From Sneathiella chungangensis (GTDB lineage Bacteria; Pseudomonadota; Alphaproteobacteria; Sneathiellales; Sneathiellaceae): DNA of 64,000 bases. How positions within the stretch are numbered: position 1 is the first letter of the stretch; the number at the start of each line of letters is the position of its first letter. The translations under genes and the position numbers were made by a program. Of the stretch, positions 1 through 64,000 are shown piece by piece. The notes beneath the pieces were generated by a model. The model was not told the origin of the DNA. It ran no database searches and saw only the letters and a program-made list of their open reading frames with translations. The stretch spans positions 307,117 to 371,116 of the forward strand of contig NZ_WTVA01000004.1 of the NCBI RefSeq assembly GCF_009882935.1, written 5' to 3'.

Positions 1-30
1 ATTAACGATGTCATCGTCACGGTGACTTGA
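1..30 (+). CDS. Possible 3' tail of an upstream gene (partial)
   Basis: Frame 1 stays open from the window edge and ends at a TGA at 28-30, encoding only INDVIVTVT. The next gene starts 19 bases later behind a purine-rich stretch, as expected inside an operon. Nine codons are too few to assign a family, and an open frame this short can be chance. Confidence 0.25.
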
Positions 31-49
31 TAGAAAAGAAAGAAAGCAA

Positions 50-859
50 ATGACCGACCGCTACTCTGATTACAATAAGTTAAAGTTCGATTATCCCGCT
101 GATCGTGTTTTGAGAATTACCTTTAATAAACCGGAAACTTACAATTCCGTGGATGCTGAAACGCATACTCAAATTACAGATGTGTGGCGAGACATCGACC
201 GTGATCCGGATATCAATGCCGTTATCGTAACGGGGGAGGGGAAGGCATTTTCTGCGGGCGGTGACTTCGGGATGATCGAGAATATGACAGGCAATTTCAA
301 TGAGATTATGAAAACCTGGAAGGAAGCCAAGGACCTTGTTTACAACATCATCAACTGCAATAAGCCCATTATTTCTGCCATCAATGGCCCGGCGGCCGGC
401 GCCGGTCTGGTTGTCGGGATTCTTGCGGATATTTCTATTGCCGGAAAACGCGCCAGAATTGTCGATGGCCATCCCAGGCTGGGTGTTGCGGCAGGCGATG
501 TGGCCGCAATCGTCTGGCCGCTCCTGTGCAGCATGGCGAAAGCCAAATATTACTTGCTGACCTGCAAAGCCGTTACAGGTGAGGAAGCTGAGCGTATAGG
601 GCTGGTTTCTTTATGTGTTGAAGACGAAGAATTACAGAAAACGGCCTTAGAAATCGCAATGGACCTTGCCAATGGATCCCAAAGTGCGATCCGTTGGACA
701 AAATATTCACTGAACAACTGGCTTCGTCAGGCAGGCCCAATCTTCGATGCATCGACAGCGCTTGAAATGCTTGGATTCATGGGAGATGACGTAAAGGAAG
801 GCGTCGCGTCCCACCGCGAGAAACGCAAGCCTGAATTTCGGAAAGACTGCCCCCTTTAG
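50..859 (+). CDS. Enoyl-CoA hydratase/isomerase family protein
   Basis: Crotonase-fold protein of 269 residues, the usual length. The first oxyanion-hole motif is visible as [14 protein letters not shown] (about residues 64-77) and the second as [11 protein letters not shown] (about 113-123). The two glutamates that act as acid/base in true hydratases are not at their usual places: GGGFEL is replaced by GAGLVV, and the LPE of LPEVxLG by HPR in [12 protein letters not shown]. The HxRLGxxAGD pattern marks a crotonase subgroup whose reaction is often unassigned, so isomerase, hydrolase or lyase activity is possible. The start follows an AGAAAGAAAG purine tract. It may belong with upstream genes outside the window or with the regulator downstream. 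Confidence 0.85.
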
Positions 860-1053
860 GTTGCGGCTCGTTCGGTCCTGTCGTCTCCTACTGGATATGC
901 CAATGATATTGTTGAGGCAAAAAGGTGGCAGTGACCTTGTCGCGATGCCGTCGATTGACGACTCTAAGGATCAACAGCGACAGGACTCTGACACATTTTC
1001 CCGCCACTATGGTAAAGTGACAATCCCATTTATGCGAACGGGGGTGAGTGTGA

Positions 1054-2799
1054 GTGACGACTGACGGTTTGAGCAGGGGATTCCTGATCGGCGCCGCCAT
1101 TGGTTCGGGCAGCAACGCAGTTGCCGCGGAGCAGGGCGGAGCGGATTTTTTACTGGCGATTAATGCCGGGCGCCTTCGGAACATGGGTGTTCCGTCAATT
1201 TCAAGCATGTTGCCCGTCCGTAATGTCGATGCGCTTACGCTCGGATTTGCCCGCGATGAGCTGCTGCCGCTTTGCAAAATTCCTGTTCTGCTTGGCGTCA
1301 ATGTCTGGGGCGTCGATTTCGATCCCGTAAGGCAGGCGGCGGAAATCGCCCGTTCGGGCTTCGCCGGCGCGGTGAATTTCCCAAGCTGCATGCACTACTC
1401 CCGGCCCATGCAGCAGATTTTGTCGAGGGCCGGCCGCGGAATTGAGCAGGAGGTCGCCCAGCTAAAGGCCGTGCAGGATGCCGGGATGATGTCGATGTTC
1501 TATTGTGCGTCGCGGACTCAGGCGCGGCTCGCTGCTGATGCCGGTATTGCGCTGATTTGCCTGAATATCGGCTGGAATGCGGGAGGAATACTGGGACATC
1601 GGACCCGGTCGTCAATTGAGGAGGTCGCAACGGAGGCGCGCGAGATAGGCCGCCTTGTAAAACGCATCAATCCCAAAACAAGATTTCTTCTTGAGGGCGG
1701 TCCCATTGCGACGCCGGAGGATCTGTCCCGTGTTCTGCGGCTTGCGCCGCTTGATGGCTATGTAGGGGGCTCGACGATTGACAGGCTGCCACTTGAATCC
1801 TCGGTCGCCAGTCTCATCGACGGCTTCCGTCAGGCCAGTGTCCGTCCCAACCGTCTCGACGCGGAAAACCGGACTCTTTTCGCCTGGTCGGAACAATACG
1901 GGTTTGTCGGAACCTCCGACGCTCTTCTTTTATGTTTAAGAAGGCTTCGCGCCCTGGGTGCCGCGCGCGATCCGGTGCTGATCGTATCTGAGCCCGGACA
2001 GAATACCGCCCCCGCCATGCGCGCGTTGGCCAACCCTGCGGGTCTAAAGAAGGGATCAGCCAACTTGGTCCGGATCGACGTTGCCGAGCAGGACTTGCCG
2101 GCGCGTGCCCGAAATGTGCTGTTCGGACATCGGGATACAACATCGTCGAGGCCACCTTTGTTGGCGGATCCATCGGTGGATATGATTGTCATTCATGCGC
2201 CTGAACGCCTGACGAACGCTCTTCAACGCCGTTTGGCGCGGGCGATGCGTGACGGGATTTTTCGGGTCGCCGGGTCCCGCCGGTCCCTCGAGATCAAGCC
2301 CCGGATAATCTTTCAATCCGATCTCATCGTCGATGAGGACCGTCTGCATGAAGACCTGACACATGCCGGACTGGAGCCGGAGCTTGTGTCGTTGCTGGCC
2401 GGCTGGACGTTGCGTCTTCCGCCTTTGCGCGAACGGGTTGGCGATTTGCCCCTGCTGATTGCTAAATTTCTGGACGATCAAAAAGGCCCGGAATTTTCAC
2501 CTCTCGCGATGCTCAATTTGCGCGCCCATAAATGGCCGGGAAATGAAGCGGAGCTGCATATGGTTCTGGGGGCGCTGGTGGGGCGGGCGCCGACAAGCAC
2601 CGTGTCGCCTGAAGAACTGGCGCCCCTGCTTCGGTCGGAAAAGCCGGACAGCCGGAAGCGTGAGGGCCGGTCGGAAAAGGATCTGATCGTAGATACCCTC
2701 TGGCGAAACGGTTTCAACCGCTCGAAAACCGCCGAGGCGCTCGGGATATCGCGCAAAACGCTTTATAATAAAATTCGGAAATACGAGCTTTCCGGTTAG
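1054..2799 (+). CDS. Fis-type transcriptional regulator with N-terminal PEP_hydrolase-like TIM barrel and degenerate AAA+ domain
   Basis: Residues about 5-265 look like the PEP_hydrolase/TIM-barrel signal-transduction family (COG5564 type): GAAIGSGSNAVAAEQGGADF, then AVNFPS where relatives have [16 protein letters not shown], and LEGGPIATPEDL. The middle resembles an NtrC-family sigma-54 activator that has lost its ATPase: no GxTGxGKE Walker A (VSEPGQNTAPAM sits near that position) and no GAFTGA loop, yet LPPLRERVGDLPLL (about 455-468) and KWPGNEAEL (about 493-501) survive. The last 40 residues form a Fis helix-turn-helix (ALGISRKTLYNKIRKYEL). The start is GTG at 1054, because a stop codon lies immediately upstream in frame. 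I infer a DNA-binding regulator that senses a ligand through the barrel and probably does not hydrolyse ATP. Its barrel matches the enzyme-like barrel encoded at 11125, which links it to that operon. Confidence 0.82.
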   Translation: MTTDGLSRGFLIGAAIGSGSNAVAAEQGGADFLLAINAGRLRNMGVPSISSMLPVRNVDALTLGFARDELLPLCKIPVLLGVNVWGVDFDPVRQAAEIARSGFAGAVNFPSCMHYSRPMQQILSRAGRGIEQEVAQLKAVQDAGMMSMFYCASRTQARLAADAGIALICLNIGWNAGGILGHRTRSSIEEVATEAREIGRLVKRINPKTRFLLEGGPIATPEDLSRVLRLAPLDGYVGGSTIDRLPLESSVASLIDGFRQASVRPNRLDAENRTLFAWSEQYGFVGTSDALLLCLRRLRALGAARDPVLIVSEPGQNTAPAMRALANPAGLKKGSANLVRIDVAEQDLPARARNVLFGHRDTTSSRPPLLADPSVDMIVIHAPERLTNALQRRLARAMRDGIFRVAGSRRSLEIKPRIIFQSDLIVDEDRLHEDLTHAGLEPELVSLLAGWTLRLPPLRERVGDLPLLIAKFLDDQKGPEFSPLAMLNLRAHKWPGNEAELHMVLGALVGRAPTSTVSPEELAPLLRSEKPDSRKREGRSEKDLIVDTLWRNGFNRSKTAEALGISRKTLYNKIRKYELSG

Positions 2800-2802
2800 C
2801 TT

Positions 2803-3504
2803 CTATCCGAGAATTTGCGGACGGCACACCAGCCCGTCGAGAGGCTCCGGCCATTGCCGCTCATGATCCAGTTCCGTCGCCTCTCCCAGCCCCAGCAAAG
2901 CCCCGGTCCAGCCGGTCGCCTCAAGGGCCAGAGATATGTCCAGCGCCATTGACCGCCGTTGACGCAAGGAGGGAAATCCTGCAGCAAAATCGGCGATGCG
3001 CGGCAGGATTATCATCGCCTCCGGTTCCAGCGCCGCGGCCGACTTTGCGCTTGCCGCGTCGGCAACGACGATTGCAATTCTGTAGCCATATGATTTGATT
3101 TCCGAGAGTTTTTTCAACTCCCGGGAAAAATCCAATCCGACGTCGGTTAGCTGCTGCTCAAAGTCCGTATCCTGCTGGCCAACGCTTGGCAAGTTGGTTG
3201 CCCAGCGGATCTTAGTATCTGCAAGCCGGGCAAGCTCCAGCGGCAAATTGAGGAAAGGGTCTGCGAGAAACAGGCCGAGCATGCCATCCGGATGTAAATG
3301 AGCCTTGTCGATTACCGCGTCGATGAGGCGCTTTATCCCGGCATTCGTGGGCAACAACAAGCTGACCTCGTTCGGCATATTGCCGTGCTGAAACCGTGGC
3401 GCTTCCGTCAAAATGAACTCGGGAAATTGCTTTTGCGCGGTGTCAACAGCAGCGCGCAGCCCGATCCGCCATCCCATCAATTCGATCGTTGTTCCGGTTT
3501 CCAT
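2803..3504 (-). CDS. Diverged TIM-barrel (PEP_hydrolase-like) protein, function unknown
   Basis: No clear family name. By eye, the middle aligns without gaps to the TIM-barrel protein at 11125: DPF, then NLPSVG against NFPTVG, then DxxFxxxLxxxGxxxxxE, then a hydrophobic strand and AxxxAAAxxxxxII. The N-terminal GGG motif region and the C-terminal GGP region are poorly conserved, so it may be a non-catalytic paralogue. I chose ATG 3504 (METGTTIELMGW), eight bases after the GntR stop and preceded by CGGAA; an in-frame ATG at 3573 would overlap the GntR gene by 61 bases. It is convergent with the Fis-type regulator (stops three bases apart) and likely co-transcribed with the GntR gene, so a ligand-binding or co-regulator role is possible. 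Confidence 0.72.
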   Translation of the reverse strand: METGTTIELMGWRIGLRAAVDTAQKQFPEFILTEAPRFQHGNMPNEVSLLLPTNAGIKRLIDAVIDKAHLHPDGMLGLFLADPFLNLPLELARLADTKIRWATNLPSVGQQDTDFEQQLTDVGLDFSRELKKLSEIKSYGYRIAIVVADAASAKSAAALEPEAMIILPRIADFAAGFPSLRQRRSMALDISLALEATGWTGALLGLGEATELDHERQWPEPLDGLVCRPQILG

Positions 3505-3512
3505 TTCCGAAA

Positions 3513-4178
3513 TCAAATATTCAGCATGTCGTCGCGGACGGCTGCCAAATGTTCGCGCATCAGCCGCTGACAATCGACGGCGTCCCGGCGCTCGATGGCC
3601 CGGACGAGATTTTTGTGCTGCATCGAATAGCGCCGTCGCCGCTGGTCATTCAGCGTCGCCTCCTTGAGCTGTCCCCAGACCGCATGTTCTCGTATGGCGT
3701 TAACCGCGCTGAAAAGCGCCAGCAATAAAGTGTTGCGCGCGGCCTCGGCAATGGCGCGATGCAGCGCCCCATCCCACATTTCATAGGTTGCGGTATCCTT
3801 GGCAGCTTCGCCTTTTTCAAGGCATTGCTTCATGAAGGATATATCGTTGATCGTCGCCCGCCGGGCGGCCATATCGGCGATCTGGGGCTCCAGGATCAGC
3901 CGGACCTCCATGACTTCCGTCGGATTGGTAAGGTCGGCGGGAAGCGGAAAAACCTCTCGCCCTTCCGGTGGCCGTTTGCCGACAAAGGTTCCCTTGCCAA
4001 CATGTCGCCAGACTTCCCCTTCGGCCTCGAGCGCCCCCATGGCCGAGCGCAATGTCGAGCGGGATACCCGGAGCTGCGCCGCAAGATCCCGTTCAGAGGG
4101 AAGTTTTGATTGTGGCGGGAACTGAGAGGTGCGTATCAGATTTCTGAGTTCGTCCACGGTCGCGGTTTTCGACGACAT
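3513..4178 (-). CDS. FadR-subfamily GntR transcriptional regulator (FCD domain)
   Basis: 221 residues. The winged helix is clear: LPSERDLAAQLRVSRSTLRSA (about 26-46) followed by the wing GKGTFVG (about 61-67). The C-terminal all-helical FCD domain (about 85-215) keeps the pattern of acidic and histidine residues that bind metal or ligand: WDGALHRAI, QHKNLVRAI and MREHLAAV. Regulators of this type usually repress a neighbouring catabolic or transport operon and are released by a pathway acid. It is divergent from the ABC-transporter operon across an A+T-rich gap that holds CCAAT/ATTGG inverted repeats. I infer that it controls that operon and itself. Confidence 0.9.
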   Translation of the reverse strand: MSSKTATVDELRNLIRTSQFPPQSKLPSERDLAAQLRVSRSTLRSAMGALEAEGEVWRHVGKGTFVGKRPPEGREVFPLPADLTNPTEVMEVRLILEPQIADMAARRATINDISFMKQCLEKGEAAKDTATYEMWDGALHRAIAEAARNTLLLALFSAVNAIREHAVWGQLKEATLNDQRRRRYSMQHKNLVRAIERRDAVDCQRLMREHLAAVRDDMLNI

Positions 4179-4728
4179 TTTTTCTCGATTCTTTTCTGGA
4201 AGCCGTATTTTGTACTTTATAGCATACCAATTTTCAAATTGGTATGAATTTATTTGTAAAGTATAATATTGATTTTATTCATAAAAATAACTTTTAGCCA
4301 AAAAATTTGACGCCAATTATATTTATTGGATTGTTATTGGTTGGAGGGTGGACGTGAGTCCGCCATGTAAGAGAGATTATCAGCGCCCATTGCAATGATC
4401 TGGAGGTCAAAAGGGGAAATTGTGGGAAAAAATGGAAATGGCGGAGAACATAAGAAAACTGTGATTCGTATTTTAACCAAAAAAATTACCCAAACTTACC
4501 CAAATCTAAAAAACTATCATATTGCGCAGTTCACGCGGTATGGGGCAGGGTTAAGTCATCAGCGTTGAAAAATCAGCAGATACGGTCGGCCAAAAAGGCG
4601 GACCGAGAAAAATAAAAAACAGAGAATAACGTCCGGGTCGGTTCGGACGCTTTGCGGAATTACAGTTTGATGAACAGATTTCAAAGATTGCTTTGTAATC
4701 AGCGGGCAAATTTTGCATGGAGGAATCC
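4179..4728. promoter_or_regulatory. A+T-rich divergent intergenic region
   Basis: Non-coding gap between the GntR gene and the first permease, visibly richer in A+T than the flanking genes. It contains two inverted repeats with CCAAT/ATTGG arms (4223-4246 and 4313-4329), a TTGACG at 4307-4312 that could be a -35 element, and a direct repeat of TTACCCAAA at 4486-4494 and 4496-4504. No convincing ORF is present on either strand. The ribosome binding site of the permease, GGAGGA at 4719-4724, closes the region. Confidence 0.7.
4223..4246. promoter_or_regulatory. Candidate GntR operator (perfect 11-bp inverted repeat)
   Basis: CATACCAATTT, two spacer bases, then AAATTGGTATG: a perfect inverted repeat centred about 55 bases upstream of the GntR start. 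It is nested in a wider pair, TACTTTA (4213-4219) and TAAAGTA (4257-4263). FCD-type GntR proteins bind short palindromes, often with TGGT/ACCA half-sites. A second, weaker CCAAT-N7-ATTGG pair follows at 4313-4329. The assignment to this regulator is inference from position and symmetry. Confidence 0.5.
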
Positions 4729-5742
4729 ATGAAAAATTTTGCCGAACGTCATACTTTCTGGGCAATCGTTATTCTCCTGATTGCGGCGATCTTCCTGTGG
4801 ATGATTTTCACGGTTTGGCCGGACTGGCTGGTTGACGCCATGGGCCGGAAGAAAACCTTCGTAAACACGCTGCTGAACGGCATTACCCTGGGCGGCCTGT
4901 ATTTTCTCGTTGCCAGCGGCTTCACGCTGATTTTCGGCCTTATGCGAAACGTCAATCTGGCCCACGGATCGATGTACCTGCTTGGCGCCTATATCGGCTA
5001 TGAGGTCGCCGACCGGACGGGTAACTGGTTTCTGGGGCTGGCGGTCGCCTTCATTGCGGTGGCCATCAGTGGTATCCTGCTTCAGATACTGATTTTCCGC
5101 CGCATGGCCGGCGACGATCTGCGCCAGACTTTGGTGACCATCGGCATTTCGATTATCGCCGCGGACGCAATGCTGGCCATCTGGACCGGCACGACCTATC
5201 AGTTTTCACCGCCGGACTGGCTGTTCGGCGCGACGAGCCTGCCGATTATTTCCGTCATCAGGTCATCGGGTACAGCGGTTTATATCACCTATCCCGTTTA
5301 CCGGTTGGTCGTGCTCGCCGTCGCCGTTGCTGTTGGCGTTGGCCTCTGGATCTTTCTCAACCGGACGCGCATCGGCATGATGATCCGCGCCGGTGTCAAC
5401 GACCGGGACATGCTCGCCGCGACGGGTGTGAATGTGCAACTGGTTTTCGTTCTGGTCTTCGCCATTGGCGCGGGACTGGCGGGATTTGCCGGCGTCATCG
5501 GCGGAACGGCGCTCTCTGTCGCACCGGGCGAAGACGTCCGTTATCTGCTTGCATCACTGGTGGTGGTCATCGTTGGCGGGCTCGGGTCAATTGTCGGCGC
5601 GGCGATTGGCGCGCTGATCATCGGGCTCGCAGAACAGTTCGGGCTTGCGTATTTCCCGACCTACGGCGTCGTGCTGACCTTCCTGATCATGGTGGTTGTC
5701 CTCGCGGTACGGCCGCAGGGTTTGATGGGAGGACGGCAATAA
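4729..5742 (+). CDS. livH: Branched-chain amino acid-type ABC transporter permease (LivH family)
   Basis: Hydrophobic protein of 337 residues from the chosen start, with about eight to nine membrane segments. LivH-family features are NGITLGGLYFLVASGFTLIFGLMRNVNLAHGS near the N-terminus and the EAA-like loop GIMIRAG/NDRDMLAATGVN in the C-terminal half. An ATG at 4717 lies in frame, but GGAGGA at 4719-4724 sits correctly for ATG 4729. This is the first gene of the ABC importer operon and runs directly into the LivM-type gene (stop and start codons adjacent). The substrate of such permeases is set by the binding protein and cannot be read here; amino acids, amides and aromatic acids are all known for the family. 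Confidence 0.92.
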   Translation: MKNFAERHTFWAIVILLIAAIFLWMIFTVWPDWLVDAMGRKKTFVNTLLNGITLGGLYFLVASGFTLIFGLMRNVNLAHGSMYLLGAYIGYEVADRTGNWFLGLAVAFIAVAISGILLQILIFRRMAGDDLRQTLVTIGISIIAADAMLAIWTGTTYQFSPPDWLFGATSLPIISVIRSSGTAVYITYPVYRLVVLAVAVAVGVGLWIFLNRTRIGMMIRAGVNDRDMLAATGVNVQLVFVLVFAIGAGLAGFAGVIGGTALSVAPGEDVRYLLASLVVVIVGGLGSIVGAAIGALIIGLAEQFGLAYFPTYGVVLTFLIMVVVLAVRPQGLMGGRQ

Positions 5743-6813
5743 ATGAACGGACGACGTCTCTTTTCCGGTTCTTTCTCGATTTCCGATATTCATCCGGCAG
5801 TGATTGTCACCGCCGTCTTTTTGCTCGCCTATCCCAGCTTCGCATCGGACTTCTTCATCTTTCAGATCGGGGCCTATTCGCTCATTCTCGGAACCATCGC
5901 TTTGTCGCTGATGATGCTGGCCGGCTATGGTGGCATGGTGAGCCTCGCACAGCTCACCGTCGCCGGTTTCGCGGCCTATCTGGTCGCGATCCTCGGAGAC
6001 AACAGCATGGGGGTGATGGGGCTTGGCTGGCCCTGGTGGCTGACAGTCATCGTTGCGGTGTTGAGCGCCGCGCTATTCAGTACCTTCATCGGTGCCGTTT
6101 CCGTGCGGACGGAAGGTATCTACACGATCATGATCACCCTCGCCGTCGCCGTCGCCTTTTTCTATTTTGTGCGGCAGAATTATGTGCTGTTCAATGGCTT
6201 CTCCGGGTTCGCCGGGGTCGAGCCGCCAACGCTTTTCGGTATTTACTGGCGGGACCCGATGCCGTTTTACTATCTCACGCTCGCGATTGCTGTCGGCTTT
6301 TTCGGCGCGGTTTATTACGGCTCGCGCTCGACATTCGGGCTAGCCCTGCAGGCGATCCGTGACAATCCGCGGCGCATGCGGGCGCTCGGATTTAATGTCA
6401 CGCTGCATCGGATCGTCGCCTATTTCTTCGCCGGAATTATCGCGGGCTTTGCCGGCATCCTGCTTGTCTGGTTCAATGGCCGGGTTTCGCCCGGAACCAT
6501 TGGCGTCGACGTGGCGATCGATATCCTTGTCATTGCCGTTGTCGGTGGCATGCGCCATCCGATCGGCCCATTCCTTGGGGCTGTCGCCTTTGTATTGCTT
6601 GAGAATTTCGCCATCGACCTGATCGACAGGGAGCGGTTCAATATGGTGATCGGAATCGCATTCCTGCTCGTCGTTTTGTTTTCGCCTGATGGCTTACTTG
6701 GACTTTGGAACCGTTTCCGTAACAAGGTGCGGTTCAGAGGAAACGCGCTGCTGGGAGCGGAACGCGTAAACACAGACGATCCGGCCAGCACTGGATCGTT
6801 GAAGAAAAACTGA
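5743..6813 (+). CDS. livM: Branched-chain amino acid-type ABC transporter permease (LivM family)
   Basis: 356 residues with about nine to ten membrane segments. The typical LivM region is seen: LSLMMLAGYGGMVSLAQLTVAGFAAY near residues 50-75, and the cytoplasmic loop ALQAIRDNPRRMRALGFNV (about 202-220) that couples to the ATPases. ATG 5743 follows the upstream stop codon with no gap, so translation is probably coupled. It would form the membrane channel together with the preceding permease. Confidence 0.93.
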   Translation: MNGRRLFSGSFSISDIHPAVIVTAVFLLAYPSFASDFFIFQIGAYSLILGTIALSLMMLAGYGGMVSLAQLTVAGFAAYLVAILGDNSMGVMGLGWPWWLTVIVAVLSAALFSTFIGAVSVRTEGIYTIMITLAVAVAFFYFVRQNYVLFNGFSGFAGVEPPTLFGIYWRDPMPFYYLTLAIAVGFFGAVYYGSRSTFGLALQAIRDNPRRMRALGFNVTLHRIVAYFFAGIIAGFAGILLVWFNGRVSPGTIGVDVAIDILVIAVVGGMRHPIGPFLGAVAFVLLENFAIDLIDRERFNMVIGIAFLLVVLFSPDGLLGLWNRFRNKVRFRGNALLGAERVNTDDPASTGSLKKN

Positions 6814-6835
6814 ATAACAGGAGGTAGTTACAGCT

Positions 6836-8083
6836 ATGGGAAAATTAAGGCATTTATTGGCGGCGACTATAGCGTTGTCACTAACCGGCCCTGCGATCGC
6901 GTCAGCGGATGACATCAAAATGGGAGCGTTAGCGACACTGGAAGGTGCGTTTGCTGTTCTTGGTGAAGATGGCATACGCGGCGTCAAGCTGGCACTGGAA
7001 GAATTCAATTATACAGCGGGTGGAAAGAAGATCGAGCTGATTACCGGATCTTCCGACGCCTCGCCTGACAGTGCCATCCGCGCGGTCCGTAAACTGGTAG
7101 AGCAGGACGGCGTACAGCTTGTCATTGGCCCGCTTTCCGGCTCCGAAGGTCTGGCGGTGAAGGATTACGCCAAGACCCAGCCGAACGTCACTTTCCTGAA
7201 CGGCTCTTCCGCCGCTCAGGATACAACACTGCGCAGCCCCGCGGAAAACTTCTTCCGTTTCAGCACGGAAGGGGCGCAATGGATGGCCGGTCTTGGCGAA
7301 TATGCCTATAATGAAAAAGGCTATCGCAACGTTGCGGTTCTCGCGGAAGACTATTCCTTCCCCTATACCCAGGTGTTCGGATTCCTGGAGCCTTTCTGCC
7401 GTCTTGGCGGAAAATCAGCGATTGATGCCCGTTTCTGGGTACCGATCGGCAACAAGGATTATTCTTCCGTGATTGCGGCATTGCCGGATGACGTGGATGC
7501 TATCTTCGTTGCCCTTGGCGGCGCGGATGCGGTTAACTTCCTGACCCAGTATGAGCAGTCAGGCGGCGATCTTCCGCTGATCGGTGGCTCCATCACCGTG
7601 GACCAGAGTGTTCTGGGCTCCAAGGGTAAGGCACGGAAATTTGTCGTTGGCACGCCGTCCGCCGGTCCGGTTTCGGATACGTGGGACGACCCGCGCTGGA
7701 AAGAATTCGTGGCCGCCTATCAGAAGGCGTTCCCCGACGGCTTTCCGTCACCGTCCCTTTTCGCTCATGCCTATTACATCAATACAAAGGCAGCACTGTT
7801 GGCCCTCAATGAAGTCAATGGGGATCTGTCCGATGGCGAAAAGAAGTTCCGCGAAGCGCTTTCCAAACTGTCATTTGAAACACCGACAGGGATGGTCAGC
7901 GTAGACGAACGGCGCAATGCGATTGCTGATATCTTCCTCACGGAAGTGATCGAAGGGCCGGACGGCAACTTGCTGAACAAGACCATCAAGGTGATCCCGC
8001 AGGTCAATCAGACCCTGGGTGTTTCATACGAAGAGTTCCTGAAGTATGGGCAAGTTGGGCGTGAAAACCCGGCTTGTAACTAA
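6836..8083 (+). CDS. ABC transporter periplasmic substrate-binding protein (type I, LivK-like)
   Basis: 415 residues with a signal peptide of about 24 residues (basic MGKLRH, hydrophobic core, cleavage after ASA). The mature part begins DDIKMGALATLEGAFAVLGEDG and has the periplasmic-binding type I fold with DASPDSAIRAVRKLVEQDGVQLVIGPLSGSEG. It is preceded by AGGAGGTAG and sits between permease and ATPase genes. The binding site resembles no specific ligand that I recognise. It determines the substrate of the importer, so it is the key protein for identifying the system's compound. Confidence 0.92.
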   Translation: MGKLRHLLAATIALSLTGPAIASADDIKMGALATLEGAFAVLGEDGIRGVKLALEEFNYTAGGKKIELITGSSDASPDSAIRAVRKLVEQDGVQLVIGPLSGSEGLAVKDYAKTQPNVTFLNGSSAAQDTTLRSPAENFFRFSTEGAQWMAGLGEYAYNEKGYRNVAVLAEDYSFPYTQVFGFLEPFCRLGGKSAIDARFWVPIGNKDYSSVIAALPDDVDAIFVALGGADAVNFLTQYEQSGGDLPLIGGSITVDQSVLGSKGKARKFVVGTPSAGPVSDTWDDPRWKEFVAAYQKAFPDGFPSPSLFAHAYYINTKAALLALNEVNGDLSDGEKKFREALSKLSFETPTGMVSVDERRNAIADIFLTEVIEGPDGNLLNKTIKVIPQVNQTLGVSYEEFLKYGQVGRENPACN

Positions 8084-8098
8084 GGAAAGCTGAGGACT

Positions 8099-8893
8099 AT
8101 GCCCGGAACCGACGCTCTCTCCCGCCTTCAAAGCACCGGCCAGTACGCGCTGGAGCTTGAAGCCGTCAGCCGCCATTTCGGCGCGCTGGTGGCTCTGGCG
8201 GATGTCAATCTGACTGTCAAGGCAGGAGAGCGGCGCGCGGTTCTGGGATCGAATGGCGCCGGGAAAACGACGTTGTTCAACGCGATAACGGGAGACTTCC
8301 CGACGACAACCGGCCGCGTCCGGTTGTTTGGCGAGGATGTGACGGATATGCCAAGTCATGAGCGGATCCGTCGCGGCCTTCGTCGTACTTATCAAATTTC
8401 TTTGCTGTTCAACGGTTTGAGTGTTCTGGACAATACCTTTCTTGCTTGCCGGGGAGTGACTCGCGGGCGATTTTCATTGCGACGCCCGAAACGGGATGAC
8501 AGCTCGTTAGAGCTTGCGGAATCCCTGCTTGAGGCGGTGCATCTCGATGATGTGAAAGACAAACCGGTCGCGGAACTAAGCTATGGGCAGCAACGCCAAC
8601 TTGAAATCGCGCTCGCGCTTTCCGGGGCGCCAAGATTGATCCTGTTTGATGAACCGGCGGCCGGTTTATCCCCAACAGAGCGGACTCTGCTTGTTGATAT
8701 CCTGCAAAGCCTGCCCGAGCATATCGGCTATATCATTATCGAGCATGATATGGACGTCGCTCTGAAAGTCGCCGAAAGCGTGACCATGATGCATAACGGC
8801 CGGATTTTCAAGGAGGGCACGCCCGAGGAGATCGAGAACGACAGCGAAGTCCAGGAACTCTATCTGGGTCACGGAGGCGACGGCCATGGCTGA
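8099..8893 (+). CDS. livG: ABC transporter ATP-binding protein (LivG family)
   Basis: 264 residues. Walker [10 protein letters not shown] at residues 50-58, signature region [15 protein letters not shown] (about 159-173), Walker B LILFDEP with the catalytic Glu, and the switch His in IIIEHDMD. The LivG-type insertion between Walker A and signature is present ([17 protein letters not shown]). LivG members usually have LSHGEQR or LSYGQQR, as here. It overlaps the next ATPase gene by eight bases. It pairs with the ATPase half of that fusion protein. Confidence 0.93.
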
Positions 8894-11138
8894 ACGAAAC
8901 AGCAGGCGACAGGCCTCCGCTGCCGTGTTGCAGGTCAAGGATCTGCATGTCTATTACGGGCAGTCGCATGCCCTGCAGGGGGTGAACCTGAGTCTTGAAC
9001 ATGGCGTTCATGCTGTTGTCGGTCGCAACGGCATGGGCAAGACAACTCTCTGCAACGCGATCATGGGGCTATTGCCGGTGCGGCGCGGTTCCATCCGCTT
9101 TCAGGGAGAGGATATCACCGGAGCGCCGCCCTACCGAATTGCATCAAAGGGCATCGGCTATACGCCGCAGGGGCGACGTCTCTGGACGTCGCTCAGCGTG
9201 CATGATCATTTGAAGCTATGCGAAGGCGGAGGCGCCTGGACGATCGACCGCATTTACGAAACCTTTCCCCGGCTTTTTGAACGCCGGCGCAATGGCGCGG
9301 GTCAACTTTCCGGCGGTGAACAGCAAATGCTGGCCATATCGCGCGCCCTTCTGCAGGACCCGCAGCTGCTGATCCTGGACGAGCCGACGGAAGGATTGGC
9401 GCCCGTCATCGTCAATCAGGTCGAAAAACTGCTGGCGGAGCTGGCGGCGGAGGCAGACGTCTCCATCCTCCTGATCGAACAGAATATTTCCGTGGCGACC
9501 GCCATTTCCAAGGATGTGGCGATCATGGCGAATGGCCGGATCAGCAGGGTGATGCCGGCGCGCGAGCTCGCATCCGACCGGGCGTTGCAGGAACGTCTCC
9601 TCGGCGTTGGGCGGCATTCTCATGACGAGACGGAGATGTTGGCGCCCTCGCATTCGCCGGCCCCTTCCGAGGCACCGGATCCGGACGCCGGACCGGCGGA
9701 AGATACGCCTCCGCCGTCTCCGGAGACACCGCAAGAGCCGCGAAAGACTGCCGTTTACACCCCGCCGACGCGCTGGTCGCGGATCGCGTGGGAGGAGAGG
9801 GCGGCGCCGCCCGCGGAGGGCACTCAAGCGACACGCCCGTTTGATGCGGTCCCCGAACCCTTGTTCAAGGAACCCGCCGTCAATCTTGAAACCCTGCTTG
9901 GCGAAGATGTCTATGTGGCTGGTACTTTCGATACCAAAGGGGTTGAGCTTAATTTTATTCGCGACCAGATTGCGTCTCATGGCTTGCGGGTCCGGACAGT
10001 CGATCTTTCGACGACACAGAAACCCTCTTCCGCCGACGTACCGCCGCATATGGTCGCCGCCTATCATCGGGGCGGGGCCGGGGCCGTCTTTACCGGCGAT
10101 CGCGGCAAGTCGGTCCGCGCGATGGCGGAGGCGTTCGAAAACTGGATCATTCGCCAGCGGGGTATCGGCGGGATTATCTCCGCCGGCGGGTCCGGTGGCA
10201 CGGCTCTTGTGACGCCCGCCATGCGGCGGCTGCCGGTTGGGGTGCCGAAATTGATGATTTCCACGGTCGCCTCCGGCGAGGTCGGGCAGTATGTCGGGCC
10301 AACGGATATCATGATGATGTATTCGGTCACAGACGTACAGGGGCTCAACCGGATCTCCCGCCGCGTCCTTGCCAACGGCGCCAGCGCCATTTCGGGTATG
10401 GTGAAGGACGCGCAGAAGAACGCGGTGCGGTCCAATGCCGGAACCGCGAAGCCCGCTCTCGGCCTCACCATGTTCGGCGTGACGACACCGGCCGTCCAGC
10501 AATTGACGGCGGAATTGCATGATGACTATGACTGCATGGTCTTCCATGCGACCGGAACCGGCGGACGTTCAATGGAAAAACTGGTCGATAGCGGCCTTCT
10601 CGAAGCCGCCATCGACCTTACGACAACGGAAATCTGCGATATGATGATGGGCGGGTTTTTCGCGGCAACCGAAGAACGCTTCGATGCCTTCATCCGCACG
10701 CGCATTCCCTATGTCGGATCGGTCGGCGCCCTCGATATGGTCAATTTCGGTGCGAAGGAGACCGTGCCGGAGCGGTATCGCGGCCGCACATTCGTCGAGC
10801 ATAATCCGCAGATCACCCTGATGCGCACGACGCCAGCGGAAAACACGCGTATGGGGGAATGGATCGCGGCCAAACTGAACCGGATGACGGGGCCAGTGCG
10901 GTTCCTGATCCCGGAAGGTGGCGTTTCGGCGCTCGATGCGCCGGGACAGCCCTTCTATTCCCCCGAGGCCAATCGCGCGCTATTCGAAGCGCTGGCCGCT
11001 AATTTTCGGGAAACCCCCCAACGCCGCCTGATCCGAACGCCCTATCATATCAATGATCCGGCGTTCACCCAGGCTGTCATTCACGCATTGGAAGAAATTC
11101 ATCCAACCGCAAGGAGTAAGCGTCATGCCGCGTATTGA
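8886..11138 (+). CDS. Fusion of a LivF-type ABC ATPase with a Tm-1-like (UPF0261) domain
   Basis: A continuous 750-residue frame with two families. Residues about 14-240 are a LivF ATPase: Walker [10 protein letters not shown] (46-54), [12 protein letters not shown], signature LSGGEQQM (141-148), Walker [14 protein letters not shown], switch IEQN. Residues about 245-338 are a Pro/Glu/Ala-rich linker. Residues about 340-745 match UPF0261/Tm-1-like ATP-binding proteins: [14 protein letters not shown] (342-355), [61 protein letters not shown]0261 proteins are normally stand-alone in bacteria or joined to a TIM barrel in plants and fungi. Here the TIM barrel is the next gene, overlapping by 14 bases. 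No frameshift is needed to make the fusion. The physical link suggests that the Tm-1-like domain acts at the transporter. Confidence 0.93.
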
Positions 11139-11958
11139 ACGGATGGAACTGGTCAAGAAATTTCAGGATATGAAAAAACGTCGACTTCCGATTATCGGGG
11201 GCGGGGCGGGTACTGGCCTGTCGGCCAAATGTGAGGAGGCAGGCGGGATTGACCTGATCGTGATTTACAATTCCGGCCGTTACCGCATGGCGGGTCGCGG
11301 ATCATTGTCAGGGTTGCTCGCCTATGGCAATGCGAACGAGATCGTGATGGAAATGGCGCGTGAGGTTCTGCCCGTCGTCAAGCAGACCCCCGTACTCGCG
11401 GGCGTCAATGGCACGGACCCCTTCTGTCAGTTTGACAATTATCTCGACCAGGTAAAAGCGATCGGTTTCTCCGGAATCCAGAACTTTCCGACCGTCGGCC
11501 TGATCGACGGGACGTTCCGCGCCAATCTTGAGGAAACGGGAATGTCCTATTCACAGGAGGTGGACCTGATCCGCCTCGCGCATGAAAAAGATATGTTCAC
11601 GACACCCTACGTCTTCTGCGAAGAGGACGCTGCCGCCATGGCGGCGGCGGGCGCGGATATTATTGTCTGCCATCTCGGGCTCACGACCGGAGGTTCCATC
11701 GGCGCGGATACGGCGCTCAAACTGGAGGATTGCCCGGCATTGGTTGACCGCTGGGCGGCGGCGGCCCTCGATGTCAATCCCGAGGCCATCGTGCTGGTCC
11801 ATGGCGGACCGGTGTCGATGCCGGCGGATGCGCAGTATATACTCGACAACGCGAAATCATGCCACGGCTTCTACGGCGCGTCCTCCATGGAACGGTTGCC
11901 GACGGAAGTGGCGCTGACGAAGCAGACACAAGCCTTCAAGGCATTGAGCTTAGGTTAA
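11125..11958 (+). CDS. PEP_hydrolase-family TIM-barrel protein (Tm-1 C-terminal half homologue)
   Basis: 277 residues from ATG 11125, chosen because AAGGAG at 11111-11116 is correctly placed; an ATG at 11053 would overlap the upstream gene further. Family features in order: [83 protein letters not shown] and [14 protein letters not shown]. The family carries the label phosphoenolpyruvate hydrolase, but to my knowledge its reaction is not firmly established for most members. With the preceding UPF0261 domain it reconstitutes the two halves of plant Tm-1. The regulators at 1054 and 2803 encode related barrels. Confidence 0.92.
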
Positions 11959-11972
11959 GGGAGGTTGAAAGA

Positions 11973-14030
11973 ATGACAACCAGCGTAATTGGCTCGACAA
12001 TTCTCTGGCTTATCATAGCGATCATTGTCATCGCCGTGGTCGCCTATCTTCTTCACTGGCTTTACCATCGAACAACGAAGGAAGTCGCATTCGTGCGGAC
12101 AGGGTTCGGCGGTGAAACCGTTGTGATAAACGGCGGCGCGCTGGTGCTGCCAATTATTCATGAGGTGACGCCGGTCAATCTGAATGTGGTTCGCATTCCT
12201 GTGACCCGGACGAAGGAAGACGCGGTCATCACCAAGGACCGTATGCGCGTGGATATCGAGGCTGAATTCTTCGTCCGTGTTATCCAGGAGAAAAAGGCGG
12301 TCGCGGCGGCGGCCTCGACTTTGGGCAGGAAGACCATGTCGCCAGAAGCCCTGACCGACCTCCTTTCGGGCAAGTTCGTTGGCGCGCTGCGGTCTGTCGC
12401 CGCGGAAATGACCCTCGATGAAATGCATGAAAAGCGCGGCGATTTTGTAACCCGCGTCGATGAACGGGCGGCCGATGTGCTGGCGCGCAACGGCCTCGAA
12501 CTCGAAGCCGTGGCGATTACCGACCTTGATCAGACGGCACTTGAATTCTTTAACCCGGCGAACCGTTTCGATGCGGAAGGCCTTACCCAGTTGATCGAGA
12601 CGATCGAAACCCGCCGCAAGCTGCGCAATGATATCGAGCAGTCCTCCGTCGTTGCAATCCGCGCCCGCAATCTCGAGGCGGAAAAGGAAACTCTTAAGCT
12701 GGAGCAGGAGAGCGAAAGCTCCCGCCTCAATCAGGAGAGGGAACTGGAGGCCATGCGGGCCTTGCAACGGGCGGAAATTACGCATACCCGCTCCGAGAAG
12801 GAGGCCGAGGCAGAAAAATCTCGCATCCTGAACGAGCAGAAAACACGCGAAATTGAAATCGCGCGGCAGAAGGCTTTGCAGGCGGCGGAAATCAAGGCGC
12901 AGGAAGAAATCGAGAAGATGCGCGTTTCGCAGGAGCAGGAGCTGGAGGCTGTCCGCATCGACCGCGACAGGATGATCCGGGAAAAGCAGATACAGCAGCG
13001 TCATGAAATTGACTCGGCCGAAATTTCCGCGAATGAGGATGTCGAACGCGCGCGTATTGTTTCCGGACGCCTGCTGCAGGAAGCCCGGATCATGGCGGAA
13101 GAGGAGACGGAAAACCGGGATATCGCACGCGGCCAGCAGATCGAGACCGCCAGGATAGCGGCGCAAAAGGCGATCGAGACCGCGCGGATCGCCCAGGAAC
13201 AGGTTCTCGACAAGGCCCGCATCGAACGCGACCGGGTGCTGCGCGCGCAACAGATTTCCCTGCGCCAGCAGATCGAGGAAAATGAAATCTCGGCGCAGGA
13301 GGAACTCGAGCGGGCGCGGATCGCGTCGGATCGCGGCCTTGACGAAGCGCGTATCCTGAAAGAGCGGGATCTGAGACGGCTGGAGATCGAGCGGGACCAG
13401 GCGCTGGAGCTCGCAGAAATCGAGCGCCAGATCCTGATCTTGAAGGAGCAGACGGCGGTCGCCGATGCTCGTGTCCTGACCGAAGCGGCGGAAGCCAAGG
13501 CCGTCGAAGCCACCGAGAAGGTCTCAACGATCCGCGAAACGGTGATTGCGGAGCGGATCGCCGCCGTCGATAGATTGCTGGCCGAGAAGGACGCGGATAC
13601 GGCCAGAATTGCGGCGGAAACCGACAAGATTACCGCCGCTGTCCAGGCGGAAGCGCAACGGTTGCAGAATGAAGCAGAAAACATCCTTAGCGAAGATGCG
13701 CGGGCTGGACGTCTGCGGTCCAAGATGCTGGACCGGCTGGAAGGCATCGTGCGCGAGAGCGTCAAGCCGATGGAGAATATCGATGGCATCAAGATCCTCC
13801 ATGTCGATGGGTTGGGCGGCAGCGCTGGCAGTGGTCACCGTTCTCCCACGGACGAAGTGATTGAAAGTGCGCTCCGTTACCGGGCCCAGGCGCCGCTGAT
13901 CGACGAGATGATGCGGGAAATCGGCGTTGAAAACCCGGGTGTGACCAAGATGGGTGATATTTTCCGCTCCGCCAAGGATGCGCAAAGCCTTGCCAAGGCG
14001 GCCAAGTCGGACAAGAGCGAGGACGATTAA
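11973..14030 (+). CDS. Flotillin-like SPFH/Band 7 membrane scaffold with hendecad coiled coil
   Basis: 685 residues from ATG 11973, preceded by AGGGAGGT (an upstream in-frame start would overlap the TIM-barrel gene). One N-terminal membrane segment (about 10-32), then an SPFH domain (about 40-230: VRTGFGGETVVINGGALVLP, IPVTRTKEDAVITKDRMRVDIEAEFFVRV). Residues 283-480 form 18 uninterrupted 11-residue units with Ile or Val at unit position 3 and usually Leu/Ile at position 9, a right-handed coiled-coil pattern. An Ala/Glu-rich flotillin-type helix and a C-terminal globular tail follow. Flotillins organise membrane microdomains; YqiK-type proteins are the nearest bacterial label. Presence inside a transporter-catabolic operon suggests a scaffold for the importer. 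Confidence 0.9.
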   Translation: MTTSVIGSTILWLIIAIIVIAVVAYLLHWLYHRTTKEVAFVRTGFGGETVVINGGALVLPIIHEVTPVNLNVVRIPVTRTKEDAVITKDRMRVDIEAEFFVRVIQEKKAVAAAASTLGRKTMSPEALTDLLSGKFVGALRSVAAEMTLDEMHEKRGDFVTRVDERAADVLARNGLELEAVAITDLDQTALEFFNPANRFDAEGLTQLIETIETRRKLRNDIEQSSVVAIRARNLEAEKETLKLEQESESSRLNQERELEAMRALQRAEITHTRSEKEAEAEKSRILNEQKTREIEIARQKALQAAEIKAQEEIEKMRVSQEQELEAVRIDRDRMIREKQIQQRHEIDSAEISANEDVERARIVSGRLLQEARIMAEEETENRDIARGQQIETARIAAQKAIETARIAQEQVLDKARIERDRVLRAQQISLRQQIEENEISAQEELERARIASDRGLDEARILKERDLRRLEIERDQALELAEIERQILILKEQTAVADARVLTEAAEAKAVEATEKVSTIRETVIAERIAAVDRLLAEKDADTARIAAETDKITAAVQAEAQRLQNEAENILSEDARAGRLRSKMLDRLEGIVRESVKPMENIDGIKILHVDGLGGSAGSGHRSPTDEVIESALRYRAQAPLIDEMMREIGVENPGVTKMGDIFRSAKDAQSLAKAAKSDKSEDD
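12819..13412 (+). repeat. 33-bp-periodic coding repeat (18 hendecads)
   Basis: Within the flotillin gene, 594 bases encode 18 successive 11-residue units of the form xxIxxxxxxhx, where h is usually Leu/Ile. Several units begin with ARI. The DNA units are diverged from one another, so this is old protein periodicity, not a recent tandem duplication. It makes up about 29 percent of the protein. Confidence 0.8.
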
Positions 14031-14032
14031 GG

Positions 14033-14470
14033 ATGGCAAGGGTCTACACCTCCACCGTCATCGCGGCACCGGCGGACCGGGTCTGGTCCGTCGTCCGCGA
14101 TTTCAACGCCTTGCCTGCCTGGACGGACTTTGTCGTCGACAGCCGCATCGAGGAAGGCCTGCCATCCGACAAGATCGGCTGTGTCCGTGCCTTCCGGCTT
14201 GAAGACGGCGGTTTTATCCGGGAAAAGCTGCTGGCGCTCTCCGATTTTGACTACAGCTGTTCCTATGCGATCCTGGAAAGCCCGATGGGTGTCGAAAACT
14301 ATATTGCGACCCTCCGTCTCATTCCGGTTACCGACGGCGGTCAGACTTTCGCGGAATGGTCGGCGGAATTTGACTGCGCGCCGGAGCGGGAGGACGAGTT
14401 GGTCGAGCAAATCGCCACGAATGTCTTTCTGGGTGGGCTGACATCGCTAAAGAGCCGGTTGGGAGGCTGA
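14033..14470 (+). CDS. SRPBCC (START/Bet v1-like) family protein
   Basis: 145 residues, with the family opening STVIAAPADRVWSVVRDFNALPAW and the central strand pattern FIREKLLALSD...SYAILESPM...YIATLRLIPV. SRPBCC folds have a deep hydrophobic pocket and bind lipids, polyketides or aromatic ligands; some are cyclases or hydrolases. The start lies two bases after the flotillin stop. It is clearly a paralogue of the N-terminal domain of the next protein, so the pair arose by tandem duplication. I infer binding or conversion of a hydrophobic pathway intermediate. Confidence 0.9.
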   Translation: MARVYTSTVIAAPADRVWSVVRDFNALPAWTDFVVDSRIEEGLPSDKIGCVRAFRLEDGGFIREKLLALSDFDYSCSYAILESPMGVENYIATLRLIPVTDGGQTFAEWSAEFDCAPEREDELVEQIATNVFLGGLTSLKSRLGG

Positions 14471-14471
14471 T

Positions 14472-15977
14472 TTGGTTTCAGTCCGTCGCAGTACTGTCAT
14501 TGATGCTCCGATCGAGGCGGTCTGGGAAATTCTGCGCGATTTCAACGGCCATGACCGCTGGCATCCGGCTGTCCGGCGAAGCCGTCTGGACGGCGGCAAG
14601 CGCACCGACCAGGTAAGCGCCGTCCGTAATTTCGAGCTTACCGAAGGTGCGCATCTGCGCGAACAACTCCTGTCCATGTCCGACGAGGATCACAGCTTCC
14701 GTTATGCGATTGTGGAAAGCGAAATACCGCTTCACAATTATATCGCCGAGGTTTCCCTGAAACCGGTGACCGATGGAAATGGCACCTTCTGGTCCTGGTC
14801 ATCGCGCTTCGATACGCCAAAGGGGCGGGAGAAGGAGCTTGAGCAGCTTGTCGCCGAAGGGGTTTATCAAGCGGGGTTTGAGGCCGTGCGGACGCGATTG
14901 GAACGACAGAGGTCGGGATCGCTGTCGTCAGACCGGCCATTAACGAGATCGACCGCGACCGCCAGTAATGCCGGCCTGCCGGGCATGGCCATGGGGATCA
15001 ACCGGTATGGCGGACCAGAGGAACTGCAGTCCGTGGAGGTTGTTGCGCCGCCGCCGGGGCCCGGCGAAGTTCGTCTCCGTCAGAGCGCAATCGGCGTCAA
15101 TTATATCGATGTCTATTGCCGCTCCGGATATTTCAATCTCCTGAAGCCGCCCGGCGTCCCCGGAATGGAGGCGGTGGGGGTTGTCGAGAGCGTTGGCTCC
15201 GGCGTCCGCCATTTGTCCGCTGGGCAACGGGTCGGCTATGCCTGCCCACCGGTCGGCGCCTATGCCACCGTGCGCACAATGCCTGCCGCGCTGGTCGTTC
15301 CCCTACCTGACCGGATTGATGATGTCACGGCGGCGGCAGCCTTGCTGAAAGGCATGTCGGCGGAATTTCTCCTGCATCGGGTGCATCCCGTCAAAAAGGG
15401 CGATGTCGTTCTTGTTTATGCGCCGGCGGGCGGGGTGGGCCGCATTCTCTGTCAATGGGCGAACCATCTCGGTGCGACGGTTATCGGCGCAACATCCAGC
15501 GAGGAAAAGGCGCGCATCGCCCGGGCGGCGGGTGCGCATCATGTCCTCTTGCCGGGTGCGGCAAGTCTGGAAGATCAGGTGAAGGCGCTCACACGGGGGC
15601 ATGGCGCGGATGTCATCTATGATGCGGTGGGCCGGGACAGCTTCGATCACTCGGTGGCGGCGCTCGCGACCTGTGGTCATCTTGTGAGTTTCGGCCAAGC
15701 CTCCGGTGATATCGGCGCGCGTGATATTAGTTCACTCGCGTCGAAATCCGCAACAATTTCCCGGCCGAACTTCGGCCATTACACGGACACGCCACAGAAG
15801 GTCGCGGCGATCACGAAACGCCTGTTCGACGCGATTGACCGGCATATCATTTCGATAGAGATCGGCCAGCGGTTTCCTCTATCGCGGGCCGCAGACGCCC
15901 ACCGCGCACTGGAGGCCCGCGAGACAACCGGATCGACCGTGCTTATTCCCGACGACAATCAGAAAGGTAAAATATGA
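14472..15977 (+). CDS. SRPBCC domain fused to a quinone oxidoreductase-type (MDR) reductase
   Basis: 501 residues starting at TTG 14472, placed by GGGAGG at 14461-14466; no ATG or GTG is suitably positioned. Residues 1-145 are an SRPBCC domain related to the preceding gene. After a linker rich in Ser and Thr (about 146-165), residues 170-495 are a medium-chain dehydrogenase of the quinone oxidoreductase group: GVNYIDVYCRSGYF, GMEAVGVVESVG, NADPH-binding YAPAGGVGRILCQWANHLGA, and SFGQASGDI. There are no zinc ligands of the alcohol dehydrogenase type. I infer that a bound hydrophobic enone or quinone is reduced by NADPH. The fusion is unusual and lies in frame without ambiguity. Confidence 0.9.
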   Translation: MVSVRRSTVIDAPIEAVWEILRDFNGHDRWHPAVRRSRLDGGKRTDQVSAVRNFELTEGAHLREQLLSMSDEDHSFRYAIVESEIPLHNYIAEVSLKPVTDGNGTFWSWSSRFDTPKGREKELEQLVAEGVYQAGFEAVRTRLERQRSGSLSSDRPLTRSTATASNAGLPGMAMGINRYGGPEELQSVEVVAPPPGPGEVRLRQSAIGVNYIDVYCRSGYFNLLKPPGVPGMEAVGVVESVGSGVRHLSAGQRVGYACPPVGAYATVRTMPAALVVPLPDRIDDVTAAAALLKGMSAEFLLHRVHPVKKGDVVLVYAPAGGVGRILCQWANHLGATVIGATSSEEKARIARAAGAHHVLLPGAASLEDQVKALTRGHGADVIYDAVGRDSFDHSVAALATCGHLVSFGQASGDIGARDISSLASKSATISRPNFGHYTDTPQKVAAITKRLFDAIDRHIISIEIGQRFPLSRAADAHRALEARETTGSTVLIPDDNQKGKI

Positions 15978-16840
15978 AATTCGCCGTTTTTAACTGGAAG
16001 GGAAGGGCTTATGTCGGCCGTGTCATCAACAACGGGAGCGCTATGGAATGCCTGGACTTACCCGGAGACAGTGCCGCCAGAGAAGGGGTTGTCTCGCTGA
16101 TCGGTCGGCCGTTGCCGTCGGTTCTTGAAACGGTAGCAATGGAAGAGGTCGAGTTGCTGGCGCCTGTTCCGCGTCCGGCCCGCAATATCTTCTGCGTCGG
16201 CAAGAATTATCATGAACATGCGCATGAATTCGCCGCCTCCGGCTTCGATAGCTCCGCCGCCAAAGGCGCGGTGCCGGAAGCGCCGATCGTATTCTCGAAA
16301 CTGCCCGAGACGGTTGTCAGTCCCGGTGCGGCGATCCGCCTTGATGCCTCGGTATCGACCGCCATTGATTACGAAGCGGAACTCGCGGTGATTATTGGTA
16401 CGTCCGGGCGGAATATTGCGAAGAAAAATGCGCTCGATCATGTCTGGGGCTACACCATCGTCAATGACGTTACCGCGCGGGATTTGCAGGGTTATCACAG
16501 TCAATGGCTGATCGGAAAATCCCAGGATACCTTCTGTCCGATGGGGCCCTGGGCCGTTACCGCCGACGAGATCGATCTTGCGGATACGTCGGTGAAATGC
16601 TGGGTTAATGATGAGCTGCGGCAGGACTCCAACACGGGCTTGCTCATTTTCGATATCCCGACGATCATCGCCGCAATCTCGAACGGCATCACTTTGCAGC
16701 CGGGTGATGTTATTGCCACCGGCACGCCGGCCGGCGTCGGCATCGGTTTCAATCCGCCGAAATACCTGCAACCGGACGATAAGGTGCGGATCGAAATCGG
16801 CGGGATCGGGACGCTTGAAAATCCGGTGGAGGCCTACTAG
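15974..16840 (+). CDS. Fumarylacetoacetate hydrolase family protein
   Basis: 288 residues; ATG overlaps the upstream stop by four bases. The metal site is visible: DYEAELAVIIG (about 131-141) supplies two Glu ligands and YTIVNDVTARDLQ (about 164-176) an Asp. GKNYHEHAHE near residue 76 and the closing NGITLQPGDVIATGTPAGVG are typical. The family includes fumarylacetoacetases, acylpyruvases, oxaloacetate decarboxylases and hydratases of aromatic meta-cleavage pathways. Here it probably cleaves or decarboxylates a diketo acid late in the pathway encoded by this operon. Confidence 0.92.
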   Translation: MKFAVFNWKGRAYVGRVINNGSAMECLDLPGDSAAREGVVSLIGRPLPSVLETVAMEEVELLAPVPRPARNIFCVGKNYHEHAHEFAASGFDSSAAKGAVPEAPIVFSKLPETVVSPGAAIRLDASVSTAIDYEAELAVIIGTSGRNIAKKNALDHVWGYTIVNDVTARDLQGYHSQWLIGKSQDTFCPMGPWAVTADEIDLADTSVKCWVNDELRQDSNTGLLIFDIPTIIAAISNGITLQPGDVIATGTPAGVGIGFNPPKYLQPDDKVRIEIGGIGTLENPVEAY

Positions 16841-16843
16841 AAA

Positions 16844-17614
16844 ATGACGGATTTTTCGGTCGGCAGCATGAAAGTCGAGGATCAGGGTGAGGGGAGCGCC
16901 GTGGTGATGATCCATGGGCTTGGTGGTACGTCCAACAGTTTTCAGACCCTGATGCAATCGATGGACGGGTACCGTGTGCTGCGCCCCGATCTGCCGGGGG
17001 CCGGACGCTCGCCCTTGCGGCCGGGACGGCCGGGTATCAGGGGGTTGGTCGCGGCAGTGCTGGATTGCCTGAAGGCGGCGGATATTGCGACGGCGCATTT
17101 CGTCGGTCATTCGATGGGCACGATTATCTGCCAGTATCTGGCGATGGAGCACCCGGACCGGGTGCAAAGCCTGACGTTGTTTGGCCCGATTTCAGAACCC
17201 CCGGCAGCCGCGCGTGCGGGTCTGTTGGAGCGGGCCGCGACCGCGCGGCGCGAGGGAATGGCCGGCATCGCCGACGTGATCCAAAAGGCAAGCGTTTCGG
17301 CGGGCAAGCCCGTGGCGTCGGCATTTGTGCGCGAAAGCCTGCTCCGGCAAGACCCTGCCGGCTATGCCGCGCATTGTCGGGCATTGAGTGACGTCACCGC
17401 AGCAGATTTGAAGAAAATCGGATGTTCGACACTCCTTATTGCCGGGGAAGCCGATCCGGTGGCACCCGTCGCCATGGCACAGCAAATGATGCAGCAATTA
17501 CCCTCGGGAAAACTCGAGATACTGCCCGGCGTGGCCCATTGGATGATGATGGAGGCCCCGGAGACCGCTGCCCGATTACTTCGTTCCCATCTCGACGCCA
17601 ACAGCAATAGTTAG
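16844..17614 (+). CDS. Alpha/beta hydrolase
   Basis: 256 residues. Oxyanion motif HGLGGTSNSF (about 24-33), nucleophile elbow FVGHSMGTII (Ser about residue 90), acid in GEADPVAP, and catalytic His in GVAHWMMMEAP. Overall it resembles 3-oxoadipate enol-lactone hydrolase and meta-cleavage product hydrolases, but the pocket residues do not let me choose. It is three bases after the FAH-family gene and likely co-translated. It may hydrolyse an ester, lactone or C-C bond of the imported compound. Confidence 0.9.
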   Translation: MTDFSVGSMKVEDQGEGSAVVMIHGLGGTSNSFQTLMQSMDGYRVLRPDLPGAGRSPLRPGRPGIRGLVAAVLDCLKAADIATAHFVGHSMGTIICQYLAMEHPDRVQSLTLFGPISEPPAAARAGLLERAATARREGMAGIADVIQKASVSAGKPVASAFVRESLLRQDPAGYAAHCRALSDVTAADLKKIGCSTLLIAGEADPVAPVAMAQQMMQQLPSGKLEILPGVAHWMMMEAPETAARLLRSHLDANSNS

Positions 17615-17626
17615 GGAGACTATATC

Positions 17627-18964
17627 ATGGCCGAAAACATCTTCACGGACTGGAGCGGCACAAGCAGCCGTAACAACGGTAGTTCAGAAATCATCTTCAG
17701 CAATGTCCGCATTCTTGATGGCACGGGGGAGGCACCCTATACCGGCGAGGTAACGGTATCGGGCAATCGTATTAAAGCCATCAACCGCTCGGGGATGGGC
17801 ACAAGCTGGAACAGCAACGGCGGACAGCGCATCGACGGGCGCGGAATGACCCTGATGCCGGGTCTGATCGATTCCCATTTGCATTTGAGCTGGAACAACG
17901 CGCCGGGGGTCGATCCGATCCAGATGATGCCCCTAGAAGAACATGTGCTGGTCTGCGTTGAAATGGCGAAAATCGTACTCGACGCCGGTTTTACGGCGGG
18001 GCGGGGCGCCGCGGCGGCGAAACCAAGACTGGATGTTGTAATCCGCGATGCAATCAACGCGGGGCGGTTTCCCGGACCGCGCTATACGGCCGCCAGCCCG
18101 GAAATCACGACAACCGGTGGTCTCGGCGATGCGTCCCCGCCGCATATCCAGCATGAAGGTTTGAACCTCGGCATCGTCGTTTCCGGGCCGGAAGAAGTCC
18201 GCAGAAGGGTCCGGGAGATGATCAAATGGGGCAACGATACGATCAAGCTCAATCTTTCGGGTGAAGAAGTCGCCGGCATGGGTGCGGAAGAGAACCAGAT
18301 GTCGGATGAGGAAATCGCCATGGCGGTTTCCGAAACCCGTCGGCGCGGCCGCTCGCTTGCGGCGCATGCGCGGTCCGCCGAGTCGATCAAGCTCTGCGTG
18401 AAACACGGCATTGAAACCATATATCATGCGTCCTTCACGGATGAGGAAGCGCTGGATATGCTGGAGGCGGCCAAGGACAAACATATTGTCGCCCCGGGGC
18501 TTGCCTGGCTGATCAATACGGCCCGCAATGCGGGCGATTACGGCATTAAACCCGGAAGCCCTCTGACCATCGCCTATGAGCGCGAGTTGGAGAACGCCAT
18601 CGAGAGCATGAAGAAAATGCATAAACGCGGTATTCGTATTGCGATCGGCGGGGACTATGGATTTGCCTGGACGCCGATGGGCACGAACGCCAAGGATCTG
18701 GAATATTTCGTCGATATGCTTGGCTTTACCCCCATGGAGGCCATCCTTGCGGGAACCAAGATCGGCGGCCAGATGATGAAGATGGGCGATGAACTCGGGA
18801 TGATACGCGAAGGCTATCTTGCGGATATGCTGCTCGTCGACGGCGATCCGTCGCGGGACGTGAAAGTTTTGAAGGACAAGAAGCGGCTGGTCGCCATCAT
18901 GAAGGACGGGAAATTCCACAAGGCGCCCGAAAATCTCGGCTCCGGACTGAGAATTAGCGCGTAA
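17627..18964 (+). CDS. Amidohydrolase family metal-dependent hydrolase
   Basis: 445 residues. Metal-binding HxH in MPGLIDSHLHLSWN (His 84 and 86), a candidate carboxylated Lys in IKLNLSGEE (about residue 205), His in SLAAHARS and YHASF, and the Asp in GGDYGFAW. This pattern resembles the prolidase/imidazolonepropionase-like branch, which acts on amides, cyclic amides and carbamates. It is the last gene of the operon; the stop is followed by a convergent membrane-protein gene 90 bases away. With an amidohydrolase present, an amide or imide bond in the imported compound is plausible. Confidence 0.9.
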   Translation: MAENIFTDWSGTSSRNNGSSEIIFSNVRILDGTGEAPYTGEVTVSGNRIKAINRSGMGTSWNSNGGQRIDGRGMTLMPGLIDSHLHLSWNNAPGVDPIQMMPLEEHVLVCVEMAKIVLDAGFTAGRGAAAAKPRLDVVIRDAINAGRFPGPRYTAASPEITTTGGLGDASPPHIQHEGLNLGIVVSGPEEVRRRVREMIKWGNDTIKLNLSGEEVAGMGAEENQMSDEEIAMAVSETRRRGRSLAAHARSAESIKLCVKHGIETIYHASFTDEEALDMLEAAKDKHIVAPGLAWLINTARNAGDYGIKPGSPLTIAYERELENAIESMKKMHKRGIRIAIGGDYGFAWTPMGTNAKDLEYFVDMLGFTPMEAILAGTKIGGQMMKMGDELGMIREGYLADMLLVDGDPSRDVKVLKDKKRLVAIMKDGKFHKAPENLGSGLRISA

Positions 18965-19053
18965 CCTCTGTCTGAACCCCGGGGGTTGCATCGTCAAAAA
19001 TTGACCACGCAGCAAGACGCCGCGATTGGCAGGCCATTTCTATGGCGTTCTAA

Positions 19054-19707
19054 TTAGCGGCTCTTCTCCGTTACAGCGCGCTTTGAATCCGCTGCAATGC
19101 GGAAGCTGAAATAAAGCCAGGCGGCCGCTCCCATGAATTTGAAGCCTTCTTCGAAAACCTGGGAATAGGAATATCGCAGTGTAATATGATCTTGAATAAG
19201 GTCGGTCATGATGGATGACGCAAGAAGTGAGCCGGCGGCCAGGAAGGCAAATCCGTCGATTTCAGCGATTGTCCGGTAATGACGTGCCATCAGAGCCAGG
19301 GCGAGAAATGCATATACAGCATAGCACAAATATTCATTGATATATCGATCATGGATCAGGAAGAGGTCGTCGACCGCCAGCAATAGCGAAAAGGTTCCCA
19401 CCAGTAAAAGAAGCTCTTTGCGTTTGCTGTTTGATTTAGTGTCTCTAACCGTGGCGGCGGCGAAAAAACAGATTGCGGCTGAAGAGACCCAAATCCAGAC
19501 GCCAATGTTTGATAAAAACCCCAGAAAACTGGATTTTTCGCTTTGTTGCGCCGGATCTCTCAATATCTCGACAAGATTAAAACCAGCGCCCTTGAGCGTC
19601 AGGATAGACACGATATAAAACAGGGCGGCGGGAAGTAAAGCGAGAAGAATAAACCGAAAAATAGTCTTAACGTTTAAGATCTGCGCCAATAGATCGAAAA
19701 TACTCAT
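19054..19707 (-). CDS. Hypothetical multi-pass membrane protein
   Basis: 217 residues, not recognised. About six hydrophobic segments: roughly residues 15-40, 62-88, 96-115, 128-146, 150-170 and 190-208. Charged residues that could form a site lie in or next to membrane segments: LAVDDLFLIHDRYINE (about 112-127) and FEEGFKFMGAAAW (about 182-196). It stands alone between the ABC operon and the small membrane gene, oriented against both. A function cannot be assigned. Confidence 0.75.
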   Translation of the reverse strand: MSIFDLLAQILNVKTIFRFILLALLPAALFYIVSILTLKGAGFNLVEILRDPAQQSEKSSFLGFLSNIGVWIWVSSAAICFFAAATVRDTKSNSKRKELLLLVGTFSLLLAVDDLFLIHDRYINEYLCYAVYAFLALALMARHYRTIAEIDGFAFLAAGSLLASSIMTDLIQDHITLRYSYSQVFEEGFKFMGAAAWLYFSFRIAADSKRAVTEKSR

Positions 19708-19971
19708 TCTTTACCCTTAAATTACCGTAACTTATACCCAGTTTCCTAAGATCAGATTAACCGTGGAACTGGATATCACCAAGAGCTTATTCCAGGTAAT
19801 TATATTCATAACTCAATGAGGCGGGGTAGCCATCACGCGTCGTTTTCGTCAGCTTCCGAAGGATTTTTCCGCCTGACACCTTTGGGCAGCAGGAAAATTG
19901 CCAAATTTGCACATTTGTGACACCTTGTTCGTTTAAGTGACGTCAGATATCCCTAAACGAGGAGGCTGAGA

Positions 19972-20223
19972 ATGAGCGGAGCAGGAGTAGGCTGGATAGC
20001 AGCAATTATCATCGGGGGCGTGGCGGGCTGGATCGCGTCGGCGCTCATGAAAGCAAATACGGGAATATTCTTCAATATCATATTGGGAGTTATAGGGGCA
20101 GCGGTTGCCAGTTTCCTTTTCGGCCTATTGGGAGTGTCCTTCGGCGGTTGGATCGGTTACCTCATTGCCGGTGTCATAGGTGCCTGCATCCTTGTTGGCA
20201 TTGTCCGGGCAATTCAAAAATAA
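19972..20223 (+). CDS. GlsB/YeaQ/YmgE family small stress membrane protein
   Basis: 83 residues, almost entirely hydrophobic and glycine-rich, with about three membrane helices: GWIAAIIIGGVAGWIAS, FFNIILGVIGAAVASFLFGLLG and GWIGYLIAGVIGACILVGIVR. This matches the transglycosylase-associated (YeaQ) family, often stress-induced, with unclear biochemical role. It has a strong ribosome binding site (GAGGAGG just upstream). The 264-base gap upstream of it (19708-19971) holds no gene and no promoter that I can identify with confidence. Confidence 0.9.
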   Translation: MSGAGVGWIAAIIIGGVAGWIASALMKANTGIFFNIILGVIGAAVASFLFGLLGVSFGGWIGYLIAGVIGACILVGIVRAIQK

Positions 20224-20249
20224 CCCTTGTCGGCCGGGTTTCCTACCCA

Positions 20250-21239
20250 TCAACATTTTTTGGCGATCACGGCGATAATGTCGCCAAGGCTGATCAGGCC
20301 CGGAAAATGTCGACCGGCGAATACCCCGTCCATCGGGCAGCGGTAAAGAACCGGATCAACACCGGTTCTTTCGATGTCGTAAATGCGCGCTATGATCTGC
20401 CCTTCCTCGACCTCGTCACCGAGCTCCGCGCAGATTTCGAGGAGACCGGTTGTCTCGCTGGAAACGAAACAACGGCTGTCGGGCATGTCGAGATTTATCG
20501 AGTCCGCACGCTCCTGTTCGCCGGCGAGTATCCCGGCTGATTTGAGGGCGTTTCTTATTCCCTTTCTGGCAATGGCGATTGTCTTCGCCCCCGCGCTTCC
20601 CCCGCCGCCCAGTTCCGTAGAGATAAAGACTTTCCCCATTTCCTCCGCCGCGCTGTCGTACATTCCCGTCGCATCGACCTCGAGCAGCATAAGCGAATAG
20701 GGCGCATTGAACGCCTGCATTAGCTCGACGCATTTCGACTGCTGCGCCTTGTCATGCAGGATATGAGCAGCGCAGAAGGGGAGGAAGTCGAGCGTTTTGC
20801 CGCCTGAATGGATGTCGATCACGAAATCAGCCATCGGAAGCAGTTTTCGCTGAAAATAATCGGCAATTTTTTCGGTAACGCTTCCCTTTGGATTCCCCGG
20901 AAAACTGCGATTGAGGTTGCCGGAATCGATGGGCGAGGTGCGCCTGCCCGCCCGGAAAGCCGGATAGTTCATCGCCGGAATAATAATAATCCGCCCGCTG
21001 ATTTCGTTGATATCCAGCTCCGTCGTCAGACCGAACAGCGCGATCGGGCCTTCATATTCGTCGCCATGATTGCCGCCGGTCAGGAGGGCGGTCGGTCCGT
21101 CGCCATTCTTGAAAACCGTCAGTGGCGTCATGATCGACCCCCATGCTGAGCCGTCATGGGAGTAGGGGAGCTTCAGATAGCCGTGCTGAACGCCATCTAG
21201 CTCAAAATCGACAGTTGGGGAAATCGGATAACCAGTCAT
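20250..21239 (-). CDS. doeB: N-alpha-acetyl-L-2,4-diaminobutyrate deacetylase (DoeB/EutE)
   Basis: 329 residues, aspartoacylase/succinylglutamate desuccinylase fold. Zinc ligands are visible in GGNHGDEYEGPIAL (His and Glu, about 57-70) and the third His in VIDIHSGGKTLDF. A biotinyl-like C-terminal part follows (GLLEICAELGDEVEEGQIIARI). In ectoine degradation DoeB removes the acetyl group from the product of DoeA, giving L-2,4-diaminobutyrate. It is the last gene of the minus-strand ectoine operon, three bases after doeA. Placement next to doeA makes the specific name secure despite the broad family. Confidence 0.93.
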   Translation of the reverse strand: MTGYPISPTVDFELDGVQHGYLKLPYSHDGSAWGSIMTPLTVFKNGDGPTALLTGGNHGDEYEGPIALFGLTTELDINEISGRIIIIPAMNYPAFRAGRRTSPIDSGNLNRSFPGNPKGSVTEKIADYFQRKLLPMADFVIDIHSGGKTLDFLPFCAAHILHDKAQQSKCVELMQAFNAPYSLMLLEVDATGMYDSAAEEMGKVFISTELGGGGSAGAKTIAIARKGIRNALKSAGILAGEQERADSINLDMPDSRCFVSSETTGLLEICAELGDEVEEGQIIARIYDIERTGVDPVLYRCPMDGVFAGRHFPGLISLGDIIAVIAKKC

Positions 21240-21242
21240 CGC

Positions 21243-22424
21243 CTAGTCTTTCACAATGAGTTCGCGCGGGACCGATGCGAGGCATTCAGGCCCGTTGTCC
21301 GTAATAATGATGCTTTCGGTAGTCTCGAGCCCCCAATTGTCCTGCCAAAGACCCGTCATGAAGTGAAAGGTCATGCCGGATTCCAGAACCGTCTTGTCCC
21401 CGGGACGTAGGCTCATGGTTCGCTCACCCCAGTCGGGTGGATAGCTTATTCCGATGGGATAACCGGTCCTGTTGTCTTTTACTATTCCGTATTTTTTAAG
21501 GACGGCGAAGAAGGCATTGGCGATGTCCTCACAGAGAAATCCGGGCCGGGCTTTTTCAAGGCCGGCTTCCATGCCTTCCTGTACGGCCTTGTCCGCATCC
21601 AGAAATTCCTGCGGTGGTTTGCCGAGGAAAATGGTTCGCGACAAGGGCGCATGGTAGCGGCGGTAACATCCCGCAATTTCAAAGAAAGTGCCTTCGCCCG
21701 TCTTGAACGGTTTGTCATCCCAGGTGAGGTGCGGCGCCGCCGCATCGGAACCGGAGGGGAGGAGCGGCACAATCGCAGGATAATCGCCGCCATAGCCGTC
21801 CGCCCCCCGGATAGCGGTTGCAAATATCTCGGCGACGAGGTTGTTTTTCTTCATCCCGGGCTCAATTTGCTCGGCGATGCGTTTATGCATCTCCTCGACA
21901 ATCCGCCCGGCCCGGCGCATATAGACCAGTTCCTGTTCGGATTTTACGGCGCGGCACCAGTTTACGAGCCCGGTCGCATTTTCAAATTTCGCGTTCGGCA
22001 GATGGTGTTCAAGCGAGCGGTAGGCGGCGGCAGAGAAATAGTAATTGTCCATTTCAACGCCTATTCTGAGACTTCCCCATCCCTTTCCGTCGATGATCTC
22101 GCTGAGATAATCCATCGGGTGGCGTTCCGTCGACTGCACATAATGATCGGCATAGAAGAGGATATTTTCCTCCTTCATGAAGACGGTCCTAAGGGCGCCG
22201 TTGGCATCCTGCTTTCGTCCATACCAGATCGGCTCGCCGTCCAGCCTCAGCAGAACGCATTGATGGGTATAGAACGACCAGCCGTCATAGCCGGTCAGCC
22301 AGGCCATGTTCGACGGATCCGTAACGATCAGCAGATCGAGATTCTTGTCCGCCATTTTTTGCCGCGCTTTGGCGAGGCGGTCCGAATATTCCGATCTTGA
22401 AAAGGGAAGAATGACGTCTGGCAT
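21243..22424 (-). CDS. doeA: Ectoine hydrolase (DoeA/EutD)
   Basis: 393 residues with a creatinase/prolidase-like N-terminal domain (about 1-150) and a peptidase M24 pita-bread domain (about 165-390; GEGTFFEIAGCYRRYHAPLSRTIF, PGDKTVLESGMTFHF). DoeA opens the pyrimidine ring of ectoine to N-acetyl-2,4-diaminobutyrate. The usual five metal ligands of M24 peptidases are not all present, as is known for ectoine hydrolases. It lies between eutC and doeB in the same operon. Confidence 0.94.
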   Translation of the reverse strand: MPDVILPFSRSEYSDRLAKARQKMADKNLDLLIVTDPSNMAWLTGYDGWSFYTHQCVLLRLDGEPIWYGRKQDANGALRTVFMKEENILFYADHYVQSTERHPMDYLSEIIDGKGWGSLRIGVEMDNYYFSAAAYRSLEHHLPNAKFENATGLVNWCRAVKSEQELVYMRRAGRIVEEMHKRIAEQIEPGMKKNNLVAEIFATAIRGADGYGGDYPAIVPLLPSGSDAAAPHLTWDDKPFKTGEGTFFEIAGCYRRYHAPLSRTIFLGKPPQEFLDADKAVQEGMEAGLEKARPGFLCEDIANAFFAVLKKYGIVKDNRTGYPIGISYPPDWGERTMSLRPGDKTVLESGMTFHFMTGLWQDNWGLETTESIIITDNGPECLASVPRELIVKD

Positions 22425-22439
22425 GTGATCCTCAAATAT

Positions 22440-23432
22440 CTAGCTAAGGAAAATGGTGCCAGTTTGGCTGGCGTTGGAACGTTTCATGGCCTGCGCGGCA
22501 ATTGCTGTATCCTGAATGCCCATACCGGTCAGATCGCAGATCGTGATTTCGGTTTCGGACCGTCGGCCGGGGGCGCGGCCCGCGACAATTTCGCCAAGTT
22601 CGGGAAGGACAGTGTCTTCTGTTATCAGGCCAGCCTCTATGGCGCCCCGCAACTCCCCCTGCTTTCGGCATTGCGCGAGCCGATCACAGATATAACGATC
22701 TGCGCCCATCAGGAATTCAGGCGCGAGTTCCGTTTTGTAATCAGCGTCCGACCCCATCGCCGTGACATGGAGACCGGCATGCAGATGTTCGGCATTCAGG
22801 ATGGGTACCGTCGACGGCGTTGTCGTGACGATGATGTCGCTCGCCGCGGCAAGTTCATCAACGGATGAGGTGGCAACGGTCTCTATCCCGAGTTGTTGAT
22901 CACAATCGGCAGCGCAAGCGTCCGCCTTATCCTGATCACGGCCCCAGATGATGGCGCGTTCGATATTACGGACAAGAAGCAGAGCCTCAAGTTGCAGGCG
23001 TGCCTGGGTTCCCGTGCCGATAATACCGGCAACCGTTGCATTCTGACGCGACAGATATTTCGCCGCGACCGCACCCGCGGCGGCCGTTCGAACATCCGTT
23101 AGATAACCGTTATCGAGCAGCACGGCTTCGACGAGACCTGTCTTCGCCGAAAAGACGACCATCAGGCCGTTGACGCTGGGAAAGCCAAGCTTGGGGTTAT
23201 CGAAAAAGCCCGGGCTCATCTTGACAGCAAAGGAGGGAATACCCGGGACATAGGCCGTTTTCACATCCAGCTCGCCATTTTGTTCCGGGATATGCATGCT
23301 GAGGATTGGCGGCATGGCGACATCCCTGGTCGCGAGCAACTCGAAGGCATTTTCGATGCAGTTGACCGCGTCTGCATCCAGCTGGACTGCGTGCCGAAGA
23401 TCGCCCTCGTTCAATATCTTGATGTCAGGCAT
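22440..23432 (-). CDS. eutC: Ectoine utilization protein EutC (ornithine cyclodeaminase/mu-crystallin family)
   Basis: 330 residues. Family features: ELLATRDVAMPPILSMHIPE, AVKMSPGFFDNPKLGFPSVNGLMVVF, then the NAD-binding segment VAGIIGTGTQARLQLEALL (about 134-152), and TTTPSTVPIL. EutC is placed in 5-hydroxyectoine use together with EutA and EutB, converting it towards ectoine. It overlaps eutB by eight bases. eutA is missing, so its role here is less certain. Confidence 0.9.
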   Translation of the reverse strand: MPDIKILNEGDLRHAVQLDADAVNCIENAFELLATRDVAMPPILSMHIPEQNGELDVKTAYVPGIPSFAVKMSPGFFDNPKLGFPSVNGLMVVFSAKTGLVEAVLLDNGYLTDVRTAAAGAVAAKYLSRQNATVAGIIGTGTQARLQLEALLLVRNIERAIIWGRDQDKADACAADCDQQLGIETVATSSVDELAAASDIIVTTTPSTVPILNAEHLHAGLHVTAMGSDADYKTELAPEFLMGADRYICDRLAQCRKQGELRGAIEAGLITEDTVLPELGEIVAGRAPGRRSETEITICDLTGMGIQDTAIAAQAMKRSNASQTGTIFLS

Positions 23433-24441
23433 GGGCGCGCTCCGTCATTGACGCATCACGCGCAACATCGACATCTTCCCCGTCGATAATGCGTTTATGA
23501 AGCGACATGTCGATGTTGCACCCGCTTAACAGGACGATGCATTTTCCGGGGTTGCGAACCTTCCCCGCGAGAAGGGCGGCGATGCCGACGCTTCCGGAAC
23601 CTTCAATGATCTGTTTTTCCTGCCAATAGGCATGGCGGATCGCCGCCGCAATCTCTTCCTCGTTTACGGTAATAAGTTCGTCGACATGGTCGCGGACGAT
23701 ATCGAACGTATATCGGTTTTCAAGACCGACGCCGCCGCCGAGAGAATCCGCAAGCGTCGGCAATTCTACAACTTCGACCGGCTGTCCGGCCCTCTGGCTC
23801 GCGACCATGGCGGCGCCGCGCTCCATCGAGACGCCAATGACGCGGATATTCCTGTTCAGGGATTTAAGCGCAAGGGCAATCCCAGAGATAAGGCCGCCGC
23901 CCGATAGCGGAACGAGGACCGTCTCCAGGTCCGGCATCTCGTCATGAATTTCTAACCCGAGCGTTCCCTGTCCGGCGATAATATCCGGATGATCAAAGGG
24001 CGGCAGCATCACCATTTCCTCTTCGCGGACACGCCGGTCTACTTCCTGCTGGGCTTCGTCCTGCGACCGGCCGGTGATACAGACCTCTGCTCCTTCGGTC
24101 TTGATCGCGTTCACCTTATTGGCGGGGACCAACTGCGACATACAGATAACGCATTTTGCACCGGATTTTCGCGCCGCGAAGGCGAGCCCGCGTCCATGAT
24201 TGCCGGTGGAGACACCGACGACGCCCTTGGCGCGCTGATCCTCCGACAGGGAGAGCACCGCGTTCGTCGCCCCCCGCACCTTGAAACTGCCGGTGACCTG
24301 GAGATGCTCGCATTTGAGCCAGACGCCCGATCCTGATAATTCGGAAAGGGACTCGGACATCATCAGGGGCGTTGGTCGGATCGTGCCGGCGATCCTCGCG
24401 CGGGCGTCACGAATATCTAGCAGGGAAATTGAAGGTACCAT
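23425..24441 (-). CDS. eutB: Hydroxyectoine utilization dehydratase EutB (PLP, threonine dehydratase-like)
   Basis: 338 residues, fold-type II PLP enzyme. The PLP lysine sits in TGSFKVRGATNAV (about 50-62), the substrate loop in VSTGNHGRGLAF, and the phosphate-binding loop in VPLSGGGLISG (about 172-182). Threonine dehydratases of this catabolic type lack the C-terminal ACT domain, as here. In ectoine loci the gene is named eutB. It follows the usp gene by 111 bases, with no other gene in between. Confidence 0.9.
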   Translation of the reverse strand: MVPSISLLDIRDARARIAGTIRPTPLMMSESLSELSGSGVWLKCEHLQVTGSFKVRGATNAVLSLSEDQRAKGVVGVSTGNHGRGLAFAARKSGAKCVICMSQLVPANKVNAIKTEGAEVCITGRSQDEAQQEVDRRVREEEMVMLPPFDHPDIIAGQGTLGLEIHDEMPDLETVLVPLSGGGLISGIALALKSLNRNIRVIGVSMERGAAMVASQRAGQPVEVVELPTLADSLGGGVGLENRYTFDIVRDHVDELITVNEEEIAAAIRHAYWQEKQIIEGSGSVGIAALLAGKVRNPGKCIVLLSGCNIDMSLHKRIIDGEDVDVARDASMTERAHA

Positions 24442-24552
24442 TTGCGTAACCTGAAACGTTATGTTGGAACAAACGGCCGTAGCCGAAGAAGGTGCATAAA
24501 GCTGTCGTTTTGCCGGTCCTGATATCAGTTTTCCCTGACTACATGGGGGCCA

Positions 24553-25041
24553 TCATACCGGCGTCCTTTCGGCGGTTTTTCCTCCTGTATCCGTTGCCAA
24601 TGGTTTCACCACCATGACCGGGCAGTTTGCGAGGCTGGTGACCTTATGTGAAACACTTCCCAGCAAGAAGCCTTCCAAATCGCCCTGCCCACGGCTGCCG
24701 AGGACAATCAGATCGGCATTATGGTCATTGGCGAAAGCGACGATGGTTCGTGCCGGTTGTCCGCTCTTCACGAAGGCGCGGACGTTCGTGCTTCCCAGAT
24801 CCTGGGCAAATTTCTTGGCTGCTTCCGCAACTTCCCTGGCATATTCGCGAAGAATGTCATCCATATTTTCCGGCTGTTCCGGCCGCACCATGGACATCGA
24901 AGCTTCCAGCAGGCTGTGGTGGCGAAACACCGTCACGATGATCAGCTCGCTGCCGCAAATTTTTTGCAGTTCAACCGCCTTGCGGAGGGCTTCATCGGAT
25001 CCCTTTGATCCGTCCGAGGGGACAAGTATTATACTGAACAT
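24553..25041 (-). CDS. Universal stress protein associated with the ectoine TRAP transporter (TeaD-like)
   Basis: 162 residues. The ATP-binding motif G-x2-G-x9-G-S is complete: GSRGQGDLEGFLLGS (about 115-129). In Halomonas elongata the equivalent TeaD binds ATP and tunes TeaABC ectoine uptake. Here the gene is directly behind the large permease gene (15 bases), the same position as usp in Ruegeria-type ueh operons. A regulatory role on uptake is inferred from that. Confidence 0.9.
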   Translation of the reverse strand: MFSIILVPSDGSKGSDEALRKAVELQKICGSELIIVTVFRHHSLLEASMSMVRPEQPENMDDILREYAREVAEAAKKFAQDLGSTNVRAFVKSGQPARTIVAFANDHNADLIVLGSRGQGDLEGFLLGSVSHKVTSLANCPVMVVKPLATDTGGKTAERTPV

Positions 25042-25056
25042 TCTTACACCTCCGCC

Positions 25057-26340
25057 TTATCGAAACGCCAGGTCGCGCAGGAACAGGGCGATCTGCGGAA
25101 AGAATATGAGCGCCGCAGAGACAAACAGCAAAATCACGGTAAAGGGAAAGATACCCCGTATCACATCCATGTAGGGCCGCCGGAAGACAGCGATTGCCGT
25201 AAAAATGTCACAGCCGAATGGCGGTGTTGCAGAGCCGATGGCGACCTGTAACGTGATGATCGTGCCGACAAGCACCGGATCCAGATTGACGGCCTCCACG
25301 ACGGGGACGAAAATCGGGACCAGGACGAGGATCACAACAATCGGATCAACAAACATGCAGCCGATAAAGAATGCGATGGAAATGACCGCCAGCACGCCCT
25401 TCGGGCCCATGTCGTCAATACCGACGCTACTCAGGATTTCCTGCGGGATATTTGCGAAGGAGATAACCCAGGAGAAGGCGGCCCCGGCGCCGACAAGAAT
25501 GAACACGACCGCCGTGATCAGGCCCGTGGATTTGGCGATGGAATAGATATCCGCCATCTTAAGCGATTTGAATACGATGATCTCCAGGATCAGCGCATAA
25601 AGAACGCAGGCCGCCGCCGCTTCGGTCGGACTGAAAATGCCGCCATAGATACCGCCGACGATAATCACCGGGAAACCCAATGGCCAAATTGCCTTGCGTG
25701 CCGACATCCACCGCTCTTTCCAGGTTGCTTTTGGTTCCGTCGGAACGCCCTTGATCGTCGCATAGACGATGCTGTAGGTGGAGAAGCATACGAGCAGAAG
25801 AAGACCCGGTCCGACGCCGGCGATGAACAGCTCTGAAATCGACGTGCTTGAAATGACCCCGTAAATGATCATCCCGATGCTTGGTGGAATGAGGAAGGCG
25901 ATATCGCTTGCATTGATGATCAGCGCGAGAACGAAGGAATCCTTATACCCGGCTTCCAGCATCCGCGGGCGCAACGGGGAGCCGACCGCCACCACGGTGG
26001 CCTGCGTGGAGCCGGAGACCGCGCCGAACAAGGTGCAGGCGGTAGCCGTGCTGACCGCGAGGCCGCCTTTAATATGACCGATAAATTTCATAACGAGATC
26101 AATAAGGCGGTTTGCCGATTGGCCGCGGGTCATGATCTCGGCCGCCAGAATAAACATCGGGACCGCGATAAGCGAGGCGGGACGGATGCCGGCCAGCATT
26201 TGCTGGACCATAAACTCCATTTTTCCGAACCCGTTGAACAGATCGTAAAATCCGTAGAACGCCCCGAGCAGCAGCGGCACCATCATCGGAAAGCCGGCCA
26301 GAAGCAGAACGATCATAATTGTTGCAATTTTTACAGCCAT
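25057..26340 (-). CDS. uehC: Ectoine/hydroxyectoine TRAP transporter large permease UehC (DctM)
   Basis: 427 residues, about 12 membrane helices. DctM signatures: MFILAAEIMTRGQSANRLIDL, TACTLFGAVSGSTQATVVAVGS (about 100-121), NASDIAFLIPPSIGMIIYG and GTIITLQVAIGSATPPFGCDIF near the end. It carries sodium-coupled translocation with the small subunit. Eleven bases separate it from the small permease gene. Confidence 0.94.
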   Translation of the reverse strand: MAVKIATIMIVLLLAGFPMMVPLLLGAFYGFYDLFNGFGKMEFMVQQMLAGIRPASLIAVPMFILAAEIMTRGQSANRLIDLVMKFIGHIKGGLAVSTATACTLFGAVSGSTQATVVAVGSPLRPRMLEAGYKDSFVLALIINASDIAFLIPPSIGMIIYGVISSTSISELFIAGVGPGLLLLVCFSTYSIVYATIKGVPTEPKATWKERWMSARKAIWPLGFPVIIVGGIYGGIFSPTEAAAACVLYALILEIIVFKSLKMADIYSIAKSTGLITAVVFILVGAGAAFSWVISFANIPQEILSSVGIDDMGPKGVLAVISIAFFIGCMFVDPIVVILVLVPIFVPVVEAVNLDPVLVGTIITLQVAIGSATPPFGCDIFTAIAVFRRPYMDVIRGIFPFTVILLFVSAALIFFPQIALFLRDLAFR

Positions 26341-26351
26341 GATACGCTACC

Positions 26352-26933
26352 TCACACTTCAAGCTCATCGTCGTCATATCCCTCGAGCACATGGGTCGAG
26401 AGATAGATATCCTTCTCCGTGATGTTCTTGACGGCTGTCAGTGCGTATTGGATGCCGGTGACGAAGAACCCAACGGGAACCCAAAGAAAAATAGTAAAGA
26501 CGGGGATTTGCAGGGACGGGAGAATGCGCCCCGAACTGGCGACTTTAATGATGTAGCCAATCGAGAAATAACAAAGCGCAAACATGGTAATCGCCGTAAT
26601 TATCGCAATGGCGATCATCAGGATTTTGCGCAATCGCGGCGAGAGGATGTCGAAAATGGCCGACATGCGGATATGACGGCCGTATCTCGCCGCATAGCCG
26701 ATCCCGGCGAACGTAATCAGAATGATGAGAATGCGGTTCAACTCTTCGGTAAAGAAGATGCTGTATTGAAAAATGAACCTGCAGACAACATTGATGACGG
26801 TATTTGCCGCCATCAAAATGACGCCGCCCGCAAGAATTAGCGCCTCGAAACGGCTGATAAACGTGTCGAGCGTGCCCAGAAACCCCGGCAAGGTCGATCT
26901 ATACTGCTTCTTCTCTCCCTCGGATGACGCCAT
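26352..26933 (-). CDS. uehB: Ectoine/hydroxyectoine TRAP transporter small permease UehB (DctQ)
   Basis: 193 residues from ATG 26933, preceded by AAGGAGAG; an upstream in-frame ATG at 26960 has no such site. Four membrane helices are seen, with the DctQ motif [31 protein letters not shown] split over helices two and three. It couples the binding protein to the large subunit. Confidence 0.92.
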
Positions 26934-27012
26934 AACTCTCTCCTTGCACTGGGAAGGCACCGCCCGCCGTCACCTTAAGGGACGGGCGGGCAGTGAAATG
27001 GGAGGGCGATGA

Positions 27013-28032
27013 TCACTTCATCGCGGCCTTGAGATCGGCTTTCATCTGTTCGAGGATTGCCTTGCCGCTATCACCGGTCATTTCGATGAATTTTTCTTCA
27101 ACCGTTGCCGCGGCGGCCTTGAAAGGCGCGCGTTCTTCTTCGCTCAACACGACGACCTTCATGTCCGGCTTGGCTTTCTTGATATTCTCAATCGCCTGTT
27201 CGCTCAATCCTTTCTGATAATCGAGAATATATTCGAACGCAGCGTCTGTTGCGGCCTGGATGGCTTTCTTATCTTCATCACTCAGTCCGTCATAAAACTC
27301 CTTGTTCGCCATGACGGCCGTGGTGAAATTGTTATGACCGGCATAGGTGATGACATCCGTTACCTCATACATTTTTGTTGAATCAACGAAAAACAGAGGA
27401 TTTTCCTGGCCCTGGATGATGTTTGTTTGCAGTCCGCCATACACTTCGCCCCAGGGAAGCGGAGTTGGGGTCGCCCCGAAAGCCTTGTAGGATTCCACAA
27501 GAAGCGGGTTCGTCATAACACGAAACTTCACTTCATCCAGATCGCTGGGGCTGCGAACTTCTTCTTTCGTGGTCATGACCACTTCGCCTTCGGGGAACAT
27601 GGTCAGAAGCTCAAGGTTCTGCTGCGCGTAGAGGTCCTTGAAATTTTCATTGATGGCCTTGCTGTTGCGGAAGAAGGAGTTGAGCTCCTTCGTGTCGGAG
27701 GGAAGCAGATAGGGGACGAAAAAGACTTGCGCTTCCGGGATCAGTGAGCCGGTAAAACCCGGTGATTGGTCGACGAATTGCAGAATGCCGGCCTGGGCCT
27801 GCTCCATAATATCCGCGGATTCACCCAATGTGCCATAGGGATATAGCTGGACCTCGTGGTCAGTATTTTTCTCCAGTTCTTCCTTGAACTTGGTTGCAAA
27901 GACACCCTGAACATCCGTGATCGCTTCCTCAAACGCATATTTCCAGGTATCGGCCTTGGCGGTCGACATACCTGCGGCGAATACCGCCGCCATGGCAATG
28001 CCACCCAGGTATTTTTGATTGAAAAATTTCAT
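27013..28032 (-). CDS. uehA: Ectoine/hydroxyectoine TRAP substrate-binding protein UehA (DctP)
   Basis: 339 residues with a signal peptide ending near residue 27 (AAGMSTAKA). The DctP family core is seen: YAFEEAITDVQGVFATKF, ELYPYGTLGES, the conserved Arg region DEVKFRVMTNPLLVESYKAFGATPTPLPWGEVYGGLQTNIIQGQENP. Its place at the head of uehABC-usp-eutBC-doeAB sets the ligand as ectoine or hydroxyectoine. The promoter region lies in the gap between it and the enuR stop codon. Confidence 0.94.
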   Translation of the reverse strand: MKFFNQKYLGGIAMAAVFAAGMSTAKADTWKYAFEEAITDVQGVFATKFKEELEKNTDHEVQLYPYGTLGESADIMEQAQAGILQFVDQSPGFTGSLIPEAQVFFVPYLLPSDTKELNSFFRNSKAINENFKDLYAQQNLELLTMFPEGEVVMTTKEEVRSPSDLDEVKFRVMTNPLLVESYKAFGATPTPLPWGEVYGGLQTNIIQGQENPLFFVDSTKMYEVTDVITYAGHNNFTTAVMANKEFYDGLSDEDKKAIQAATDAAFEYILDYQKGLSEQAIENIKKAKPDMKVVVLSEEERAPFKAAAATVEEKFIEMTGDSGKAILEQMKADLKAAMK

Positions 28033-28237
28033 GACAGATTCTCTCCCTAATCGAAGTTCATTCGAATTTTAGCCTGCATATTTTATACTGACCGGGTCGC
28101 AAGCAGCCCCGTTAGACATGGAAATCGCGTTGATATGGAGAATAGCCGGACAAGCAACACCCCCGTATCAGCCGCCGTTGTCGCGAGAATGAGCTATTAT
28201 TGTATTGCTAGTCAATAAAAGTATTGTAGCAGTACAA
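28033..28237. promoter_or_regulatory. Promoter/operator region of the ueh-eut-doe operon
   Basis: Gap of 205 bases between uehA and the end of enuR. An imperfect inverted repeat is visible: ATTGTATTGCT (28199-28209) and AGCAGTACAAT (28228-28238), ten of eleven positions pairing, with an 18-base spacer. It is a candidate binding site for EnuR, which represses this operon in Ruegeria. The region is A+T-rich towards the enuR side. No small gene is apparent. Confidence 0.45.
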
Positions 28238-29629
28238 TTACAGAGTGTGGGTGATTGGTTCTGGCGGGCGGCGCAGAAGATTGCGGATCGCCGACAGGCC
28301 GCGGCGGAACCTTTTCGGATCCCGTGTACCGGCGACGGCGATGCGGACGGCGTTCGTTGCCGGAGAATTCGGCGTCAGAAACGGTTGCGTCGGCGCAACG
28401 GCGATGCCGAGCGAACGGGCGTGATTCACGTAGGTTGCCGTGTCCCATCCTGCCGGGAGGTCAAGCCAGAAATGCAGGGAATTGGGATGGCCGCGCCAAT
28501 TGAGCCCTCCCATTTCCTCTTCAACGATCTTATACCGTTCGGATAGGGCGTCCTGTTGCCAGCGGACAAGCTGGTCGGCGGTTCCATCCATTATCCAGCG
28601 GCTGGCCAGTTCCGATATGAGGGGCGTAGCCATCCAGCTGAACGCCACCAATCGCCCGGTAATTGCCGGAATCAGGCTGTCCGGGGCAACGAGATATCCG
28701 GTGCGAAGTCCCGGGACGGTACATTTCGTGAAGGAGGTGAGATATATCGTCCGTTCCGGCGCGAGCGTGGCGATAGGGTCTGGGCGATCCTTGATCAGCG
28801 GACCCCAGGCCTCATCCTCGATAATAAGGACGTCATATTTACGGGCGATTCGGACGAGCTCCTTGCGCCTTTCCATCGACATCATTGTCGTCAGCGGATT
28901 GGCGATGGTCGGTACGCTGAAATAGACTTTTACCTCGTGATTTCTGCAGGCGTCTTCAAATGCGTCCGGACGGACGCCTTCTTCGTCATATTCAAGGCCT
29001 TGAAGCCTGAGTCCGAGGTAGGAACAGAGCGACACCATCAGATGATGGACGATTGATTCGGCGACGACAATTTCCCCCGGTCGCGTAATGGCCGCAAGGG
29101 CAATCGCCATGCCATGGGTCACCCCGTTGGTCATGATGACTGAATCCGCCCCAACCTCGAGATGGCAGCCGGCAAGCCAGTTGGCCCCCGCTTCGCGGTG
29201 CTTGCGCAGTCCGACATTTGGGCGGCAGGCAAGATAGGTATCGTGGTCGAGGGCGTCAGGGAGCGATTTCAGGGCGGATTCCATCGTCTCGATATGGACG
29301 CTGTTGAAGAGCGGACGGGATATGGAAAGATCGATAATTTCTCCGTCGCCCCTTTCCATCAGATAGGGTTGGCTGGACGAAAGATTGGGGTCCAGCACAT
29401 AGGTGCCCCGGCCGACATGGCCGTCAATCAGGCGTTGCCGCTTGAGTTCGTCATAGGCCTTGCCCACCGTATGGACGCTGATTCCGAGCTTATGGGCTAG
29501 CGTGCGATGCGGGAGCAATTGCGTGCCGACGGCAAGCCGCCCGTCAGCGATCGCATCCTTCATGGCGGAAACGAGACTGGTGTGGATCGGGCGGGATAAC
29601 TCGTCACGGTTTGGTATCCAAATTGTCAT
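28238..29629 (-). CDS. enuR: EnuR, MocR/GntR-type PLP-dependent repressor of ectoine catabolism
   Basis: 463 residues: winged-helix DNA-binding domain (about 12-78; LAHKLGISVHTVGKAYDELKR, GRGTYV) and an aminotransferase class I-like domain (about 105-455). The PLP lysine falls in LTSFTKC; counting from the chosen start it is Lys302, the number I recall for Ruegeria pomeroyi EnuR, which supports the start codon. EnuR responds to diaminobutyrate-type intermediates. It lies just upstream of the ueh operon, same strand, and divergent from the asnC gene 76 bases away. Confidence 0.94.
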   Translation of the reverse strand: MTIWIPNRDELSRPIHTSLVSAMKDAIADGRLAVGTQLLPHRTLAHKLGISVHTVGKAYDELKRQRLIDGHVGRGTYVLDPNLSSSQPYLMERGDGEIIDLSISRPLFNSVHIETMESALKSLPDALDHDTYLACRPNVGLRKHREAGANWLAGCHLEVGADSVIMTNGVTHGMAIALAAITRPGEIVVAESIVHHLMVSLCSYLGLRLQGLEYDEEGVRPDAFEDACRNHEVKVYFSVPTIANPLTTMMSMERRKELVRIARKYDVLIIEDEAWGPLIKDRPDPIATLAPERTIYLTSFTKCTVPGLRTGYLVAPDSLIPAITGRLVAFSWMATPLISELASRWIMDGTADQLVRWQQDALSERYKIVEEEMGGLNWRGHPNSLHFWLDLPAGWDTATYVNHARSLGIAVAPTQPFLTPNSPATNAVRIAVAGTRDPKRFRRGLSAIRNLLRRPPEPITHTL

Positions 29630-29705
29630 GCATCAATATAATGATTGACCGAATTTTATTGCAAGACAATTCTAGGTATTCTTCACGATGACACTGGAAT
29701 GAAAA
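29630..29705. promoter_or_regulatory. Divergent promoter region enuR / doeX
   Basis: A short A+T-rich gap. On the minus strand TTGCAA (29659-29664), 17 bases, TTATAT (29636-29641) resembles a promoter placed so close to the enuR ATG that the transcript would have little or no leader. The palindromic piece ATTGCAAGACAAT (29658-29670) shares ATTG/CAAT arms with the candidate operator upstream of uehA. Confidence 0.35.
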
Positions 29706-30191
29706 ATGGCGCTTCGACTCGACGAGCGGGATTTGAAAATACTGGCCGTTTTGCAGGCCAACGGTCGGATCACCAAGACGGAACTCGCCGAAAAGGTCAA
29801 TCTGTCCCCGACACCCTGCTGGGAACGGTTGCGGCGGCTGGAGGAATCCGGAATTATTGAAGGCTACGGTGCCCGGATCTCCCTTAAAATACTCGGCTCC
29901 TTTTCGGTTATTTTCATGGAAGCCGAAATCAATAGCCACCGCGCCAGTGATTTCGAGAAGTTTGAAAATGCCCTTCAGGACATACCCGAAATAGCGGAAT
30001 GCTGGGCCGTCGGTGGCGGGATCGACTATATCGTCAAATTTATCTGTAAAGACGTCGATACCTATCAACGGCTTGTCGACAGGTTGCTGCATTCGGATAT
30101 CGGATTGCGGCGCTACTATTCCTATGTGGTAACGAAACCGGTAAAGGCGCGCGCCGTTCCGGCCCTCGAGCTTTATGAACCCAATAAATAA
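29706..30191 (+). CDS. doeX: AsnC/Lrp-family regulator DoeX
   Basis: 161 residues. N-terminal helix-turn-helix ILAVLQANGRITKTELAEKVNLSPTPCWERLRRLEESGIIEGY (split over about 12-54) and a C-terminal RAM/effector domain (about 70-150; EIAECWAVGGGIDYIVKFICKD split over strands). In ectoine loci of Halomonas (doeX) and Ruegeria (asnC), this gene helps induce catabolism. It precedes doeC and doeD, with 130 bases between it and doeC, and is divergent from enuR. Confidence 0.92.
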   Translation: MALRLDERDLKILAVLQANGRITKTELAEKVNLSPTPCWERLRRLEESGIIEGYGARISLKILGSFSVIFMEAEINSHRASDFEKFENALQDIPEIAECWAVGGGIDYIVKFICKDVDTYQRLVDRLLHSDIGLRRYYSYVVTKPVKARAVPALELYEPNK

Positions 30192-30321
30192 TCCAGGAGA
30201 CTTTTTCTGCCAGGACGCTCTTTAGGGGAGAGTTTCTCCGACTTTGCGCGGAAATATAAAAGCACCTTCTGAGCGAGAAAAGCTAGGGTTTCGCTTGAAA
30301 CGCAGGAAAGGAGAGTTTGGC

Positions 30322-31812
30322 ATGAACGCGGAACATAAGAAGCTGGAGTATGTCGAAGAGATCAATCTTCTCTCGGATCCATCGCTGCTCCGGGAGTTTG
30401 CCTATATCGGTGGAAAATGGGTGGCCGCAGAGGACGGCAATACCCTGAGCGTGTTAAATCCCGCAGATGGCAGGCGGATCGCCACAGTTGCGAGCCTCTC
30501 AGCCCGTGAAAGCGAAGCCGCGGTTGACGCTGCCGACGCGGCATTTCCCGATTGGGCCGCTAGGCTGCCGCAGGAAAGAGCGTCGGTGATCAATCGCTGG
30601 GGCAGACTGATGATGGAGCATCAGGAGGATCTTGCCCTGATCATGACTCTGGAGCAGGGAAAGCCGATTTCCGAGGCCCGCGGAGAAATCAGCTACGGCG
30701 CGTCCTTTGCCGAGTTTTTTGCCGAAGAGGCAAAGCGCACGGACATCATCGGCGTGACATCTCACCTTCCCAACGCGGAAATTGAAGTCTGGCTTGAACC
30801 GATCGGCGTGGCGGCGCTTGTTACGCCCTGGAATTTTCCAAATGCCATGATAACGCGAAAGGCCGCCGCGGCGCTCGCTATCGGATGCGCGGTCGTCGTG
30901 CATCCGTCCAAAGAGACACCGCTTTCCGCGCTGGCATTGGCGGAGCTTGCGCACCGGGCCGGCATTCCAGCGGGCGTCTTCAATGTCGTCACGGGCGAAC
31001 CCGCTGATATTGTCGGGGCTTGGACAGCGGATCACCGGGTGCGCGCTCTTTCCTTCACCGGCTCCACTGAGATCGGGCGGCTGCTCTATTCCCAATGCGC
31101 GCCGACGATTAAACGGCTCAGCCTGGAGTTGGGCGGACATGCTCCCTTTATCGTTTTTGCTGACGCGGATATTCCAAAAGCGGTCGAGGAGGCGATCACC
31201 GCGAAATTTGCGACGTCGGGGCAGGACTGCCTTGGTGCCAACCGGTTTTTGATCGAACGGCCCGTTTACGAACAGTTCTGTGACGAATTTACCCGCCGAA
31301 CGAAGAGCCTCACGGTCGACAAGGGTGTGAATGACCCTGACATCGGGCCGCTGATGAACGAGGGAGCTGTCGCCAAGCAACAAAGCCATGTGGAGGATGC
31401 CATTGCCAAGGGCGCCCGGCTTGCCTGCGGCGGTAATACTCTTAAAAATGGCCCACTTTTTTATGCGCCGACCGTCCTCACCGATGTGTCGGACGACGCG
31501 CTGATCATGCGGGAGGAAACTTTCGGACCTGTCGCGGCTATTGCCCCATTCGATAGCGAAGACGACGTTATCCGGCAGGCGAACGCGACGGAATATGGCC
31601 TGATGGCCTATCTGCATACAAAGGATCCGTCGCGCATCTACCGGATGAGCCGGGCGTTGGAATTTGGCATGGTGGGTGTAAACCGCACCAAGGTGACCGG
31701 TGCGCCGATTCCTTTTGGTGGGATGAAACAATCCGGCCTCGGGCGAGAGGGCTCGCGTCACGGCATCGAGGCTTTTTCCGATATCAAGTATGTTTGCCGC
31801 GATTGGGCCTAG
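30322..31812 (+). CDS. doeC: Aspartate-semialdehyde dehydrogenase of ectoine catabolism (DoeC; SSADH-like)
   Basis: 496 residues from ATG 30322, which has AAAGGAGAG at 30307-30315; an in-frame ATG at 30244 lacks one. Aldehyde dehydrogenase features: VTPWNFPNAMITRKAAAALA, FTGSTEIGRLL, general base Glu in LELGGHAPF (about 274) and nucleophile Cys in SGQDCLGANRF (about 308). In this setting it oxidises L-aspartate semialdehyde, made by DoeD, to aspartate. By sequence alone it could be called succinate-semialdehyde dehydrogenase; the locus decides. Confidence 0.92.
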   Translation: MNAEHKKLEYVEEINLLSDPSLLREFAYIGGKWVAAEDGNTLSVLNPADGRRIATVASLSARESEAAVDAADAAFPDWAARLPQERASVINRWGRLMMEHQEDLALIMTLEQGKPISEARGEISYGASFAEFFAEEAKRTDIIGVTSHLPNAEIEVWLEPIGVAALVTPWNFPNAMITRKAAAALAIGCAVVVHPSKETPLSALALAELAHRAGIPAGVFNVVTGEPADIVGAWTADHRVRALSFTGSTEIGRLLYSQCAPTIKRLSLELGGHAPFIVFADADIPKAVEEAITAKFATSGQDCLGANRFLIERPVYEQFCDEFTRRTKSLTVDKGVNDPDIGPLMNEGAVAKQQSHVEDAIAKGARLACGGNTLKNGPLFYAPTVLTDVSDDALIMREETFGPVAAIAPFDSEDDVIRQANATEYGLMAYLHTKDPSRIYRMSRALEFGMVGVNRTKVTGAPIPFGGMKQSGLGREGSRHGIEAFSDIKYVCRDWA

Positions 31813-31839
31813 GCCCCGAATTTAACTCAGGAGAGACAA

Positions 31840-33210
31840 ATGCTTACAAACGATCAACTCAGCCTCTGGGACCGCGAAAACTTTTTCCACCCCTCCACGC
31901 ACCTCGCACAATTCGCGCGCGGCGAAATGCCGAGCCGCATTATCAAAACCGGTGAAGGGGTTTATATTACCGACCGCGACGGAAACAGGCTCCTCGATGC
32001 GTTCGCCGGTCTTTATTGCGTCAATATCGGATATGGCCGCCAGGAAGTTGCCGAGGCGATCGCCGCACAGGCGCGCGAACTTGCCTACTATCATTCCTAT
32101 GTCGGGCATGGCACAGAGGCGTCGATAACCCTTTCGAAAATGATCATCGACCGCGCCCCGAAGAACATGAGCAAGGTTTACTTCGGCCTTTCCGGGTCGG
32201 ACGCCAACGAGACGAATATCAAGCTCATCTGGTACTATAACAATATCCTCGGGCGGCCGGAGAAAAAGAAAATCATCTCGCGCTGGCGGGGCTATCATGG
32301 TTCTGGGTTGATGACCGGCTCGCTTACCGGGTTAGAGCTGTTTCACAAGAAATTCGATCTGCCGCTTGCGCAGGTGATCCATACGGAAGCGCCCTATTAT
32401 TTCCGGCGCGAGGACCAGTCGCTTTCGGAGGAGGAATTCTCCGCCTACTGCGCGAACGAACTTGAAAAATTAATCCTGGAGGAGGGGCCGGATACCATTG
32501 CCGCCTTTATCGGTGAGCCGGTGCTCGGCACGGGTGGCCTGGTGCCGCCGCCGGCTGGTTACTGGACCGCGGTCCAGGACGTACTGAAAAAATACGATAT
32601 CCTGCTGATCGCGGATGAGGTGGTGACCGGCTTTGGGCGCTTGGGAAGCATGTTCGGATCTGACCATTACGGGATCGAGGCGGATATCATAACCTCTGCC
32701 AAGGGATTGACTTCGGCCTATGCGCCGCTCTCTGCCTCGATCGTGTCTGATAAAGTCTGGAAAGTGTTGGAACAGGGGACGGATCAGCTCGGGCCGATAG
32801 GGCATGGCTGGACCTATTCCGCGCATCCCATCGGCGCCGCGGCAGGTGTTGCCAATCTGAAGCTTATTGATGAATTGGGTGTCGTTGAAAATGCGGGCAC
32901 GGTCGGAAGCTATTTCAAGAAAGCCATGACCGAGGCACTTGGCGATCATCCGAACGTTGGCGATATCCGCGGCGAGGGACTGATGCTCGCCGTCGAATTT
33001 GTTGAGGATCGAAATGCGCGACGGTTTTTCGAACCGTCCCTTGCGACAGGCGGCAAGGTGGCCGGCGCGCTATTGAAACGCGGGGTCATCGCGCGGGCCA
33101 TGCCGCAAGGCGATATCATCGGGTTTGCGCCGCCTCTCTGCCTGAGCAACGCCGAGGCCGACGCAATTGTCGATGCGATGAAAGGGGCGGTCGGCGAGGT
33201 TTTCTCTTAA
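31840..33210 (+). CDS. doeD: L-2,4-diaminobutyrate transaminase (DoeD), class III aminotransferase
   Basis: 456 residues. PLP signature [22 protein letters not shown] (split; Asp of DEV binds the pyridine nitrogen) followed by the PLP lysine in [15 protein letters not shown] (about 281-295). The N-terminal [21 protein letters not shown] and [10 protein letters not shown] are typical of omega-aminotransferases. Transamination of diaminobutyrate gives aspartate semialdehyde for DoeC, whose gene ends 27 bases upstream. Last gene of the plus-strand ectoine group. Confidence 0.92.
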
Positions 33211-33297
33211 GGTAAGGCTTTCGGAAAAAAACGCCAAACGGCAATTCCGGCAGGCTCCGGTGCCGACATTCCACCTTGCGAAACCAAGTTAGAAAAA

Positions 33298-33324
33298 GCG
33301 AACCCGATATTCCAACGGGTTCGC
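33298..33324 (-). terminator. Rho-independent terminator of the SDR-thiolase operon
   Basis: Perfect 8-bp stem GCGAACCC / GGGTTCGC with an 11-base loop. On the minus strand it is followed by five T residues (the A run at 33293-33297). It lies 43 bases beyond the thiolase stop codon. It could also slow transcription arriving from doeD, though no T run follows on the plus strand. Confidence 0.75.
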
Positions 33325-33366
33325 CTATCTCATATCGGCGCCGGAGATTTTCCCATAAGCGGATTT

Positions 33367-34614
33367 TTAGCTGTCGAGACGTTCGATAATAATGGCTGGT
33401 GCCATGCCGCCGGCGGCGCACATCGTCACCAGACCGAGCTTTTTGTCCTGCCGTTCCAGCTCGTCGAGCAAGGTGCCGATGAGGACCGATCCGGTCGCGC
33501 CGATGGGATGACCAAGCGCCATTGCCCCGCCATTGACATTGACCTTGTCCCGGTCGAGCTTCAGATCGCGGATGAATTTTTCGGCGACGACGGCGAAGGC
33601 CTCGTTGATCTCCCACAGATCGATATCGTCAGGCGTCAGACCGGCGCGGGCGAGAGCTTTTCTCGCCGCCGGGACCGGCGCGTTCAGCATCAGCGTCGGG
33701 CAGTCGCCCATATTCGCCGTGGCGACGATGCGGGCGCGGGGTTTGAGGTTATGCTTCTTCGCATAATCCTCCGATGCGAGCAGCAGCGCCGCCGCGCCGT
33801 CGACAACGCCCGAAGAATTGCCCGCATGATGGACATGGTTGAATTCCTTGATTTCAGGATATTTCCGTGTGATCAGGCTGCCATATGTCTCGCCGGTCTC
33901 ATCGACAGCGATATCGCGGAACATATCGAAGACGGTCCGAAGGTTCGAAAGGCTCTCCATTGTCGTTCCGGGACGCGGAAATTCTTCTCTGTCGAGGGCA
34001 ATGGAACCATCGGGATTCTTCACGGGTACGAGCGACCTGTCGAACCGGCCTTCCTTTATCGCCCGGTCGGCGCGTTTCTGGCTTTCGACGGCGAGTTCGT
34101 CGACGGCTTTACGGTCAATGCCTTCAAGGGTGGCAATCGCATCCGCACAGACCCCCTGTTGCGACTGTGGATGAATTTCCCGCAGTTCGAGATTGCCCTT
34201 GTCGAGCATCGACGGCGTGTTGGGATCGGCGATGGAGGCTGTATAGCTCATCATTTCGGTGCCGCCCGCGATCAGCAGATCTTCCATGCCCGACATGATC
34301 TGCGCGGCGGCAAGATTGACCGTGGTAATGCCGGAGCCGCAGAAACGGTCCAGTGTCAGGCCGGAGGCCTTGATATCGTAGCCGGCGGCGAGGGCTGACA
34401 TGCGGCCAAGATCGCTCGACTGTTTGCCAACCTGGGTTGAGGTGCCCCAGATGATGTCGTCGACTTGCGATGTATCGAGGCTGTTCCGCTCGGCGAGAGC
34501 CTTGAGAACCGTGGCGCCGAGATGCTGCGGGTGCAGATGGGCGAGGGCGCCCTTGCCAACCTTGCCGATGCCGCGCGGCGTTCGGCAGGTGTCGATGATA
34601 TATGCGTCGGTCAT
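33367..34614 (-). CDS. Acetyl-CoA C-acyltransferase (thiolase)
   Basis: 415 residues. Acyl-accepting Cys in LDRFCGSGITT (about residue 92), His in WEINEAFAV, the signature NGGAMALGHPIGATG and the second active Cys in TMCAAGGMAPA. It splits 3-ketoacyl-CoA or makes it in reverse. It follows the SDR gene by 24 bases on the same strand, so the two would perform the last two beta-oxidation steps. Chain-length preference cannot be read. Confidence 0.93.
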   Translation of the reverse strand: MTDAYIIDTCRTPRGIGKVGKGALAHLHPQHLGATVLKALAERNSLDTSQVDDIIWGTSTQVGKQSSDLGRMSALAAGYDIKASGLTLDRFCGSGITTVNLAAAQIMSGMEDLLIAGGTEMMSYTASIADPNTPSMLDKGNLELREIHPQSQQGVCADAIATLEGIDRKAVDELAVESQKRADRAIKEGRFDRSLVPVKNPDGSIALDREEFPRPGTTMESLSNLRTVFDMFRDIAVDETGETYGSLITRKYPEIKEFNHVHHAGNSSGVVDGAAALLLASEDYAKKHNLKPRARIVATANMGDCPTLMLNAPVPAARKALARAGLTPDDIDLWEINEAFAVVAEKFIRDLKLDRDKVNVNGGAMALGHPIGATGSVLIGTLLDELERQDKKLGLVTMCAAGGMAPAIIIERLDS

Positions 34615-34638
34615 TTTCCTGATCCTTTGTTGATTGAT

Positions 34639-35415
34639 TTAGCGGGGTGCCATGCGGATTGCGCCGTCAAGGCGGACGTCTTCGCCGTTGAAATATCCGT
34701 TCCGGCACATCTCGATCGCGAGAGATGCGTATTCGTCCGGATTGCCGAGGCGGGAAGGGTTCGGAACCTGAGCGGCAAGCGCGGCCTTCACCTTTTCGGG
34801 TGCGCCCTGCAACAGGGGTGTATCGAAGATGCCGGGCAAAATCGTGTTGACGCGGATAAGCTCCTGCGCGAGGTCGCGGGCGATGGGCAATGTCATGCCA
34901 ACAACGCCGCCCTTGGATGCGGAGTAGGAGGCCTGACCGACCTGGCCGTCCTCCGCGGCGACAGAGGCTGTGTTGATGATAACCCCGCGTTCGCCGTCGA
35001 TCGGATCAAGGGTCATCATTCCGGCGGCCGATTTCGCGATGCAGCGGAAGGTGCCGATGAGGTTGATCTGAATGATCAGCTCGAACTTGTCGAGCGGGAA
35101 GTGCTTGATTTCACCAGTTTCGCGGTCACGGCTCGCGGTCTTGATGGCATTGCCGGTGCCGGCGCAGTTGACGAGGATCCGCTCCTGTCCGAGTTTGGCG
35201 CGTATCGCGGCAAAGCCGGCATCAACATCTTCTTCGGAGGTGACATTCACCTTGGCGAAGGCGCCGCCGATTTCCTTGGCGAGCGCCATACCCTTTTCTT
35301 CATTGAGATCGAAAATGCCGACTTTTACACCGTTTTTCGCGAGTTTCCGCGCTGTCGCCGCGCCAAGACCCGATGCGCCGCCGGTGACAACAGCTGTGAT
35401 ACCATCAAGATTCAT
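34639..35415 (-). CDS. Short-chain dehydrogenase, 3-hydroxyacyl-CoA dehydrogenase type
   Basis: 258 residues. Cofactor motif TGGASGLGAATARKLA (about 12-27), NAD-type Asp in IFDLNEEKG, catalytic Ser in INTASVAAEDG and YSASK (about 164-168). The IDGERGVIINTASVAA and GQVGQASYSASKGG stretches are typical of HSD17B10-like 3-hydroxyacyl-CoA dehydrogenases. The start has GGAGAGG upstream. With the following thiolase it suits beta-oxidation of a short or branched acyl-CoA. Confidence 0.92.
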   Translation of the reverse strand: MNLDGITAVVTGGASGLGAATARKLAKNGVKVGIFDLNEEKGMALAKEIGGAFAKVNVTSEEDVDAGFAAIRAKLGQERILVNCAGTGNAIKTASRDRETGEIKHFPLDKFELIIQINLIGTFRCIAKSAAGMMTLDPIDGERGVIINTASVAAEDGQVGQASYSASKGGVVGMTLPIARDLAQELIRVNTILPGIFDTPLLQGAPEKVKAALAAQVPNPSRLGNPDEYASLAIEMCRNGYFNGEDVRLDGAIRMAPR

Positions 35416-35731
35416 TTTTTGCCTCTCCGCTTATTCTGATTTTTTATTCAGGGACAAATTCGTTTTGTTTTTCTTGTTTCTTCTCTTCCGGGTTTCAACC
35501 GGTATCCGGCCCCTCTCCATAGTTCCGGACAATTGCCGCCGTCGCATGCGACGTCTGGCGAAGCTGCCATGATAATGAACACTATGCGTGATGCGCAATA
35601 GATTTGGCAAAGGCTATTAAATGATGGAGCGGTGGCACGCGATGTGAATATTTCCGTCATTGATTTACACGGCGTTCCGGTTAAGCTGAATTACGTTCAA
35701 AAAACTCAACTAAAAAAAGGACGGCAGGGCG
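35416..35731. promoter_or_regulatory. Divergent promoter region (SDR / acyl-CoA dehydrogenase)
   Basis: 316 bases without a supportable gene between divergent operons. A perfect 12-bp palindrome GTCGCATGCGAC lies at 35541-35552, near the middle, and could be an operator. A short minus-strand frame at 35448-35660 has no start signals or family resemblance. The end carries a purine-rich ribosome binding site (AAAAGGACGG) for the dehydrogenase. Confidence 0.45.
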
Positions 35732-37012
35732 ATGTCAGGCGAGACGAATTTCAATTTACCGGAAGAACTTGTTCGTTACCTCAAAACGCTCGATGACTTT
35801 ATCGAGAAGGAAATCAAGCCGCTGGAAGAGCAGGACGACAACATCCGCTTTTTCGATCACCGCCGGGAGGATGCCCGTACGGATTGGGACCGCGACGGCC
35901 TGCCAAACGCGGACTGGGAGGCACTGTTATATGAAGCGAAGCGGCGCGCCGACAAGGCGGGCCATTTCCGGTATCCGCTGCCGCGCGAATATGGCGGGCA
36001 GGAAGGCACCAATCTCGGCATGGCCGTTATTCGGGAGCATTTCGCGACAAAAGGCCTTGGTCTTCACAATGACCTGCAGAACGAGCATTCGATCGTCGGG
36101 AATAATGTAGGCGTCCTGCTTATGCTGGCCTACGGATCACCGCAGCAAAAGGACGAATGGATCGAGGATTTGCTGCAGGGACGGCGGCGGTTTGCCTTCG
36201 GCATCACCGAGCCCAATCACGGATCTGACGCCACGCATATGGAGACGACCGCCGTTCGCGACGGCGACGACTGGATCATTAACGGGGAGAAAACCTGGAA
36301 CACCGGCATTCATACCGCCAGCCATGACCTTATTTTTGCGCGTACGTCAGGAAATGCGGGCGACGGGTACGGGATTACCTGCTTTCTGGTACCGACGGAC
36401 ACGGAAGGTTTCAAGGTGGAGGAATTCCTCTGGACGTTCAACATGCCGACGGATCACGCGCATATCTCACTCACTCAAGTGAGGGTACCGCATAGCTCGA
36501 TCCTGGGTGAAGAGGGGCGCGGCCTTCAGGTGGTGCAGCATTTTTTCAATGAAAACCGCATCCGGCAAGCGGCGTCGAGCCTTGGCGCTGCGCAATATTG
36601 CATCAACGAGGCAGTGGCTTACGCGAAGGAACGCAAACCCTTCGGTAAGGCGTTAGCGACCAATCAGGGGATACAGTTCCCTCTGGTTGAGCTTCAGACG
36701 CAATGCGAGATGCTCCGGGCATTGATCCACAAGACCGCCTGGATGATGGACGAATATGGCGCGTTCAGTGTCTCTGACAAGGTGTCCATGTGCAATTACT
36801 GGGCGAACCGTCTCTGTTGCAATGCCGCCGATCAGGCGATGCAGGTCCATGGCGGCATGGGCTATTCCCGCTACAAGGCGTTTGAGCATATCTACCGTCA
36901 TCATCGCCGCTACCGCATCACCGAGGGGGCGGAGGAAATCCAGATGCGCCGCGTCGCCGGCTATATGTTCGGTTTTATGAAGCAAAGCGCGCCCAAGGGC
37001 GTGCAGGAATAA
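35732..37012 (+). CDS. Acyl-CoA dehydrogenase
   Basis: 426 residues. FAD/substrate motif FGITEPNHGSDATHMETTA (about 155-173), NGEKTWNTGIH, and near the C-terminus the substrate-base region MQVHGGMGYSRYKAFEHIYRH (split) and YRITEGAEEIQMRRVAG. Long N-terminus with DWDRDGLPNADW. It is 21 bases upstream of an APH-type kinase gene. The pairing of such a dehydrogenase with a kinase is seen in ACAD10/ACAD11 of animals and in LvaA/LvaC of Pseudomonas, where a 4-hydroxyacyl-CoA is phosphorylated and then dephosphorylated and rearranged. That is inference from neighbourhood. Confidence 0.93.
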   Translation: MSGETNFNLPEELVRYLKTLDDFIEKEIKPLEEQDDNIRFFDHRREDARTDWDRDGLPNADWEALLYEAKRRADKAGHFRYPLPREYGGQEGTNLGMAVIREHFATKGLGLHNDLQNEHSIVGNNVGVLLMLAYGSPQQKDEWIEDLLQGRRRFAFGITEPNHGSDATHMETTAVRDGDDWIINGEKTWNTGIHTASHDLIFARTSGNAGDGYGITCFLVPTDTEGFKVEEFLWTFNMPTDHAHISLTQVRVPHSSILGEEGRGLQVVQHFFNENRIRQAASSLGAAQYCINEAVAYAKERKPFGKALATNQGIQFPLVELQTQCEMLRALIHKTAWMMDEYGAFSVSDKVSMCNYWANRLCCNAADQAMQVHGGMGYSRYKAFEHIYRHHRRYRITEGAEEIQMRRVAGYMFGFMKQSAPKGVQE

Positions 37013-37033
37013 TCCGTTGATATACCGCATCGG

Positions 37034-38461
37034 ATGAAGGATATGCCGACAGCAGAGGAGAGTTTCGACAAACGGCTCGAGAAAGTATTGGCGGCGCATG
37101 TCGGCGGTTTCCTGCGCCTCCATTCCTGCGAACGGCTTTCCGGTGGCGCGAGCCAGGAAACCTACCGCATGATCGTCGAGACGGCCGGCGGCGAGGTCTG
37201 GCTCGCCATGCGCCGCGCACCGGAAGGCGTCGGTGAATCCGACATCGGCCCCGGTCTCGAAGTGGAGGCGCGGCTCATGACGGAAGCGGGCAGGGTGAGC
37301 GTGCCGGGCCCCGAAGTCCACTATGTTCTGACAGAACAGGACGGCCTCGGGGCGGGCTTTATCATGGAATGGATCGACGGTGAGACGCTGGGGGCGAAAA
37401 TCGCGCGGGGCGAGGATTTCGCGAAAGTCCGGCCTCAACTGGCGTATCAGTGCGGGCAGATACTCGCCCGAATTCATAACATAGACCTGGATACGACAGG
37501 CTTGCGCGAGAAGCTTGAGGTTCTGACGCCGGAGAAATTCGTCCATCAGATGTGGGATAATTACAAGTCTTTTGAGACGCCCCAGCCGATGATCGATTTT
37601 ACGGCGCGCTGGCTGCTTGAAAATCTTCCGACGCGCCATGATGTCTGTCTTGTGCATAACGACTATCGCAATGGCAATCTCATCATCACGCCCGATGACG
37701 GGGTTGTTGCCGTCCTCGACTGGGAGGTCGCGCATATCGGCGATCCGATGCGTGATCTTGGCTGGATCTGCACGAATTCCTGGCGGTTCGGGCGCAGTGA
37801 GTTTCCGGTCGGCGGTTTCGGGATGCGTGAGGATCTGTTCGCCGGATATGAGGCGGAGAGCGGAAAGAAGATCGATCCCGCGCATGTGCGTTTCTGGGAG
37901 ATATTCGGATCTTTCTGGTGGGCGGTCGGCTGCCTTAGAATGGGGGAGAGATATCGCCGGGAACCCACAGTCGGCGTTGAATATCCGGCGATCGGGCGGC
38001 GCAGTTCCGAATGTCAGGTTGATTGCGTAAATCTTCTGATTCCGGGGCCGGTGACACTTCCGGAGGCGGCCTCCATTAGCCTTTCTTCCGATATGCCCGG
38101 AACCGGTGAGCTCCTTGCAAGTGTGCGGAATTTTTTGCGCGAACAGGTCATGAGCGCGACGACGGGGCGGAACCGTTTCCTCGCCCGCGTAGGGGCCAAT
38201 TCGCTTGATATTGTGCTTCGCGAGCTTGAATATGGGGCCGGACACCATGCCGCCCAAACAGAGTTCCTGCAGAAGTTTTTCCAAAGTGACGAAGATTTTT
38301 GCTCGTTACAATGGCGACTTGTCGACAAGCTTCGCGATGGATCGATACCCCTTGACGCTCCGGGTCTCGCCGAGTACCTCCGACAGAGCGTCGTCACGCA
38401 GGTTGCCGTCGACCAACCGTCCTATTCCGGATTTCAAACGGCAATTGCCTATGCGGAATAG
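37034..38461 (+). CDS. APH-type phosphotransferase with C-terminal DUF6285-like domain
   Basis: 475 residues. Kinase part about 25-330: CERLSGGASQETYRM (nucleotide loop), FIMEWIDGETLG (hinge), catalytic VHNDYRNGNLII (Asp about 212), metal-binding VLDWEVAHIGDPMRDLGW. The C-terminal part (about 355-470: LLASVRNFLREQVM, FLARVGANSLDIVLRELEYG, VTQVAVDQPSY) resembles DUF6285, which often stands as a separate small gene next to such kinases. I read this as a kinase fused to its partner. ATG 37043 (MPTAEE) is an alternative start. Probable substrate is a hydroxyacyl-CoA made by this cluster. Confidence 0.88.
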   Translation: MKDMPTAEESFDKRLEKVLAAHVGGFLRLHSCERLSGGASQETYRMIVETAGGEVWLAMRRAPEGVGESDIGPGLEVEARLMTEAGRVSVPGPEVHYVLTEQDGLGAGFIMEWIDGETLGAKIARGEDFAKVRPQLAYQCGQILARIHNIDLDTTGLREKLEVLTPEKFVHQMWDNYKSFETPQPMIDFTARWLLENLPTRHDVCLVHNDYRNGNLIITPDDGVVAVLDWEVAHIGDPMRDLGWICTNSWRFGRSEFPVGGFGMREDLFAGYEAESGKKIDPAHVRFWEIFGSFWWAVGCLRMGERYRREPTVGVEYPAIGRRSSECQVDCVNLLIPGPVTLPEAASISLSSDMPGTGELLASVRNFLREQVMSATTGRNRFLARVGANSLDIVLRELEYGAGHHAAQTEFLQKFFQSDEDFCSLQWRLVDKLRDGSIPLDAPGLAEYLRQSVVTQVAVDQPSYSGFQTAIAYAE

Positions 38462-38568
38462 AGGTTTGCCATTTGGTGAATAGGGACCGCCTATTCCCGA
38501 CGCGTTTCATCATCCAGGAGCCAATTTATTGATAATAATTCGCAAAAACACCATTGACTCTTGCAAAC

Positions 38569-38587
38569 GCTATTGATAATCATTCCT
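38569..38587 (+). promoter_or_regulatory. Fur-box-like site in the hmuP promoter
   Basis: GCTATTGATAATCATTCCT matches the classical 19-base Fur consensus at 14 positions, including the central TGATAATCATT. A related GATAATAATT lies at 38531-38540 and a TTGACT that could be a -35 element at 38554-38559. Alphaproteobacteria also use Irr or RirA for iron control, so the bound protein is inferred; iron-limited induction is very likely from the operon content. Confidence 0.55.
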
Positions 38588-38634
38588 ATAACGAGGCCAT
38601 AAATTGTAGATGTGAACAGAAGAACGGTTGAGAC

Positions 38635-38808
38635 ATGTTGGATAATCAATCCGGTCGCAAAACCAGCAAGCGGATGATTATGCTTGTGGATGAAACCTTG
38701 CAAAGTGGCGATTTGTTTGCCCGCGGCAAGGAACTCACGATCGTTCATAACAGTGAATTTTACAAATTGCGGCTTACTGGAAACGGAAAACTGATTTTAA
38801 CGAAATAA
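38635..38808 (+). CDS. hmuP: Hemin uptake protein HmuP/HemP
   Basis: A 57-residue gene that is easily overlooked. The C-terminal half has the family pattern GKELTIVHNSEFYKLRLTGN followed by GKLILTK at the very end. HmuP is needed for, or activates, expression of the haem receptor gene in rhizobia and Bradyrhizobium. It lies 81 bases upstream of the receptor and behind the Fur-box-like site. Length and tail match the family closely. Confidence 0.9.
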   Translation: MLDNQSGRKTSKRMIMLVDETLQSGDLFARGKELTIVHNSEFYKLRLTGNGKLILTK

Positions 38809-38889
38809 GCAATTAGCCCGCCACCCAGCGAACCGGTACCACCGGCAGCCAGGCAGCAAGCAAACGCGACACAAAAGAAAGTTGTTGTT

Positions 38890-40926
38890 ATGCGTCGACT
38901 TCTGCCGCCTGCCTGTCTGGGCATTCTTCTCTGCACGACATCCCTTACGCCGATTTATTCCGCGGTCGCGGACGATACGCCTGCCGTGTCCCTGGACACT
39001 GTTACGGTCTACGCCACCCGCACGCCGCAATCCTCCTTCGATGTTCCGGTGATGACATCGAATATTGAGACGGACGCGCCCGGCAATGCGCTTGCCGGGG
39101 ATACGGGCGACCTGCTTGAATTTACGCCGGGAGTGGAGGTCGCCAACGGGCCGCGCCGGAACGGACAGACGGTTTCCATTCGCGGTTTTGACAATGAAGC
39201 AATTATCACCCTGATCGACGGGCGGCGACAGAATTTCGAGGCGGCGCATGATGGCCGGTTTTTCGTTGACCCGTCGCTTCTGAAGCGGGTGGAAATTGTT
39301 AAAGGTGCGTCCTCGGCGATTTACGGTGGCGGGGCCATCGGTGGCGTACTGGCCTTTGACACCAAGGATGCGGCTGACATGCTGCAGCCCGGTCAGGATT
39401 TCGGTGTCTACACCTCGATGGGTTACCGGACGGCCAATGAGGAATATTCGCCGGTCATATCGGCCTATGGCCGCACGGGTGCGCTGGATATCATCGGCAT
39501 AGCGGCGCTGCGTAATTCCGGCAATATCCGGCAGGGAGACGGAAGTGAGCTGATTGCCGAGGACAACCTGCTCTCGGGGACGTTCAAGATCGGCTACAGC
39601 CTCAATGATTTCAACAGCGTGAAATTCATTTATCAGGGCCTGAATAACGACGGGCAGGAGCCGAACAACGGCGGCGGCGCGATCACGGCCTCCAACCCTG
39701 TCGTCGACAAGAAGGTAACCGACAACCAGTTCGGCCTAAAATATGAGTTTGAGGATCCCGGCAACAGCTGGCTGAAACCGAAGCTGCATCTCTATTACAA
39801 CACGACAAACGTCCGCGAAGAGGATATTTCCGGCACTAATCTGGGACGCGTGCAAATCCGGGATATGGATACCATCGGTTTCACCGCTGACAACCAAACC
39901 GTCGCTTCCGTGAGTGAGTCCCAAAAACATACATTCTCTTATGGTTTCGAAATTTATCACGACGAGCAGACGGGTACGATCACCGGCGGCGGCACACGGC
40001 CTGGCGTGCCGAATGCGGATGCCACGAACTATGGCTTTTACCTGCAAGACGAAATCGACGTGATGACATCTGCGGGCCGGTTTCTGATCATTCCGGCGGC
40101 TCGGTTCGATTCCTATCGCAGCAGCGATGACGCCGGCAATTCCCAGAGCGAGCACAAGGTTTCGCCCAAGATTTCAATGAGTTACTTGCCGACCGAAAAT
40201 ATCATGTTCTTCAGCAGCCTGGCGCAGGCTTTTCGGGCGCCTAACCTGACGGAACTCTATGCCTCGGGCCAGCATTTTCCGGCCGTCCCGCCCTTTTTCC
40301 CGGCGAATTTCTTTATCCCCAATCCGGACCTTCGCCCGGAAACGGTGACGACATTCGAAATTGGCGCCGGGATCAATTTTGACGATGTCATCGCCGATAA
40401 GGACGAAATGTCGGTAAAGGGATCATGGTTCATCAGCGAAGGCAATGACTTCATTACCCAGGACGTCAATATCTTCGCGGGGACGACGGAATATGTGAAT
40501 ATCCCAAACGCCCGCCTCAGCGGCTTCGAAGTGGATGCCCGTTATCAGCTCCACCCGGTGACGGCGAAGCTGGGTCTTTCCTATGTCGAGGCTGAAAACA
40601 GGGATACCGCAGAGTATCTTTCCAACAACCTGCCGCTGACCTTCGTGGCGGATCTTTCCTACAATGCAACGGCGCTAGACAGTATATTTGGGCTGCGCGG
40701 GCGGTTCGCCGCGGCAAATGACAAGGTCTCCAGCTCGCAAGTGGCGACACCGGGATACTCTGTCTATGACCTATATTATCGGTGGATCCCGAGTGAAAAA
40801 GGCCTCGAGACGCTTACCGTTGATCTTGGTGTCTCCAACGTCCTCGATAAGGCCTATACAACGGCATATGCCGGCCTGCTTGAAGAAGGGCGGAGCTACA
40901 ATGTGAGGGTTGCCTACAAATGGTAG
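38890..40926 (+). CDS. hmuR: TonB-dependent haem/haemoglobin receptor
   Basis: 678 residues with a signal peptide (about 1-27), a TonB box-like SLDTVTVYATR (about 34-44), a plug domain (about 45-160; GVEVANGPRRNGQTVSIRGFD, VEIVKGASSAIYGGGAIGG) and a beta barrel ending in an aromatic YKW. The haem-receptor hallmark FRAPNLTELY...NPDLRPET is present, with a His between the two boxes (GQHFP) that is a candidate haem ligand. It is followed immediately by its own tonB (seven-base overlap). Confidence 0.93.
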   Translation: MRRLLPPACLGILLCTTSLTPIYSAVADDTPAVSLDTVTVYATRTPQSSFDVPVMTSNIETDAPGNALAGDTGDLLEFTPGVEVANGPRRNGQTVSIRGFDNEAIITLIDGRRQNFEAAHDGRFFVDPSLLKRVEIVKGASSAIYGGGAIGGVLAFDTKDAADMLQPGQDFGVYTSMGYRTANEEYSPVISAYGRTGALDIIGIAALRNSGNIRQGDGSELIAEDNLLSGTFKIGYSLNDFNSVKFIYQGLNNDGQEPNNGGGAITASNPVVDKKVTDNQFGLKYEFEDPGNSWLKPKLHLYYNTTNVREEDISGTNLGRVQIRDMDTIGFTADNQTVASVSESQKHTFSYGFEIYHDEQTGTITGGGTRPGVPNADATNYGFYLQDEIDVMTSAGRFLIIPAARFDSYRSSDDAGNSQSEHKVSPKISMSYLPTENIMFFSSLAQAFRAPNLTELYASGQHFPAVPPFFPANFFIPNPDLRPETVTTFEIGAGINFDDVIADKDEMSVKGSWFISEGNDFITQDVNIFAGTTEYVNIPNARLSGFEVDARYQLHPVTAKLGLSYVEAENRDTAEYLSNNLPLTFVADLSYNATALDSIFGLRGRFAAANDKVSSSQVATPGYSVYDLYYRWIPSEKGLETLTVDLGVSNVLDKAYTTAYAGLLEEGRSYNVRVAYKW

Positions 40927-41756
40927 GGGCGGCGTTCGCACAGTCGGCGGATCGAAGCGGGAGATGGGTTGTCTATCTCGCTTTGTCCCTCTGTGCGAAC
41001 GCCATTTTCCTGACATTCTTTGCGCCCGCTTTACGCACACAGCCGGAAATCGATATACCGGTTCTCAAGGTAAATCTGATGACCATTGCCCGGCCGACAC
41101 CGGTTGCACCGTCGCCTGTCGCCATATCGGAGACGCTACCCGATAGCTCACCGATGCCGGAACCGGTGGTGACGGAACCCGTGGTAACGACGGCTTTTGC
41201 GCCCGAGAAGATTGCGGTTCTGTCCAAGAAGGCGCAGCCGGGTCCTCGTCCCGTTGTCAAGGCGAAAGCCGCGCCGGTTCCGCTTCCTCGCGTCCGGCCC
41301 AAGACGTTAACGGTCGACTTGTCCAAAATTGAACCGGTAAAGGAGCCCGTGACCTCCGCGCTTGCTGCCACGCTGGAACGGCCGGACGACGTCGTGACCG
41401 ATGACAAATCCGAGCCTGAGCAGAAGCCGGCCGTGGCGGCGGAACCGGTCATCAGCGCAAACAAAGGGCAGGACGAGAGCACGGTCGTCCATGAAGCTCG
41501 ATATCGTCGCCAGGTGCCGCCCGCCTATCCGCGTCGGGCGCTGGACCTTGGCCAACAGGGCACCGTGACGCTGCATGCGGAAGTGTTGCCAAGCGGTGAT
41601 CCGCGGGAATTGAAAATCGCCAAGTCATCGGGGCATCGGCTGCTCGATATGGCAGCCCTTGCCGCCGTCAGGAAATGGAAATTCGAACCGACGAGTGTCG
41701 ACGGGGCCGCCATCGTGAGCTGGGTCCGCGTTCCCGTCAACTTCGTCATCCGCTGA
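40920..41756 (+). CDS. tonB: Energy transducer TonB
   Basis: 278 residues: one N-terminal membrane helix (WVVYLALSLCANAIFLTFFA, about 16-35), a Pro/Lys/Val-rich periplasmic spacer (about 55-185), and a C-terminal TonB domain (about 190-278; YPRRALDLGQQGTVTLHAEV, LDMAALAAVRKWKFEP). It links inner-membrane ExbBD to the receptor encoded just upstream. The position between receptor and hmuS indicates a haem-dedicated TonB. Confidence 0.9.
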   Translation: MVGAAFAQSADRSGRWVVYLALSLCANAIFLTFFAPALRTQPEIDIPVLKVNLMTIARPTPVAPSPVAISETLPDSSPMPEPVVTEPVVTTAFAPEKIAVLSKKAQPGPRPVVKAKAAPVPLPRVRPKTLTVDLSKIEPVKEPVTSALAATLERPDDVVTDDKSEPEQKPAVAAEPVISANKGQDESTVVHEARYRRQVPPAYPRRALDLGQQGTVTLHAEVLPSGDPRELKIAKSSGHRLLDMAALAAVRKWKFEPTSVDGAAIVSWVRVPVNFVIR

Positions 41757-41784
41757 ATTTGTCATCATAAGGGATTGGAATACA

Positions 41785-42876
41785 ATGAAGGACTCAAGAG
41801 CAACGACGACATCGCTTTCGCCGGAGGATATCCGGGGGAAGTATGAGCAACTGAAATCGGCAGGCGCGATCCGCGCCCGCAACGCGGCGGAGCAGATCGG
41901 CGTTTCTGAAGGAGAACTGGCAGCCGCGCGCGTCGGTACCGAGGCGGTACGGCTTTCCGGCAATGCCGAAGCGATCCTCAAGGATATTGCGGCCTTGGGC
42001 GAGGTGATGGCGCTCACCCGCAATGAGCATTGTGTCCATGAAAGAAAAGGCATCTATGAGAACGCAAGCTTTTTCACCCATGGTCCCATGCGGACCGGTC
42101 TTTTCGTCAATCCGGATATCGATCTGCGCCTTTTCATGTCGCATTGGAAATTCGCATTTGCACTAAGTGAAGATGGTAAGACGGGGATCCGTAAAAGCCT
42201 ACAGTTCTTTGACGCTGCGGGTCAGGCAATTCACAAGGTTTATCTGACGAGCAAATCAAAAGAGTCCGCCTATGATGATCTGGTTGCAAAACATCGTCAT
42301 GTGGAACAGGCGACGACAATCGAAACAGAAGGCGCAGCGCCGATTGCAACGGCGCGGCCGGATTCAGAAATCGACTGGGACGGGTTCCGCAACGCCTGGG
42401 AAAATCTCAAGGACACCCATGACTTCTTCCCGATGCTCCGCAAGTTCAGGGTCGGGCGGGTCCAGGCATTGCGAAGGATCGGCACGGATTTCGCCGCCGA
42501 ACTGGACAACAGTGCTTCCCGGCGTGTTCTCGAGCTAGCGCGCGATTGCGATTGCGAGATCATGGTTTTTGTCGGCAACAAAGGTTGTATCCAGATCCAT
42601 ACGGGACCGATCCGGAAATTGGTGGAGGCGGGGAGCTGGTACAATGTCCTCGATCCCAAATTCAACCTGCATCTCGATGAAACCGGCATCAGCCATTCCT
42701 GGGTCACCCGCAAGCCGACGGAAGACGGTGTCGTCACCTCCGTTGAGGTCTTCGATAAAAATGACGAACTGATCGTCACCTTTTTTGGCAAGCGCAAACC
42801 GGGCATGCCGGAACTCGGCCTCTGGCAGGAAATTGTCGCGAAACTCCCCGGCAAGGAGATGACGAATGTCGCCTGA
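41785..42876 (+). CDS. hmuS: Hemin-degrading factor/haem chaperone HmuS (ChuS family)
   Basis: 363 residues made of two related halves (about 20-185 and 200-355), as in HemS/ChuS: MALTRNEHCVHERKGIYENASF in the first and LELARDCDCEIMVFVGNKGCIQIHTGPI (split) in the second. LDPKFNLHLDETGISHSWVTRKPTEDG is typical. The haem-coordinating His lies in the C-terminal part of homologues. It acts in the cytoplasm on imported haem. It overlaps exbB by 11 bases. Confidence 0.93.
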   Translation: MKDSRATTTSLSPEDIRGKYEQLKSAGAIRARNAAEQIGVSEGELAAARVGTEAVRLSGNAEAILKDIAALGEVMALTRNEHCVHERKGIYENASFFTHGPMRTGLFVNPDIDLRLFMSHWKFAFALSEDGKTGIRKSLQFFDAAGQAIHKVYLTSKSKESAYDDLVAKHRHVEQATTIETEGAAPIATARPDSEIDWDGFRNAWENLKDTHDFFPMLRKFRVGRVQALRRIGTDFAAELDNSASRRVLELARDCDCEIMVFVGNKGCIQIHTGPIRKLVEAGSWYNVLDPKFNLHLDETGISHSWVTRKPTEDGVVTSVEVFDKNDELIVTFFGKRKPGMPELGLWQEIVAKLPGKEMTNVA

Positions 42877-43477
42877 CGCATCCTCCCTGGTTGTCCTGCC
42901 GGAATGGTTCATGCAAATGGGCTTGATGGCATGGCCTCTCGCGGTTTGCTCCATTTTGGCGCTGGCCGTGGGGCTGGAACGTCTTGTTTTTCTGGCGCGA
43001 TCGATGATTGCGCAAAAATCCCGCTATAACCGGCTTGCCGCGTATCTCACGGAACATCAACATCATCCGAAACCCCTCCGCGACGAACTTGCCGGTGTGG
43101 CGCTCAATGATCTGAAGAGGTCCTATTACAGCGGGATCAAGCTGCTCCGGCTGATCGGGATGATAAGTCCGATTATCGGCCTTCTCGGAACCATACTCGG
43201 CATTATTTCGGCCTTCAGGGTAATTTCCGTCCAGACGGGGCCGGTTGCGCCTTCGCTTATCGCAGACGGCCTGTGGGAGGCCATGCTGACCACCGCCGCC
43301 GGGCTGATGATTGCGCTTCCCGCGCTCCTGATGGCGCATTTCTTCAGTGCCTTCAGCGACCGGCAGCTGGATCGGTTTTGCCAGGATCTCAACCGTCTGT
43401 CTCTGTCCTTCGAGCTGGTCTCGCGCGGGAAAAGATCGCAGGTGGTGGAGCTGAATGCGGAGGCACGACGGTCTTGA
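42866..43477 (+). CDS. exbB: ExbB-type MotA/TolQ/ExbB proton channel
   Basis: 203 residues with three membrane segments (about 16-40, 95-120, 145-170). Family core GMISPIIGLLGTILGIISAF and the third segment AMLTTAAGLMIALPALLMAHFF. It energises TonB with ExbD. The gene sits between hmuS and exbD with overlaps on both sides. Confidence 0.92.
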   Translation: MSPDASSLVVLPEWFMQMGLMAWPLAVCSILALAVGLERLVFLARSMIAQKSRYNRLAAYLTEHQHHPKPLRDELAGVALNDLKRSYYSGIKLLRLIGMISPIIGLLGTILGIISAFRVISVQTGPVAPSLIADGLWEAMLTTAAGLMIALPALLMAHFFSAFSDRQLDRFCQDLNRLSLSFELVSRGKRSQVVELNAEARRS

Positions 43478-43905
43478 TCAAATTGCAATCTGGCGATCCA
43501 GATAACAACACTTTGCGCGACCTCGCGCCGGATCTGACGCCCATGCTGGATATCCTGTTTATTTTGCTGGTGTTCTTTTTGCTGACGGTCGGGACCGTTC
43601 TTCGGGCGTTCGATCTCGAGCTTCCTTCCGCGGTTGAAGAAGAGTTGTCGCCGATCGAAACCCCGAGACATATCATGCTCGAGATACGGGAGGGGTCCTA
43701 TGCCCTCGACGGCGAAGCCATCGCCGGTTTCGACGGGCTGAAAGCGGCGATTGGAGAAGCGCTGGCGACAAAACAGGACTATGAGGTGATCGTCGCCGGC
43801 GATCGCCGCATTGCCATTGAAGAGTTACTGAAAGTGCTGACCTACCTGCAGTCGCAGGGGATAGAGGCGGCGAATATTCTCATGCGAAAAGAAACCAACC
43901 CATGA
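43474..43905 (+). CDS. exbD: ExbD-type biopolymer transport protein
   Basis: 143 residues starting at TTG 43474, which overlaps the exbB stop (TTGA). An in-frame ATG far upstream would overlap exbB by 200 bases and encodes an arginine-rich non-family sequence. One membrane helix follows the functional Asp: LAPDLTPMLDILFILLVFFLL (Asp of MLD), with a periplasmic domain after it. Forms the ExbB-ExbD-TonB complex. Confidence 0.88.
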   Translation: MIKLQSGDPDNNTLRDLAPDLTPMLDILFILLVFFLLTVGTVLRAFDLELPSAVEEELSPIETPRHIMLEIREGSYALDGEAIAGFDGLKAAIGEALATKQDYEVIVAGDRRIAIEELLKVLTYLQSQGIEAANILMRKETNP

Positions 43906-44735
43906 TCAGATTTTTTTGTCTTATTCTCCTGTTGTTGCCAACTGCCGCTTCTGCGGATGCGCCGATGCGCATTGTTTCAATAGGGGGGGCGCTCACCGAA
44001 ACTATTTATGCAATTGGCGCCGGTGATCGCATTGTCGGCAGCGATACAACCAGCTATTACCCTGAGGCCGCCGCGGCCTTGCCGAAAGTCGGATATCAGC
44101 GCGCGCTTAGCGCCGAAGGCATTCTCTCGCTTGGGCCGGAGTTAATCATTATGTCGGATGAATCCGGTCCGCCTGCCGTGCTTGAGCAATTGAAAAAAGC
44201 CGGCGTGAACATGCTGACCCTCACTGCCGGCCGGTCGCTGGAAGATGTGAAAACAACTATCGAGACGATTTCAAAGACGCTTGAAAAAGAGAGCGAGGGG
44301 GCGTCCTTGATTGCGCAGATTACCGGAATGCAAGATCGGCTACGGGAAGTATCAGACCGCCAGACTGATCCGCCGCACGTTATGTTCATCCTGCAGCACA
44401 GCGGCGGCGCGCCGATGGTTGCCGGAAAAAATACGGCCGCCGATAGCATTATCCGTCTTGCGGGGGGCATCAACGCCGTAGCAGATTATGAAGGATACAA
44501 GCCGCTGTCCCCGGAATCGGCCGCCAGCCTGGCGCCGGACGTGCTGCTGCTCACGACGCAGGGGTTGGCGCAGGCAGGGGGCGAGGCGTCGCTTCTATCA
44601 GTGCCGGGACTATCGCTCACGCCGGCTGCCGGGAACGGCCGGATTATCGCGATGGATGCCCTCCTTCTGCTCGGTTTTGGTCCGCGAACGGCCGAGGCCG
44701 CCCTCGAGCTTAACAAGCAGCTCTACAATCCATGA
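43902..44735 (+). CDS. hmuT: Hemin ABC transporter periplasmic binding protein HmuT
   Basis: 277 residues with a signal peptide (cleavage near residue 19, TAASA-DA). Type III binding-protein fold with MRIVSIGGALTETIYAIGAGDRIVGSD (split) and VGYQRALSAEGILSLGPELII, the latter containing the Tyr conserved in HmuT/ShuT-like haem binders. It overlaps exbD and hmuU by four bases each. Confidence 0.93.
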   Translation: MIRFFCLILLLLPTAASADAPMRIVSIGGALTETIYAIGAGDRIVGSDTTSYYPEAAAALPKVGYQRALSAEGILSLGPELIIMSDESGPPAVLEQLKKAGVNMLTLTAGRSLEDVKTTIETISKTLEKESEGASLIAQITGMQDRLREVSDRQTDPPHVMFILQHSGGAPMVAGKNTAADSIIRLAGGINAVADYEGYKPLSPESAASLAPDVLLLTTQGLAQAGGEASLLSVPGLSLTPAAGNGRIIAMDALLLLGFGPRTAEAALELNKQLYNP

Positions 44736-45775
44736 CCGCCGCGTCAAAAACCATTGCCATCCCGTTCACGCGCAGGCGCATGAAATTGCCGGCGCTTCTG
44801 CTGCTTGTCCTCATTTTGGCAGCAGCGTCTCTTGTTGCGATGTCGATCGGCGCCGTTCCCATTCCCCTGGGCAAGATAATTTCGGTCGGCCTTTCGGAAC
44901 AGCAGGCTGCGGTCCTGAGTTCGATCCGGTTGCCGCGTGTTCTCCTCGCGATTGTTGTCGGGGCTGCTCTCGCCGTTTCGGGCGCGGCGATGCAGGGTCT
45001 GTTCCGCAATCCGCTTGCCGATCCCGGGCTGATTGGTATTGCGACAAGCGCCGCCCTCGCTGTGGCGATAGTCATCGTGCTTGCCGGACCTGTTACAGGA
45101 TATGTCGGTCTGTACGGAATGAGCGTTGCCGCGTTTATCGGCGCATTGGCCTCCTGTTTCGCGATTTTTCGCCTCGCAAAAGTTACGGGGAGTTTCTCCG
45201 GGACCTATATGCTGCTCACCGGCATTGCCATCAATGCCCTCTCGGCGGCTGGTGTCGGGTTTCTGACGTTCCTGAGCGATGATCAGCAATTGAGGTCGCT
45301 TACTTTCTGGACGATGGGCAGCCTCGGCGGGGCGTTATGGATTTCCGTAGTCGTCGTCACGAGTATCGTCGTGCCGGCTGGTATTATCATGATCCGTAAT
45401 GCGCGGGAGTTGAACGTGCTGCTTCTCGGGGAGAACGAAGCCCGCTATCTCGGCGTTGACGCGGAACGATTAAAACGACGGATCGTTATCTGTACCGCGC
45501 TGTCCGTGGGCGCGGCAATTTCCGTAAGTGGGATCATTGGGTTTGTCGGGCTTGTCGTCCCGCATCTCATCCGTCTCACGCTTGGGCCGGACCACCGCCT
45601 GCTGATGCCGGCCTCCGCATTGCTCGGCGCCATTTTACTGCTGGCGGCGGATACCGCGGCTCGCACGATTGTCGCGCCCGCGGAAATGCCGGTCGGCGTG
45701 CTGACCAGTCTGATCGGCGGGCCGTTTTTCCTCTGGCTTCTGGTGCGGCAATATTCCGGAAGGCCCGGGTTATGA
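44732..45775 (+). CDS. hmuU: Hemin ABC transporter permease HmuU (FecCD family)
   Basis: 347 residues with about ten membrane helices. FecCD motifs: SIRLPRVLLAIVVGAALAVSG, MQGLFRNPLADPGLIGI, WTMGSLGG, LLLLGENEARYLGVD-like loop and GIIGFVGLVVPHLIRL with the coupling-helix region. Overlaps of four bases with hmuT and hmuV indicate coupled translation. Confidence 0.94.
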   Translation: MTAASKTIAIPFTRRRMKLPALLLLVLILAAASLVAMSIGAVPIPLGKIISVGLSEQQAAVLSSIRLPRVLLAIVVGAALAVSGAAMQGLFRNPLADPGLIGIATSAALAVAIVIVLAGPVTGYVGLYGMSVAAFIGALASCFAIFRLAKVTGSFSGTYMLLTGIAINALSAAGVGFLTFLSDDQQLRSLTFWTMGSLGGALWISVVVVTSIVVPAGIIMIRNARELNVLLLGENEARYLGVDAERLKRRIVICTALSVGAAISVSGIIGFVGLVVPHLIRLTLGPDHRLLMPASALLGAILLLAADTAARTIVAPAEMPVGVLTSLIGGPFFLWLLVRQYSGRPGL

Positions 45776-46536
45776 TTGAAGCAGAGAATATTGTTTATTC
45801 CATTGGCGGGGAGCGGATATTGGCAAATATTTATGCGACCTTTCAGCCCGGAAAAATAACCGCGATACTTGGGCCAAACGGGGCCGGAAAATCGACCCTT
45901 CTGAAATGCCTGACCGGCGCACTCACGCCCGACAATGGTTCCGTTTTTCTCGACGGAAAGAATCTCTGGGACTACAGTCTTGACGCGCTCTCGCGAATGC
46001 GGGCTGTCCTGTCGCAATCGGCACCCGTCAACTTTCCATTCACCGCCCATGAGATCGTTACAATGGGGCGCAATCCCTATTCTTTCGACAAGACGGACGC
46101 GTGGAATTCAGAGATCGCCGATGACGCACTGGCGCTTGTCGACGCCTGGCATTTACGGGACCGATCCTTTCCCACGCTTTCCGGCGGGGAGCAACAACGG
46201 GTTCAGTTTGCCCGGGTTATCGCGCAAATCTGGGAACGGGACGAAGCGTATCTGTTCCTCGACGAGCCGACCTCGGCGCTCGATCTCAAACATCAGCATC
46301 ACCTGCTCGATCTTGTACAAAGGTTGTGCAGAGAGAAGCGGCTAACGGTTGTAATCGTCATGCATGATCTCAATCTTGCGTATCACTGCACAGACAATTG
46401 TTATTTCATCAAGGAAGGATGGATTCGCGGCGGCGGTGCGAGTCGTGAACTGATCAATAAAGACGTCATCTCCGAAATCTTCGATCTGGCGCCCGAATAT
46501 GCCGCCATGCGTTTTGGCGGCGAATTGTCGGAATAG
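45772..46536 (+). CDS. hmuV: Hemin ABC transporter ATP-binding protein HmuV
   Basis: 254 residues. Walker A GPNGAGKST (about 35-43), signature TLSGGEQQRVQFARV (about 138-152), Walker B YLFLDEPTSALD and switch His in VIVMHDLNLAYH. HmuV-type features include the insertion AVLSQSAPVNFPFTAHEIV. Last gene of the operon. The 203-base gap downstream (46537-46739) has no recognisable gene or strong terminator. Confidence 0.94.
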   Translation: MIEAENIVYSIGGERILANIYATFQPGKITAILGPNGAGKSTLLKCLTGALTPDNGSVFLDGKNLWDYSLDALSRMRAVLSQSAPVNFPFTAHEIVTMGRNPYSFDKTDAWNSEIADDALALVDAWHLRDRSFPTLSGGEQQRVQFARVIAQIWERDEAYLFLDEPTSALDLKHQHHLLDLVQRLCREKRLTVVIVMHDLNLAYHCTDNCYFIKEGWIRGGGASRELINKDVISEIFDLAPEYAAMRFGGELSE

Positions 46537-46739
46537 GGGCTTGCACCCTATGCGCTTTTGCTCCGCCCAGTAGTTTCGCCTGCCAAAAAAAGCGACATGG
46601 CGGGAACCGACACACTTGGATGAAAAAGGTGCTTGCGCACTGGCGGCCTTCTCTGCAAGCATAGGCGCCACAGTACGTCCATGCCGTCATCAGCGAAGAA
46701 AAAAACAAGAACAACAACGCGTGAGAAAGAAAAAAAGAA

Positions 46740-47630
46740 ATGCCGAAAATTTCCGCTAACGGGATTGAAATCGAATATGAAACGCGCGGCGATGCCGCGG
46801 GCGATCCGCTGGTTCTGATCGGCGGGCTTGGTGTCCAGCTGATGTCCTGGAACGAGACTTTCGTAAAGGCCCTCGCCGACGCGGGATTTTATGTCATTGT
46901 TTATGACAATCGCGACGTCGGAAAATCGACGAAATTTGAAGATTGGGGTCCGGCCGACATCCCGGCTGCGTTTGCCCAGGCGCGGGCCAAGGAAAAAGTG
47001 ACGGCGCCCTATACCCTCGACGACCTGGCTGATGACGCCGCCGAACTGGTTCTTGCCCTCGGATTTGACAAGGCGCATTTTGTCGGGTCTTCGAACGGCG
47101 GGGCGATTGCCCAGACGCTAGCGTACCGGCGGCCCGAGTGCGTGAAGTCAATGGCGTCCATCATGGCGACATCCGCCCGGCGGGGATTGCCGCGCCCGGA
47201 AGGCGCTGCGGCGGAATGGCTGACCCGGCCGCGAAATCCCGCAGGAACCCGCGAAGGAGCGATGGAGGATGCGGTCGAGACAGCGAAAATTATCGGAAGC
47301 CCGGCATTTCCGGTTGAGGAGAGGGTGTTACGGGAGCGCGCTGGCGCTCTCTTCGACAGGTCCTTCTATCCTGATGGCAACGGTCGTCATCTGCTGGCGA
47401 GCCTTGCGTCAGGGGACAGCCGGGTGGCCCATCTTGGCGAAATAAAGGCGCCGGTCGTCGTCATTCATGGCCGCGAGGATCCTCTCGTTCCTCTCGGCTG
47501 TGCGGAGGACGTTCATAACTCCATTCCCGGATCGGAAATTGTTGTTATAGACGGTATGGGGCATGACATTCCGGACGAAGCCGTTCCGGTGATCGTTGCC
47601 GCCATCGTCAAAAATGCGAAAAAAGCTTGA
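46740..47630 (+). CDS. Alpha/beta hydrolase
   Basis: 296 residues. GGLGVQLMSWNETFV near residue 24, nucleophile elbow FVGSSNGGAIAQ (Ser about 117), acid in GREDPLVPL, and His in GMGHDIP. The elbow GSSNGG is the form often found in Rv-type TAP/epoxide-hydrolase-like or esterase proteins. The gene is preceded only by an A-rich purine tract, so translation start strength is uncertain. It lies alone between the haem operon and a CoA ligase gene, and its substrate is unknown. Confidence 0.88.
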   Translation: MPKISANGIEIEYETRGDAAGDPLVLIGGLGVQLMSWNETFVKALADAGFYVIVYDNRDVGKSTKFEDWGPADIPAAFAQARAKEKVTAPYTLDDLADDAAELVLALGFDKAHFVGSSNGGAIAQTLAYRRPECVKSMASIMATSARRGLPRPEGAAAEWLTRPRNPAGTREGAMEDAVETAKIIGSPAFPVEERVLRERAGALFDRSFYPDGNGRHLLASLASGDSRVAHLGEIKAPVVVIHGREDPLVPLGCAEDVHNSIPGSEIVVIDGMGHDIPDEAVPVIVAAIVKNAKKA

Positions 47631-47818
47631 GCTGAATATGGGCGATTAACACGCCCTGATCTGCCGACGTGAATGACAATTGCGGGTGTTTTTGACAGGG
47701 ATTTTTCGTCCTCGGTTTCCATCTCGCCGGATGAGCGGCCGGGTTAGCAAGTTCATGTGACATGGCGAACGGATTGGCGTAAAATATCCGCAAATGACGA
47801 ATATTTCGGGAGGATAAC

Positions 47819-49561
47819 ATGTCAACTGCATATGAACGGGGCATGCAAAAAGGCGCGCATATGCGAGACGGGCAACCGGTCATTGCGCCCGTCGGCAACA
47901 GATCCTATGTCGCAGGGGAAACGTCCAACCCGCTTCGCCGCCAGACAATTCCCGATATGTTGAAAGAGACGGTTGCGAAATTTGGATCGCGGGAGGCGGT
48001 TGCGTTCCCGCTGCTCGGAATTTCCCTGACCTATGCAGAATTTGACCGCCATGTAGACGAATTGGCCGCCGGATTATTGGCACTCGGTCTTGAAAAAGGC
48101 GACCGTATCGGTATTTGGTCACCCAATAATCTGCAATGGATTCTTACTCAATATGCGACGGCGCGGCTGGGATTGATTCTCGTTAATATCAATCCCGCCT
48201 ACCGTTTGTCCGAACTCGAATATGCGCTTAACAAATCCGGTTGCCGGGCATTGATCGCCGCGGATAAGTTCAAGACATCGGATTATCTGAAGATGATCCG
48301 AACGCTGGCGCCGGAGCTTGAAAATTCCGTACCCGGCCAGCTGAAATCGGCAAAGCTTCCCAAACTTGAGACCGTAATTGGCATAACCGGCGATCCCGGC
48401 GATGGCATCTTTCCCTTTGCGCGCGTTCAAAAAATGGGCGCCGCCGCGGACCTAGCGCGCCTTGACAAGATTTCGAAATCGCTCTCTCCCGATGATCCGA
48501 TCAATATCCAGTTTACGTCCGGGACGACAGGGGCGCCGAAAGGGGCGACCTTGACCCATTTCAATATCGTCAATAATGCCGCCCATACGGTCGGGCGCAT
48601 GAATTTTACGGAAGAGGACCGGCTCTGCATCCCGGTGCCCCTCTATCACTGTTTTGGCATGGTCATGGGCTCGCTTGGTTGCGTGAATACGGGCGCGGCC
48701 ATGGTGTTCCCGGGGGAGGCTTTTGATCCCGTCGATACCTTGCAGGCCGTTGCAAAGGCGCGCTGCACGGCGCTTTATGGTGTGCCGACGATGTTTGTTG
48801 CCATGGTTGATCACCCGCTGTTGAAGGAGTTGGATATTTCAAGTCTTCGAACGGGCGTGATGGCGGGCGCGCCATGCCCCATCGAGGTCATGAAGAAGGT
48901 CAATGACCGCATGCATATGTCGGAGGTGACAATCTGTTACGGAATGACGGAGACCTCTCCCGTTTCCTTCCAGAGCAATGTCGATGATCCGATCGAAAAA
49001 CGTGTCTCCACCGTTGGTCGGATCCATCCTCATGTGGAAGTCCGGATTGTTGACGAGACTGGCGCCGATGTCCCGGTTGGTCAACAAGGCGAGCTCTGGA
49101 CGAAGGGCTATTCCGTGATGCGCGGCTATTGGGATGATGAGGAGAGAACCAAAGATGCGATCGTCGATGGCGGCTGGATGCGGACGGGCGATCTTGCCGT
49201 TCTCGATGCGGAAGGTTATTGCCAGATCGTCGGACGTCTTAAGGACATGATCATCCGGGGTGGCGAGAATATTTATCCGCGCGAGATCGAGGAATTTCTC
49301 TTCACCCATCCAGACATTCAGGAAGTGCAGGTTTTTGGCGTACCCGATAAAAAATTCGGCGAGGAGGTCTGCACCTGGATCGTCAAACGCGACGGATCCC
49401 CTCTCGATGAGGACGGAGTAAAGGCCTATTGCAAGGACCAGATCGCCCATTACAAAGTGCCGCGCTATGTGCGATTTGTGTCCGAATTACCGATGACCGT
49501 AACCGGTAAGCCGCAGAAATTCATCATGCGAGACGAGATGGTCAAAATACTGTATAAATAG
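47819..49561 (+). CDS. AMP-binding acyl-CoA synthetase (fatty-acyl/ACSF2-like)
   Basis: 580 residues, adenylate-forming family. P-loop [16 protein letters not shown] (about 233-248), adenine motif CYGMTETSP, hinge [15 protein letters not shown] and TGDLAVLD, and C-terminal catalytic Lys in [10 protein letters not shown]. The order resembles ACSF2/FadD3-like medium- or long-chain ligases. It activates a carboxylic acid to its CoA ester with ATP. It stands apart from beta-oxidation operons, with a terminator-like region downstream. Confidence 0.92.
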
Positions 49562-49564
49562 TAG

Positions 49565-49655
49565 TTAACCGGTTAATTTCTTAGAAATTTTATTTTCGAT
49601 ACTTTATTAGAATAATACTCTAACTATCTGATATATAACATATTTATATATCAGA
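49565..49655. terminator. Convergent terminator-like region
   Basis: Between a plus-strand CoA ligase and a minus-strand gene. TTAACCGGTTAA (49565-49576) and ATTTCTTAGAAAT precede a T-rich run on the plus strand. TCTGATATATA (49627-49637) and TATATATCAGA (49645-49655) form a perfect 11-bp stem with a seven-base loop that spans the minus-strand stop codon. Both are A+T-rich, so terminator strength is uncertain. Confidence 0.45.
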
Positions 49656-50717
49656 AATATGTTTATCAAAGATTTTCCTTGCGCGTCCCCATACGCCGCC
49701 TTCGATGTCGTCAAGTGTGAGAAGCGAGGGGAACAGCTGCGCGGCATAATCCTCGCTGCTCTCGACCGGCAGCATGGAGGGGAGATTGTCGATCGCCATC
49801 ACGTCAAGCGGCGGTCGCCCCTCAGATACGCGGATCACCGGATCATCAAAGGAAGTGGCGTGTTCATAGACCGGGATCGGATTAAAGGGACTGCTGGGAT
49901 CGCAGGAAACATCCGCAATCACTGACAGGCGGCGCGGGGCCGATAGCGCCGATTTTGGAACGAACACGGGCACGCCCTCGCGGGCAAGAATGCAGTTCAC
50001 GAAAATATCATGATCGAGAATTTCGGGAAAGGGTCCCCCATGTGCCGTTTCCTGCATGTCCCACCGGGTGACGGGGAGGCCGAGGGCCTCAAGGCAATCG
50101 CCGGCCCCGGTTCCGACGCGGCCAAGGGCACCGATGACGATGGCGCTTGGTTTTTGCGCGCCCGTCTCCAGCGCCTTTGCAAGACGCTCTTTCAAGTCCC
50201 CGATAAGCGTATCCCTGCCGGGATAAACGCCAACCTTCTTCGGTCCCGGTCCTTCGCCGAGTTGCTCCGCCGTCCAGACCATGACGCCGATCGCGGCGCC
50301 TGCAAATCCGGCCCAATAGCCGAAGGCGGCGACGCGACGCCCATTTTCGTCCGTCAGGTATTCAAGGTCATAGAGCGTGCCACCGCCTTCCTTGAACCGA
50401 CGGAGCAGGGCGGGACCATCCGCCTGACCCTTGAAGGCGTGACCGAACATGATATGCCGATGGCGAAGGGGTTCGGCGCTCGCGGGCAATTCTTTGAGGC
50501 CGAGGATAATGGCCTCTTCCGGTGCATTCGGCCAGCTGCCTTCCCTGGCGATGGTGCAGCCGGCTTCGAGATATGCCTCGATAGGGAGGGCGCGGCAGCT
50601 TGAATCTTCTATGGTGACCTGCATGCCCGCCGCCATGAGCGCCCGCGCGCCTTCAGGTGTGACGCCGACGCGTTGTTCATGTTCGCGCTGCTCGGCGCGT
50701 ACCCAGAGGTGGGTCAT
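49644..50717 (-). CDS. Saccharopine dehydrogenase, LYS1 type (NAD+, L-lysine-forming)
   Basis: 357 residues. Near the N-terminus QREHEQRVGVTPEGARALMAAG, then LGLKELP with Lys and HIMFGHAFKGQ with His, the two residues that act in yeast Lys1 (K77, H96). NAD-binding part VIGALGRVGTGAGDCLEALG, and DVSCDPSSPFNPIPVYEHATSF, close to fungal enzymes. Fungi use it for lysine synthesis; in bacteria the direction and role vary. No other saccharopine-pathway gene is seen in the window. Distinct from alanine dehydrogenase, which has a similar fold. Confidence 0.85.
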   Translation of the reverse strand: MTHLWVRAEQREHEQRVGVTPEGARALMAAGMQVTIEDSSCRALPIEAYLEAGCTIAREGSWPNAPEEAIILGLKELPASAEPLRHRHIMFGHAFKGQADGPALLRRFKEGGGTLYDLEYLTDENGRRVAAFGYWAGFAGAAIGVMVWTAEQLGEGPGPKKVGVYPGRDTLIGDLKERLAKALETGAQKPSAIVIGALGRVGTGAGDCLEALGLPVTRWDMQETAHGGPFPEILDHDIFVNCILAREGVPVFVPKSALSAPRRLSVIADVSCDPSSPFNPIPVYEHATSFDDPVIRVSEGRPPLDVMAIDNLPSMLPVESSEDYAAQLFPSLLTLDDIEGGVWGRARKIFDKHISDI

Positions 50718-50888
50718 CGATCATCTCTCCTGACAAGTTGCCGGCCCGTTATTTTTGAAGGGCATTGGTATCCTCCTATCTATCGGGATTCGGTTGCAGA
50801 TGAAAGGGCCGAAATAGGACAAGACCTAACTGGCTGCCGCGGTCGGGCGATGACGGCGCAAAGGGAAGGGATTCATGTCATCCAGTCG

Positions 50889-51899
50889 TTAAAATGGAAC
50901 CGAAAGGCTGATCGCGCCGAATTCATCGTCACCTGTCTGTCCCTTATATTCATGAGAGCGAAACACATGCGTGAAGGCGAGCCGCGCGTCATGGATTGTC
51001 ACCGCGACGCCAACCTGCGCATCGGCGACAAGCGGTTCTTTGTCGACGCTGCGGCTGTCCCGGAACGTGTTTCCGTCGAGAAAGATATTCCTGGCGACGG
51101 CGCGGGCATCCAGGCCGGCGAAGAAATAAAGACCGAATACGTCATTCTGCTCGAAAAAGCCGGAGCCCGGAAGGCCCGGTTGAATGCGCGGCGGTCCGTA
51201 GTCATTCGGAAGGTTCCAGCCGAAGCGCATGGTCGCGCCGGCGTTGGCATAGGTATAGACATTGCCAAGAGCGCCGCCGATATGCGGTGTCATATCAATG
51301 GAGAATCCGTTGATCTCCGTCGAGACCAGCGCCCGCCAGCTCCTTTGATAGGTTATGACCAGTCCGGGCTCATTCTTGAGCTGAGTATCCCAGCCTTGCG
51401 GTTTTTCGGAGCCGATAACCTTGTGCACGAATGTTTGCGACTGTTCGGCAAGTGAGGCGGGCCCTATCACGCCGAATTGCAGTTGGAACTGATCAAGCTG
51501 CTGCTCCCCGGTTTCAACGACGATGCCGACGGCGGCGTATAACCAACCGGCATAGGGACGCTCGTCCAGCGGCGGGTTGGGATCGGTGATGTCATTCGGC
51601 GTGTACATATTCTGCCCGATTGCGTAGCTGGAGCGGACCTTTCCGTCCTCAGGAAAGAAAGGTAGAAGCCGCGCGGTCTTAAGCGCCCAGAGCGGCGCAT
51701 AATCCGGCTCTGACATCCAGGCAAGCATGATACCGTTTGTATAGTCCCGGTCGCGCCCGAAAAAGAGGTCGTTCTCGAGAACGAAAGTGAAGGTGCCCGT
51801 CTCGGCCTCTTCCGTCTCGGAACCATCATCGGCGAGGGCAGCGCTACACAGGGCCATAACGAGGCCAAGGGCAAGAAATGGAATTTTGAAGACGGTCAT
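50889..51899 (-). CDS. Outer-membrane lipid A deacylase LpxR-family protein
   Basis: 336 residues with a signal peptide (about 1-23). DUF2219/LpxR features: FVLENDLFFGRDRDYTNGIMLAWM (split; Asn-Asp and the YTNG loop correspond to catalytic positions of LpxR), PNDITDPNPPLDERPYAGWLY, GPASLAEQSQTFVHKVIGSEKPQGWDTQL (split) and TPHIGGALGNVYTYANAGATMRFG. It ends in an aromatic residue (PF), as outer-membrane barrels do. LpxR removes the 3'-acyloxyacyl group of lipid A. Flanked by gaps of 171 and 219 bases with no genes. Confidence 0.85.
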   Translation of the reverse strand: MTVFKIPFLALGLVMALCSAALADDGSETEEAETGTFTFVLENDLFFGRDRDYTNGIMLAWMSEPDYAPLWALKTARLLPFFPEDGKVRSSYAIGQNMYTPNDITDPNPPLDERPYAGWLYAAVGIVVETGEQQLDQFQLQFGVIGPASLAEQSQTFVHKVIGSEKPQGWDTQLKNEPGLVITYQRSWRALVSTEINGFSIDMTPHIGGALGNVYTYANAGATMRFGWNLPNDYGPPRIQPGLPGSGFFEQNDVFGLYFFAGLDARAVARNIFLDGNTFRDSRSVDKEPLVADAQVGVAVTIHDARLAFTHVFRSHEYKGQTGDDEFGAISLSVPF

Positions 51900-52118
51900 C
51901 CCGTGGCTTTACCTGTCGATGATGGTGATAATTTGTTCGAAAGTGTGCGATTTCATAGCGGAGCGCGGATATTTTAACAAGCCGGGAAACGCCGCCAGGC
52001 TATTTAGGCGCTAATAACTCGCCGGTTGCCCTTGCGTCTACTTGATGTGAGGATAGCGCGTCAAGGTCGGCGTTTCGGCGTCCTGCCCGAGAAAAATCAA
52101 TAATGAAAGGAGCAGAAA

Positions 52119-52940
52119 ATGGCTCAGCTTAGCCTCACGCGGGAAAATCATATCGCTATCGTGAAGTTCAGAAATCCGCCGATGAATTTCATGGACGACA
52201 AGACGGAGGCGGAGCTCGACGCGATGCTCGGCGAGATCGAACAAGATGCGGAGATCCGGGTCGTTATCCTGACCGGCGCGGAGCCGAATGTCTTTATCCG
52301 GCATTATGATGTCGGTCTTCTTTTTGAACGGAGCAAGGCCATGGCGGAACGCGGCCTCAAATTCGATCCCGCCCGACCCGTGCCCGAAGCTCCGATTCAT
52401 AGATGCTACAGCCGTATCGAGGCGATGCCCAAACCCTTTATCGCCGCGATCAACGGCACGGCAATGGGCGGCGGGTTCGAGCTTGCGCTCGCCTGCGATA
52501 TCCGGATTGTAAAGGACGGGCCCTATGACCTTGGCCTTCCGGAAGTGAATTTGGGAATACTGCCCGGCGCCGGTGGCACGCAGCGCATGACGCGTCTCAT
52601 CGGCAAGGCAAAGGCCCTGGAACTGATGTTGCTCGGTCGGACGCTGTCCCCGCGTGAGGCCGTGGCGATGGGTCTCGCGAGCCAATGCATCGAGGGGGAC
52701 GTGCTGGAAAGGGCTTTGGAAATTGCCGGGCTTCTGGCCGCGCGATCGTCAAAGGCGGTGGGCCATATCAAGGACCTGATCCAGGGTGTCGATAACCGTG
52801 TTCCGGAAGAAGGATTTGCGCGCGAACGGACACTCTTTTGCGATTTGATGGTGGATGAAAGGGGCCTCACGGAAATGGGCGACATGGCCGCCGGAATGCG
52901 GGACATCAAGGATCCGGCGTTGGACCGTTTCAAATTTTGA
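52119..52940 (+). CDS. Enoyl-CoA hydratase
   Basis: 273 residues. Unlike the crotonase at the start of the window, both acidic positions are kept: MGGGFELALACDI (Glu about 117) and GLPEVNLGILPGAGGTQRM (Glu about 137). The first oxyanion loop is altered: NVFIRHYDVGLLFE replaces the usual AFSAGADI, an uncommon form. It probably hydrates 2-enoyl-CoA. The gene is upstream of a CoA ligase gene on the same strand. Confidence 0.9.
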   Translation: MAQLSLTRENHIAIVKFRNPPMNFMDDKTEAELDAMLGEIEQDAEIRVVILTGAEPNVFIRHYDVGLLFERSKAMAERGLKFDPARPVPEAPIHRCYSRIEAMPKPFIAAINGTAMGGGFELALACDIRIVKDGPYDLGLPEVNLGILPGAGGTQRMTRLIGKAKALELMLLGRTLSPREAVAMGLASQCIEGDVLERALEIAGLLAARSSKAVGHIKDLIQGVDNRVPEEGFARERTLFCDLMVDERGLTEMGDMAAGMRDIKDPALDRFKF

Positions 52941-53211
52941 ACAGGTCCGACGCACTATAGACCGGGCTTTCTTCTCGCTGATCGCAGTCTGATATTCCGC
53001 ATCAAGACCATTGACCGGTTGCCAAACCAAGGTGACTGTGGCGAGCCAGATTCAATGTGACCTTTCCGCAGTGCTGCGGATAGCGGAAAAAGAATGCCCT
53101 GCCGCGGGCCTGTGCTATGATCGCCGGAGAGAATATATTCGCAGCAGGGGGAAAAGCGGCAACAGACCGCTGGATCCAAAAAAAGAGACAGCGTCAGCAC
53201 GGGAGGTGACG
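52941..53211 (+). other. Intergenic region with a small hairpin
   Basis: 271 bases. TCCGCA-GTGC-TGCGGA (53065-53080) forms a perfect 6-bp hairpin, with no T run, so it is not a clear terminator. TATGAT at 53116-53121 could be a -10 element for the CoA ligase gene. The reading frame of that gene extends upstream through here without family-like sequence. Confidence 0.35.
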
Positions 53212-54843
53212 ATGGATTTGAGTCAGTTCAACCGCGACTATTCGGTGGCGGTGAAAAATTTTCATATCGATATTCCGGAAGATTTCAATTTCGCCTTTGA
53301 CGTTATCGACAAGCGGGCGACGGAGAAGGACGGCATTGCCGTGATTGCGGTTTCGCACGATGGCCAGACGATCCGGAACATCAGCTATTCGGATTTCTCC
53401 GACCAATCAAGCCGCCTTGCCAACGCCTTCCTGTCCCTTGGTATAACAAAAGGGGATTTCGGCTGTCTTGTCATTGGCCGGATTCCGGAATGGTACACCG
53501 TGCTGTTCGGCTGCATGAAAATCGGCGCGGTGTCGATGCCGGGGACGAACCTCCTAACGGCGAAGGATATTGCCTATCGGGTTCAGAGATCGAATGCGCG
53601 CTTCATCGTCGTGACACCGGAACATTGCGCCAAGGTTGATCAGGTGCGCGGCGAATGTCCAACCCTTGAACATTTCATCGTTGTCGGCGGCAGCCATCCG
53701 GGCTGGCACTCCTTTGAAGATCTGACGGCTGCCGCGTCTCCGGTTCTTGAACGGAAAGATGCGCCCCCGACCGTGTCCTCCGACATCATGATGACCTATT
53801 TCACCTCCGGTACCACTTCGATGCCGAAAATGGTGCCGCGGGATTTCGGTTATGCCCTGACCCATGTGGCGACGGCGCTTTTCTGGATGGACCTGCGGGA
53901 GGGCGACGTACATTGGACCCTGACAGACACCGGCTGGGCGAAAGCGGCTTGGGGCCTGCTGTTCCCACCATTGCTCGCCGGATCGAAGGTTGTGCTTTAC
54001 GACGGGGAGGGGGCGTTTGATCCCATTTTCCATCTCAGGCTGATCGAGCGCCTGGGAGTCTCCACTTTCTGCGCACCGCCGACGGTCTATCGCCTGTTCG
54101 CGCAGCAGGATTTGAGTGGGTTCGATTTTTCCTCCCTGCGGCGGTCACTTGGGGCCGGAGAGCCACTTAATCCCGAAGTCATTCGCTACTGGCAGAAAAA
54201 TACCGGCAATGTCATCGCCGACGGATACGGCCAGACGGAGACGATCAATATCGTCGGCAACTTCCCGGGGATGGAAACGCGCTTTGGCTCCATGGGCAAG
54301 CCGGTCCCGGGCTTCGACATTGATATCATCGATGATGACGGCCGCCGCATGCCGGACAACGATGTCGGGCATATCGCCATCCGGACCGAGGGGAGCTGGC
54401 CGCCCGGCCTTTTTGACGGTTATTACACCGACGGCGCACCCGATACCGGATCATTCCGAAATGGCTGGTATTATACCGGCGATACCGCGAGAAGAGATGC
54501 GGACGGATACATCTGGTTTGAGGGGCGTGCGGATGACCTGATCAGCTCCGGCGCCTATCGGATAAGCCCCTTCGAGGTGGAAAGCGCTTTGCTTGAACAT
54601 CCCGAAGTTGTCGAAAGTGCCGTCATCGGCGTGCCGGACGAGACGCGCGGACAACTGGTGAAAGCCTTCATCATTCTCAAGACGCCGGAGAAGGCGGGAC
54701 CCGAGCTCATCGCGGATATTCAGGATTTTTGCAAGAACCTGACGGCGCCCTATAAATATCCCCGGCAAATCGAGTTCGTCGACAGCCTGCCGAAAACGAT
54801 TTCCGGCAAGATCCGACGGGTAGAGCTTCGCGGCGAAAGCTAA
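53212..54843 (+). CDS. AMP-binding acyl-CoA ligase (medium-chain/benzoate-CoA ligase-like)
   Basis: 543 residues from ATG 53212, chosen for GGGAGGTG at 53201-53208; the frame is open upstream but lacks family sequence. P-loop TYFTSGTTSMPKMVPRD (about 203-219), WTLTDTGWAKAAWG (typical of the acetyl/medium-chain synthetase branch), ADGYGQTET, GDTARRDADGYIWFEGRADDLI (split) and C-terminal Lys in PKTISGKIRR. It activates a carboxylic acid, perhaps aromatic or medium-chain. It is convergent with the arylsulfatase operon. Confidence 0.92.
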   Translation: MDLSQFNRDYSVAVKNFHIDIPEDFNFAFDVIDKRATEKDGIAVIAVSHDGQTIRNISYSDFSDQSSRLANAFLSLGITKGDFGCLVIGRIPEWYTVLFGCMKIGAVSMPGTNLLTAKDIAYRVQRSNARFIVVTPEHCAKVDQVRGECPTLEHFIVVGGSHPGWHSFEDLTAAASPVLERKDAPPTVSSDIMMTYFTSGTTSMPKMVPRDFGYALTHVATALFWMDLREGDVHWTLTDTGWAKAAWGLLFPPLLAGSKVVLYDGEGAFDPIFHLRLIERLGVSTFCAPPTVYRLFAQQDLSGFDFSSLRRSLGAGEPLNPEVIRYWQKNTGNVIADGYGQTETINIVGNFPGMETRFGSMGKPVPGFDIDIIDDDGRRMPDNDVGHIAIRTEGSWPPGLFDGYYTDGAPDTGSFRNGWYYTGDTARRDADGYIWFEGRADDLISSGAYRISPFEVESALLEHPEVVESAVIGVPDETRGQLVKAFIILKTPEKAGPELIADIQDFCKNLTAPYKYPRQIEFVDSLPKTISGKIRRVELRGES

Positions 54844-54862
54844 AAATTTGTAGCGGCGCAGG

Positions 54863-57100
54863 TTATTCCCGCGCCATCTCCGCCTTGCCGACACCGTCGC
54901 CGTCGAGGGTTTGCGTCTCCATATGGACCGTTACCTTCCTGAGAAATCCGTCAAATTCGAACGGCGCCTCATAGTCACCAACCGGATTGCCGCGATCCCG
55001 TCCGATATCCAGCCCGGACCACGAAATCAGCATGAAGAAGCCCAAATTACTCTCGACTGAGCCCGCGTCCTCGCCGTCGATAGTAAGGATGTAGCGGCTC
55101 TTGCCCATGCCCTTGCCCATCTTCGGTTTGGCCTCGCGCGTGAGCCGCTCAACCCGGAGGCCAAGGATATGGCGTCCCGGGGGCACTTTGCTGTCGGAGC
55201 GGACAACCACATGCTCCCCACCGATATTGAGGTCATGGACAAGATGTCCGTCCTGCATGAAAAGGCTGTAGCCCGAGGTGGTATCCCCATGGGCGATCAG
55301 AACGCCGTTGCTGGCATCATTCAGGATGTCGGCGTCGGCCTCAATCCGGTAATTGCGGCTGCGCAGATCTGGCGCGACGTCAGAGGGGATATGGCCGACA
55401 CCCCTGTGGAAGATCGCTTTGGTGCGCCCTCCTTGCAGGCGTTCGGCATTTTCGGCGAAACGCGGCGCGAAACGATCATCGAGCGGCAGCACCTGATGCT
55501 TCTTCGCTTCCTCCCACCAAGTCTCGATCATTTGCTCCAGCTTTTCGGGATGATCGGCGGCTAGGTCACGGCATTCGGAAAAATCCTCATCGAGATTGTA
55601 GAGTTCCCAGGTATCGTTTTCGAATGGTGTTCCCATGGGATGGAAGGCAACCGCCTTCCAGCCGTCCTTCCAGATGCCGCGATGACCGAACATCTCGAAA
55701 TACTGCGGCTTGTCGCGCGATGGCGCCTCGGGATCGAAAAGGCTGTCCTTGAAACTCTGTCCCTCGATCGGCTGTTGGGGAATGCCGTTGACGCTCGCAG
55801 GCGGCTCAATCTTTAGCAGGTCGAGCAGGGTGGGCACGACGTCGGAACAATGGGCGAACTGGTGACGAAGCTCGCCGCGCGCCGGGATCGCCTTCGGCCA
55901 GCTGATGATCAGCGGATCGCGGATGCCGCCGCCATGGGTGTTCTGCTTATAGCGTTTCAGCGGCGTATTCGCAGCCATTGCCCAGCCATGGGGGAAGTTT
56001 GTATGGGTATCGGGCCCGCCGATATCCTCGATCCGGGCAAGTTTCTCCTCCATTGGTTCGGGCCGCAGATTGAACGGGCCCATCGCATTGATCAGGCCGT
56101 TGCGACCGCCTTCCTGGCTCGCGCCATTGTCGGAGAGGACCAGGATCAGCGTATTGTCCATCTGGCCGGTTTCCTCCAGGAACTCGACAATCCGGGCGAT
56201 ATGGCGGTCCGTGTGATCCAACATTCCGGCATAGGCCGACTGCAGGCGGGTGAACAGGCGCTGTTCCTCCGGGCCGAACTCGTCCCAGCCCTTGACGCCG
56301 TCATTGCGCGGCGGCAATTCCGTATTTTCCGGAACGATGCCGAGTTCCTTCTGACGGGCGAGGCGCTGCGCCCGTTCCTTGTCCCAGCCGCTTTCGAACA
56401 TCGGATCATAGCTCTTGATGATTTCCTTCGGCGCCTGATGGGGGGCATGACAGGCGCCGAAGGCGCACCAGAGGAGCCATGGCGTTCCGTCCAAAGCGGC
56501 CTCATGCTCGGCCAGCATCTGGATGGACTTATCCACAAGATCCTCGGTCAGGTGATAACCGGAGGCGTAAGTGCCGGGCGGATCGACATGCCCGTTATCG
56601 CGGACCAGTTCCGGCGCATATTGATCGGTTTCCGCATCGAGAAAGCCATAGAAGCGGTCGAAGCCCCGAGAAAGAGGCCAGCCGTCGAAGGGACCCGTGG
56701 GGCCACTCTCATTGAGCGGATTTACGTGCCATTTCCCGATCATATAATTGCGATAGCCATTGGGGCGCAGCATCTCCGCAAGGGTTCCGGCCGTTTTCGC
56801 AATCTTGCCGCGATAGCCGGGATAGCCACTGTCGAAATTGGCAAGGCAGCCGACACCGACGGAATGATGGTTGCGTCCGGTGAGAAGCGCCGCCCGCGTG
56901 GTTGAGCACATGGCCGTTGTATGAAAGCCGGTGTAGCGCACGCCCTTTTCCGCGAGTTTATCGATGGTCGGCGTTTTGATCGGCGAGCCGTAGCAGCCGA
57001 AATCAGAAAAACCGACATCATCGAAAAGAACCACCAGAATATTCGGCGCGCCCTCAGGGGCGGTAACCGGGTCCGGCCAATGGGGCTTGTAGTCTTCCAT
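54863..57100 (-). CDS. Arylsulfatase family protein (type I sulfatase)
   Basis: 745 residues. Metal site VVLFDDVGFSDFGCYG (two Asp, about 23-38), then the formylglycine region TAMCSTTRAALLTGRNHH (about 62-79). The Cys is present but the motif is CSTTR, without the Pro or Ala usual at the third position (C-x-P/A-x-R). Other family parts: GKWHVNPL, LVLSDNGASQEGGRNG. No signal peptide is visible, so it may be cytoplasmic. A C-terminal beta-rich extension (about 590-735) is typical of large arylsulfatases. It ends a five-gene minus-strand operon beginning with a CoA-transferase. Confidence 0.88.
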   Translation of the reverse strand: MEDYKPHWPDPVTAPEGAPNILVVLFDDVGFSDFGCYGSPIKTPTIDKLAEKGVRYTGFHTTAMCSTTRAALLTGRNHHSVGVGCLANFDSGYPGYRGKIAKTAGTLAEMLRPNGYRNYMIGKWHVNPLNESGPTGPFDGWPLSRGFDRFYGFLDAETDQYAPELVRDNGHVDPPGTYASGYHLTEDLVDKSIQMLAEHEAALDGTPWLLWCAFGACHAPHQAPKEIIKSYDPMFESGWDKERAQRLARQKELGIVPENTELPPRNDGVKGWDEFGPEEQRLFTRLQSAYAGMLDHTDRHIARIVEFLEETGQMDNTLILVLSDNGASQEGGRNGLINAMGPFNLRPEPMEEKLARIEDIGGPDTHTNFPHGWAMAANTPLKRYKQNTHGGGIRDPLIISWPKAIPARGELRHQFAHCSDVVPTLLDLLKIEPPASVNGIPQQPIEGQSFKDSLFDPEAPSRDKPQYFEMFGHRGIWKDGWKAVAFHPMGTPFENDTWELYNLDEDFSECRDLAADHPEKLEQMIETWWEEAKKHQVLPLDDRFAPRFAENAERLQGGRTKAIFHRGVGHIPSDVAPDLRSRNYRIEADADILNDASNGVLIAHGDTTSGYSLFMQDGHLVHDLNIGGEHVVVRSDSKVPPGRHILGLRVERLTREAKPKMGKGMGKSRYILTIDGEDAGSVESNLGFFMLISWSGLDIGRDRGNPVGDYEAPFEFDGFLRKVTVHMETQTLDGDGVGKAEMARE

Positions 57101-57164
57101 ATCGCTGTCCTTCTCGCTTTACGCGTTGTTCTTTGTTGTTCGACTTGAGAAATTGCGGGCAGCC

Positions 57165-58340
57165 TTAAATCCGCACGGTGCCCGTCTTGCCAATCCGCTC
57201 GAGGGTTTTCTTCGCAATATTGAGCTGATGGATTTGGCTGGTGCCTTCGTAGAGCCGGAACAGACGGACATCGCGATAGAAGCGTTCGATGCTGCTGTAA
57301 TCGGCGACATAGCCGGAGCCGCCAAAAATCTGCACCGCCCGGTCCGCGATGCGCCCGCACATCTCGGTCGCGAAATATTTGCACATGGAGGCTTCCAGCG
57401 TGATGTCGATGCCGTCGTCCCGCTTGCGCGCCGTATCGAGGATCAGGGTCCGCGCGGCCGCCACATCCACATGACTGTCGGCGATCATCGCCTGAACCAG
57501 CTGGAAATCGCCGATGGGATGCCCGAACTGTTTTCTTTCCAAGGAATATTTAGCCGCATCATCCAGCATCCGCATGGCCGGGCCAGTGCTGAGGGCGGAA
57601 AGATGAATACGCTGTTTATTGAGCGCCTTCATGGCCGTCTTGAAGCCGACGCCTTCCTCGCCGCCAAGCAGCCTGTCCGGCGTGATCTCGCAATTCTCAA
57701 AATGAATTTCCGAGACCGGGGAGCCGGATTGCCCCATCATCTTGTAAGCAGGTCCAACCGTGAGGCCCGGCGTATCGCGATCGACGAGAAAGGCGCTGAT
57801 GCCGCGGTGGCTGTCATCCGATGGGTCCGTGCGGGCGAAAACGGTGAAAAGGTCGGAAATCGGCGCGTTGGTAATAAAGGCCTTGGAGCCGTTCAGCACA
57901 TAATGATTGCCTTTTTTGAGGGCTGTCGTTTTAAGCGCCGTCGCCTGTGATCCGGCTTCACGTTCCGTCAGCGCGAAACATCCGACGATCTCTCCGGCGG
58001 CGAGTTTTGGCAGATATTTTCGTTTCTGTTCCTCCGTACCGTCGACAATCAAGGATTCGCTGCCGATTCCGGTGTTGGTGCCAACTCGCGCGCGATAGGC
58101 GACGGAGCAGTAGGACAGCTCGAACGCCATCAGGACGAGTTCCTCTGTGGTGAGGCCAAGTCCGCCATATTCTTCCGGCACTGCCCAGGCGAAGAAACCG
58201 CGCGCCTGCATATCGTCGACCAGATCCTGTGGAACCTCGTTCAACTCGGCGACCCTGTCCTCATTCGGGATAGCGACCTTTTCAACCCATTCACGGACGT
58301 CCCTGCGTTGTTTTTCGAGTGCTTCTTTATCACGTATCAT
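57165..58340 (-). CDS. Acyl-CoA dehydrogenase
   Basis: 391 residues. CFALTEREAGSQATALKTTA (about 130-149; the usual EPxxGSD is EREAGSQ), NGSKAFITNAPISDLF, RKQFGHPIGDFQLVQAMIAD and the catalytic base region FRLYEGTSQIHQLNIAK with Glu. Introduces a 2,3 double bond into an acyl-CoA using FAD. It lies between the monooxygenase and arylsulfatase genes in the IclR-associated operon. Confidence 0.92.
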   Translation of the reverse strand: MIRDKEALEKQRRDVREWVEKVAIPNEDRVAELNEVPQDLVDDMQARGFFAWAVPEEYGGLGLTTEELVLMAFELSYCSVAYRARVGTNTGIGSESLIVDGTEEQKRKYLPKLAAGEIVGCFALTEREAGSQATALKTTALKKGNHYVLNGSKAFITNAPISDLFTVFARTDPSDDSHRGISAFLVDRDTPGLTVGPAYKMMGQSGSPVSEIHFENCEITPDRLLGGEEGVGFKTAMKALNKQRIHLSALSTGPAMRMLDDAAKYSLERKQFGHPIGDFQLVQAMIADSHVDVAAARTLILDTARKRDDGIDITLEASMCKYFATEMCGRIADRAVQIFGGSGYVADYSSIERFYRDVRLFRLYEGTSQIHQLNIAKKTLERIGKTGTVRI

Positions 58341-58373
58341 TTTATATCTCTTCAGGGATTGGTGGAGGAGGGG

Positions 58374-59465
58374 TCAGCCGGCGAGCAGCTGGTTCATGTT
58401 TGAAAAGGCAGTCTCGCTTTCGGTGACCAGCCGCTGCATGATCTCGTCGACGGTTTTAAGCTCGTTGAACCAGGCGATGCTCTGGCCCGTCGCCTCATAG
58501 ATAAGCGGTTCGATCTCATGCTCATTGATCCCGGCGATGATATCGGCGGTGAGGACCTGCTGATAGGGCATTTTAAGGGGCTTCGGTGCGTCGGGCCGGT
58601 CCCATTCGTCGGTCCATGCGGACTTGATCAGGCGGCAGGACTTGCCGCTATGACTGAGCGAGATTGTGGTATCCAGGCTGTCAGCTTTCAGGAGCTTGGC
58701 CAGAAGCGCTTCGCATAGCGCATGTTCCTTTGACGCAAGCCAGGCGGTGCCAAGCCAGACGCCTTGTGCCCCGAGCGCGAAGGAAGCGGCAATATGTCGT
58801 CCATGGCCAACGCCGCCCGCCGCGAGGACAGGGATATCGCCCGCAACATCGACAACCTGCGGGACGAGTGAGAAAGTACCGATCGGACCCGTATGTCCGC
58901 CCGCGTCATAGCCTTGCGCGACGATCACATCAACTCCGGCCGCCTTCGCCTTTTCGGCATGGCGCGGCGCGCCAACAAGGGAGAAGGTGATCTTGCCGTG
59001 GTCCTTGGCCCGCTTGATCATTTCCGGCGGCATGCCGACAGCGGAGGCAAAACTATGGGCCTGGGATTCAAGTGTTGCCGCCATCTGTTCCTCGAATAGC
59101 TGCTGGGAGCGGATTTGCGAGGAAAAAAACGTCGGTTTCGTTGCGCGCGGCACCTTGTATTTATCGGCGATCTTGCAGACAAATTCCTTATGCTCGCGGG
59201 GAAGCGCCGCCAGACTTGCGCGGCGATCTGTCTCGTCACCGACCGAGGTTGGCAGCATCAGGTCTATCCCGAAGGGAAGGTCGCCGAGTTCCTCCTTCAT
59301 GATCCGGGCCTCTTCGGCAATTTCCTCGGGCATGCTGCGCGCTGCGCCGAATACCGGATATCCGCCTGCTTTCGCCAGCGCCACCATCACATCGATACTA
59401 TGGGCGAGGCCGAAGACCGGGTAGCGGATGCCCATTTTCTCGCAGATTGGTGACGTCAGTTTCAT
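58374..59465 (-). CDS. NPD-type (nitronate monooxygenase-like) FMN protein
   Basis: 363 residues from ATG 59465 (MKLTSPICEKMG); the frame is open further upstream into non-family sequence. TIM barrel with FMN-binding region VIVAQGYDAGGHTGPIGTFSL (split) and VLAAGGVGHGRHIAASFALGAQGVWLGTAWLA (split). The His in AGGHTG is the catalytic base of nitronate monooxygenases, but many family members act on acyl-CoA or have unknown substrates. It sits between IclR and acyl-CoA dehydrogenase genes. Confidence 0.88.
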   Translation of the reverse strand: MKLTSPICEKMGIRYPVFGLAHSIDVMVALAKAGGYPVFGAARSMPEEIAEEARIMKEELGDLPFGIDLMLPTSVGDETDRRASLAALPREHKEFVCKIADKYKVPRATKPTFFSSQIRSQQLFEEQMAATLESQAHSFASAVGMPPEMIKRAKDHGKITFSLVGAPRHAEKAKAAGVDVIVAQGYDAGGHTGPIGTFSLVPQVVDVAGDIPVLAAGGVGHGRHIAASFALGAQGVWLGTAWLASKEHALCEALLAKLLKADSLDTTISLSHSGKSCRLIKSAWTDEWDRPDAPKPLKMPYQQVLTADIIAGINEHEIEPLIYEATGQSIAWFNELKTVDEIMQRLVTESETAFSNMNQLLAG

Positions 59466-59490
59466 GGTCTTGTCCTTGTTTTTGTTGTTT

Positions 59491-60324
59491 TCAGGTCCCG
59501 AAAATATTGAAAAGACGCAGGTTTTGCGCGACCGAGGCAAGGCGCGGCCCGAGGTCATTCTCCACCTCCTCCTTGCGGGCGCGATAGGCAGGGATACCGC
59601 AGGAAATTGTCACGTCAAGGCCGTCAGACGTCCGTCCGACGGGCGCCGAAATCGCGTAAATATTTGCCCGCCATTCGCCGAAAGAGGCGCAGAAACCCCG
59701 TTCTTTGCAGCTTTTTATGCCTTTTTCGATCCTGTCTCCACTCCGCGCCAATGCGCCGGGATAGGCAAGCTCGATCTCTATAAATTTCTCGGCCCGTTCC
59801 TCTTCCGACAGCATGGAGAGAAGAGAGCGACCGGTCGCTGAATCAGCAAGCGGTATGGTCATGCCCATTTCCGGAACATGCGGGAAATTGGAAATGTCAC
59901 CGGCGGTCTGGATATAAACGGCGTCCGGACCGTTAAAGACGGAGAGATGGGCATTGCCTTTCGCGAAATCAGCGAAATCACGCATTATCCCGATCGCCTG
60001 CTGCCGCCATTTCATCGACGACAGGATCGGATAAGAGAGCGCCAGAACACCGGGGGCGAGGCGGAAGCCGCCATTCGGATCGCGCCTTAAATAGCGCATG
60101 GAGATGAGCGTCTTGCAAAGACGCGATACAGTTGCCTTGTTGATGCCGACCCGCGCCGCGATCTGCGCGTTTGTCAGGCTCTGTTCCCCGACCTGAAAAC
60201 AGCCTAGTATTTCCAGGCCGCGAATAAGGGTGGAAGAAAGGGAGCTATCCCTGTCCTCCATCTTATCCAGAGATATACGTCTTTTTTCGACGCGATCTAT
60301 CAGATTGGTTTGATTGTCGCTCAT
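59491..60324 (-). CDS. IclR-family transcriptional regulator
   Basis: 277 residues. Winged helix about 28-90 (STLIRGLEILGCF, LTNAQIAARVGINKATVSRLCKTL split) and effector domain about 105-270 (SATGRSLLSMLSEEER, GDRIEKGIKSCKERGFCASFGEW split, ISAPV). The ATG overlaps the CoA-transferase stop as ATGA; ATG 60264 is a later alternative. IclR proteins bind small acids and act on nearby promoters; the divergent gap 61533-61637 is the likely site. Confidence 0.92.
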   Translation of the reverse strand: MSDNQTNLIDRVEKRRISLDKMEDRDSSLSSTLIRGLEILGCFQVGEQSLTNAQIAARVGINKATVSRLCKTLISMRYLRRDPNGGFRLAPGVLALSYPILSSMKWRQQAIGIMRDFADFAKGNAHLSVFNGPDAVYIQTAGDISNFPHVPEMGMTIPLADSATGRSLLSMLSEEERAEKFIEIELAYPGALARSGDRIEKGIKSCKERGFCASFGEWRANIYAISAPVGRTSDGLDVTISCGIPAYRARKEEVENDLGPRLASVAQNLRLFNIFGT

Positions 60325-61532
60325 ATAATTCCTCTTTCCCGGTAAGCATCAATATCCTCTCTGCTCATCCCCAGAAATTCTTCAAACACTTTCTCATTAT
60401 CCGCGCCAAGACCCTTCGCCGTCCATCTTATTTTTCCCGGATTACGGGTAAACTTCGGAACCACTCCCTGTACCCGGACGGAACCGAAATCCTCATCGGG
60501 AACGGAGACGATGGCGTCGCGCGCCTGATATTGCGGATCGTTGAAAATCTGCTCGATGGAATAGATCGGCGCAATGGTCCCCTTGGCTTTCGCAAAGGCA
60601 TCCAGCACCTCATCAAGCGTGTGCGAGGAGATCCAGCTGCCGAAGATCTTGTCAAGTTCGGCCGCATTCTGAACCCGAAGACCGTTCGTTGCAAAGCGGG
60701 GGTCGTCGGCGAGTTCCGGTCGTCCGACCGCCGTTGCGTTTCCCCTGAAAGTAGCGTTGGTGCTGCCCGCGAGCGAGACATATTTCTTGTCGCTCGTCAG
60801 ATACACATCCGACGGCGCGGAATACTGGTTGCGATTGCCGCTTCTCTCGCGCACTTCGCCAAGCTGGTCATATTCGATGGCCAGAAAATCAAGCAGCCGG
60901 AAGGTTGCCTCTGTCAGTGACAGATCTATCTCCTCGCCTTTTGCGGTCTCCCCGCTCGCAACCTTATAAAGGGCGGCAAGAATCGACATGGCGCCGAAAA
61001 CGCCGCCGAACGCGTCGGAGATCGGGTAGCCGGTATGGACCGGCGGGCGGTCCGCATCGCCCGTGATATGGGTGAGGCCGCCCATGGCTTCAAAAATGCG
61101 GGCGAAACCCGGCTGGTTGATATAGGGACCGGTCTGGCCGAAGGCCGTGACCCGGAGAATGACCAGCTTGGGATTGGCGTTCCACAGGGTTTCCCGGTCG
61201 AGGCCCCAGCGGTCCAGCGTGCCCGGTTTGAAATTCTCGATCAGGACGTCAAATTCCGGCAGCATCTTCAGGAGAATTTCCGCCCCTTCCGGTTTCCGCA
61301 AATCAAGCGTGCCGAATTGCTTGCCCCGGTTGGCGGCCTTCCACCAAAGCGATTTTCCCTCCTTGAAGGGCGGGAATCCACGCATGCCGTCACCGGTGCC
61401 CGGTAATTCCAGCTTGACCACATCGGCACCGAAATCGGCAAGCAATGTGCCGGCAAAAGGCGCGGCGATAATGGTTGCGATATCAAGGATACGCAGGCCG
61501 GAAAGGGGGCCGGATTGGTTGTTGGTCGTCAT
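60321..61532 (-). CDS. CaiB/BaiF family (class III) CoA-transferase
   Basis: 403 residues. LSGLRILDIATIIAAPFAGTLLADFGADVVKLELPG (split) is the typical N-terminus; the catalytic Asp region is expected in GYPISDAFGGVFGAM (about 166-180), preceded by GLTHITGDADRPPVHTG. Moves CoA from a donor acyl-CoA to a carboxylic acid. It is the first gene of the minus-strand operon, so the pathway substrate is probably a free acid activated here. Confidence 0.92.
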   Translation of the reverse strand: MTTNNQSGPLSGLRILDIATIIAAPFAGTLLADFGADVVKLELPGTGDGMRGFPPFKEGKSLWWKAANRGKQFGTLDLRKPEGAEILLKMLPEFDVLIENFKPGTLDRWGLDRETLWNANPKLVILRVTAFGQTGPYINQPGFARIFEAMGGLTHITGDADRPPVHTGYPISDAFGGVFGAMSILAALYKVASGETAKGEEIDLSLTEATFRLLDFLAIEYDQLGEVRERSGNRNQYSAPSDVYLTSDKKYVSLAGSTNATFRGNATAVGRPELADDPRFATNGLRVQNAAELDKIFGSWISSHTLDEVLDAFAKAKGTIAPIYSIEQIFNDPQYQARDAIVSVPDEDFGSVRVQGVVPKFTRNPGKIRWTAKGLGADNEKVFEEFLGMSREDIDAYRERGII

Positions 61533-61637
61533 TCGAAATCCCGTGAGTTGTTTTTATTTTTGCGGCTATTGACATCATTTGTTACTATATATAAAACAAA
61601 ATAGTCAAACATAAAAAATAATTAAACGACAGGGACT
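61533..61637. promoter_or_regulatory. Divergent promoter/operator, candidate IclR site
   Basis: A+T-rich gap between divergent operons. TTGACA at 61569-61574 and TATAAA at 61590-61595 (15-base spacer) could drive the acyl-CoA dehydrogenase gene. GACATCATTTGTT (61571-61583) and AACAAAATAGTC (61595-61606) form an imperfect inverted repeat overlapping the promoter, as expected for an IclR operator. The assignment rests on position. Confidence 0.45.
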
Positions 61638-62882
61638 ATGGATTTCAATTTAAGCCCGAAAAGCGAAGAAATCCTTCGGTGCGCCGAGGATTTCTTTGAC
61701 AAAGAAGTTTTACCGCGTCATCGCGAATGGGTGCAGACCGTTTGTCGTGATCGTAAACCGCCTGTTTTCATCAAGGAAATTCAGGAAAAGGCGAAGGAGC
61801 TGGGGCTCTGGAATCTCGGGCTTCCCAATCTTGCTGATGACGAACCGGGAACAAGACTCACCAATCTCGAGTTCGCGCCGATCGCCGAAATTCTCGGTCG
61901 GCTGCCCTGGGGCTCAATGGTGTTTAATTGCCATGCGCCCGAAGTGCCCAATATGGCGATGCTGCAGGCGCTTGTGACACCGGAACAGAAGGAAAAATAC
62001 CTCAATCCGCTGCTGAATGGCGAAACCCGTTCTTCCTTCGCGATGACGGAGCCCGATGTTGCCTCGTCAGATGCGACGAATATCGCGACGGAAATACGGG
62101 AAGAGGGGGATGAGCTTGTTCTCAATGGCCGCAAATGGTTCGCGACCGGTGGCGCCCATCCCGATTGTTCCTTCCTTATTGTCATGGGCGTTAGCGATCC
62201 GGATGCCGGCCGCACGGCGCAGCACAGCATGGTCCTTGTCCCGATCGATACCCCCGGTCTTACCCTCGTGAGGGAGCTCCGCTTTATGGGTTGGGAGGAT
62301 TTCGTCGCTCCGATCGGCGAATTCCGGCTGGAGAATGTCCGTGTCCCGAAGTCGAACCTCCTGGGCGAGCGCGGGCAGGGGTTCAAGGGGGCGCAGGTGC
62401 GCCTTGGTCCGGCCCGGATACATCATTCGATGCGCTGTATTGGTATGGCGGAAATGGTGCTGGCGCAGATGATCGCACGGGCCCATGAGCGAAAGACATT
62501 CGGCCGTACCGTCGTCGAATATGACACGGTGCAGAAATGGATCGCCGAGGCGCGCATTGATATCGACCTTAACCGCCTCTTCATCCAAAAAGCCGCCTGG
62601 CTGCTTGATACCAGCCCGCACAACAACACCTGGCGCGCCGTTTCGCAGGTCAAGGTTTCTGTACCGCGAATGCTGCAAAAAGTTACAGACCGCGCCATCC
62701 AGCTGTTCGGCGCCATGGGCGGCACCGACGATACGCTGATCCACCATGCGCATAGCTATGCGCGCTGGTTTCGCATCGGCGACGGTCCGGACGAGGTGCA
62801 TCTCCGCCAGATATTCAAGACCGAGCCGGTCCCGGAATGGAGCATCGCAGAATGTCCCTACATCGCGCCCGGCGGGTTTTAG
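61638..62882 (+). CDS. Acyl-CoA dehydrogenase (ACAD10/11-like group)
   Basis: 414 residues. SFAMTEPDVASSDATNIATEI (split, about 132-152), NGRKWFATGGAHPDC, RKTFGRTVVEYDTVQKWIAEAR (split), and near the C-terminus MGGTDDTLIHHAHSYARWFRIGDGPDEVHLRQ (split). The GDGPDEVH end is shared with the ACAD11-like group. It is divergent from the IclR operon and 16 bases upstream of a TRAP permease gene. The start is ATG 61638 after an ACAGGGAC sequence. Confidence 0.92.
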   Translation: MDFNLSPKSEEILRCAEDFFDKEVLPRHREWVQTVCRDRKPPVFIKEIQEKAKELGLWNLGLPNLADDEPGTRLTNLEFAPIAEILGRLPWGSMVFNCHAPEVPNMAMLQALVTPEQKEKYLNPLLNGETRSSFAMTEPDVASSDATNIATEIREEGDELVLNGRKWFATGGAHPDCSFLIVMGVSDPDAGRTAQHSMVLVPIDTPGLTLVRELRFMGWEDFVAPIGEFRLENVRVPKSNLLGERGQGFKGAQVRLGPARIHHSMRCIGMAEMVLAQMIARAHERKTFGRTVVEYDTVQKWIAEARIDIDLNRLFIQKAAWLLDTSPHNNTWRAVSQVKVSVPRMLQKVTDRAIQLFGAMGGTDDTLIHHAHSYARWFRIGDGPDEVHLRQIFKTEPVPEWSIAECPYIAPGGF

Positions 62883-62898
62883 GAATAGGAGCGTATCG

Positions 62899-64000
62899 GT
62901 GGATATCAATTTTAAATCATTGGTGACCTGGGCCGTTTCGCTGATCGGTGTGGCGCTCGCGCTGCAGGCGATTTATGTGGCAATCGTCGGCGGTTGGGAC
63001 ATTACCTACGGACGTTCCTGGATACTTTGCGGCGCGGTTATCATTGCCCTGCTCGGCAATTCACTGGCGGACAGAGCGACCGGATCCCGCCATCCGGTTT
63101 TAAGCAAGGCGCCTCTGTGGCTTCTCTGGACAATTGACCTGATCCTGATCGCCATCTTTGTCTACGGAACGCTCAAATTCATCGAGATCCAGATCCTCAT
63201 TGAAGAAACCATATTTGAGTATGACCCGAAGGATATCGCGATTGCCTTTGCGGCGGTGATTGTCCTGCTGGAGGCAACGCGCCGACTGTTTGGCCTGCCC
63301 ATCGTGATCATTGCCGCCCTCGGTATTCTCTATTGTCTCTACGGACAGTATCTTCCGGGGTTCCTCCACCATTCCGGCTTCACGCTTAATCGTTCCATGC
63401 AGACAATCTGGTACAGTTTCCAGGGAGTTTTCGGCCTGCCAATGGGGGTTGTGCTGCAGGTCGTGCTGATTTTTGTCGTTTTTGGTGTCATTCTGGAAAG
63501 TACCGGCGCAAGTGATGCGCTGATCCGCGCCTCCGTTGCGCTTACCGGTAAGACACGCGGGGGGCCTGCCCATTCCGCCGTTGTCGCCAGCGCCGTTTTC
63601 GGCAGCATGTCGGGAAGTGTCACCGCCAATGTGGTCGGTACCGGTTCCTTCACAATTCCGATGATCAAGCGCCGCGGATTTTCGCCGGCCATGGCGGGCG
63701 GCGTCGAAGCGGCGGCGTCAACCGGCGGCCAGATCGTTCCGCCCGTGATGGGCGCGGCGGCATTTCTGATGGCCGATCTGACGGGGGAGGCCTATACGAC
63801 GATCTGTATCGCAGCCCTGATTCCGGCACTCTTTTATTATGGATCGCTTTTTGCCTCCATCTCCATTCAGGCGGGCGCGGACGGGATCGAGCCGGTTCCG
63901 GAATCAGAGCGGCCTCCGCTTAACCGCAAGGACCTGATCGCCTGTCTGATGTTTATCATTCCCATCGCGACAATCGTTTTCGTGCTGGTGATGGGACGTT
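62899..64000 (+). CDS. TRAP transporter fused permease (DctQM, TAXI type), 3' end cut by window
   Basis: Open from GTG 62899 (GGAG at 62888-62891) to the window edge, 367 codons seen. Four N-terminal membrane helices (DctQ-like), then DctM features: FVVFGVILESTGASDALIRAS, SAVVASAVFGSMSGSVTANVVGTGSFTIP (split), EAAASTGGQIVPPVMGAAAFLMAD (split). Fused permeases of this kind work with TAXI binding proteins, which should be encoded nearby outside the window. It probably imports the acid used by the CoA-transferase operon. Confidence 0.9.
   Translation, partial: MDINFKSLVTWAVSLIGVALALQAIYVAIVGGWDITYGRSWILCGAVIIALLGNSLADRATGSRHPVLSKAPLWLLWTIDLILIAIFVYGTLKFIEIQILIEETIFEYDPKDIAIAFAAVIVLLEATRRLFGLPIVIIAALGILYCLYGQYLPGFLHHSGFTLNRSMQTIWYSFQGVFGLPMGVVLQVVLIFVVFGVILESTGASDALIRASVALTGKTRGGPAHSAVVASAVFGSMSGSVTANVVGTGSFTIPMIKRRGFSPAMAGGVEAAASTGGQIVPPVMGAAAFLMADLTGEAYTTICIAALIPALFYYGSLFASISIQAGADGIEPVPESERPPLNRKDLIACLMFIIPIATIVFVLVMGR

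Follow-up and report, generated by a model that had tools for sequence, protein, structure and literature searches.

The gene at positions 1054–2799 (+) of the analysed window, a stretch of 64,000 nucleotides from Sneathiella chungangensis, encodes a regulator of 581 amino acids (here REG) composed of a PF09370 TIM barrel, an inactive AAA+ domain and a Fis-type helix-turn-helix (HTH). It is an enhancer-binding protein (EBP) minus every motor part, retained in bacteria without sigma-54, and it probably senses a ligand and activates the neighbouring liv-UPF0261-PEP_hydrolase operon independently of sigma-54.

The open reading frame is intact, with a GTG start codon. Residues 10–260 (1081–1833, +) match the PEP_hydrolase family PF09370 in Pfam with 187.2 bits against a gathering cut-off of 33.8, residues 459–535 (2428–2658, +) hold an AAA lid remnant (AAA_lid_14, 37 bits) and residues 541–577 (2674–2784, +) form the HTH (HTH_8) with the recognition helix SRKTLYNKI. 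Within this helix R567, K568, T569, L570, Y571 and N572 are invariant across 39 aligned rows, as are many barrel positions. Pfam gives no Sigma54_activat match in REG; the AAA+ fold of the middle part is confirmed both by profile and by model. An AlphaFold2 model based on 39 orthologs (pLDDT 82; pTM 0.50, at which the placement of one domain against another is unreliable) consists of eight beta-alpha units, followed by the AAA+ fold and the three HTH helices. With Foldseek, the barrel retrieves all six chains of 2p10 (Mll9387), the nearest solved barrel, with a TM score of 0.78 on the target and 28% identity, while the middle part retrieves NtrX, NtrC1 and PspF. The sequence-only reading had proposed such a barrel as the N-terminal domain of a Fis-HTH protein, with a second member of the family encoded separately at 11125; profile and structural match agree with it on the first point, and a PF09370 score of 427 bits on the second.

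The motor of the AAA+ domain is gone. At the position of Walker A, where GxxxxGK[ST] is expected, REG has SEPGQNT (residues 312–318; 1987–2007, +), and a GK[ST] occurs in none of the approximately 43 orthologs. The L1/GAFTGA region (residues 356–368; 2119–2157, +) is replaced by the unrelated segment LFGHRDTTSSRPP, about 5 residues shorter, and the former Walker B (residues 375–383; 2176–2202, +) reads VDMIVIHAP, with MIVIHAP in place of hhhhDE. Both arginine-finger positions are lost, LRKDLYYRL of the distant relative L013 aligning with LEPELVSLL of REG. The late AAA+ motifs LPPLRER and WPGNE are still present. The earlier description of an AAA+ domain without Walker A and sigma-54 contact loop that keeps its late motifs is thus borne out, no working Walker A being detected in REG; the losses of Walker B and of both arginine fingers are additional to it. 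Walker A, Walker B, GAFTGA and arginine fingers are missing in every ortholog that covers the region (about 43 true orthologs, 40–79% identical, taken from two collections and belonging to Sneathiella, Kiloniellales, Rhodobacterales and Stappia), and these complete-loss orthologs form one tree group with a support of 100/100. Because the same motifs are missing in all of them, the degeneracy is, on this comparative evidence, ancestral and maintained rather than a product of chance. More distant relatives show partial states: in L012–L014 Walker A is nearly complete (GKS or RKT) and Walker B is of the DE or EE type, with GAFTGA missing, and L043, L107, L151, L152 and L154 retain GKR and lack Walker B. 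No GAFTGA was found in any PF09370 regulator among the sequences examined, in a search seeded with the window's type and thinly sampled outside Alphaproteobacteria. Complete motor-motif loss is therefore, as judged from these alignments, the mark of the window's group, GAFTGA being absent from every member examined.

Two conventional explanations of this protein can be weighed here. The disappearance of all catalytic motifs from the AAA+ domain could be taken as the sign of a decaying pseudogene, a reading that can practically be dismissed and is already contradicted, since the frame is open in orthologs down to 40% identity (with the sole exception of L097, in which it breaks at query residue 469), HTH and barrel residues are invariant, and synteny is retained across orthologs. 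That REG is an ordinary sigma-54 EBP with a divergent motor is suggested by the annotation of its relatives as ‘sigma-54-dependent Fis family transcriptional regulator’ and by the presence of rpoN in the window genome. This is nevertheless very improbable, as every motif for handling ATP or sigma-54 is missing in all orthologs, there is no −24/−12 element near the target operon (matches across the window being at chance level), and the reading is already contradicted in nine REG-carrying genomes, of unstated completeness, in which rpoN was not detected with PF04552 and PF04963. These are Roseivivax jejudonensis, Roseivivax sediminis, Tranquillimonas rosea, Tranquillimonas alkanivorans, Palleronia marisminoris and four metagenome-assembled genomes, all with the complete-loss type of REG; the same two models do detect RpoN in the window genome and in other carriers. 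Incomplete assembly is unlikely as the cause, since the nine include five named strains. Having no rpoN gene, these carriers cannot use REG as a sigma-54 activator, which, together with the ortholog-wide motif loss, strengthens the earlier view of a dead AAA+ frame. The relatives annotated as sigma-54-dependent are likely misnamed.

The presumed target is an operon of the uptake-and-breakdown type in a marine bacterium. Its first part encodes LivH, LivM, a substrate-binding protein and LivG (4717–8893, +), followed by LivF and UPF0261 (Tm-1-like ATP-binding) fused in one protein of 750 amino acids (8886–11138, +) and by the enzyme-like PEP_hydrolase barrel (11125–11958, +; PF09370, 427 bits; 2p10, E = 5e-120). 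The fusion, which joins an ABC transporter ATPase to a Tm-1-like ATP-binding protein, may be common, judging from gene spacing in other loci. Inside the operon, 11859–14030 encodes an SPFH/flotillin-like protein whose charged region is very long. At 14472–15977 an SRPBCC (polyketide cyclase-like) domain is fused to a quinone oxidoreductase, with a separate SRPBCC gene adjoining. A GntR/FCD regulator identified by Pfam (3513–4178, −) sits between the mini-barrel gene described below and the operon in the window; roughly half of the loci lack it, and it is not a constant part of the module. Just upstream of it the palindrome CATACCAATTTTCAAATTGGTATG (4223–4246), also a terminator-like stem, is a possible GntR operator.

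The predicted REG operator is the tandem direct repeat TTACCCAAACTTACCC (4486–4501, +), of the form TTACCC-N4-TTACCC, which lies in the gap between the mini-barrel (or GntR) gene and LivH and was found on inspecting printed gap sequences. A search of this gap for symmetric dyads, which covered loci with gaps of up to 450 bp, yielded no convincing candidate when compared with shuffles. The likely operator falls within the 4179–4728 gap that the sequence-only reading had named for DNA binding, where it went unnoticed. With up to one mismatch the repeat occurs in 40 of 41 carrier loci (a few of them near-duplicates), always in the same orientation and upstream of the operon, while 0.05 occurrences would be expected in the window; among full carrier loci of the type seen in the window, L073 (13144–13734) alone has no recognisable copy. 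Exactly 20 bp 3′ of the repeat, in the alignment anchored on it, stands the TTG of a −35-like element (4522–4524, +), its three letters conserved in 39, 38 and 36 of 40 loci, respectively. Weaker A and T preferences at +61 and +66 agree approximately with a −35/−10 pair. The −10 element is weak, and a scan of the window with the sigma-70 consensus did not pick a promoter at the repeat. Of 24 carrier genomes, 19 contain the exact repeat, as a rule in a single copy, against 1 of 10 non-carriers, and in the window genome it occurs once, at the operon. It is absent, even with one mismatch allowed, from all 20 orthologous or related operons without adjacent REG and mini-barrel, a co-occurrence partly confounded by descent; in two of these 20 LivH is 78–79% identical, and one (L140) comes from a genome that encodes a distant regulator elsewhere. 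Some 20–25 bp upstream of the repeat, a GATTC/GAATC element is visible in the window and in many of the loci L065–L101, overlapping the start of the mini-barrel gene in several.

In the mechanism proposed here, REG would derive from an EBP, and its AAA+ remnant would neither bind nor burn ATP and would serve as a mere scaffold or oligomerisation body. The barrel would bind a metabolite of the neighbouring liv-UPF0261-PEP_hydrolase pathway, and the Fis HTH would bind the tandem TTACCC repeat, whose 10-bp period is about one helical turn. If the TTG is a −35, REG would stand at about −65 relative to the start site, as class I activators do, and would act as one on housekeeping RNA polymerase; the genome comparison of operator position and TTG spacing is compatible with this. 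The lack of a motor, the hosts without sigma-54 and the rigidly spaced site near −65 together are in keeping with class I activation of the housekeeping polymerase, and activation is considered more likely than repression.

Many catabolic operons are under repression, and REG could instead repress via the repeat until the ligand (or the mini-barrel) releases it. This is rather unlikely, given that the repeat precedes the −35-like TTG by a constant distance, the place of an activator, and does not lie over or after the promoter. A different concern is the repeat itself. The usual target of a Fis-type HTH dimer is an inverted repeat, and direct repeats with a period of 10–11 bp are characteristic of OmpR-type proteins rather than of Fis-type ones; the site is thus unusual for REG and could belong to another protein, encoded elsewhere, with REG controlling something else. 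The GntR regulator was considered as the binder and rejected on account of its absence from so many loci, which leaves REG as the only DNA-binding protein that is constantly present. Moreover, operons without adjacent REG and mini-barrel do not have the repeat, and it tracks the target promoter when the gene order changes, which makes a separate binder distinctly unlikely.

Convergent with REG and overlooked in the sequence-only reading lies a conserved partner gene for a degenerate PF09370 barrel, the mini-barrel (2803–3504, −). Its PF09370 score of 25.3 bits is below the gathering cut-off of 33.8; its model is confident (pLDDT 92.6, pTM 0.91), the six top PDB matches being the six 2p10 chains. 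A homolog adjoins REG in nearly all loci, including the distant types and the rhizobial and Azospirillum plasmids, and accompanies two of the REG homologs with different recognition helices (TTRTLYSK/STRTLYNK). In two Stappia loci it lies about 5 kb from REG, beside the operon; it was not found within the short stretch available for L012, nor detected in the 20 equivalent operons without REG. The near-constancy of this pairing argues for the mini-barrel as a partner of REG. Most likely it would bind the REG barrel and tune its response. The two proteins have complementary losses, D98 and D128 being present in the mini-barrel and lost in REG, and the GRxR, GGP and GxS loops present in REG and lost in the mini-barrel, as expected if both build one composite site. 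The full picture, in which a single locus divides the work among three PF09370 barrels (one an enzyme, one a sensor on a motor-less EBP frame and one a pseudo-barrel in a hetero-oligomeric switch) and acts through a direct-repeat site, also in hosts without sigma-54, is put forward tentatively, as somewhat less likely than not. A further PF09370 match of 20 bits at about 58884–59099 was set aside as probable chance.

The pockets were compared at 102 positions that are invariant among 51 enzyme-type barrels, of which 39 are retained in at least 90% of the regulators and 8 in the mini-barrels. The regulators keep N49, G51, R52, R54, N120, P122, E145, Y162, G227-G228-P229, S253, R257 and P259, and with them the loops N-x-G-R-x-R, N-F-P, G-G-P and G-x-S-x-x-x-R-x-P. 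They share the fold of PF09370 (PEP_hydrolase, formerly TIM-br_sig_trns) and of 2p10, the only solved relative found, and differ from the enzymes in replacing D98, H183 (by N), T187 (by N) and H226 (by E); mini-barrels also lack the GGP and GASS loops. This pattern would fit binding without turnover, in a family whose PEP/phosphonopyruvate hydrolase name comes from homology; a sensor role for the REG barrel is plausible. The earlier suggestion that regulator and enzyme bind the same ligand is only indirectly supported, by the retained positions and loops, with D98, H183 and H226 of the enzyme replaced; a related, non-identical ligand is equally possible. A common fold, a partly common pocket and an apparent single target suggest that the barrel would sense the operon's own metabolite.

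On rhizobial and Azospirillum plasmids, the REG homologs have the recognition helix SRKTLYNK in those that were read, and their target genes begin with UPF0261 or a different transporter. In L151, L152, L153 (twice), L156 and L157 the first gene is preceded by a closely similar repeat with TTG at the 20-bp spacing; L154 and L160 have TTC or TTA instead of TTG, and L155, L158, L159, L161 and L162 show no clear site. No repeat was found within approximately 4.5–4.7 kb of each of the homologs with different helices (L012–L014; TTRTLYSK/STRTLYNK). The Azospirillum locus L153 carries the repeat at both promoters that flank the REG/mini-barrel pair, at 5912 (−) and 8391 (+), each with a TTG 20 bp beyond, the second with one mismatch. 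L151 (3936–10337, M. japonicum pMLa) and L152 (pNGR234a) hold clusters of mini-barrel, UPF0261, PEP_hydrolase, cupin, Gfo/Idh and REG-like genes on symbiotic plasmids, the REG-like gene being annotated as sigma-54-dependent, yet lacking GAFTGA and Walker B.

Several elements of this system have precedents. EBPs without GAFTGA include Rhodobacter capsulatus NtrC, HupR, TyrR, DhaR, VpsR and Caulobacter NtrC, all with known or expected activity at sigma-70 promoters (PMC3162934; PMC10274813); use of ATP binding is reported for R. capsulatus NtrC, and a requirement for both ATP binding and hydrolysis for Caulobacter NtrC (PMC10274813). Like the R. capsulatus NtrC type, REG has no GAFTGA and, by genomic inference, works without sigma-54; unlike it, REG has no Walker A and hence no ATP-binding motif of that kind, and it differs from the atypical EBPs in lacking also Walker B and arginine fingers and in having some hosts without rpoN. 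The Photorhabdus protein plu1011, named in 2008 as ‘TIM-br_sig_trns-Domain, putative sigma54-dependent transcriptional activator’, embodies the same idea of a barrel in a sigma-54-type regulator and adjoins a PRK02399-domain (UPF0261-type) gene (PMC2422844). It is likened to REG by its table name, in a study without motor-motif or operator analysis. UPF0261 and TIM-barrel domains of Tm-1 and Tm-1-like proteins are reported as a co-evolving pair (PMC5028733), and the operon has both families, each encoded by a gene of its own; in the parts of that account consulted, neither a regulator nor a mini-barrel partner was found. GAFTGA loss with sigma-70 activity, the barrel-in-activator architecture and the UPF0261-barrel pair are thus already known, and complete motor loss, the mini-barrel partner and the operator repeat appear new, with no report in the searchable literature.

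For the UPF0261/PEP_hydrolase pair, a bacterial relative of tomato Tm-1, no known substrate was found in the literature, where the reports bearing on function were limited to a Brucella attenuation screen and an expression list. REG, whose barrel belongs to the same family and which has a defined candidate operator and an apparent single target, would offer a direct route to the ligand of this pair, by reporter or binding screen. REG, the degenerate third barrel and one conserved DNA site together would make the ligand of the Tm-1 family experimentally accessible.
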